DNA of 36,432 nucleotides from Candidatus Parcubacteria bacterium (GTDB lineage: Bacteria > Patescibacteriota > Minisyncoccia > Phycocordibacterales > Zambryskibacteraceae). The position numbers and the translations under genes are program-made. Of the stretch, positions 1-36,432 are shown one piece after another. The stretch spans positions 1 through 36,432 of the forward strand of contig JAIFWJ010000006.1 in NCBI GenBank assembly GCA_019661865.1, in the 5' to 3' direction. Positions within the stretch are counted from its first letter, which is position 1, and each line of letters opens with the position of its first letter. The notes under the pieces were generated by a model that saw only the letters and a program-made list of their open reading frames with translations, ran no database searches and was not told the DNA's origin.

Positions 1-53
1 AGGGGATACTATATAAATAAGCCCTAAGTGTCAAATTTGAGCCTAACCTATGC

Positions 54-65
54 TAGGATGGCCGT
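54..65 (+). promoter_or_regulatory. Candidate leaderless -10 box (TAGGAT N6 ATG) for truD
   Basis: TAGGAT at 54-59, six nt, then ATG at 66; no SD. Confidence 0.35.
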
Positions 66-1463
66 ATGCCTAAGACTCGTTTAGAGCTTATGTCAGAGCA
101 GGAGGCTAGAATAGAAGCCGAGAGGAATAAAAACCCGGAGCTTTTTCCTGAAACAACATGGGTTGACGACAATAAAACCCTGGAATCCCTCGGTATTTAT
201 ATACCCGGTAAAGAGCTTCTGGCCAAGGGATTCCTAAAGCTCCTACCTAGCGATTTCATCGTCGAAGAGATAACCAGTTCAGGGAGACAAACTACAGTAA
301 GCGAGGACTCCGAGAACCTAGAGAACAAACCGGGAGAAACTATTTATGCCACATTGGTGAAGTGTGGTCTATCTACCATAGAAGCCGTTGAGGAACTTTC
401 TTCCTTACTTAATGTTACTAGAGATAAGATTCAGTATGCCGGGATAAAGGACAAGGATGCCATAACCTCACAAGAAATTTCAATCAGATCAGTCTCAAAA
501 GAAAAAGTACTTTCGATAAACTCTCCTCATTTCTTTCTCAAAGATATTTATACTGGTAAAGGAGTCCTAAATAAGGGTCAGCTTCTGGGCAATCGCTTTA
601 CCATACTGATGCGTATCGGAGAGGACCTTCACAATAAATCCAAGATGAATGAATCTTTCGAATCCCTGAAGAGTCTGAGGAAGGAAGGATTTTATAATTA
701 TTTCTACCTACAGAGATTCGGCACACCGAGGCTCAATAATTATAAATGGGCACTCTTAATACTCCGGGGAGAGTATGAGAAAGCTGTTAGAAGCGTAATC
801 TCCGATCCGGGAATGAGAGAGATCCCGTATTTTATAAAAATGCGAGAGGATATTATCTCTCTAGCACCAAACTGGGAAAAAGTTCTAGAAAAATTAAATG
901 AATTTCCACTCGTATTTCCTACCGAGATAAAAATTATTCAACATTTAGTAAAGAGTCCGGGAGACTTTTCCGGAGCCTTAAGACAAGTTGAAGAGCAAGT
1001 AATGCTTTGGATAAGTGCTCTGGCTTCCATGCTATTTAACAGAAAACTCAGCGCATACGCCATGGCTAAGATAAAACCTCCACATTCGCTTCCCCTATTC
1101 TTAAGTCCAGATAGAAATGACTGGCTTCCTTATAGTGAAGATCTAGAAGGTCTCAACCTCTTTCCTCCAGAGTGGAATAATTTAAGACCATTCAGATCCA
1201 TCCAACTACGTCACAGAGAAGTGGAGACCATGGATAGAGCCGAAATCCACGAAGCAGATATAACAGATGAAGGAATAGTAGTGCAATTCACACTCGGTAA
1301 AGGGGAGTACGCCACTACATTCCTTTCACATTTTGTAAACCTTATGACAGGAATGAAACCCGAAGAGATAAGTGAAAATATTATTGATGTGAAATCTGCA
1401 TTGAAAATCGGCGAGATTAAAAAAACTTTGGATTATTTTTCTCAACTGAACAAAACTAAATAA
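66..1463 (+). CDS. truD: tRNA pseudouridine synthase TruD family
   Basis: 465 aa; TruD-like motifs YAGIKDKDAITSQ, NRFTILMR, NYFYLQRFGTPR. Confidence 0.88.
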   Translation: MPKTRLELMSEQEARIEAERNKNPELFPETTWVDDNKTLESLGIYIPGKELLAKGFLKLLPSDFIVEEITSSGRQTTVSEDSENLENKPGETIYATLVKCGLSTIEAVEELSSLLNVTRDKIQYAGIKDKDAITSQEISIRSVSKEKVLSINSPHFFLKDIYTGKGVLNKGQLLGNRFTILMRIGEDLHNKSKMNESFESLKSLRKEGFYNYFYLQRFGTPRLNNYKWALLILRGEYEKAVRSVISDPGMREIPYFIKMREDIISLAPNWEKVLEKLNEFPLVFPTEIKIIQHLVKSPGDFSGALRQVEEQVMLWISALASMLFNRKLSAYAMAKIKPPHSLPLFLSPDRNDWLPYSEDLEGLNLFPPEWNNLRPFRSIQLRHREVETMDRAEIHEADITDEGIVVQFTLGKGEYATTFLSHFVNLMTGMKPEEISENIIDVKSALKIGEIKKTLDYFSQLNKTK

Positions 1464-1470
1464 CAAAAAG

Positions 1471-1502
1471 CCCCACAAGAATCCGTGAGGATTCTTGTGG
1501 GG
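1471..1502 (-). terminator. Rho-independent terminator of the 1521-2090 gene
   Basis: 14-bp perfect stem CCCCACAAGAATCC/GGATTCTTGTGGGG, loop GTGA; on the minus strand followed by CTTTTTG. Confidence 0.85.
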
Positions 1503-1520
1503 TGGACTCAGAAGGTGAGT

Positions 1521-2090
1521 CTACTCTCCGCCTACTTGTGTAGCGTGGCGCTTGTCCATTTCCTCGTCAGAAGGACGCTCGATGCGCTTGATGCCCGCCG
1601 GAATCCGTTTCGGGTTGGTGAAGAAGAACTTCACCAGGATGATACGAACGCTATCGAGCGGTATACCGAGACGAGCTTCTCCGCCTGTCGCAGGGACGAG
1701 TGCAAGATGAAGATCGCGTACAGTGAGGTTCTGTAGAGCTGGCTTGTCCTGGATACTGACGAAGTTGATCGTCAATACGCCATTCGGATTCAGCCACACA
1801 TGGCAGAACCACACGGTCTTGGCCAGTTCCCTGAACGCCTCCGTCGTCTCACGATTGAATTCGGTGATTGGTGCATCGGAGACTGAGAAGGCCAAGGAGA
1901 CTACGAATTTCGTAGCGCTCCCTGGTTTATTCTTAGTGAACCAGTGTGCGTCATCGAGACCGAACCCAGCGTTCGTGAGCGCTCGCCGGATGAGTTCAGC
2001 ACTCACCCGATCTTCGTTCTTGAAGACTGGTGTACCAGTGTCAACTCGCCCTTCGCGTACACGGCCGACGGCTCCAAGATCCTCGGACAT
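1521..2090 (-). CDS. Hypothetical protein (orphan)
   Basis: 189 aa ORF, SD AGAGG 5 nt before ATG, terminator downstream; no family recognised. Confidence 0.7.
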   Translation of the reverse strand: MSEDLGAVGRVREGRVDTGTPVFKNEDRVSAELIRRALTNAGFGLDDAHWFTKNKPGSATKFVVSLAFSVSDAPITEFNRETTEAFRELAKTVWFCHVWLNPNGVLTINFVSIQDKPALQNLTVRDLHLALVPATGGEARLGIPLDSVRIILVKFFFTNPKRIPAGIKRIERPSDEEMDKRHATQVGGE

Positions 2091-2200
2091 GGATACCTCT
2101 GGGCATTGCCCGGATGTAAGTGAACCACCAAGTTAGAACATACTTATCTTTTATTATGCTATCACACCAAAAGTGTAAAGTCAAGTGGTATAAAAGAAAA

Positions 2201-2238
2201 GGTCCCGCACATGCAAGACCTTGTCTCAGTGCAGGACC
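2201..2238 (-). terminator. Terminator of the 2248-2844 gene
   Basis: Minus strand GGTCCTGCAC ... GTGCGGGACC followed by TTTTCTTTT. Confidence 0.7.
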
Positions 2239-2247
2239 ATTATGCTT

Positions 2248-2844
2248 TTACGCTTTCACCTTCGCACGCTTACCGTGACCTTGCTTGTCGGCGGGAGGAC
2301 TGTTGCCCCTCATCTCCTTGCGAAGCTCGGCGTCGTACAGGCTACGACGATGCCGGCTCTTCGCCTTGGTGACAGGCGGTGGTGGCACGGTGACAGAGCG
2401 TATTCGTGCGGTGATCGACTCATTCTCCGCGGTAGAGAGCATCCCGAGGAAATTCATGTAAACCTCACGGATCTCCAGAGTCGACGCATTGCCTGAGACT
2501 TTCGCGGCGAGACTGCGCCAGGCACGAAAGCTTTTCCAAGTCTCAAGCTTCCTTACCTCGATCTTCGAGATGCGGATTGAGAGCTCGGCAGCCACCGAAG
2601 CAGAGACGAGGTAACGGCGCTCCAGGTTACAGAGCTCATTGAGTGCTCTCTCTGCTCTCGTCCCCGCGGATTCAATCGTGTACTTGTTCATGGCGGCGTT
2701 CGGATCATCGAAGATGCGAACGATACGCTTGAGTTCCTCATGGGTGATTCGCACCTCTTCAGAAACGAGGTGAGTTGAGAGAGACATTGCCGAAGCAATG
2801 CGATTCTCAAGCCGAATGCAGAGATTCTTCAGTTTCTCGCTCAT
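2248..2844 (-). CDS. Hypothetical protein (orphan), basic C-terminus, predicted helical
   Basis: 198 aa ORF; G-rich SD-like AGGGGG 4 nt before ATG; own promoter and terminator. Confidence 0.7.
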   Translation of the reverse strand: MSEKLKNLCIRLENRIASAMSLSTHLVSEEVRITHEELKRIVRIFDDPNAAMNKYTIESAGTRAERALNELCNLERRYLVSASVAAELSIRISKIEVRKLETWKSFRAWRSLAAKVSGNASTLEIREVYMNFLGMLSTAENESITARIRSVTVPPPPVTKAKSRHRRSLYDAELRKEMRGNSPPADKQGHGKRAKVKA

Positions 2845-2898
2845 GAAGCCCCCTGTTTATGTGTATATGAGTAGACTACGAAATAACCATCTCTATAT

Positions 2899-2927
2899 AG
2901 TTTATCATATTATATATAGAATGTCAA
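2899..2927 (-). promoter_or_regulatory. Sigma70-type promoter for the 2248-2844 gene
   Basis: Minus strand TTGACA N17 TAAACT. Confidence 0.75.
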
Positions 2928-2940
2928 GCATAGTTTAGAT

Positions 2941-2972
2941 GCATTAAAGGGCCCGAAAGGGCCCTTTAATGC
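2941..2972 (-). terminator. Terminator of the 3002-3691 gene
   Basis: Perfect 14-bp stem GCATTAAAGGGCCC with a 4-nt loop (GAAA on + strand), just after the stop; U-rich tract lies inside the stem. Confidence 0.7.
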
Positions 2973-3001
2973 CATCCAGGTATTATCTAGCTTAATACCT
3001 T

Positions 3002-3691
3002 TTAGTGTCTCTCTGACATCTCACCGCGAAGGCGCTCAATGAAGCGACCTGCTGCATCCTGACCACCAAGACCAAATGAAAGTCCAAGTGCCAAAGAAAC
3101 TGCGATGACAATACCAGTGAAGAGGGTCTGACTGAATGCTGCTGCAATGCCAAGCTGTGAAAGAGCTACGAGTATTGCAAAGATCCATATGGCCCACTTA
3201 GAGAGGCTGCCCGCGAAGTGTGCTGAGTGAACCCCAGCAGTCTTGGCAGTAGTAACTACTACTCTCTCTACTACATCTCCCACTACTCCTCCTACAAGAA
3301 GGACGAGAGCTGCAACGATAACACGAGGAAGATAAGCAACTACAACTTCCCGGAGGAAGAGAGTCACCTGATTAAGACCTAATACATTGAAGGCTGCGAC
3401 CAAAAACACCACGATCACAAACCACTTTACCAAACCTCCGATAAAGGCTCCTACATCAAGACTTATTCCGCCGCGACGGAGAAACGTCTCGAATCCTGCT
3501 CGACGAAGCGCTTCGTCGACCTTAAGGGAGCGAAACACTTGCCATATTGCTCGGCCGAAGAGTGCACCGACGAGCCATCCTAAGATGACAATGATTATTG
3601 CAACGACAAGGTTGGGGACAAAACTAATGACTCCCGTCCAGAGACCCTGGAAGGAGGAGGTCAGCATGTCTCCCCATGTGCTTACATACAT
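3002..3691 (-). CDS. MscS-related membrane protein with conserved TM helices
   Basis: 229 aa, at least 4 hydrophobic helices, ending ALGLSFGLGGQDAAGRFIERLR as in small mechanosensitive-channel-like proteins. Confidence 0.65.
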   Translation of the reverse strand: MYVSTWGDMLTSSFQGLWTGVISFVPNLVVAIIIVILGWLVGALFGRAIWQVFRSLKVDEALRRAGFETFLRRGGISLDVGAFIGGLVKWFVIVVFLVAAFNVLGLNQVTLFLREVVVAYLPRVIVAALVLLVGGVVGDVVERVVVTTAKTAGVHSAHFAGSLSKWAIWIFAILVALSQLGIAAAFSQTLFTGIVIAVSLALGLSFGLGGQDAAGRFIERLRGEMSERH

Positions 3692-3763
3692 AATTTCGTG
3701 ACTGTCTATTTATGCTAATAATTACCACTCTTTAAAGAGGTACCCCTAAATTATACACCTCCT

Positions 3764-4381
3764 TTAGATTCCTAGTTTGTTAAGTAGCTTCTGGTGTGGA
3801 TAATCGAGGATATCTCTTACCAGCTTGTCGTAAATGCCCAGGCGGTACTGGAAGTCTGGGGTCTCGAAGGCTGCATAGCGGATTTCCTTCCCTAGCTCAG
3901 CCTCTATGTATGAAATATTGTTTAAGAGGGTACCCTGACGAATGTGGTCCCCCACCACTAAGAGATCCACCCGAGCCTCAGGATCATGCATAAAGAGTCC
4001 TGAAATAAGGAGAAGCTTAATGTTCCCAGCCTTACCCACTTTCTCCATGATTTCCTTCTTAGAAATGGGGGCCGCGTCGATGAGAAAGTGAGCTAGAGCA
4101 GCAAGATAGGGGTAGAGAGGATTAAGGATAAAACCTTTAACCTTCTTAGATATGGCCTTAGGGGCAGACCCGGGCCTGCCCTTGAGTTGCTTCACATAAG
4201 ACTTACGCTTGATGAGGTTAGCCTTGAGGAGATTGTTTATCTCGGACTTTACAAGTTTGGGTTTCTCCTTAACTCTGTCGATGATAGTCTGTGTGTCGAA
4301 AGCTTCATGAGGATTAAAGACGAAGAGACGCATCATCTTGACCTTGGCTTCATTCCCGAAAATTAAAGAAACAGATTTCAT
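3764..4381 (-). CDS. Winged-helix regulator-like protein
   Basis: ORF to 4438; likely start at internal ATG 4381 (MKSVSLIFGNEAKVKMMRLF). wHTH-like N-terminus, then DLLVVGDHI nucleotidyltransferase-like segment. Confidence 0.55.
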   Translation of the reverse strand: MKSVSLIFGNEAKVKMMRLFVFNPHEAFDTQTIIDRVKEKPKLVKSEINNLLKANLIKRKSYVKQLKGRPGSAPKAISKKVKGFILNPLYPYLAALAHFLIDAAPISKKEIMEKVGKAGNIKLLLISGLFMHDPEARVDLLVVGDHIRQGTLLNNISYIEAELGKEIRYAAFETPDFQYRLGIYDKLVRDILDYPHQKLLNKLGI

Positions 4382-4460
4382 CGTTGTATATTGGGCACAT
4401 TGTACAAAAAATTCTGCGAAATCAACAATAAAATGCATTACCAGAACATAAATAATGAAA

Positions 4461-4484
4461 AAGAACAGTTTAGAAACTGTTCTT
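4461..4484 (-). terminator. Terminator after rplL, potentially bidirectional
   Basis: AAGAACAGTTT / AAACTGTTCTT inverted repeat with A/T tails on both sides. Confidence 0.8.
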
Positions 4485-4506
4485 TTTCTTGAACGAGAGT
4501 AAAGAA

Positions 4507-4911
4507 TTACTTCAAAGTCACCTTGCCCCCAGCTTCCTCTATTCTCTTCTTCAACTCTCCGGCTTCTTCCTTCTTCATATCAGCCTTGAGCTGACTTGGA
4601 GCTGCGTCTACGAGATCCTTGGCCTCTTTAAGTCCAAGTCCGAGAACTTCCTTCACCACCTTGATAACTGCAATCTTGTTAGCACCACCGTCAGTAAGTT
4701 CAACTGTTGCAGTGGCTTTCTCCTCAGCTGCTTCAGCGCCTCCGGCGGCTGGAGCTGCGGCTACCGCTGTGGCTGACACACCGAACTTCTTCTCGAAGAC
4801 CTTCACTAGTTCATTTAGATCCAGCACCGACATATCCTCGATTTCCTTCACGATCTTATGGAACTTCGCAGGTACTGCGACTTCCTCGACTACGTTTGTT
4901 TCGTCTGCCAT
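4507..4911 (-). CDS. rplL: 50S ribosomal protein L7/L12
   Basis: 134 aa; [16 protein letters not shown] hinge and [23 protein letters not shown]-domain. Confidence 0.97.
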
Positions 4912-4922
4912 ATCTTTAATAA

Positions 4923-5408
4923 TTAATTTTTAGATTTCGCTATTTCACTTAGCGCTATAGCGAAGCGCTGTATAGGAGAATTCACAATATTTACGAACAT
5001 TCCTCTGAGTACTGGAACAGCTGGGATAGTGGCGATGCCAATCATTTCAGATGCATCCATATACCTTCCTTCGAATACTCCGCCGAGAATCTTTACTCCT
5101 TCGAGTTTCTTACCGAAGTTGTAGACCTCTCGTGCAGGAGCCACAAGATCCTCTCCCCAAGCCAGAGCCAGTTCTCCAGTAAGCTCGGGCTGTGCACCAG
5201 TAAACTTCTCTGCATCTAAGACTCTTTTGGTAAGAGTTTTCTTCGATACTTGGTAAGAAACTCCTTCCTTCTTTAAGATTCGACGCAAGCTTGTTGCATC
5301 GGAGACCTTAAGTCCGTGGAAGTTAACGAAGACTAGTGACTTAGCTCCTTTAAGAGCTTTGGATAAATTCGTAACAATGCTCTCCTTCTTGGCTTTAGTA
5401 ATTGCCAT
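4923..5408 (-). CDS. rplJ: 50S ribosomal protein L10
   Basis: 161 aa; [59 protein letters not shown]. Confidence 0.96.
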
Positions 5409-5455
5409 TTGAATAAGTGCTAGCTATTAGCTGCTAGCTTCTTGTTTTTAATGTC

Positions 5456-5531
5456 GACCTTAAGGTCTTAGAGTTTATCTCGGAAGGACTTATCTGCTTT
5501 TTGAGCTTGGCCTTCTGTCTTTGACCTTACG
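5456..5531 (-). ncRNA. L10-leader-like cis-regulatory RNA upstream of rplJ
   Basis: Minus strand: UAAGGUC AAAGACAGAAGG ... CCUUCCGAGAU ... GACCUUA; closing helix, AGACAG/CCGAG internal-loop motif and inner AAGG/CCUU helix match the known L10 leader layout. Confidence 0.65.
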
Positions 5532-5535
5532 CAAG

Positions 5536-5934
5536 CTACTTTACAGTTTTATATAAAATTTGCAACAAAAAGCTCCCAAATGGGAGCAGGCTGCACAAAA
5601 ACTTAAAAACATTACACCGAGGTGACACAATTACTGGCGGCCTAGAAATACGATGTTTGATTTCCTTTTTCCAGGCCCTTGTAAGAAAATCCCATTCTTT
5701 ATAAGAATCTTTACTCGCCATCATTCCGTTCTGCTCACTGGTACCTTGCAGATTGAGACGATGATATCTACCGTAATCTCCAACAAGTTGACCGGCGATA
5801 CAATCATTCTGGTCTCTGATATCGAGACGCTCAAGATCCATTTCCTTTTCCCAACCAGGACGTTGATAGTCGAGCCTTCTGGCTCCACGCTCTACACGTC
5901 GACGAATCTTCCGAGGGATCATAGCACTAGACAT
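5536..5934 (-). CDS. Hypothetical protein (orphan); annotated C-terminus doubtful
   Basis: 132 aa ORF with perfect SD AGGAGG 4 nt before ATG; the last ~20 codons overlap a hairpin terminator and the rplJ promoter. Confidence 0.5.
   Translation of the reverse strand: MSSAMIPRKIRRRVERGARRLDYQRPGWEKEMDLERLDIRDQNDCIAGQLVGDYGRYHRLNLQGTSEQNGMMASKDSYKEWDFLTRAWKKEIKHRISRPPVIVSPRCNVFKFLCSLLPFGSFLLQILYKTVK
5538..5565 (-). promoter_or_regulatory. Promoter for rplJ-rplL
   Basis: Minus strand TTGCAA N16 TAAAGT; predicted TSS near 5531, at the start of the leader RNA. Confidence 0.55.
5572..5587 (-). terminator. Terminator inside the 3' end of ORF 5536-5934
   Basis: Minus strand GCTCCCATTTGGGAGC followed by TTTTTGTT. 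Confidence 0.75.
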
Positions 5935-5999
5935 ACAACCTCCTGATTAAGAACCGCGAAAGAACTACCTACATAAATAATAGCACTAATAAACAAAAG

Positions 6000-6016
6000 G
6001 CTTCAGATCCTGGAGC
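6000..6016 (-). terminator. Terminator after rplB
   Basis: Minus strand GCT C CAG GAT CTG A AGC with one C/A mismatch, followed by CTTTTGTTT. Confidence 0.6.
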
Positions 6017-6041
6017 TTTTTATTATTTTATTATTTCTTAT

Positions 6042-6881
6042 TTACTTTTTTCCGACCTTGCGTCTGCGGACGATGAACTTGTTGGAGTACTTCTTGGCAC
6101 GGCGTGACTTCTGTCCCTTTCCAGTAGGCTTACCATAAGTAGAGATAGCTCTCCTGCGACCTCTGCCTTGTCTTCCCTCACCTCCTCCATGTGGGTGGTC
6201 AACTGGGTTCATAGCAGTACCGCGTACAGTTGGACGTATTCCTAACCAACGACTTCTTCCGGCTTTACCAAGATTAGTTAAACGATTTTCATCATTAGAA
6301 ACTTCTCCGACAGTTGCCCATGCATTTTCTGGAACTTTACGCACTTCAGTAGAAGGGAGTTTAATGTCTACGTATCCACCTTCCTTAGCAGTAACTTCTA
6401 CGTAGTTACCTCCAGAGCGAGCAACTCTCGCACCACCCCCACTCTTTAACTCGACATTGTATACAAATGTACCGACAGGAATATTTTTAAGTGGCAGTCT
6501 GTTACCAGGGGTGACCGGTGCGTTGTCTGAAACTAAGAATGAATCCCCGACTCGGGCGGTCTTAGGAAGAAGCATGTATCTCCTCTCACCATCCTTATAT
6601 GCCACAAGACCGATGAACCCTGATCGGTTAGGATCATACTCAACAGTCTTCACAAAGAAAGGAATATTTTTCTTCTCGAACATGAAATCAATCTCTCTGT
6701 AGAGTCTCTTGTGACCACCTCCCTTGTGACGAGTAGTAATGATGCCAGAATTATTTCTACCATTTGCTCTACGGAAGCCGCGCGTAAGAGACTTTAAAGG
6801 CTCGTCTGTAGTAACAAACTTCCTGAACTCTACATGAGAGGTCATTCTACGAGATTTGGTTGTTGGTCTATACTTTTTCAT
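6042..6881 (-). CDS. rplB: 50S ribosomal protein L2
   Basis: 279 aa; GRNNSGIITTRHKGGGHK and AMNPVDHPHGGGEGR. Confidence 0.98.
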   Translation of the reverse strand: MKKYRPTTKSRRMTSHVEFRKFVTTDEPLKSLTRGFRRANGRNNSGIITTRHKGGGHKRLYREIDFMFEKKNIPFFVKTVEYDPNRSGFIGLVAYKDGERRYMLLPKTARVGDSFLVSDNAPVTPGNRLPLKNIPVGTFVYNVELKSGGGARVARSGGNYVEVTAKEGGYVDIKLPSTEVRKVPENAWATVGEVSNDENRLTNLGKAGRSRWLGIRPTVRGTAMNPVDHPHGGGEGRQGRGRRRAISTYGKPTGKGQKSRRAKKYSNKFIVRRRKVGKK

Positions 6882-6898
6882 AACAATAATAACAATAT

Positions 6899-7231
6899 TT
6901 AAATGACATCAATCTTATCTCCCTCCTTAAGATATACATAAGCTTTCTTACCACCTCCCTTCACTCCCCATTTACCGCGGATGAAGACAGGCTTCTTGGG
7001 CACTCTTGCAAGATGGACACTCTTCGGAGTTACCTTGTACTGATTCTTTATGGAAACGCTGACACCTTTCTTGGTAGCAGTTGGTAACACATTGAAAACA
7101 TATATATGAGATTTCTCTGCCATGAGTGCTGCCTTCTCGGTCATACGTGCACCGAGGAGAACTGTCTTCGATTTAACTTCTTTGCTATCTTCTTTCTTTG
7201 CAGAAGTATTTTTAGTCTTTTTGTCAGCCAT
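6899..7231 (-). CDS. rplW: 50S ribosomal protein L23
   Basis: 110 aa; TEKAALMAEKSHIYVFNVLPTATK; Lys-rich N-terminal tail. Confidence 0.94.
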   Translation of the reverse strand: MADKKTKNTSAKKEDSKEVKSKTVLLGARMTEKAALMAEKSHIYVFNVLPTATKKGVSVSIKNQYKVTPKSVHLARVPKKPVFIRGKWGVKGGGKKAYVYLKEGDKIDVI

Positions 7232-7232
7232 G

Positions 7233-7892
7233 TTATTTCAACTTAGGAAGAGCCTTTAGAGAAACTTCTGGATTCTCGATCACTACAAACTTATGAGCTA
7301 GAAGTGTGAGAGGGTGGAGATTTCTCGCCTCGAGTACTTCCAGATTAGAAAGATTTTTGAAAGATCTCTGGGTCTCACGATTTTTATCTGCTAGCGCGAT
7401 GACAGCGGAATTATTCTTCTTACTAAGAAGTCTTTCGAAACCTTTCACAGATGAAAGAGTGCTTAAGGCTTTCACAGCTTCGCGAGTCTTAGCCTCTTTA
7501 AGTCCGAGAGAGTCGACGAAGAGTATTTCTCCTTCTTTATACTTCTTGGAGAGTATAGTGTAGAGAGCCTTGGCCTTCATCTTCTTAGAAACTTTTCTCT
7601 CATAGTTTTTCTCATTCCTTGGACCGTGTGTCACACCTCCACCTACCCAGATGGGCGAGCGAGTAGATCCGTGACGAGCACGGCCAGTACCCTTCTGCTG
7701 CCAGGGCTTCTTACCTCCTCCACGAACTTCTCCGCGATTCTTAGTGTGAGCTACTGGGGTTCTCTTACTTGAGGCCAAGGAGTTAGCCACTTGAGTTACA
7801 AGATCAGCATTCCAAGACAAACCGAAGACATCTTCAGGGAGTTTAACCATGCTCTTCTTCTTTCCTTGAATGTCGTAGACTGCTGCTTCCAT
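7233..7892 (-). CDS. rplD: 50S ribosomal protein L4
   Basis: 219 aa; KPWQQKGTGRARHGSTRSPIWVGGGVTHGP. Confidence 0.97.
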   Translation of the reverse strand: MEAAVYDIQGKKKSMVKLPEDVFGLSWNADLVTQVANSLASSKRTPVAHTKNRGEVRGGGKKPWQQKGTGRARHGSTRSPIWVGGGVTHGPRNEKNYERKVSKKMKAKALYTILSKKYKEGEILFVDSLGLKEAKTREAVKALSTLSSVKGFERLLSKKNNSAVIALADKNRETQRSFKNLSNLEVLEARNLHPLTLLAHKFVVIENPEVSLKALPKLK

Positions 7893-7901
7893 GAATTTAT
7901 C

Positions 7902-8321
7902 CTAGTTATTTATCTCAAGCACTGTACCTCGGCGTCCTGGCACCGCTCCGCTTATGAAGATCTCTTTAGACTCCGGCAAGACCTTTACCACCTTGAGGTT
8001 AAGTACTGTAGCTCGCTTGCCACCCATACGCCCGGCCATGCGGAGACCCTTAGCCACTCTGCCTCCAGCTCGTCCTCCTCCGCCAATGGAACCCGGTTCA
8101 CGCTCGGAGTGCTTCTGGCCATGTGATCGGCGTCCACCCTGGAACTTATGGCGCTTCACCACACCTTGGAAACCCTTGCCCTTAGATACTCCCGAGACAC
8201 GCACAATCTCACCCTCTTCTAGAGTTACTTCATCGAGTGCGTTAAGGAGCGTGACGGCCTGAACACGTCCAGTGTCGTCGAAAATCTGAGTCATATTTAC
8301 TTTTTTAGCAAGCAATTTCAT
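7902..8321 (-). CDS. rplC: 50S ribosomal protein L3, unusually short
   Basis: 139 aa; MTQIFDDTGRVQAVTLL, SKGKGFQGVVKRHKF, PGSIGGGG, MAGRMGGKRATVLNLKVV, SGAVPGRRG. Confidence 0.94.
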   Translation of the reverse strand: MKLLAKKVNMTQIFDDTGRVQAVTLLNALDEVTLEEGEIVRVSGVSKGKGFQGVVKRHKFQGGRRSHGQKHSEREPGSIGGGGRAGGRVAKGLRMAGRMGGKRATVLNLKVVKVLPESKEIFISGAVPGRRGTVLEINN

Positions 8322-8338
8322 TGGACTACTACCTTACC

Positions 8339-8719
8339 TTATATGAGCTTAACGTCAATATTCACTCCTGACGGAAGACTTAAGTTTGTCAGGGATTCAA
8401 TGACGGCCTTGTTGGGGTTCAATATATCGATGAGTCGCTTGTGAATTCGCATCTCAAATTGTTCTCGCGCATTTTTGTACACGAATGCCGCGCGGTTCAC
8501 CGTATATTTCTTAATCTCAGTGGGAAGAGGTATGGGACCTTGCACTTCTGCATCATAGCGGAGTGCAGTGTCTATAATCTGCTTCACTGAGAGATCGAGG
8601 ATCTTGCTCTCATAAGCTCTGACACGAATGCGGAGACGAGAGGTAACCTCAGCACCTTTAGAAGCTTTCTTGGGTGCTTTCTTCTCTGTACTTTTCGCTT
8701 TTGTAGACTTAGGAGCCAT
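8339..8719 (-). CDS. rpsJ: 30S ribosomal protein S10 with N-terminal extension
   Basis: ORF to 8737; likely ATG at 8719 (MAPKSTKAKS...) after the tuf stop; RLRIRVRAYESKILD and EQFEMRIHKRLIDI. Confidence 0.94.
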   Translation of the reverse strand: MAPKSTKAKSTEKKAPKKASKGAEVTSRLRIRVRAYESKILDLSVKQIIDTALRYDAEVQGPIPLPTEIKKYTVNRAAFVYKNAREQFEMRIHKRLIDILNPNKAVIESLTNLSLPSGVNIDVKLI

Positions 8720-8729
8720 CGTACGAAGT

Positions 8730-9932
8730 TTAGGCAATTATCTTAGTTACCACACCTGCACCGACGGTCTTACCTCCTTCACGAATAGCAAAGTGAGTTT
8801 GGTCTTCAAGTGCCACAGGCGCCACGAGCTTAACCTGGAAGGTTGCTGTGTCTCCTGGCATAACCATCTCAACTCCTTGAGCCAAGGTCACTTCTCCGGT
8901 TACATCAGTAGTACGAATGTAGAACTGAGGCTTGTAACCAGTGAAGAATGGAGTGTGACGTCCACCTTCCTCCTTCTTAAGCACGTAGACTTCTGCAGTG
9001 AACTCTGTGTGAGGAGTTACTGAACCAGTCTTGGCGATAACTTGTCCACGCGAGAGGTCTTCCTTCTTTACACCGCGTAGAAGCACACCTGCGTTGTCTC
9101 CGGCAATGCCTTCTTGGAGTTGCTTGTTGAACATTTCAATACCAGTAACAGTTGTCTTCTGAGTATCTCTAAGTCCCACAATCTCAACTTCTTCACCAAC
9201 CTTCACTGTTCCTCTCTCGATACGACCGGTAACCACAGTTCCACGACCTTCAATAGAGAAGATGTCTTCTATCGGCATGAGGAATGGCTTATCAGTCTCA
9301 CGAACAGGAGTAGGAATGTAAGTATCGAGCGCATTTACAAGCTCCATAACTTTGACCGCATACTCATCATCTACTGTTTTAGCTTCAAGGGCCTTAAGAC
9401 CTGAGCCGCGGATAACTGGAGCATTAGCACCATCGAAGTCGAACTTAGTAAGAAGATCTCTAACTTCCTCTTCCACCAGGTCGACGAGTTCCTTATCGGA
9501 AACCATGTCTACCTTGTTCAAGAAGACAATGATCTTAGGTACACCAACTTGCTTAGCAAGGAGGATGTGCTCACGAGTCTGAGGCATGACGCCGTCAGTT
9601 GCTGCAACCACTAGTACTGCGCCGTCCATCTGAGCGGCACCGGTAATCATGTTCTTAATGTAATCTGCGTGTCCTGGAGCGTCGATGTGAGCGTAGTGAC
9701 GAGCCGGAGTCCAGTATTCGGAGTGGTGAAGGGCAATAGTAATACCGCGAGCACGCTCTTCAGGTGCTGAGTCAATGCGGTCAATAGCCTCAACCTTGGC
9801 TCCATAACCTTTATCCTTGTTCATATCAAGGACGTGGAGGATGCCGGCGGTGAGAGTCGTTTTGCCGTGGTCAACGTGGCCAATGGTTCCTACGTTAACG
9901 TGTGGCTTGGAACGATCGAATTCTGCTGCCAT
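8730..9932 (-). CDS. tuf: Elongation factor Tu
   Basis: 400 aa; [38 protein letters not shown]. Confidence 0.98.
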
Positions 9933-9933
9933 A

Positions 9934-10026
9934 TTAATAAATAATTAAGAGTGACGAGACAAAGAAAGCGCGCGAGAACACTATCTTTCTTCGGCCCGCA
10001 ACTAGGTTTGTAATGCGAATAGCCAT
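9934..10026 (-). CDS. Candidate leader peptide ORF upstream of tuf (30 aa)
   Basis: Not in the supplied track: [33 protein letters not shown] 1 nt before the tuf ATG; no SD. Confidence 0.3.
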
Positions 10027-10092
10027 TTTAGAGTCAAACTATGAGGAAATACTCAAAGATCAGACTAAAACGGCGTATAACGCGTAAGCGAC

Positions 10093-10121
10093 ATATTAGC
10101 CCGAGGATCCAGAATAGTCAA
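10093..10121 (-). promoter_or_regulatory. Sigma70-type promoter for the tuf operon
   Basis: Minus strand TTGACT N17 TAATAT; predicted leader about 150 nt. Confidence 0.75.
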
Positions 10122-10151
10122 TGGTTTTAAGGACTTTTTACCAATTAAAAA

Positions 10152-10170
10152 CGCACCTTTATCGGATGCG
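10152..10170 (-). terminator. Terminator overlapping the stop codon of 10159-10437
   Basis: Minus strand CGCATC CGATAAA GGTGCG TTTTTAA (one G-U pair). Confidence 0.65.
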
Positions 10171-10437
10171 CTTGATATCGAGTGTCCTTTCATTGAAACC
10201 GAACTCCTCCGGGGTAGCCACGAAGCGTAAGGCCATTCCCGCCTCCTCTAGCTTCACATTCATGAGTCCCAGGAGGGCTTCGGTCAGACCTGGATATGCC
10301 TCAATCGGTACATACCCATTGTCTCGGAGCTCAGTCACCACCAAGTGTGAGACATCACCGGGGTGTGGGAATAGGGCACTAATCCTTTCCCACTCAGAAT
10401 CAGTGAGCGGCTCATCGTCAGCGCTGTGAGTAGACAT
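10159..10437 (-). CDS. Hypothetical protein (orphan)
   Basis: 92 aa; SD GGAG 4 nt before ATG; own terminator. Confidence 0.7.
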   Translation of the reverse strand: MSTHSADDEPLTDSEWERISALFPHPGDVSHLVVTELRDNGYVPIEAYPGLTEALLGLMNVKLEEAGMALRFVATPEEFGFNERTLDIKRIR

Positions 10438-10506
10438 GTGTCTCCGGATAGAGGTTCGGGGAAATTCTTTAGAGACTCTACACTAACCGGGAGGAAAGGA
10501 AAACTG

Positions 10507-10809
10507 TTAAACCTTTTTCAAAACACTCTGCATCAGACGGTACTCGTCTGTAAGTCTTATCTCAATATCATCTGCGAGCCCGGGGACACGAGCAGTTATG
10601 GCGGCGATCTCTTCTTGCGGGTGCTTACTCCTTAAAGCAAGTTTAAATTGTGCGAACTCCTCATCACTCAAACGAGCTAGAACAGTCTTTAGAACCACTT
10701 CGTCGAAGCGGCCCTCGAGTGCCTTCAAGGTCTTTATATAATCCTTATCTTGGGTCTCTATACCAAGTTCTTTTACGAAGTCTTCTGCTTTTGTGCGTGA
10801 GGTGGTCAT
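10507..10809 (-). CDS. Small conserved-type hypothetical, DUF5663-like (uncertain)
   Basis: 100 aa helical protein, 1 nt after the stop of the upstream large gene. Confidence 0.55.
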   Translation of the reverse strand: MTTSRTKAEDFVKELGIETQDKDYIKTLKALEGRFDEVVLKTVLARLSDEEFAQFKLALRSKHPQEEIAAITARVPGLADDIEIRLTDEYRLMQSVLKKV

Positions 10810-10810
10810 G

Positions 10811-13800
10811 TTAAGTTGTTCTAGTTCTAGCAGATCTCTTTATACCTATTCTCTTTTTAAATTCCTTGTACGCACTCTCCGTACCCGGGAGCATGGACAT
10901 CATTTCTGCAGCCTTCAGTATAGTTTGTCTGTTCTTGCCCTTATCTACTCCCCGTCTTTTATCCATAGCAAGCTCGAGAGTGTCGAAGGCTAGCTGATAC
11001 TTTTTGGACTTCCAATATTTATTTAGAATCTTTCTGTCCATTGGAGAGACGGCGGACTTAAGGGCTTCTTGGATCTTCTTATTTTTCTGTGCTGGAGTCA
11101 ATTTCTGAATCTCCTCTCGAGTACTTGCCCTCGCAACCACACTCTCACTTTGTTTTTTATTTTCTCTTCTCTGCTTTTCTATTCTGCTTGCTCCATACCC
11201 TACTCCTCCTATCCCACCTACCACAGCAGCTCTTCCTCCCCAGAGGAACCAGTCGAACATACTCTTCTCTGCCTGAGTATGTGGTATCGATACCACTTCT
11301 GGTACATTCCAGAACTGATCTGGTCTTACTTCTGTATTAAGTGAGGGTGTTCGGAGAAATTCTGAAATTCTTTCATTAGAGTTATACAAATCATTCTGAT
11401 TGATATTTTGTAAATAAGACGGAACCCCTTCAGGTACAAGATCTGATGTGTGCAAGGTCTTAGATAATTCTTCATTCGCTCTATAACCCTCAGGAAATGC
11501 TGGACGAACCCCTGGAGTATGTGACACGTCTACATGTGGGTTGAAGACATCTGGGATAGCTGGCTCCACTTCAGGAGGAAGGTCTGGTGTGTGGAGAGTC
11601 TGTGATACTTCTGCATTTGCAGCATAACCTTCGGCAAATACCTGACGAACTCCTGGAATATGTGGTGCATGAACGTCTATGTGAGGTTCTCCCTGTGGGA
11701 TAACTCCAACCTTCAGCGTACTTACATCTGGTAATTTAATTACTTTCGGCACAACGTGTTCTGCCTCAACGTGCGGGACATGTGCAATCTCATGAGGCGG
11801 AGCTGTGATGTGCGGAGTCTCAACATTGGGAACATGAGCGAGATGTATATGAGCCTTCAAGAAGTCTTCTACTGTCATATTCCACTCATCACCCTGTGGC
11901 TCGAACTTATCTATAGCGAGTCCGAGATCTACCTTCGGCCCGCTCTTGGTAGCATCTACAATAGAGTTCATGACCTCGCGGACAGTAGTGTGAGCCGGAT
12001 CAGCGCTCAAGAAGGTCACTTCGTCCATCTTCAGTTCACCCGCCATATCGTGCGGAGTGAGGATGTTTACATTTACCTCAGGGGTGGCTGGCACATCTAT
12101 ATGTAGGTTAGATACATCTGGGGTAACAGGCTTCGCTTCCACTTGGACCAGAGGATGTGGAAGAGGAGCGGCTTCTGCATGGAAGTTTATAGGTGGTACG
12201 GCAGGAGCTGACGGGGTAACTTTTATCGGAACTGTATTTATACTTTCAGGAGGATGCGCAGGAGTATGGGATAGAACGGCTGGAGGTTTAGCACCCACAC
12301 TGCCGCTCGGAGTATGACCGATGAGCCCGGATATGGCATGAGCGACTGTATAACCCACAGCACCACCGACTGCTCCCCAGAGTGCTGCCTTGCCAATTTC
12401 CTTCATGCTGATACGACGACCAGAAGCCTTGGCCACCTCACTCCTCAACTCTTCCATTCGCTGGAAACCTTTTTCAGTGATGCTTTCAGTAGTATTTGAA
12501 ATTCTAATGTACTCTTGTATCTTATCGTAACCGCTGAGTTTCTCTAACTCTTCTTTATTCTCGATTAGCTTGGCTTCTATATTTAAAATTTCTTCTTCCT
12601 GTTTTTCAGCTCTCTTCAACGCTTCAGGATCGCCTGTGCTCATAAGATCTTCACCTACGCGCCTAAATATTTCCGATCTCAACTTGGTCTTGCGATCTTC
12701 TATGAGAAGCAGTGCATCTACCTTGCTTAACTTACCCTTCCTCACCTTTTCTAAAATGTCTCCGGCCTTCTCTCCTTCTAATATTTTCTCAGCTCGCCAG
12801 TAACGAAATTGTTTTATACCCGCTCCCGCAAGCTTTCTCCCTGGAGCAGCTAAGGCACCTCCCGTGGCGCTGAGTGCAACTCCTCCAAGGCCGAAAGCGG
12901 CCCGCAGACCAACTTTTACCGTCGCTCCGACCACTGCACCTGTAGCCATATTCTTGGCAATCTCTTTAATGGAGAGGCCCATGACATATTCCTTGGCCAC
13001 ACTTCCCCAACTCCTCTTTACTAATTGTTGTATGACCTCTGCTTGTTCCGGAGTGGCTTTATCTTCTGTCACTGCCGCTGCTAAAATTTCTTGCGCTTCG
13101 GCGTCTGGAGTTTCTATTGTCTTCGGCTTCTCTAATTCAGCACCTTCGGCCTTTGGCACTTTCTCTGTTTCTACTCTAACTTCTGGTTTTATTTCTGTTT
13201 GTTTTTCTGGTTGTATCTCTGGTTCTACTTTTGGTTTCGCTTCTTCACTAAGTACTGGCTGGGGTTCTTTATGAGGTTCTTCCTTAACTTCCTTACCTTC
13301 CTCGGCTTTGATCTCCTCGTTTCTCATGCCAATAGCAATCTTCAAGCGTCCACTTACTCGAGCTGCGAGGGCTGTATTTCTCTTTCGTTCCAAGTATCCA
13401 AGCTGGTCATTAAGCCAGTTGATGTGATCTAGAAGTCCTTCTTCTGAGTATCTGTCTAGAGGCTTTGATATTTCTTCATCAATCTCCATCTCTATCTTTC
13501 CACTTCCGCCCGACCTCTGTGGTGTACGCTCTTCTATCGGTACTTCTTCCTTCTCTATTTCTACTTCTGGTTCTACTTCTGGAACCTTCTCTAGTTCTTC
13601 CGCGACTTTCTCACTATCCTTCTCCACTTCTTTTTGGCTTTCTTTTTTGGCAATAAGAAGATCAACTTCTCCAGTCAATTCATTTAACTTTTCTATATCT
13701 TCATCGCTTACACCTGGTACGAAGTACTGTCCAAGTTTCGCTTTAATTTCTTTAAGCTCTTCGGCGCTCTTTCCTTCCCAATCCGCTTGAGATAGAGATT

Positions 13801-13849
13801 CCAGTGTTTCTTCTGTTTCTTCAGTCTTTTTGTATCCTTCCTCTGGCAT
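10811..13849 (-). CDS. Large hypothetical membrane-associated protein with Glu/Pro-rich, His/Pro-rich and repeat regions
   Basis: 1012 aa; acidic coiled/PE-rich N-terminus, Gly-rich hydrophobic segments (AALWGAVGGAVGYTVAHAISGLIG; WFLWGGRAAVVGGIGGVGYG), His-rich linker, basic C-terminus. Confidence 0.75.
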   Translation of the reverse strand: MPEEGYKKTEETEETLESLSQADWEGKSAEELKEIKAKLGQYFVPGVSDEDIEKLNELTGEVDLLIAKKESQKEVEKDSEKVAEELEKVPEVEPEVEIEKEEVPIEERTPQRSGGSGKIEMEIDEEISKPLDRYSEEGLLDHINWLNDQLGYLERKRNTALAARVSGRLKIAIGMRNEEIKAEEGKEVKEEPHKEPQPVLSEEAKPKVEPEIQPEKQTEIKPEVRVETEKVPKAEGAELEKPKTIETPDAEAQEILAAAVTEDKATPEQAEVIQQLVKRSWGSVAKEYVMGLSIKEIAKNMATGAVVGATVKVGLRAAFGLGGVALSATGGALAAPGRKLAGAGIKQFRYWRAEKILEGEKAGDILEKVRKGKLSKVDALLLIEDRKTKLRSEIFRRVGEDLMSTGDPEALKRAEKQEEEILNIEAKLIENKEELEKLSGYDKIQEYIRISNTTESITEKGFQRMEELRSEVAKASGRRISMKEIGKAALWGAVGGAVGYTVAHAISGLIGHTPSGSVGAKPPAVLSHTPAHPPESINTVPIKVTPSAPAVPPINFHAEAAPLPHPLVQVEAKPVTPDVSNLHIDVPATPEVNVNILTPHDMAGELKMDEVTFLSADPAHTTVREVMNSIVDATKSGPKVDLGLAIDKFEPQGDEWNMTVEDFLKAHIHLAHVPNVETPHITAPPHEIAHVPHVEAEHVVPKVIKLPDVSTLKVGVIPQGEPHIDVHAPHIPGVRQVFAEGYAANAEVSQTLHTPDLPPEVEPAIPDVFNPHVDVSHTPGVRPAFPEGYRANEELSKTLHTSDLVPEGVPSYLQNINQNDLYNSNERISEFLRTPSLNTEVRPDQFWNVPEVVSIPHTQAEKSMFDWFLWGGRAAVVGGIGGVGYGASRIEKQRRENKKQSESVVARASTREEIQKLTPAQKNKKIQEALKSAVSPMDRKILNKYWKSKKYQLAFDTLELAMDKRRGVDKGKNRQTILKAAEMMSMLPGTESAYKEFKKRIGIKRSARTRTT
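11395..11676 (-). repeat. Two tandem units of about 141 bp / 47 aa in the 1012-aa protein
   Basis: HIPGVRQVFAEGYAANAEVSQTLHTPDLPPE vs HTPGVRPAFPEGYRANEELSKTLHTSDLVPE, offset 141 bp. Confidence 0.8.
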
Positions 13850-13887
13850 ATTGGATTATTGACTCCAATATATCACAGAATATGTAT

Positions 13888-14895
13888 CTAATTTATAGTG
13901 AAATTACCACTGACAGCCTTGTAGTAGACGGTGGGGCTCGGGTCGAAGCCGGAGCCTGATACAAGCGAGCCTTCTATATAGTACTGACCGGATAAACTCT
14001 GGCCGCATAAGCCATTAGGAAACTGGAGCGTACATACTGTACCTCCGGTAGGTATTCTCCAGGTAGAGGAGCTCGTAGTATTCGAGCTTACTGCAATGGT
14101 TCCAACTTTTACTCCAGCCACGCTATAAAGATCAAGCACCAGTGCACTCTGGCTTGGAGCGTTGTTTGAAGTCCAAGAAATATTCAAGTTCTGTCCTGAC
14201 GACACAGTCTCACCACCATTTGGATTATTTATTCTGATAGTAGCATTTTGAGTCTGGGTTCCAGTAGTTACAGCAAATGTTTGAGAATTACTCTGACCGT
14301 TTGCATTGCTTACCGACACTGAGTAGTTTCCAGGTGTAGTGATTTGGCTTGGTATGAGACACGCAGGTGTGGAGTAGAAACACGCCGGGTTAAGTGATGA
14401 TGGAACGTTGAAAGTTATATGGGTAGTATCGACTGAGGTCAGATTCGTGACAACGCCGTAGCCGAAGTGGACTGTGTTATCTGTGGCAGTAAACCCAGAA
14501 CCAGTGATTGTGACCTGAGCACCTACTAGACCTTGAGTCGGTACAAGAGATGAAATGGATACTGGGCCTGTCGTGGTACCACCACAAACCTTGGCAATGG
14601 ATGCGCGAGTAAGTGGTCCAACTCGTCCCACTTGAGGAAGCCCCACTTCAGCTTGAAACCTCACTACGTTGTATCTGGTGACAGTACCGAAATAACCGGT
14701 CACTGGTTGCCCGTATTTATTGTTTAAGAATGTCTGAAGCTGGGTCACTTGTCCGCCTGGACTACTGTCGCGGACACCGACATAGAGATCTTGAGTTAAG
14801 GTAGGACAGAAGGGATTATTTATCTGAGCCTGAATTCCCAATGCAAAACTTATAGTAAGAATGAGAATTAATGCAGATACTTTTTTTGCTTTCAT
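13888..14895 (-). CDS. Secreted peptidoglycan-binding / IPT-TIG domain protein
   Basis: 335 aa; signal-like N-terminus; PG_binding_1-like VTQLQTFLNNKYGQPVTGYFGTVTRYNVVRFQAEVGLPQVGRVGPLTRASI; IPT/TIG-like domain; C-terminal NPNGGETVSSGQNLNISWTS domain. Confidence 0.85.
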   Translation of the reverse strand: MKAKKVSALILILTISFALGIQAQINNPFCPTLTQDLYVGVRDSSPGGQVTQLQTFLNNKYGQPVTGYFGTVTRYNVVRFQAEVGLPQVGRVGPLTRASIAKVCGGTTTGPVSISSLVPTQGLVGAQVTITGSGFTATDNTVHFGYGVVTNLTSVDTTHITFNVPSSLNPACFYSTPACLIPSQITTPGNYSVSVSNANGQSNSQTFAVTTGTQTQNATIRINNPNGGETVSSGQNLNISWTSNNAPSQSALVLDLYSVAGVKVGTIAVSSNTTSSSTWRIPTGGTVCTLQFPNGLCGQSLSGQYYIEGSLVSGSGFDPSPTVYYKAVSGNFTIN

Positions 14896-14931
14896 GTATT
14901 TCTAGACGCGGAGCATCTAAATTGATTACAT

Positions 14932-17094
14932 TTACTTTCCAGCTCTGGTTGCAATGATCTCAGTTTCCACATTCTTCGGCACAATAGCGTAATGGTCGAA
15001 CTCCATAGTGGATGACCCGCGACCTTCTGTCATAGAACGTAGGTTGGTGACATAGCCGAACATTTCAGAGAGAGGTACCTGCGCACGTACGACTTTTAGC
15101 TCTCCTCTATCTTCCATAGCTTCTATTTGTCCACGCTTACCCGAGAGGTTACCGGTGATGTCTCCCATGAATTTTTCTGGAACTACTACCTCTACTTTCA
15201 TAATTGGCTCGAGGATGACTGGCTTGGCACGCTTGGCAGCTTCTTGAAATGCCTGGGATGCGGCAATCTTGTATGCAATTTCTGATGAGTCGACATCGTG
15301 ATAAGAACCGAAGAGAAGTTCGGCTGATATATCTGTCATCTTATAACCCGCAAGGATGCCGCGTTCCATGGCTTCCTTAATGCCCTTCTCTACTGCAGGG
15401 ATAAATTCCTGAGGGATAACACCTCCTTTTATAGAGTCGACGAATTCAAATCCTTCATCTCGGTGGACATTTTTCGGAACCTTGGCTTCAGGATCCACTG
15501 GCTCCATAGGTTTAATTTTGATTCGGACGTGACCATACTGACCTTTACCTCCGGTCTGCTTAATATATTTATTCTCAACTTCTGCTTCACCAGTAATAGT
15601 TTCCTTATACGCTACTTGAGGTTTGCCCACATTTGCTTCGACAGAGAACTCACGCTTCATGCGATCGACAATGATCTCAAGATGAAGTTCTCCCATGCCC
15701 ATGATGACAGTCTCACCAGTCTCAGCATCGGACTTAATTTTAAATGTTGGATCTTCATCCGATAGACGCTTAAGTGCCATACCCATCTTCTCTTGGTCTG
15801 CCTTGGTCTTCGGCTCAATACGCAAGGAAATCACTGGTTCTGGGAAGGTGATCTGGTCGAGAACGATAGGTTTATCTTCATCACAGAAGGTGTGACCCGT
15901 CTTAGCTTCCTTGATACCTACTGCAGCTGCTATCTCTCCGGCATAAACCTTCTTAACTTCCTCTCTCTGGTTAGCTTGGAGACGGACGATGCGACCAAGA
16001 CGCTCCCTAGTACCAGTAGTTGAGTTGTATAAATACGTACCTGACTCTATAGATCCAGAATAAACACGGAAGAATGTAAGTTGTCCTACGAATGGATCCG
16101 CCTGGAGCTTGAAGGCCAAAGCTGAGAAGGGCTCCTCATCACTAGCATGACGCAGGATCTCCTCACCAGTATTGGGATCGATACCTTTCACCGGAGGAAT
16201 GTCGAGTGGAGAAGGGAGATAGTCGACCACTGCATCAAGAACGAGTTGGACTCCTTTATTTTTAAGAGCTGATCCGGTAAGAACAGGGAAAATTTTATTC
16301 TCGATCACTGCCTTGCGCATAGTTTCCTTGAGTAAAGGGAGGGAGATCTCCTTGCCTTCAAGGTATGCAGTCATGAGTGCTTCATCGTTCTCCACAATTT
16401 TCTCAATGAGTTCTCCTCTGTATTTCTCTGCATCGGCTTTAAGGTTCTCTGGGATCTCTTTAGGAATCACAATACTACCCATGTTGCCCTCGAAGTAATA
16501 AGCCTTCATGGTGAGGAGATCGATTACTCCTTCATGCTTGTCTTCCTCTCCGACCGGGATCTGCATACGTACAGCTTTCTTAGAAAGTCTGTCGAGGATA
16601 GACTTGTATGAACGCTCGAATGATGCACCGGTGCGGTCGAGTTTATTTATGAAGCAGATCCTAGGTACCAAGGCCTCTTCGGCATAACGCCAGTTGGTCT
16701 CTGACTGGGGTTCCACTCCTGCCACCCCGTCGAAGACAACTACAGCTCCGTCGAGTACGCGCAAAGATCTTTTCACTTCTACAGTGAAGTCGATATGACC
16801 AGGAGTGTCGATGACGTTAAAACGAAATTTGTTTTGTTTTTCTTGTGAAGCATGAGGAGTCTCTATATATGTAGGCTTCCAGAAACAAGTAATGGCTGCT
16901 GCGGTAATAGTGATACCGCGCTCTCTCTCCTGTTCCATCCAGTCTGTAGTAGTCTCACCCTCGTGAACTTCGCCAATCTTATGCTGTGCTCCAGTATAGA
17001 AAAGCACACGCTCAGAGGTAGTGGTCTTCCCTGCGTCGATGTGGGCAATAATTCCGAAGTTTCTGACTCTTTCTAGTGGGTAATCTCTTTCCAT
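14932..17094 (-). CDS. fusA: Elongation factor G
   Basis: 720 aa; IIAHIDAGKTTTSERVLFYTG, DTPGHIDFTVEVKRSLRVLDGAVVVFDGVAGVEPQSE. Confidence 0.98.
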   Translation of the reverse strand: MERDYPLERVRNFGIIAHIDAGKTTTSERVLFYTGAQHKIGEVHEGETTTDWMEQERERGITITAAAITCFWKPTYIETPHASQEKQNKFRFNVIDTPGHIDFTVEVKRSLRVLDGAVVVFDGVAGVEPQSETNWRYAEEALVPRICFINKLDRTGASFERSYKSILDRLSKKAVRMQIPVGEEDKHEGVIDLLTMKAYYFEGNMGSIVIPKEIPENLKADAEKYRGELIEKIVENDEALMTAYLEGKEISLPLLKETMRKAVIENKIFPVLTGSALKNKGVQLVLDAVVDYLPSPLDIPPVKGIDPNTGEEILRHASDEEPFSALAFKLQADPFVGQLTFFRVYSGSIESGTYLYNSTTGTRERLGRIVRLQANQREEVKKVYAGEIAAAVGIKEAKTGHTFCDEDKPIVLDQITFPEPVISLRIEPKTKADQEKMGMALKRLSDEDPTFKIKSDAETGETVIMGMGELHLEIIVDRMKREFSVEANVGKPQVAYKETITGEAEVENKYIKQTGGKGQYGHVRIKIKPMEPVDPEAKVPKNVHRDEGFEFVDSIKGGVIPQEFIPAVEKGIKEAMERGILAGYKMTDISAELLFGSYHDVDSSEIAYKIAASQAFQEAAKRAKPVILEPIMKVEVVVPEKFMGDITGNLSGKRGQIEAMEDRGELKVVRAQVPLSEMFGYVTNLRSMTEGRGSSTMEFDHYAIVPKNVETEIIATRAGK

Positions 17095-17138
17095 AATATA
17101 TTAAGGAATAAAAAATGCAGAGGATTTCTGCTTGCATG

Positions 17139-17167
17139 ATAATACGATAATCTGGCCCTTTAAGCAA
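17139..17167 (-). promoter_or_regulatory. Promoter for fusA
   Basis: Minus strand TTGCTT N17 TATTAT. Confidence 0.55.
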
Positions 17168-17209
17168 ATCATAGACAAAGAAGTGGCATCGGAAGTATCA
17201 TGGATCTTA

Positions 17210-17683
17210 ATGAGATCTCGTGGCTTAACTCTAGTAGAACTTCTGGTTGTCATCACCATAATTGGTATTATCTCAACAATTATCATTGGAGGACTATCTC
17301 AGGCTAGAGAAACTTCTAAGAAGAAAAGGGTGCAGGCTGACTTTAAAAGTATTCAAGACCAAGTGGGTGTTTCGGAGTCAGATGTAAAACTTCTTAAAGA
17401 TATTACTGGATCTAGTTGTACGGATTGTGGATTTTCAAATGCCACTCCAATGAATAACCAGCCCGGCGCCCTAGCTGCTAATGCCCAAGCTTGGCTGAAA
17501 ATAGGATTTTCTAATCCTCCCATGGACCCCTGGGGCACTCCTTATACTCTTGATGAAAATGAATACGAGTTTGGTACCACAGACTGTCGACCAGACTTGG
17601 TGGTTACAGCAGGCCCAGACGGAATCCTATCTACTAGCGACGATACCAATTATAGCCTTCCGCACGTAATCTGCCCTCCATAG
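17210..17683 (+). CDS. Type II secretion/type IV pilus pseudopilin, GspG-like
   Basis: MRSRGLTLVELLVVITIIGIIST prepilin N-terminus; C-terminal DPWGTPYTLDE and AGPDGILSTSDD as in major pseudopilins. Start assigned to the internal ATG; the track start (17132) is TTG. Confidence 0.85.
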   Translation: MRSRGLTLVELLVVITIIGIISTIIIGGLSQARETSKKKRVQADFKSIQDQVGVSESDVKLLKDITGSSCTDCGFSNATPMNNQPGALAANAQAWLKIGFSNPPMDPWGTPYTLDENEYEFGTTDCRPDLVVTAGPDGILSTSDDTNYSLPHVICPP

Positions 17684-17685
17684 AA

Positions 17686-18156
17686 TTACCAGGCGAAATG
17701 CGCAAATGCTTTATTCGCCTCTGCCATCTTGTGAGTATTCTCTCTCTTCTTAACTGCTTCGCCTTCATTATTTGATGCGGCGATGATCTCATCTGCAAGC
17801 TTCACATGCATGGGCTTACCCTTACCATTTCTAGCAGCATCGACGATCCACTTCATACTTAAGAATTGTCTCCTCTCTGGTCTAACCTCACGAGGGATCT
17901 GATAGTTAGCACCTCCCACTCGTCTAGCACGTACTTCCATAGTAGGGCCCGTGTTCTTGAGAGCAGTTTCAAATATTTCTAAGGGACTCGAGTTCTTGGT
18001 TTTTTCTTTTATATCTTCAAAGGCCCGGTAAACAACTCCGCGCGCAGTACTCTTCTTGCCGCTCTGCATTACATAGTTAATAAACTTAGACACCTTCTCT
18101 GAGTCGTAGGTATAATCTGGTTGAATCTTTGGCTTTGTTTTAAGTTTACGTCTCAT
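17686..18156 (-). CDS. rpsG: 30S ribosomal protein S7
   Basis: 156 aa; [44 protein letters not shown]. Confidence 0.97.
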
Positions 18157-18159
18157 ATT

Positions 18160-18573
18160 TTATTTCCCTTTAGGCTTTTTGTTACCGTACTGTGAACGAC
18201 CCTTGCGTCTCTTTTCCACTCCTTGAGTGTCGAGGATTCCGCGCACGATAGTGTAACGAAGGCCGACATCCTTCACACGACCACCACGGAGCACAACCAC
18301 TGAGTGTTCCTGGAGATTGTGGCCCTCACCAGGAATGTATGCAGTCACTTCTTGGCCATTAGTAAGGCGGACACGGGCAATCTTTCTTATAGCGGAGTTA
18401 GGCTTCTTAGGAGTTTTAGTAGTCACCTTGATGCAGACTCCACGCTTAAACGGAGAGTTATAAAAGACGGGGCGGTTTTTAAGAACATTGAATCCACGAG
18501 TAAGTGCCACCGACTTGGACTTGCGGTGGAACTTCTTTCTATTCTTCTTAACCAGTTGGTTAATAGTGGACAT
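18160..18573 (-). CDS. rpsL: 30S ribosomal protein S12
   Basis: 137 aa; [58 protein letters not shown]. Confidence 0.98.
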
Positions 18574-18589
18574 ATCTCTACAAAATAAG

Positions 18590-18600
18590 CCCCAATGGGG
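18590..18600 (-). terminator. Short hairpin between the M50 gene and rpsL
   Basis: Minus strand CCCCATTGGGG then CTTATTTT. Confidence 0.45.
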
Positions 18601-18624
18601 AGTCCTTACTCTACATTAAAGACC

Positions 18625-19239
18625 CTAACCACGCAACCCTGTGATAAGCCGGAAGACCAGAGCGACAAGCGGCGATATAAAAGAAGAGAAGAAGAGAACG
18701 AAGAGGATAACCAGGGTAAAGCCAGACCTCTCGAACATGCTCCTCATCCTCTCTGAGACGCTTGGGAAGAGTGCGTATATGATCTTCGATCCATCTAGTG
18801 GTGGAATGGGCATCAAGTTAAATATCCCAAGTAATACATTTAAATAGACGATGGATGAAGTAATGGTTATAAAGGCCTGACTATACCCTTCACCAACTCC
18901 AACTCGAATCAGTATGCCGAAGATGATAGCAATGGCGAAGTTTGCAAGAGGTCCTGCCAGAGCCACTAGAAGCTCAGAAAATTTACCCGGACGTAAGTTG
19001 TGGGGGTTATAAGGCACAGGCTTCGCCCACCCGAATATGAACCCCGCTGTAAAGTATGAGGCAAGAGGCACTATTATAGAGCCGAAGAGATCGATGTGCG
19101 GTATAGGGTTTAGGGTAAGCCTCCCCTGGTACCGAGCTGTGGGATCTCCCAACTTATCCGCCATAACACCATGGGCCACTTCGTGTACCACTACAGACAT
19201 AAGGAGTATCGCTACTTGAAACACAAAATCTAAAGCCAT
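18625..19239 (-). CDS. Site-2 protease family (M50) membrane metalloprotease
   Basis: 204 aa; VVHEVAHGVMADKLGD (HExxH), NLMPIPPLDGSKI. Confidence 0.9.
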   Translation of the reverse strand: MALDFVFQVAILLMSVVVHEVAHGVMADKLGDPTARYQGRLTLNPIPHIDLFGSIIVPLASYFTAGFIFGWAKPVPYNPHNLRPGKFSELLVALAGPLANFAIAIIFGILIRVGVGEGYSQAFITITSSIVYLNVLLGIFNLMPIPPLDGSKIIYALFPSVSERMRSMFERSGFTLVILFVLFFSSFISPLVALVFRLITGLRG

Positions 19240-19245
19240 TTAGCT

Positions 19246-19251
19246 ATTATA
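19246..19251 (-). promoter_or_regulatory. Leaderless -10 box of the M50 gene
   Basis: Minus strand TATAAT AGCTAA ATG (N6). Confidence 0.6.
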
Positions 19252-19255
19252 TGCC

Positions 19256-19277
19256 AGAAATATATAAGAAATATATA
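19256..19277. repeat. 11-bp tandem direct repeat AGAAATATATA x2
   Basis: agaaatatata agaaatatata, immediately upstream of the M50 -10 box. Confidence 0.8.
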
Positions 19278-19291
19278 AGAGAAATAAAAAA

Positions 19292-19310
19292 GCCGGACTA
19301 ATCATCCGGC
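19292..19310 (-). terminator. Terminator overlapping the stop of 19298-19504
   Basis: Minus strand GCCGGA TGATTAG TCCGGC TTTTTT. Confidence 0.8.
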
Positions 19311-19504
19311 CTTACTATTTTACCTGTGCCCATGGAGACCCTGTCTGCCTCCTCGACCCTGAGCATATAGGTCAGAAGAACAGCAATAGGACCCGAAGCA
19401 CATACAATACCCCAGGCTATGGATCCACTATATCCATAATGGCGTAGCGTCCAGCCAACTATGGGAGTGAACAGTAAGTAGAGCAGAAACTGAATTCTAT
19501 ACAT
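19298..19504 (-). CDS. Small two-helix membrane protein (orphan)
   Basis: ORF to 19570; likely ATG 19504 (MYRIQFLLYLLFTPIVGW...), AGGG SD-like 3 nt upstream. Confidence 0.6.
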   Translation of the reverse strand: MYRIQFLLYLLFTPIVGWTLRHYGYSGSIAWGIVCASGPIAVLLTYMLRVEEADRVSMGTGKIVRPDD

Positions 19505-19560
19505 TTTCCCTTGCCTCAGGTTTGTATTTCTGGCTATATATAAGCCTTTAAATGGAACAT

Positions 19561-19588
19561 TTGCAAGCATGAAGGTTTGTGTTAAAGT
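19561..19588 (+). promoter_or_regulatory. Promoter for rpmB, near-leaderless
   Basis: TTGCAA N16 TAAAGT, then 9 nt to ATG. Confidence 0.5.
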
Positions 19589-19597
19589 ATCTCGACT

Positions 19598-19840
19598 ATG
19601 GCTAAGGTGTGTCCAGTATTAAATAAGGGCTCTCGCATGGGTGGAGGCTACTCCAACCGTACTCGTGCTACCCAATTCAACCCAACTGGACGTGTCAGAA
19701 AGTATCCCAACCTCCAGAAGAAGCGCATTTACATACCAGAACTTAAGAAGACTATTACCCTCACTCTTTCGACTCGGGCCATAAAGACTATAAATAAGCG
19801 GGGTGCTCACTCAGTACTTAAGCGCGCTGGGGTGATATAA
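19598..19840 (+). CDS. rpmB: 50S ribosomal protein L28
   Basis: 80 aa; MAKVCPVLNKGSRMGGGYSN, RKYPNLQKKRIYIPELKK, TLSTRAIKTINKRGA. Confidence 0.92.
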   Translation: MAKVCPVLNKGSRMGGGYSNRTRATQFNPTGRVRKYPNLQKKRIYIPELKKTITLTLSTRAIKTINKRGAHSVLKRAGVI

Positions 19841-19860
19841 ATACCGCTCAAATCTGACAC

Positions 19861-19889
19861 TTGACAAACGCTGTTTTTTAGTATAGTAT
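19861..19889 (+). promoter_or_regulatory. Near-consensus sigma70 promoter for the 44-aa microprotein
   Basis: TTGACA N17 TAGTAT. Confidence 0.8.
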
Positions 19890-19917
19890 GTAAAAAGACC
19901 CCATCGTGAGGAGCACA

Positions 19918-20052
19918 ATGCACTTACCGCTTTGGCTCGCGATCACGCTCGGCTTATTGGCTCTCACTACGGTAGGAGGTTTCTACAACTACTTCTGCCA
20001 GCAATCCATTGAGAGGATTGAGAAAGCCATAAAGGCGCCTAGTAACCCCTAG
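19918..20052 (+). CDS. 44-aa single-pass membrane microprotein (not in supplied ORF track)
   Basis: MHLPLWLAITLGLLALTTVGGFYNYFCQQSIERIEKAIKAPSNP*; SD GAGGAG 4 nt before ATG; dedicated promoter and terminator. Confidence 0.75.
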   Translation: MHLPLWLAITLGLLALTTVGGFYNYFCQQSIERIEKAIKAPSNP

Positions 20053-20060
20053 GCGCCTTT
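20031..20060 (+). terminator. Terminator overlapping the 3' end of the microprotein ORF
   Basis: Perfect 12-bp stem AAAGGCGCCTAG / CTAGGCGCCTTT, loop TAACCC, then CTTATTT. Confidence 0.88.
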
Positions 20061-20061
20061 C

Positions 20062-20928
20062 TTATTTCAGTACTAAAGTTTTCCCATCTGTTTCGAACAG
20101 AATGGTGCCGAGATCTATAGTTGAAACAATCTTTGCACCAACTTTATTTAATGTATCCAATGTCTCTTGATGAGGATGCCCGTATGAGTTATCTTTCCCC
20201 GCTGAGATAACTGCATACAGAGGTGAGACAGCTTCTGCATAAGTGAGCGATGTAGATGTGCGAGAGCCGTGATGCCCAGCTTTTAATACATCTGAATTTA
20301 AAATATTTGAATTTAATCCGAGTAAAATGTATTCCGATTTCTTCGTTGAATCTCCAGTGAGTAAGAAAGATTTATCTCCGTACACAAGCTTGGCCACTAT
20401 AGATGCATCGTTCGTCTCCCAATTAGATACATCAGTGTTTGGGAAAAGTATTTGTAGCTTCGCACCATCTCCGAAGTTTACCACCATTCCTCTCCTGGCA
20501 AGTATGTCCGGAATATTTTTCTCCTTCACTCGTGCATGGAGAGCATTATCAACCTTATTCGGTGACTCAACTCCAGGTTCTAAGAACGCACCGACATTAA
20601 AGTTATCTACGACCGCCGGAAGTCCCCCAATGTGATCCGCATCAGGATGACTTTCAATCATTACATCAATGCGTCTATCACCAAGTGGGAGAACTTTACC
20701 GAGCTCTGTTAAAACTTTTTTATCTCTCCCACCATCGAGTAAGACCCTGCCGTGTGTGGGTGAATCTATAAATATCGAGTCACCTTGTCCGATGTCAAAG
20801 AAATAAACATGCAAGAGATCCGATGGCCGCTTCTGCCACACAAGAAACCAGACGAGTAAATTTCCTAATATAAGCCCTGCGACCAATACTTCCTTCCAGT
20901 AATTCGAGACCGTCTTCCACGTCTGCAT
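20062..20928 (-). CDS. Stand-alone ComEC-type metallo-beta-lactamase-fold hydrolase
   Basis: VYFFDIGQGDSIFIDSPTHGRVLLDGG, SHPDADHIGG, LLTGDS, LKAGHHGSRTSTS. Start assigned to internal ATG 20928; ORF extends to 21024. Confidence 0.88.
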   Translation of the reverse strand: MQTWKTVSNYWKEVLVAGLILGNLLVWFLVWQKRPSDLLHVYFFDIGQGDSIFIDSPTHGRVLLDGGRDKKVLTELGKVLPLGDRRIDVMIESHPDADHIGGLPAVVDNFNVGAFLEPGVESPNKVDNALHARVKEKNIPDILARRGMVVNFGDGAKLQILFPNTDVSNWETNDASIVAKLVYGDKSFLLTGDSTKKSEYILLGLNSNILNSDVLKAGHHGSRTSTSLTYAEAVSPLYAVISAGKDNSYGHPHQETLDTLNKVGAKIVSTIDLGTILFETDGKTLVLK

Positions 20929-20934
20929 ATATAG

Positions 20935-20940
20935 TATAAT
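20935..20940 (+). promoter_or_regulatory. -10 box of the SOD gene overlapping the divergent -10 of the MBL gene
   Basis: TATAAT with 9 nt to ATG 20950; opposite strand TATACT with 4 nt to ATG 20928. Confidence 0.5.
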
Positions 20941-20949
20941 TACACTATT

Positions 20950-21561
20950 ATGAAAACATTTACAGAACAAAAATTCGATATACCGGAGCTTAAAGGAATC
21001 TCTAAGAAAAGTGTTGAGGAACACTTAGGCCTCTATGCAGGATATGTAAAGAACTTTGGTGCCTTGAATGCCGAGATGAGTGCCCTTATGCCAGAGAGTG
21101 AGAAGCATATGCATGCCATATCGGAGCTTCTACGTAGACTCTCATTCGAGTTCGGCGGTATGAGACTTCATGAATACTACTTCGCCGAGCTTCAAGGTGG
21201 AGCTAAACCCTTAGATCCTAATAGCTCACTTGCCCAAGCTATAAATGAAACATACCCTTCAGAGAACCCAGAAGAAAGAATTAAGAAACTCTTGAAAAAT
21301 ATTGGATCAATGCGTGGTCCTGGCTGGGCCATCCTTTACTGGGATCCTAAATCAAGACAGATCCTGGCAGGCTTCTCTGGAGAACAGCATCAAGGTCACT
21401 TCGTCACTCTACCCATAATCCTTGCCTTAGATGTATGGGAACATGCATATATCCTAGACTACGGTGCCTCTGGTAAGGGTAAGTACATTGATGCTTTCTT
21501 CGAGAACCTCAACTGGGGAGTCTGCGAGGAGAATTTCAAAAATGCCCATAGTGCTCAGTAA
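20950..21561 (+). CDS. Fe/Mn-type superoxide dismutase family protein
   Basis: 203 aa; DVWEHAYILDYGASGKGKYIDAFFENLNW, GPGWAILYWD, RLHEYYF. Confidence 0.87.
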   Translation: MKTFTEQKFDIPELKGISKKSVEEHLGLYAGYVKNFGALNAEMSALMPESEKHMHAISELLRRLSFEFGGMRLHEYYFAELQGGAKPLDPNSSLAQAINETYPSENPEERIKKLLKNIGSMRGPGWAILYWDPKSRQILAGFSGEQHQGHFVTLPIILALDVWEHAYILDYGASGKGKYIDAFFENLNWGVCEENFKNAHSAQ

Positions 21562-21584
21562 GTAGTCCCTGAAAGTACAATAAT

Positions 21585-21613
21585 TTGATTTTATGTCAAA
21601 AAGTAGCTATGCT
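21585..21613 (+). promoter_or_regulatory. Promoter for the ABC transporter gene
   Basis: TTGATT N17 TATGCT. Confidence 0.5.
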
Positions 21614-21640
21614 TGAGCTTACTTTTCGATTATTTTTTCT

Positions 21641-23455
21641 ATGGGAAAATTCTCAACTCTCCTCAAAAACACCTCCAGAGCTCTGGGGTTAAGTTTTAAA
21701 TATTTACCCAAGCTTACCTGGGGAATTCTAGCTGTAACCATCATCGGTGGTCTGGCTCCCCTTCTACAGTCTAAGATCCTTGGAAATATAGTAAACCAGA
21801 TTGTCAAAAGCGCCTCTCATGCAGGCACAACCTCTTCAATCATCTTTCTTGCTCTTACATATGCGGCAATCTGGGCAGGTATACGCATAGTGGGAGTCAC
21901 TGAACTTTACCTCGGCAAGGTCTGGAGAGATGAAGCCGGTCATGCCTTGGACTTACTCATCTTTAAGAAGCGTACAGAGATAGACTTGGGTCACTACGAG
22001 AATCCTGAATTCCAGAACTTACTAATCAGAGCATTTAGCCAGGGCAGCAGCGGACCAATACTTGAAATAATACAAAACCAATTTGTTATCATTTCAAATC
22101 TTGCGCTGGCTATCATATCTTCCTTTGTGGCCGCTTCCATTGGCTGGAATATATATGCCATCATCTTGCTTGCTTCCATGCCGAGCTTCATTGTCCAGAG
22201 GAAATACGGCTACAAAGTCTGGGGTATATGGGCAGAACACAGCGATAGACAAAAGATTTATGCACACATGCGCTACCATGTGACCTCTCGCACAGGAGTA
22301 ACTCAGATTAAATTACTTCAAAACGGGAAGAAAATATTAGACACAATAAACAATGCACTAAGATCTTTCATCGAGGACAACAAGAAGTTGGATACAGAAA
22401 GATTTATATTTCAAAGTCTTGCCGCAATCATCTCTGCTACAGGATTCGGATTCTCTTTGTGGCTTATCATAAGACAAGTTCTGTTAGGAAGTATCAGCAT
22501 CGGCACTCTAGTCTTCGTTATCAGTGCACTCGGCGCTCTGGTTGGATCGATTAACACACTCCTGGCACGCCTGGCAATCCAAATTGAGAAAAATTTATAT
22601 CTAAGTGACATCTTCCAAGTCTTAGACACAAAGCCTTACATAAAAAGGCCCGAGCATCCTGTGCACCTCCACCTCACAACTCCACCTGAGATTGAATTCA
22701 AGAATGTGAGCTTCAAGTATGCCGGCCGTGAGGATTGGATACTCAGAGATGTGAACCTCCACATTAGTCCCAGAGAGAAAGTTGCACTTGTGGGCATGAA
22801 TGGCGCCGGTAAATCCACTCTCATTAAACTATTATCGCGCATATACGATCCTACAGAAGGCGAAATATTTATAAACGGAGTCAATTTAAAAGAGATTGAC
22901 TTAGATGAATGGAGTTCATATTTATCCGTACTTCTTCAGGACTATCTGACTTACGACTTTAAGGCTAAAGAGGCTATCGCCATGGGACGTGTTACCGAGG
23001 AGCTAGATGAGTCTCATGTACAGACATCAGCTAGTTTCTCCGGAGCAGATGAGTTTATCGAAAACTGGGAACATAAGTACGACCAACAACTCGGAAAGGA
23101 ATATACAGGAGGAATAGAACCCTCCAAGGGACAGCAACAGAGACTGGCCCTAGCTCGCACCATATACCGCAATGCTCTTATCATGGTCTTAGACGAACCT
23201 ACAGCAGCTATTGATGCTCTCTCGGAAATGAAAATATTTGAGCAAATGGAAAATGCCGTAGGAAATAACACTCTCATCGTAATCACTCATAGGTTTAACA
23301 CAACTCAAAATGTAGACAAGATTATCGTTCTCGACCACGGCACAGTGAAAGAGACGGGAACCCACCCAGAACTCTTGAAGCATAATGGCTTATATAAAGA
23401 GATGTTTGAGAGTCAGGCTAAGGCGTTTAGAGAAAAGAAAGAGGACCAGGAATAA
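21641..23455 (+). CDS. ABC transporter, fused permease/ATPase (exporter type)
   Basis: 604 aa; TM domain then GMNGAGKSTLIKLL, PSKGQQQRLALAR, LIMVLDEPTAAIDA, VITHRFNT. Confidence 0.93.
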   Translation: MGKFSTLLKNTSRALGLSFKYLPKLTWGILAVTIIGGLAPLLQSKILGNIVNQIVKSASHAGTTSSIIFLALTYAAIWAGIRIVGVTELYLGKVWRDEAGHALDLLIFKKRTEIDLGHYENPEFQNLLIRAFSQGSSGPILEIIQNQFVIISNLALAIISSFVAASIGWNIYAIILLASMPSFIVQRKYGYKVWGIWAEHSDRQKIYAHMRYHVTSRTGVTQIKLLQNGKKILDTINNALRSFIEDNKKLDTERFIFQSLAAIISATGFGFSLWLIIRQVLLGSISIGTLVFVISALGALVGSINTLLARLAIQIEKNLYLSDIFQVLDTKPYIKRPEHPVHLHLTTPPEIEFKNVSFKYAGREDWILRDVNLHISPREKVALVGMNGAGKSTLIKLLSRIYDPTEGEIFINGVNLKEIDLDEWSSYLSVLLQDYLTYDFKAKEAIAMGRVTEELDESHVQTSASFSGADEFIENWEHKYDQQLGKEYTGGIEPSKGQQQRLALARTIYRNALIMVLDEPTAAIDALSEMKIFEQMENAVGNNTLIVITHRFNTTQNVDKIIVLDHGTVKETGTHPELLKHNGLYKEMFESQAKAFREKKEDQE

Positions 23456-24901
23456 GTACAGAAGGAGGGTGAGCCACAAGGGAAAGTGGCTTATTTGAAT
23501 ACTTGCGAAGGAGAGATTGCCAAGGAAATGAGCCACGCCGAGGATCCAAGAGAGTAGGACATGGGAGATAAATGCGAGAGGCCAAGCCACAATAGGAGAG
23601 ACAAAGGCGAGCATCGTGGCAATGAAGCCTACGAGCATGGTCCACGGCACGACTAAGAGTATAAGGAGATTGGAGAGTATAAATACCGTTGAGAAGTTCC
23701 CAATGTTATATAGAAGATACGGAAGGACCACTATCTGAGTAGCGAGAGTTACAGATATTAGGGCGATTGGTCCAGAAACTATTGCCTGCTCTCGGTCAAG
23801 CGTCGGGGAAGTCGCGATCAATAGTTTCCGGATCCAATCTTCGAAAAGGGGTACTACGTATATAAGTGAGATCATGGCGAGGAATGTAAGCTCGAAGGAA
23901 GAGTCGAAGACAAGAATCTTCGGATTCTCTACTAGCATGAAGACTCCAGTAAGAAGAAGTGCACGTGAGGGAGAATAATTTCTCTTAAGCACTCTGGCAA
24001 GAAGGACAATGAGTGCCATCACTCCTGCACGCACTACTGTGGCAGTAGCACCAGTTAGGACCACGAAGAGGATTATCCCGAGTGCGGCCAAGAGAGTTCT
24101 CTTCTTAAGTGAGAGAAACCCAAGGAGAGCGAGAAAGAATTCTCCAATGATAGTAATGTTGTAACCCGAGAGGACCACAATGTGCACTACCCCAGCCCTT
24201 CTGAACTCATCCAAGATTCCACCAGGCAGAGCCTCCTTCCCTGCCACTATAAGCCCCGCAAGTAATGACGACTGTGGTTCTGGGAGAATTTCTTTTATCT
24301 TACTTACAAATTTATTTTTAACTTTAAACAAAAAGATTTTTATAAAGTTACCACTGCTGTGTGAAATGACAGATACACTGGCGAAGTTTGTCGTCCAATA
24401 GATATCATCTTTGGATAAATAAGCTCCATAATCAAAGTCTCTACCACTCTCGTCAGTAATAACTCCAGGTTTTTTCAACTTCCCCTCTATACTTACCTCA
24501 TCTCCGTATTGAACCTCACTGTACATGTCTGTACTTACGAGAATTTTCTCCTGGTTTTCTGATTTAAGTATAAATCTGGTGGAATTATCTAGTCTTTCCG
24601 GCTCGCTTAACACTACTCCATGCAAGCTTGGTACAACTTCTTCATGAAAATCTTTAACTGCGTATCGGAAGGAGCCAAGACTTATGAAAATAATTGTTAA
24701 TGTGATTAAAAATATTTCTCTCTTCACCTCTCCACTCCAGATTTTCTCCGATAAATAAACCCCGCATGCAATTATAAAAAGCAGAATACATATAACCGGA
24801 GAAACTTTTATAAAAGATGAAACAAGAACTCCCAATATGAATGCCCAGAGGCAAACTAAAATTAAATTATTACGCTTCGAGATTGATTCCGTATTTTTCA
24901 C
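23390..24901 (-). CDS. comEC: ComEC/Rec2 competence-domain protein lacking the MBL domain
   Basis: 503 aa polytopic; LLAGLIVAGKEALPGGILDEFRRAGVVHIVVLSGYNITIIGEFF, ATATVVRAGVMALIVLLARVLKR. Confidence 0.88.
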   Translation of the reverse strand: MKNTESISKRNNLILVCLWAFILGVLVSSFIKVSPVICILLFIIACGVYLSEKIWSGEVKREIFLITLTIIFISLGSFRYAVKDFHEEVVPSLHGVVLSEPERLDNSTRFILKSENQEKILVSTDMYSEVQYGDEVSIEGKLKKPGVITDESGRDFDYGAYLSKDDIYWTTNFASVSVISHSSGNFIKIFLFKVKNKFVSKIKEILPEPQSSLLAGLIVAGKEALPGGILDEFRRAGVVHIVVLSGYNITIIGEFFLALLGFLSLKKRTLLAALGIILFVVLTGATATVVRAGVMALIVLLARVLKRNYSPSRALLLTGVFMLVENPKILVFDSSFELTFLAMISLIYVVPLFEDWIRKLLIATSPTLDREQAIVSGPIALISVTLATQIVVLPYLLYNIGNFSTVFILSNLLILLVVPWTMLVGFIATMLAFVSPIVAWPLAFISHVLLSWILGVAHFLGNLSFASIQISHFPLWLTLLLYLFLVLFLFSKRLSLTLKHLFI

Positions 24902-25349
24902 GACTGCCTTTATAGAGTTCTACTATTTCTCTGTCTGCAAACGAAGTGGCAATGACATCACAGCGTTCATTGCCCTCCACTCCTTCGTGTCCGCGCACCA
25001 GCCTCCACTCTACATTCTTATCTTCAGAAGCTTTAATGAGTGCCCACCAGAGCTCTTGGTTCTCCACCGGTTTCTTGGCGGCCGTTTTCCAGTCCTTCTT
25101 CTGCCAAGTATGGACCCATTCTGTAATTCCTTTGAGTACATACTCCGAGTCCGTATATAAAGTCACCGATTCTATATTACTCAGAGACTTAAGTGCTTCA
25201 ATAGCCGCCGTAAGCTCCATTTTATTATTCGTTGTGTGCTCAGCCGCTCCGCCGATCTCCATTACTTCTTTGTTATCTGCAATTATGGCTCCCCAACCAC
25301 CCGGGCCAGGATTCCCTCTTGAGGATCCGTCGGTAAAAATCGTAAACAT
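24870..25349 (-). CDS. rnhA: Ribonuclease HI
   Basis: 159 aa; IFTDGSSRGNPGPGGWGAII, NNKMELTAAIEAL, YTDSEYVLKGITEW, VRGHEGVEGNERCD. Confidence 0.95.
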   Translation of the reverse strand: MFTIFTDGSSRGNPGPGGWGAIIADNKEVMEIGGAAEHTTNNKMELTAAIEALKSLSNIESVTLYTDSEYVLKGITEWVHTWQKKDWKTAAKKPVENQELWWALIKASEDKNVEWRLVRGHEGVEGNERCDVIATSFADREIVELYKGSREKYGINLEA

Positions 25350-25355
25350 GAGCCA

Positions 25356-25361
25356 AGTATA
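25356..25361 (-). promoter_or_regulatory. Leaderless -10 box of rnhA
   Basis: Minus strand TATACT TGGCTC ATG (N6). Confidence 0.55.
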
Positions 25362-25420
25362 ACAGATGGAAATGTCCTGGATTTTTGATATGGTGAGGGC
25401 AGAACCAGACTGGAGGGAGC

Positions 25421-25870
25421 ATGAAATGCGACAGCTGTCATGAGGACATAGGGGAATTGATCGTCCTTATCCCACTTAAACAGGGTGGCAGGTTGGAAAG
25501 TCTCGTCTGCCTCGAGTGCGCCAGAAAATCTGGGTACTACTGCTTAAAACATGAGCATCCTCATCAAGGATACAGCGATGATACTTCAGCCTGTCTCTTG
25601 TGCGTCGATGAAATGGTCAGGGCAAATCTCCACAGAGTGAGAATTCTGGCAGCGGTCGTTGAAGAGTCTGCTCCTCTCGATATGATGGTGTTGTCTGAGG
25701 AGAAAGGGCTCGACTTCTTAAGCGAGTATGACCGAGATGTCCAAATCCTCAGGGTTCTTTGCGAAGCATCGCTCGGAAAGAAGATCACTCTCGACGACCT
25801 AGTCAGGAAAATTTCTGCCGACCGATCTCTCAAGATATTGCGAATTACACCAGAGCCCGAAGAATACTGA
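25421..25870 (+). CDS. Zinc-ribbon-like orphan protein
   Basis: 149 aa; MKCDSCHED ... CLECARKSGYYCLKHEHPH ... CLLC; SD GGAGGG directly upstream. Confidence 0.72.
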   Translation: MKCDSCHEDIGELIVLIPLKQGGRLESLVCLECARKSGYYCLKHEHPHQGYSDDTSACLLCVDEMVRANLHRVRILAAVVEESAPLDMMVLSEEKGLDFLSEYDRDVQILRVLCEASLGKKITLDDLVRKISADRSLKILRITPEPEEY

Positions 25871-25875
25871 GGGCT
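25854..25875 (+). terminator. Terminator overlapping the stop of 25421-25870
   Basis: AGCCC ... GGGCT with TGA in the loop, then TTTTGTTT. Confidence 0.65.
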
Positions 25876-25881
25876 TTTTGT

Positions 25882-27507
25882 TTACACAATATCGATAATC
25901 CTTACTCGGAGTTCTGGACGGTTCATAAAGTAAGACTTCTCCATGTGACCTAGGAGAGTGGTCTTGGAGCCAGTTTTAACCAGAGTTGAGAATGACTCAG
26001 GTGTAGCAAAGAAGGCGATGGCCTTCACTTCACGTGCTGGGGTAAAGAGCTTCACTTCCAGATGATTCCCCTCCTTGCCAAACTGTCGGACACTTAAGAT
26101 TTCTGCCGGTATTTTAAAAATAGGCTTAGGATTCCCAGTACCAAATGGAGCCAGAACCGAAATAGTCTTCCAAAGATCTTCGCATACATCTTCAGGATTA
26201 AGCTCTACCGAAGTTTCTTCCTCCTCTGTTCTAGTATCAAATGTGTCAAGAATCTCCGAGAGCCTACCCTCGAGGAACTGCAGATTCTCAAGCGTCACGG
26301 CGAATCCTCCTGCCTCTTTATGCCCACCGAATTCTATAAATAATTCCTCAGCCTCTGTCATGAGTCTATGGGTGTCGAAACCATTATAAGATCTGCACGA
26401 ACCCTTGAGCACCCCATCACCATCTCTGCCCCAGACGAAGGCCGGTCTCTTATAATCCTCCGAGAGTGTGTTCGCCACAAGTCCTAGCAGGGCTGGTCTC
26501 CACTCAGGATTTCCTATAACTATGACACTTTTTAATTCTCTCCCTGAGAGATGTTTCTTGGCATCCTTCACAAGTGAAGCTACTACGCCCTTGCGCTCGT
26601 TATTTATTTTCTCCAGGTGAAGTGCCAAGACTTGGGCTTCTCTAGGATCTGTAGATGAGAGAAGTTTGAAAGCATCCATGGGTACGCCCATGCGTGAGGC
26701 GGCATTAATACGTGGAGTGATCATAAAGGCGATGTCATCCTCTGTGAGGTTCCTCTGATCCATGCGCAAATTTCTAAGGAGAGCTTGGAGTCCGGGACGT
26801 GGAGACTTGCGCAAGACCTGAAGGCCAAATGCTGCTAAAATTCTGTTTTCTCCTACAAGCGGCACCATGTCTGAGAGTGTGGCGATACCCACCATGTCCA
26901 AGGACCATTTCTCCTGTCCTTCTTTGATACCGAATCTCTCTTTATCCAAAATAGCTTGCACAAGCTTGAAGGCCACACCAGAACCACAGAGATTTTTAAA
27001 CGGATACTTGGACTTTTTAAGTTTTGGATTTACGAGGGCAAGTGCTGGGGGTAGTTTAGCACCTTGCTCATGATGATCAGTGATGATGACATCTATTCCT
27101 TTATCCTTAGCATACTTCACCTCTTCCACATCTGTCGTGCCACAGTCTATGGTTATGAGAACCTGTGCTCCTCGTCTCTCTGCTTCATCTATAGCATCAT
27201 TTGAGAGTCCGAATCCTTCATCGTGCCTATGGGGTATATAGAAAGACACATTATCGTACTTGGCCCGCTTGAAAAAGTCTGAGAGCACTACTGCCCCAGG
27301 TATGCCGTCTGCATCATAGTCACTAAAGACAAAGATGTGTTCACCCTTCTTCATGGCATCCACCACTCTGTCACGAGCTTTCACCATATCTGGTAAGTGG
27401 AGTGGATCGTGTAGCTTCCTCCAGTCTGGGTTTAAAAATTCCTCCCTATTTTCGGGCGAGATACCACGCTCATTTAACAGATTCTCAAGGAGAGACTGAA
27501 ATTTCAT
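25882..27507 (-). CDS. recJ: Single-stranded-DNA exonuclease RecJ (DHH family)
   Basis: 541 aa; FSDYDADGIPGAVVLSDF, TIDCGTTD, TDHHEQG, GSGVAFKLVQAI, GGHKEAGGFAV. Confidence 0.95.
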   Translation of the reverse strand: MKFQSLLENLLNERGISPENREEFLNPDWRKLHDPLHLPDMVKARDRVVDAMKKGEHIFVFSDYDADGIPGAVVLSDFFKRAKYDNVSFYIPHRHDEGFGLSNDAIDEAERRGAQVLITIDCGTTDVEEVKYAKDKGIDVIITDHHEQGAKLPPALALVNPKLKKSKYPFKNLCGSGVAFKLVQAILDKERFGIKEGQEKWSLDMVGIATLSDMVPLVGENRILAAFGLQVLRKSPRPGLQALLRNLRMDQRNLTEDDIAFMITPRINAASRMGVPMDAFKLLSSTDPREAQVLALHLEKINNERKGVVASLVKDAKKHLSGRELKSVIVIGNPEWRPALLGLVANTLSEDYKRPAFVWGRDGDGVLKGSCRSYNGFDTHRLMTEAEELFIEFGGHKEAGGFAVTLENLQFLEGRLSEILDTFDTRTEEEETSVELNPEDVCEDLWKTISVLAPFGTGNPKPIFKIPAEILSVRQFGKEGNHLEVKLFTPAREVKAIAFFATPESFSTLVKTGSKTTLLGHMEKSYFMNRPELRVRIIDIV

Positions 27508-27513
27508 CCCGGT

Positions 27514-27519
27514 ATTCTA
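27514..27519 (-). promoter_or_regulatory. Leaderless -10 box of recJ
   Basis: Minus strand TAGAAT ACCGGG ATG (N6). Confidence 0.5.
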
Positions 27520-27541
27520 TCATGCATATATATTTGTTTGA

Positions 27542-27547
27542 TATCAT
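27542..27547 (+). promoter_or_regulatory. Leaderless -10 box of the lamin-tail-like gene
   Basis: TATCAT TATGTA ATG (N6). Confidence 0.5.
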
Positions 27548-27553
27548 TATGTA

Positions 27554-28498
27554 ATGCCTAGTATACGTGAGAGGGGATCTATATGGGAACCTGTGATGAT
27601 ACTTATTTTTCTATCTTTAATTATCTTCGTACTTGTCATCCCGTCTAAGGGTCCTACTCCTCCGAGAGCCTTCCCCAGTATAAATACAGATACAAACACA
27701 TATATAAGTTATCCAACTGGATATGGAAGCGGTTCCGGAGAGCCGAGCTCCACGTATTCTCCAAATATTTACCTACAACTAGGCAATGCATCATACTCAG
27801 AAGATCCTTCCCAAGAGTATGTAAGCCTATACAATTCAGGCCAGACAGGAGTAGACATAACTGGCTGGACTCTAGAAAATGCTAAAGATACTAGAACAGT
27901 CGTAATTAGTGGTAATACGCAGAATTATCCCAGGGACAGCCGCACCATACCTCGCGGAGTACTCTCTATCTCTTCATACCCACACCTCACTGACATAGTC
28001 TTACAACCTGGAGAAAGCGCCATTGTTACTTCAGGAAAGATAAGTAACTCCTACCCGTACAAAATTATTAGCTTCAAGGAGAATGAATGCTCTGGTTATC
28101 TAGAAACCTCAGGAAACTATACATTTACCCCCTCTCTTTACCCTAAGTGTGTGAGCCCGAACAAGGAAGTTGGGTATGAGAACTTAGAAGCGAATTGCCA
28201 GGACTTAATAGACAGCCTGTCATCTTGCCGGGAGCCGAAATTAAATGAAGTGGATATCCAGGGCAACATTTGTAATAGTTGTGTTAATGGGACTCCGGTC
28301 AGTACAGAATGTTTCGCATTTATAAAGGCGCATTATTCTTATGAGAGTTGTCTGGCTAACCACCAGAATGATCCGAACTTCTCACTCAAGGAGTGGAGAA
28401 TATTTCTAAATAGTGACTGGCAAATGTGGAATAATAAGAGAGAAACGATTTCTCTTTATGATTCTTTACACAGATTGGTAAATTCTATATCGTACTAA
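27554..28498 (+). CDS. Membrane-anchored lamin-tail-domain-like protein with Cys-rich insertion
   Basis: 314 aa; N-terminal TM; EYVSLYNSGQTGVDITGWTLEN and C-terminal ETISLYDSLHRLVNSISY; insertion with about 9 Cys. Confidence 0.7.
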   Translation: MPSIRERGSIWEPVMILIFLSLIIFVLVIPSKGPTPPRAFPSINTDTNTYISYPTGYGSGSGEPSSTYSPNIYLQLGNASYSEDPSQEYVSLYNSGQTGVDITGWTLENAKDTRTVVISGNTQNYPRDSRTIPRGVLSISSYPHLTDIVLQPGESAIVTSGKISNSYPYKIISFKENECSGYLETSGNYTFTPSLYPKCVSPNKEVGYENLEANCQDLIDSLSSCREPKLNEVDIQGNICNSCVNGTPVSTECFAFIKAHYSYESCLANHQNDPNFSLKEWRIFLNSDWQMWNNKRETISLYDSLHRLVNSISY

Positions 28499-28499
28499 G

Positions 28500-28904
28500 A
28501 TGACTGATCCAAATTGTATTTTCTGTAAAATTGTAAGCAAGGCAATCCCTGCTGAGATTATTTATGAAGACAATGACCTCATATCTTTCCTCGACATAAA
28601 CCCTGTTAACCATGGACACCTTCTTGTGATTCCTAAGGATCATCACCCTCTTCTCACCGAAACTCCAGATGAATTACTGACAAAAGTATTTTTACGCGCC
28701 AAGAGTCTTATGAAGAGTTTAAAAGAAGCTACCGACTCCGACTTCGTGGTCCTTACTGTCGTAGGCACTGACGTTCCCCACTTCCATGTCCACCTCATTC
28801 CTCGCTTTTATGAAGATGGCCTGGCCGGCTTCTGGCCTGCTAAGAAATACGAATCAGAAAAGCAGATGAAAAGCGTGGCGGAGAAGATTAGGAAAACTAT
28901 TTAA
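28500..28904 (+). CDS. HIT family hydrolase
   Basis: 134 aa; CIFCKIVSKAIPAEIIYEDND, INPVNHGHLLVIPK, HFHVHLIPRF. Confidence 0.95.
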   Translation: MTDPNCIFCKIVSKAIPAEIIYEDNDLISFLDINPVNHGHLLVIPKDHHPLLTETPDELLTKVFLRAKSLMKSLKEATDSDFVVLTVVGTDVPHFHVHLIPRFYEDGLAGFWPAKKYESEKQMKSVAEKIRKTI

Positions 28905-30012
28905 GGACTTCTAGGCCGGGTAAGGTCTCGTGGGCTAGGTAGTCAAGCATGGCGCCGCCGCCGGTCGAGACGAAGGTGAACTTGTCGAAGATTTTGAGCT
29001 CTTTTATGGCCGCTATGGTGTCCGCCCCACCTAAAACAGAGTGTTTACCAGACCTGGCGAGTACTCTAGCCAGTCCTAGAGTGCCATCCTTAAATCCTTC
29101 TTCATAATTTCCCAAGGGGCCGTTCCAGAGCACAAGCTGAGACTCCCCGATCTTCTCCTTAAGCTTTTTAGTAGTCTTCGGGCCACTGTCTAAAATGATG
29201 TCACCGTCTTCCACTTCTTCAATCTTAACTGTTTCTGTTTTACTTCCTCTTTTTACCACCACATCAATAGGTAACATTATCTTGCCTGAGGCGAGAAGCC
29301 TGTCTATACCGAATTCTCCTTCTGATATTAGAGACTTACCAATATTTAAATGCTTTTCCCTGAAGAAATTGTGAGCCAGAGCACCACCAACGAAGATGGT
29401 GTCGGCTATTTGCACAAACTTATTTAGAAGAGGAAGTTTAGTCTCAAATTTAGCTCCACCTAATATAAATAAAAAAGGATGTTCCGGATGGAGAAGTTCT
29501 TTTAGAGAATCAATCTCCTTTTTAAACTCAATACCGATAAAGCCTGGAAGGATCTCGGGTACTCCTACTATGGATGCATGCTCTCTGTGTGAAGCAGAAA
29601 AAGCCTCATTTACATATAGGTCACCAAGTCTTGCGAGTTGTTCTGCAAATTCTGGTTTATTTTCTTTCTCTCCCTTATTCCTTCTAAGATTTTCTACAAG
29701 AAGAACCTGACCCTGCTCGAGCTCACGCACCTGCTTTTCTGCCTTCTCACCTACAGTCTCATCACAAAACTTAAGTGGTATGAGTTTCTTAGCATGTTCA
29801 TAGATTGGGAGTAATGAATCTGTCTCTTCAGACTCCAGGTGTGACATGAGGACTACACGTGCCTTCATGTTCATCAGATCCTGTATGGTCTCTAGACTAT
29901 GCTTGATCCTAGAATCATCTCTAACTTTTCCATTCTCAAGTGGCACATTCCAATCCACACGCACTAATGCACGCTTACCTTTAACATCTCCTACATCTTC
30001 GAGTGTTTTCAT
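28897..30012 (-). CDS. pgk: Phosphoglycerate kinase
   Basis: 371 aa; RVDWNVPLENGKVRDDSRI, EAFSASHREHASIVG, GGAKFETKLPLL, LWNGPLGNYE, STGGGAMLDYLA. Confidence 0.96.
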   Translation of the reverse strand: MKTLEDVGDVKGKRALVRVDWNVPLENGKVRDDSRIKHSLETIQDLMNMKARVVLMSHLESEETDSLLPIYEHAKKLIPLKFCDETVGEKAEKQVRELEQGQVLLVENLRRNKGEKENKPEFAEQLARLGDLYVNEAFSASHREHASIVGVPEILPGFIGIEFKKEIDSLKELLHPEHPFLFILGGAKFETKLPLLNKFVQIADTIFVGGALAHNFFREKHLNIGKSLISEGEFGIDRLLASGKIMLPIDVVVKRGSKTETVKIEEVEDGDIILDSGPKTTKKLKEKIGESQLVLWNGPLGNYEEGFKDGTLGLARVLARSGKHSVLGGADTIAAIKELKIFDKFTFVSTGGGAMLDYLAHETLPGLEVLK

Positions 30013-30764
30013 ACAATTGCTTCTGCAATTGTAGCAAAACTCTGTGGGTCGAGCGATGCATGACCGACCAAGAACCCTCTTATATCTGTATCAAACAACT
30101 GTTTAGCATTCTCAGGTTCTACAGAACCTCCATAAATAATTGGAATCTTATCTGCTGACTCTCTGTCGAATATTTCTGTCAAAACTTTCTTTATAAAGAT
30201 AATCATTTGTGAGAGATCACTCGGTTGCATGGCATCCTTGGCAGTCTTTCCTATAGCCCAGACTGGTTCATATGCAATGATGAGTCTCTCGGCATCATCC
30301 TTCCTCCTTATACCCTCGAGAGAAAGTTTCAATTGCTCTTGAAGGAAGCCGAAATGATCTCCTTCGGTATCTCTGGTAGTCTCACCGACGCATAAAACAG
30401 GAGTAATGTTTGAAAGAAGTGAGGTCTTCACCTTCTGGGCCACTACCTCATTGGTCTCTCCCAGAGCTCGTCTCTCACTGTGACCTATGATAGAGAGCTT
30501 CACACCAAAACTTTTAAGAATTTCAGGAGTCACAACTCCAGTATGTGTACCTTCACTGGTAAAGAAGATGTCTTGGGCAGCAAGTGTTGCGTAATTTTTA
30601 ATTTTCTTGGAAACTGTCTCGAAGTATGGGAGTGGCGGAGCGATAAAAAGCGAGGTTTTCTTAAATAAACTCTGTTTTTTACTAAATCCTTGAAGAATGT
30701 TAGTGCCGCGGGCCAAAGATTCTGGATGATTCTTCCAGTTGGCAATTAATAAGGGCTTCGACAT
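30009..30764 (-). CDS. tpiA: Triosephosphate isomerase
   Basis: 251 aa; IANWKNHP, IIGHSERR, AYEPVWAIGKT, IIYGGSVEPENA. Confidence 0.96.
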   Translation of the reverse strand: MSKPLLIANWKNHPESLARGTNILQGFSKKQSLFKKTSLFIAPPLPYFETVSKKIKNYATLAAQDIFFTSEGTHTGVVTPEILKSFGVKLSIIGHSERRALGETNEVVAQKVKTSLLSNITPVLCVGETTRDTEGDHFGFLQEQLKLSLEGIRRKDDAERLIIAYEPVWAIGKTAKDAMQPSDLSQMIIFIKKVLTEIFDRESADKIPIIYGGSVEPENAKQLFDTDIRGFLVGHASLDPQSFATIAEAIV

Positions 30765-30808
30765 ATGGCCTAATTATACTATAGGAGACGCTACAGGAGA
30801 CTAGAGAC

Positions 30809-32152
30809 TTACTGAGTTTCTTTCCAACTTGTGATGGTATACCCACCCGAGGGGCCAGCCTGGAAGATAGTACTCGGCAGACCTGTGTCATAGGTCACAT
30901 TGGCAGACTGAGTTAGAGAAATCTTATACGCTGTTACTTCTTTTACTCCTACACTTTGGCTTAGAGTGGCTAGGCCATGGAGAGCATATGCTACTAGGGC
31001 TGAAGCACCCTGGTTCATGTTTATAGCTACAGTACTTCCTCCCGTTTCGGCGCTATTATTTTGTGACATTAAGAAAACATAGGATCCTACGGACCCGGAC
31101 CCTTGGAAGGCAGTGGACTGCCCAACATCAATGATCCCACTACCGGTAGTATTGGCTGGATTATCAGCAATAATGGCCACGTTATTACTGCCAAGAGTAG
31201 GAGACATCCGGATGGTTGGACCAGTCTGGAAAGTAATGTTTCCTGTTACCCAAACAGGCCCGTTTATTGTAACCACAGCCGATGAGCTTTTTATAAGGAG
31301 ATTAAATGGGATCTTAATTGGACCAATCGACTTGGTAGAGCTTATGGTGCAGGTGTTAGAAGAAGAGGCGTAGCTATCACAAGCGCTTGAGAGCATAGTA
31401 CCCCCAGCGGCTGCGTCAGATTCCCACTCTGCAATCTGCGCATCACTAATGGGATAATCTGCTGTCGGTTGATCTGCACTTCCAGGATGAGAAATGCCAC
31501 TTACCGTTACAGTACCTGTCCTTACTGCGTAGTAAGCATCTTTATCAACGATAGTACTAGCTGCTGCATTTCCAATAGTGTGGGCATAGACTGAGCTAGT
31601 AGCATGGACACCATAGACTAAACCAGAAGATCCTGCAGAAACTACATCTCCATAAATCATATTGCCTCCTGAACCTATGATCGGACCACTGGAATAAACG
31701 TTACCAGTAATGCTCGAGCTATTTTGCATATAGAATCCTCCCTGGCCTGATTGAATACCGTAGTGAAATGATATTCCAGTACCAATGATTAAGTAGGCTT
31801 GTATGTTCCTTACATCTCCGTTTACATTGGCACTTGTAGATATGAACCTCCCAGTACTACTACTGGTTACAGAAATAGTGGCGCTTCCTCCATTTAAATC
31901 GAGTACTCCAGAGGCTGGAACTGGTTTGCCGCTAGTTAATCGGTATATAACATCCTCTATCCCAGCTTCAGCTAGAAAGTAACTCTGTTTAGAAGAAAAT
32001 AGATCAGAGACAATATGTCCCTGTCTAGTCACCGGCCCTGCCAGACCAAAGATAATAGTCAGAGTTATGATCATAAAGAATATCGTGGCAATGATCATTG
32101 CTTGTCCTCTTTCCAGCTGATTCAAATTATTTTTATTAAATCTAATATACAT
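30809..32152 (-). CDS. PilX-like pilus assembly/surface protein
   Basis: 447 aa; LERGQAMIIATIFFMIITLTIIFGLAGPVTRQ N-terminus, then YFLAEAGIEDVIYRL and Ser/Thr/Gly-rich beta region; last gene of the T4P operon. Confidence 0.65.
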   Translation of the reverse strand: MYIRFNKNNLNQLERGQAMIIATIFFMIITLTIIFGLAGPVTRQGHIVSDLFSSKQSYFLAEAGIEDVIYRLTSGKPVPASGVLDLNGGSATISVTSSSTGRFISTSANVNGDVRNIQAYLIIGTGISFHYGIQSGQGGFYMQNSSSITGNVYSSGPIIGSGGNMIYGDVVSAGSSGLVYGVHATSSVYAHTIGNAAASTIVDKDAYYAVRTGTVTVSGISHPGSADQPTADYPISDAQIAEWESDAAAGGTMLSSACDSYASSSNTCTISSTKSIGPIKIPFNLLIKSSSAVVTINGPVWVTGNITFQTGPTIRMSPTLGSNNVAIIADNPANTTGSGIIDVGQSTAFQGSGSVGSYVFLMSQNNSAETGGSTVAINMNQGASALVAYALHGLATLSQSVGVKEVTAYKISLTQSANVTYDTGLPSTIFQAGPSGGYTITSWKETQ

Positions 32153-32663
32153 ATGAGCCGCGGATTATCACAGTCGAATAAAACTTCTTGCTCTTATACC
32201 AGGTGCTTGTACCGCTCTCAACAGTCATCTGGGTTCTAACTGCTTGTGAGCTGCTGCTAGTGATAAGAGAAAAAATAAGATTAGTAACCCGACTATCCAA
32301 CTGGGTAAGGGCACCTTGATCAACCCCATTGTCTTTAAGCCGGAGTACACCATTTGAAAGTGAGAATTCCACAGTCTTCGGATTACCTGATGCATCAATA
32401 GTATTAAGTACCAAAACTCCAGGGCTGACGTTAAAAGTACTTGAAGCAGTTTTGACAAATAATCCCCCCCGAGTCTCTTCCGCCATTCTATTTAGAGCAA
32501 ATATTCCTGAGTTTTGAATTGTTCTAGCAGATTTCATTGATCGTTGGGTACGACTTAGAGAAAGAAAGATATTTATAATAACAGTCATCATTAAAACTAG
32601 AATCGCTACATACAAAACCATTTCGACTAAGGAGAAACCTCTTTTTTCGGATAATTTTTTCAT
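32142..32663 (-). CDS. Prepilin-type protein (PilW/GspJ-like)
   Basis: EKRGFSLVEMVLYVAILVLMMTVIINIF. Confidence 0.85.
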   Translation of the reverse strand: MKKLSEKRGFSLVEMVLYVAILVLMMTVIINIFLSLSRTQRSMKSARTIQNSGIFALNRMAEETRGGLFVKTASSTFNVSPGVLVLNTIDASGNPKTVEFSLSNGVLRLKDNGVDQGALTQLDSRVTNLIFSLITSSSSQAVRTQMTVESGTSTWYKSKKFYSTVIIRGSYVY

Positions 32664-33149
32664 TTAATTAATAAAAATATTATCTATGTAAGTAGTAATT
32701 GCTTGAGTGGATGTTCCACTTCTAGTTGGCCACGAAAGAGTAACAGTTAACTTACGGGTGTTAGGGTCCAGTGTGCCCCCAGAAGAGGTGATATTACTCG
32801 AACTGTCTCTGTTTACAGAAGACAAGACAAACTTTCTATCGAAAGTAGAATCTACAAGCGAGAAGGTAGTAGTAGCCTGCCATTTACTGTTAGTGAAGGT
32901 AAGGTAATAGTTGGTATCAACGGCCAAGGTGGCAATATTGGAGGCCCAAGAAAAGTCCCTCATGAGCTTCACTGACTCCACTCCTTCCTCTGCCAAGTAA
33001 GCAGCTCTCACCGTATCGGTGTTTTCTAAGGCAGAAGTTAAGTACATATTATAAACACCCGTAAGTGTTAGAAGAAGAACCAGTATCAAAGCAGTTGCTA
33101 TGACTACCTCTACCAATGTTACTCCTCTTGTTTTCTTAGATTTTATCAT
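32664..33149 (-). CDS. Prepilin-type protein (PilV/GspI-like)
   Basis: KKTRGVTLVEVVIATALILVLLLTLTGVY ... LAEEGVESVKLMRD. Confidence 0.85.
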   Translation of the reverse strand: MIKSKKTRGVTLVEVVIATALILVLLLTLTGVYNMYLTSALENTDTVRAAYLAEEGVESVKLMRDFSWASNIATLAVDTNYYLTFTNSKWQATTTFSLVDSTFDRKFVLSSVNRDSSSNITSSGGTLDPNTRKLTVTLSWPTRSGTSTQAITTYIDNIFIN

Positions 33150-33616
33150 TGAGATTCAATTATCCCAGTCTTACTAATACTTATTGTACGGTAAGTAGTA
33201 GGAGTTGCTCTTATGTCCACCCTGAGAGTGCCAGAGGCCGTTGTGGCTCCGGTAATACGATCGAATAAGACATCTGATCCACCTCCGGTTAAAGAAATAT
33301 TAGTTATCTCCACTCTGGAGTTGATAGTCACAGAAACATTATTAGCATCCGAACTTGAATAAGTCCCGCCTTTAAATATTACTGCCTGGTCATCTTGCAA
33401 ATGTACTCCGTACTGGGTAGCCCCTTGCGAAGAAACTGTGGAAGATCGAGCATCGTTTAGAGCTGTTACGACCTGTAATGTACTTTTGTCCAAAGCCTGA
33501 GAGGAATTAAAGCTATAGAATGATGCGATGACCATAATAACCAAGAGGACCATGATAGCAATGATTATCGTCACCTCAAATATTGTGTATCCTCTATTGA
33601 ATCTTCCTAGGATCAT
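33146..33616 (-). CDS. Prepilin-type protein (GspH/FimT-like)
   Basis: FNRGYTIFEVTIIIAIMVLLVIMVIASFYSFNSSQAL. Confidence 0.82.
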   Translation of the reverse strand: MILGRFNRGYTIFEVTIIIAIMVLLVIMVIASFYSFNSSQALDKSTLQVVTALNDARSSTVSSQGATQYGVHLQDDQAVIFKGGTYSSSDANNVSVTINSRVEITNISLTGGGSDVLFDRITGATTASGTLRVDIRATPTTYRTISISKTGIIESQ

Positions 33617-34827
33617 ATATTGTTTACCAGCGAGTACGTTGGAGCGAGCATCGAGACCGCAAAGACTCCTACGCCGGCGCCAATGATAACCATAAGTAAC
33701 GGTTCGATGATGGTAGAGAGATCTTTAGTCTTTTCCTCCACTTCATTCTCATAATATGTGGCTACATTGAAAAGCATCTCTGAGATCTTACCTGTTTCTT
33801 CTCCTACTGAAATCATTTCCGAAACAAACGGCGGATAAAGATTTAAGTATTTATCGAAGATAAGTGAGATCGAATCCCCTTTTTCAACTGCGTTCCTAGC
33901 TTCCTTTAAAACCTCCTTATAAAGATGATTCTGCATCACATCTACCGTCACATCCATCGCCTCAATAATGGAAACTCCAGAGGAGAGGAGCGAGGAGAGA
34001 GTACGAGCAGTACGGGCACTCTGCACTTCTTTAGCAATGCCACCAATGACAGGAATACGGAGGATAACTACGTCCATCACTCTTTTGCCTTGAGGACTCT
34101 TAAACATTGTGACAATTCCGAAGGCTAAAAAGATAAAGGCAGCAATAACTATGAGGGTATGATGGATCAAGAAGTCAGACGCTCCAATGATGATACGCGT
34201 AGAGAGCGGCAACTCAATACCGATACCTTGGAATGTAGCAGTGAGGGTCGGCACCATATATATGAGCATTAGGATAGAGATCACCACCATGATAGAAAGG
34301 ATGACTGCAGGGTATATCAGGGCTCCACGAACCTTTTTAGCCAGAAGATATGACTTCTCCATCTGACCAGCCACTATATCTAAGGAGTTCGATAAGTTTC
34401 CAGATTCCTCACCGGCTGCGACCATAGATATAAATAATGGTGAGAAGACTCCCTCATGCTTCTTTAGGGCCACAGAGAGAGGCTCACCTTTGTTTATGGC
34501 AGACTCGAGGTCTTCCAGAAGTTTCTTTAAGGCCTTACTCTTGGCTTGCTTCTGCATCACATTCAAGGCTCTTGTTACAGAGAGACCAGCCCTGATCATA
34601 GAACCTAAATTCTTGGCGAAAATGATTTTGTCATGAGTCTTTATGCCATTAAACATTGATAGGATACGGGCTTCAAATGATTCATTGACACTTATTTCTT
34701 TTATAATTAAAGGGTGGCCTCCCTCTGATCTTATATGAGCATAAAGTTCTACACGTGTGTTGGCATCGAATGTGCCCTCGTATGCATCACCTTCTTTGTT
34801 TTTAGCTTTATAAGAATATTTAGTCAT
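33613..34827 (-). CDS. pilC: Type IV pilus inner-membrane platform protein
   Basis: 404 aa; KNLGSMIRAGLSVTRALNVMQKQ, MVAAGEESGNLSNSL, SVGEETGKISEML. Confidence 0.94.
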   Translation of the reverse strand: MTKYSYKAKNKEGDAYEGTFDANTRVELYAHIRSEGGHPLIIKEISVNESFEARILSMFNGIKTHDKIIFAKNLGSMIRAGLSVTRALNVMQKQAKSKALKKLLEDLESAINKGEPLSVALKKHEGVFSPLFISMVAAGEESGNLSNSLDIVAGQMEKSYLLAKKVRGALIYPAVILSIMVVISILMLIYMVPTLTATFQGIGIELPLSTRIIIGASDFLIHHTLIVIAAFIFLAFGIVTMFKSPQGKRVMDVVILRIPVIGGIAKEVQSARTARTLSSLLSSGVSIIEAMDVTVDVMQNHLYKEVLKEARNAVEKGDSISLIFDKYLNLYPPFVSEMISVGEETGKISEMLFNVATYYENEVEEKTKDLSTIIEPLLMVIIGAGVGVFAVSMLAPTYSLVNNI

Positions 34828-34839
34828 ATTACTGTTAGA

Positions 34840-36432
34840 TTATTCTGAAATTACTCTCAAGACTTCTTCTATTGTAGTCACACCTTGGACAGCCTGGAAG
34901 ATTCCATCCTCTATCATAGTCATCATACCGTCTTTTTTGGCTTGCTCTTCTATGACAGCGTTGGTGGAACCTTTTATAATCAGTTCCTTAATAGTCTCGG
35001 TAACTTTCAGTACTTCATGTATTCCGACGCGGCCACTGTACCCGTCGTCACCTTCCCCACCGGCCTTCGGCTTCCAGAAGGGAACTCCTTCCCAACCAGA
35101 TTTTTTATCTACAAGGTTTTCACTCTGAAGAAGCCCGAGCATTCTATCCAAATCGACAATCTTTCCTAAAGAGGCAAGTTCTTCTTTATTTAAGAAATAC
35201 TTTTCCTTAGAACCGCCTATTTTCCTTATAAGTCTTTGGGCTACGATAACACTTAGAGTTGAGACTAAGAGGAAGGGCTCGACCTTCATATCCACCAGTC
35301 GAGGAATAGCTCCAGCGGCGGAGTTGGTATGGAGAGTCGATAGTACCAGGTGACCAGTCAAGGCGGCATTAACTGCCAAGGCTGCCGTCTCGTTATCTCT
35401 AATCTCTCCCACCATGATGATATCTGGATCTTGTCGAACCAGCGTTCTAAGTCCAGTAGCAAAGGTAAAGCCAATTTCTGGTCGCACTTGGGTCTGATTA
35501 ATGCGCTTCATCTGGTACTCGATAGGATCTTCGATGGTAGAGATGTTCACATCGGGTGTATTAAGGAGATCAAGGATTGTATAGAGGGTTGTAGTCTTAC
35601 CAGATCCGGTTGGACCAGTGGTAAGGATCATGCCAGTGGTAAGCTTCATAGCACGATGGATCTGCTCCAGACCCCAGCCGTGGAAACCAAGCCCCTCAAG
35701 GGAGAACCCCGCTGCATTCTCACGAAGGAGACGCATGACGGTCTTCTCTCCGTAGTAAGTTGGTAGAGTCGAGACACGGAAGGAAACTCTTTCACCTTCA
35801 GAATCTATTTTGAATCTTCCGTCTTGGGGCACACGCTTCTCATCAAGTTTTAAATTCGCTAGCACTTTTATGCGTGCAGTAATACCTGACGAAGTATTCT
35901 TGGGTAAAACCATGGCATCCTCCAAGAGTCCGTCCACTCTGTACCGCACCACCACTTGATTTTCTTCTGGTTCGATATGAATATCTGAGGCACCTTGGAT
36001 GATGGCGTGCTTCAAGAGCGTATCAACGATATGCACTACCGGCACATCTTCTGCTAACTTCTTAAGATCTTTAGCTGTAACCTCTTCACCGTCTGGTCTA
36101 TCACTAATAGCCTTCAAGTTCCCAGCTTCTTTCTGAATAATGTCACCGAATTCTGCCTTAAGACTCTTCTGGTACAAAAGAAGCGCCCATTTCATCGATT
36201 CATTGTCAGTAAGACGAGGAAGAACCTTCAGTCCAACCTTCTTCTTGACGAAGTCAGTAGCTGTAAGATCCTCAGTGTCGAGCATGGCCACTTCTATAGA
36301 GTCAGAGGACTTCTTAAAGGCGACAATATTGTGATTTCTGGCGATTGGTTCTGGAATGAGAGCTAAAACAGAGAAGTCCAAGTGCTGACCCTTGAGATCA
36401 ACGAAGGGAATCCCCAGAATATAAGTCCCTCC
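34840..36432 (-). CDS. pilB: Type IV pilus assembly ATPase, truncated at the window edge
   Basis: GPTGSGKTTTLYTIL, IEDPIEYQ, EIRDNETAALAVNAALTGHLVLSTLHTN. Frame stays open to 36432 (GGTYILGIPFVDLKGQH-LDFSV...), so the TTG at 36381 is not the start. Confidence 0.95.
   Translation of the reverse strand, partial: GGTYILGIPFVDLKGQHLDFSVLALIPEPIARNHNIVAFKKSSDSIEVAMLDTEDLTATDFVKKKVGLKVLPRLTDNESMKWALLLYQKSLKAEFGDIIQKEAGNLKAISDRPDGEEVTAKDLKKLAEDVPVVHIVDTLLKHAIIQGASDIHIEPEENQVVVRYRVDGLLEDAMVLPKNTSSGITARIKVLANLKLDEKRVPQDGRFKIDSEGERVSFRVSTLPTYYGEKTVMRLLRENAAGFSLEGLGFHGWGLEQIHRAMKLTTGMILTTGPTGSGKTTTLYTILDLLNTPDVNISTIEDPIEYQMKRINQTQVRPEIGFTFATGLRTLVRQDPDIIMVGEIRDNETAALAVNAALTGHLVLSTLHTNSAAGAIPRLVDMKVEPFLLVSTLSVIVAQRLIRKIGGSKEKYFLNKEELASLGKIVDLDRMLGLLQSENLVDKKSGWEGVPFWKPKAGGEGDDGYSGRVGIHEVLKVTETIKELIIKGSTNAVIEEQAKKDGMMTMIEDGIFQAVQGVTTIEEVLRVISE

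Follow-up and report, generated by a model that had tools for sequence, protein, structure and literature searches.

A probable 44-codon membrane microprotein gene between rpmB and a metallo-beta-lactamase gene in a Parcubacteria-type genome

The window analysed here is a stretch of 36,432 nucleotides on contig 8 of a 599-kb genome of the Parcubacteria type (G000). Within it, rpmB and a metallo-beta-lactamase (MBL) gene are separated by a gap of 221 nt, which contains a promoter, a 22-nt leader, a Shine-Dalgarno sequence (SD), a 44-codon open reading frame (ORF), and a hairpin. The features of the locus are as follows.

19298–19504, minus strand: another unit built in the same way, at the junction of the M50 gene and rpmB, encoding a 68-residue orphan with about two transmembrane (TM) helices
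19598–19840, plus strand: rpmB (bL28), the conserved left neighbour; the 80-residue tblastn query matches 30 of 31 family genomes
19861–19889, plus strand: promoter TTGACA-N17-TAGTAT, read directly from the sequence and fitting the family-wide class TTGAC-N16-19-TANNNT-N6-AGA
19896–19898, plus strand: AGA initiator with the predicted transcription start A19896 as +1, at the AGA position of high-scoring units
19908–19913, plus strand: SD GAGGAG, 4 nt 5' of the ATG, read directly
19918–20052, plus strand: ORF of the 44-residue single-TM microprotein, with a hydrophobic helix at about residues 3–24 and an amphipathic tail at residues 28–39
20031–20060, plus strand: terminator hairpin with a perfect 12-bp stem, into which the final codons and the stop of the ORF fall
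20062–21024, minus strand: MBL gene (ComEC-C-like), the conserved right neighbour, assigned from PF00753 (1.1e-13) and synteny; the coordinates are those of the longest ORF, and the true start is probably internal

The -35 element TTGACA (19861–19866) and the -10 element TAGTAT (19884–19889) are separated by a 17-nt spacer. The -10 element is followed by gtaaaa-AGA, an exact match to the N6-AGA class, and A19896 is therefore the predicted start. The ORF extends from the ATG at 19918–19920 to the TAG stop at 20050–20052. An in-frame GTG at 19906, which would give a 48-residue form, was considered as a start and rejected, as it overlaps the SD and lies 10 nt from the predicted transcript start. 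The hairpin has 12 pairs, of which seven are G-C, and a loop of six, and is followed by CTTATTTCAG. Its left arm encodes K-A-P-S and the stop codon lies within the right arm; the stem is symmetric and may also act weakly on the minus strand. The first-pass annotation had described this promoter, leader, SD, ORF, and hairpin, including the coding left arm, and all of them can be read directly in the sequence. It had also called the locus a complete private expression unit, which holds for the promoter and the SD and apparently fails for the terminator. There is no hairpin between the rpmB stop (19840) and the promoter of the microgene, so rpmB read-through should end at the hairpin of the unit too, and the terminator is probably common to both genes.

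The ORF is improbable as a product of chance. An SD-ATG ORF of at least 40 residues whose hydropathy over 19 residues reaches 1.6 or more appears in a fraction of 0.0003 of shuffles of the rpmB/MBL gap. With host codon usage, frame 0 is the best of the six frames by a margin of about 14 nats or more, although the codon score is weak by itself (z 1.7, p 0.11 against stop-free shuffles). The predicted protein, MHLPLWLAITLGLLALTTVGGFYNYFCQQSIERIEKAIKAPSNP, has a KD19 of 1.74, and its hydrophobic stretch is equalled in six of 779 shuffles. Across G000, seven intergenic, SD-preceded TM ORFs of 30–70 residues have been found, three of them with a good promoter (0.1 expected), and the 44-residue ORF ranks first among these. 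The AF2 model obtained from the single sequence is one helix covering residues 3–39 (pLDDT 87), and the tail, QQSIERIEKAIK, is amphipathic with a helical moment of 0.71 (shuffle p ~0.01), in agreement with the hydrophobic helix and amphipathic tail originally proposed. In its size and its one helix, the protein belongs with the small single-TM membrane proteins (fewer than about 50 residues, one TM helix). The codon-frame, shuffle, promoter-class, and genome-wide ORF tests support the earlier proposal of a coding membrane microprotein, and the ORF probably represents a real, very small gene whose product is a 44-residue membrane protein with a single helix.

The window promoter is more than a chance match. 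In the high-scoring units of three genomes, the positions 7–9 nt past the -10 element are A in 26, G in 23, and A in 23 of 37 cases. The pattern TTGACN-N15-19-TANNNT-N5-7-AGA occurs at 29, 21, and 42 sites in three genomes of the genus, compared to about 8, 7, and 2 in Markov genomes. In 31 family genomes, the TTGAC-N16-19-TANNNT-N6-AGA pattern has 537 sites, compared to 49 for the reversed pattern and 52 when GAA is substituted for AGA (totals summed by us from the tables), and in G000 alone there are 26 AGA-class sites against one. A TG extended -10 is slightly commoner in the units (24% vs 15%). A GACC motif suspected by eye in the leader is not enriched, while the fixed AGA start is. In the three genomes that were dissected, AGA-start promoters are followed mostly by orphan genes, with some lipoproteins and a few conserved genes.

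A search of 147 related genomes, eight species of the genus among them, gave no homologue of the 44-residue ORF; matches with E values of 4.5e-4 or weaker reflect TM composition and lie mostly inside larger frames. Searches of GTDB contigs, viral contigs, and phages have also returned no homologue, and the 44- and 48-residue forms have no meaningful match in Pfam, PHROGs (best E 0.11), NCBIfam, PADLOC, or PDB. The sister microproteins described below, used as queries, retrieved only themselves, apart from a sub-threshold match of the 131-residue one in G003 (E 0.07).

The order M50, rpmB, gap, MBL is kept across most of the family. Among nine species of the genus, the rpmB/MBL gap is 0–22 nt in five and contains small genes in four. 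In G002 and G005, the gap holds SD-preceded one-helix ORFs of 45 and 46 residues in the same direction, and by shuffling of the G000, G002, and G005 junctions such a TM ORF is expected at a frequency of at most 0.0007 in each. The gene in G006 encodes 131 residues with an N-terminal helix, and other genera have different small genes at this place, including genes for soluble proteins. Among the junction proteins, weak sequence similarity is seen for G000–G006 and G002–G005 only; for the former pair, p is 0.0025 with full shuffles and 0.025 with block shuffles. On conservation of the reading frame in sister genomes, to which the first-pass annotation had looked, the result is mixed: none of the eight species has a sequence homologue, but two have a one-helix ORF, not visibly related, of nearly the same length at the same junction. 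At this junction, the architecture recurs and the sequence does not.

Other contents of the junction were also recorded. In G001, G003, and G008 (L030, L025, and L039), rpmB and the MBL gene converge and overlap at their ends (gap 0), and no terminator is recognised between the two; G004 has a 22-nt bidirectional hairpin at this place. In several genomes of the sister genus (L023, L035, L043, and L028), a related gap gene appears Cas2/PaaX-like by eye; these genes lie close to palindromic sequences (ACGTTAT...CCACAGTGG...ATAACGTA) and may be mobile.

Units of this build are not confined to one junction. A strict scan, which required a promoter of at least 9/12, an SD, an ORF of 20–250 residues, and a terminator, returned 19 units in G000, 17 in G003, and 27 in G005, compared to 0–1 in Markov genomes, and none of the 19 units of G000 overlaps a larger gene. 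Genes were called by a simple ORF heuristic. By tblastn, only one or two of the 19 find a homologue among the sister genomes, compared to 61–66% of other genes of 100–199 residues; two sister genomes served for most of this test of orphan status. The other junctions often contain a counterpart in the same direction in the sisters, and some positional pairs there are detectable remote homologues (108/107, 135/112, and 128/169 residues). These pairs indicate that some such units encode true proteins that evolve fast, and that orphan status results partly from extreme divergence and partly from gain and loss.

The 68-residue unit at the M50–rpmB junction becomes 90 residues if an upstream ATG at 19570 is used. 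This junction holds a 68-residue TM ORF in G008, an 85-residue Cys-rich ORF in G007, and a 53-residue ORF in G002, while the gap is mostly short in the rest of the family. Orthology between the two 68-residue ORFs has been rejected (p 0.56).

The reading that we favour, and consider probable, is that the locus is a genuine gene for a 44-residue single-span membrane protein, and that it is one of a layer of mostly orphan small genes. Transcription would start at A19896 from a promoter of the consensus housekeeping type, probably with a contribution of rpmB read-through, translation would start at GAGGAG/ATG, and the transcript would end at the hairpin that overlaps the stop codon. Each genome of the genus would have roughly 20–40 such stand-alone, mostly orphan small genes, which would lie between conserved genes, have promoters of the AGA-start class in common, and be lost, replaced, or diverged past recognition between species. 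The product is predicted to be a one-helix peptide of the cytoplasmic membrane whose slightly basic amphipathic C-terminal tail lies on the cytoplasmic face, where its binding target would be either a membrane protein or the inner leaflet. An analogy with YohP and other small membrane proteins (PMC12719787) suggests that it may act as a lineage-specific accessory or modulatory protein, and the rapid turnover argues against a core subunit. Since M50, rpmB, and the MBL gene are conserved where the microgene is absent, no function tied to these neighbours is indicated. Most likely, the product is a small membrane protein peculiar to this species and part of an accessory layer with rapid turnover.

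We give slightly less than an even chance to the explanation that the junction microgenes of the three species are true positional orthologues, inherited vertically, lost in G004 and elsewhere, and diverged past recognition. The proteins of G000, G002, and G005 have 44, 45, and 46 residues, one N-terminal helix, and the same junction and direction, and few TM microgenes of this size exist in the genome, as the seven candidates above show. A tree of the three neighbour genes places these species in one group with G004, but its node supports are weak (0.34–0.85). The remote but detectable positional homologues at other junctions also favour this explanation. The G000 protein has no significant similarity to that of G002 (p ~0.5) or G005 (p ~0.13) in shuffle comparisons. 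The soluble proteins at the same place in other genera also count against common descent, as does the composition of the microgene. Its GC3 is 0.66, compared to 0.38–0.49 in the flanking genes and 0.42 in host genes, a difference that points to a recent arrival more than to long residence.

This composition leads to another explanation, which we regard as a little less probable, in which the microgene arrived recently as a single-gene cassette, has no relation to the genes of the sisters, and was inserted between two stop codons, at a convergent junction that tolerates insertion. The near-absence of a gap in five of the nine species and the unrelated genes in other species are in favour of this. 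The GC3 of the units is 0.53, 0.66, and 0.64 in G000, G003, and G005, compared to 0.42, 0.43, and 0.63 in the genes, with flanking genes that are host-like; the units are therefore compositionally odd in the low-GC genomes G000 and G003, unlike in G005. However, 12 of 13 genes at the rpmB/MBL junction share one direction, which random insertion would not produce, searches of GTDB contigs, viral contigs, and phages gave no donor, and no flanking repeats have been recognised. The compositional oddity and the positional recurrence of the microgenes pull in opposite directions. Horizontal transfer is documented in Patescibacteria, where 61.6% of the genes in acquired regions have no assigned function (PMC12455944), and small fast-evolving proteins are known to escape clustering (PMC6744442); the small-gene layer is compatible with both.

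More speculatively, and at rather long odds, the family may keep a dedicated layer of autonomous units at fixed junctions, each with an AGA-start promoter, an SD, a small orphan ORF, and a stop-overlapping hairpin. The proteins would be swapped or rewritten while position, direction, and type persist, and the 44-residue protein would fill one such slot, possibly with host-specific or conflict functions. Literature searches on orphan or small-gene layers in Patescibacteria have returned no paper on such a pattern.

The first-pass annotation had suggested a regulator of a membrane complex or a toxin-like peptide. Typical type I toxins have a sequestered leader. It is improbable that the microprotein is the toxin of a type I toxin-antitoxin system, a hydrophobic peptide that depolarises the membrane, since the promoter and SD of the unit are strong and its leader is short and open, and a sigma70-type scan of 19840–20160 finds no antisense promoter of at least 8/12, while shuffles average three. 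Its 44 residues and single TM helix do resemble type I toxins such as TisB, Hok, and TimP (18–51 residues in E. coli; PMC7667032), but Pfam, NCBIfam, and PADLOC hold no homologue. A small RNA, or a bare terminator with a chance ORF, is the least probable explanation: the short transcript folds better than shuffles (z -4.1), though the terminator gives much of this effect, Rfam covariance models do not match the unit at the gathering threshold, and the chance of the ORF is as low in the gaps of two sisters as in that of G000. Conservation of promoter and hairpin alone had been named as the sign of a small RNA; the hairpin is not conserved between species while one-helix ORFs recur, the opposite of what a small RNA would leave.

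Phage morons are independently expressed single genes with their own promoter and terminator. The unit is similar to them in its stand-alone build between conserved genes, its atypical composition, and its patchy occurrence. On the other hand, it is chromosomal, beside rpmB and not in a prophage, it has no phage homologue, and with its own promoter it has a terminator that is probably common to the upstream rpmB. YohP of E. coli (27 residues; PMC12719787) and DinQ (PMC3567139) likewise have fewer than 50 residues, one hydrophobic helix, no enzymatic domain, and their own short transcript; they have no sequence relationship to the microprotein. The best look-alikes in PDB and NCBIfam, photosystem II reaction centre protein J and a small subunit of cytochrome b6f, are single short hydrophobic helices (E 0.05–1), a likeness of composition only and below any cut-off.

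In uncultured lineages, tiny genes of this kind go unseen, being under the cut-offs of gene callers and lacking homologues. A homology-free route to such genes, with an exact predicted start site, is offered by the AGA-start signature, and the comparison of junctions indicates that the absence of relatives can mask recurrent genes at one position. If this holds generally, mapping of transcript starts and small-protein proteomics would allow direct tests of some of the gene content of Patescibacteria that is so far unexplained.

Two further observations concern membrane proteins in these genomes. Tandem TM microproteins (MIWGVLGLFIMISFMGLISLF... and MVWGIVALFVMVSVWGLVNF...) are encoded on contig C3 of G000 at about 24,400–24,850, with a clear relative in G003 (C1, about 39,900), and form a conserved small membrane protein family. 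On the minus strand of the window, the ComEC-C-like MBL ORF (20062–21024) is separate from a membrane ORF that is ComEC-like (23390–24901), with an Fe/Mn superoxide dismutase gene and an ABC transporter between them on the other strand, an arrangement that looks like a split ComEC.
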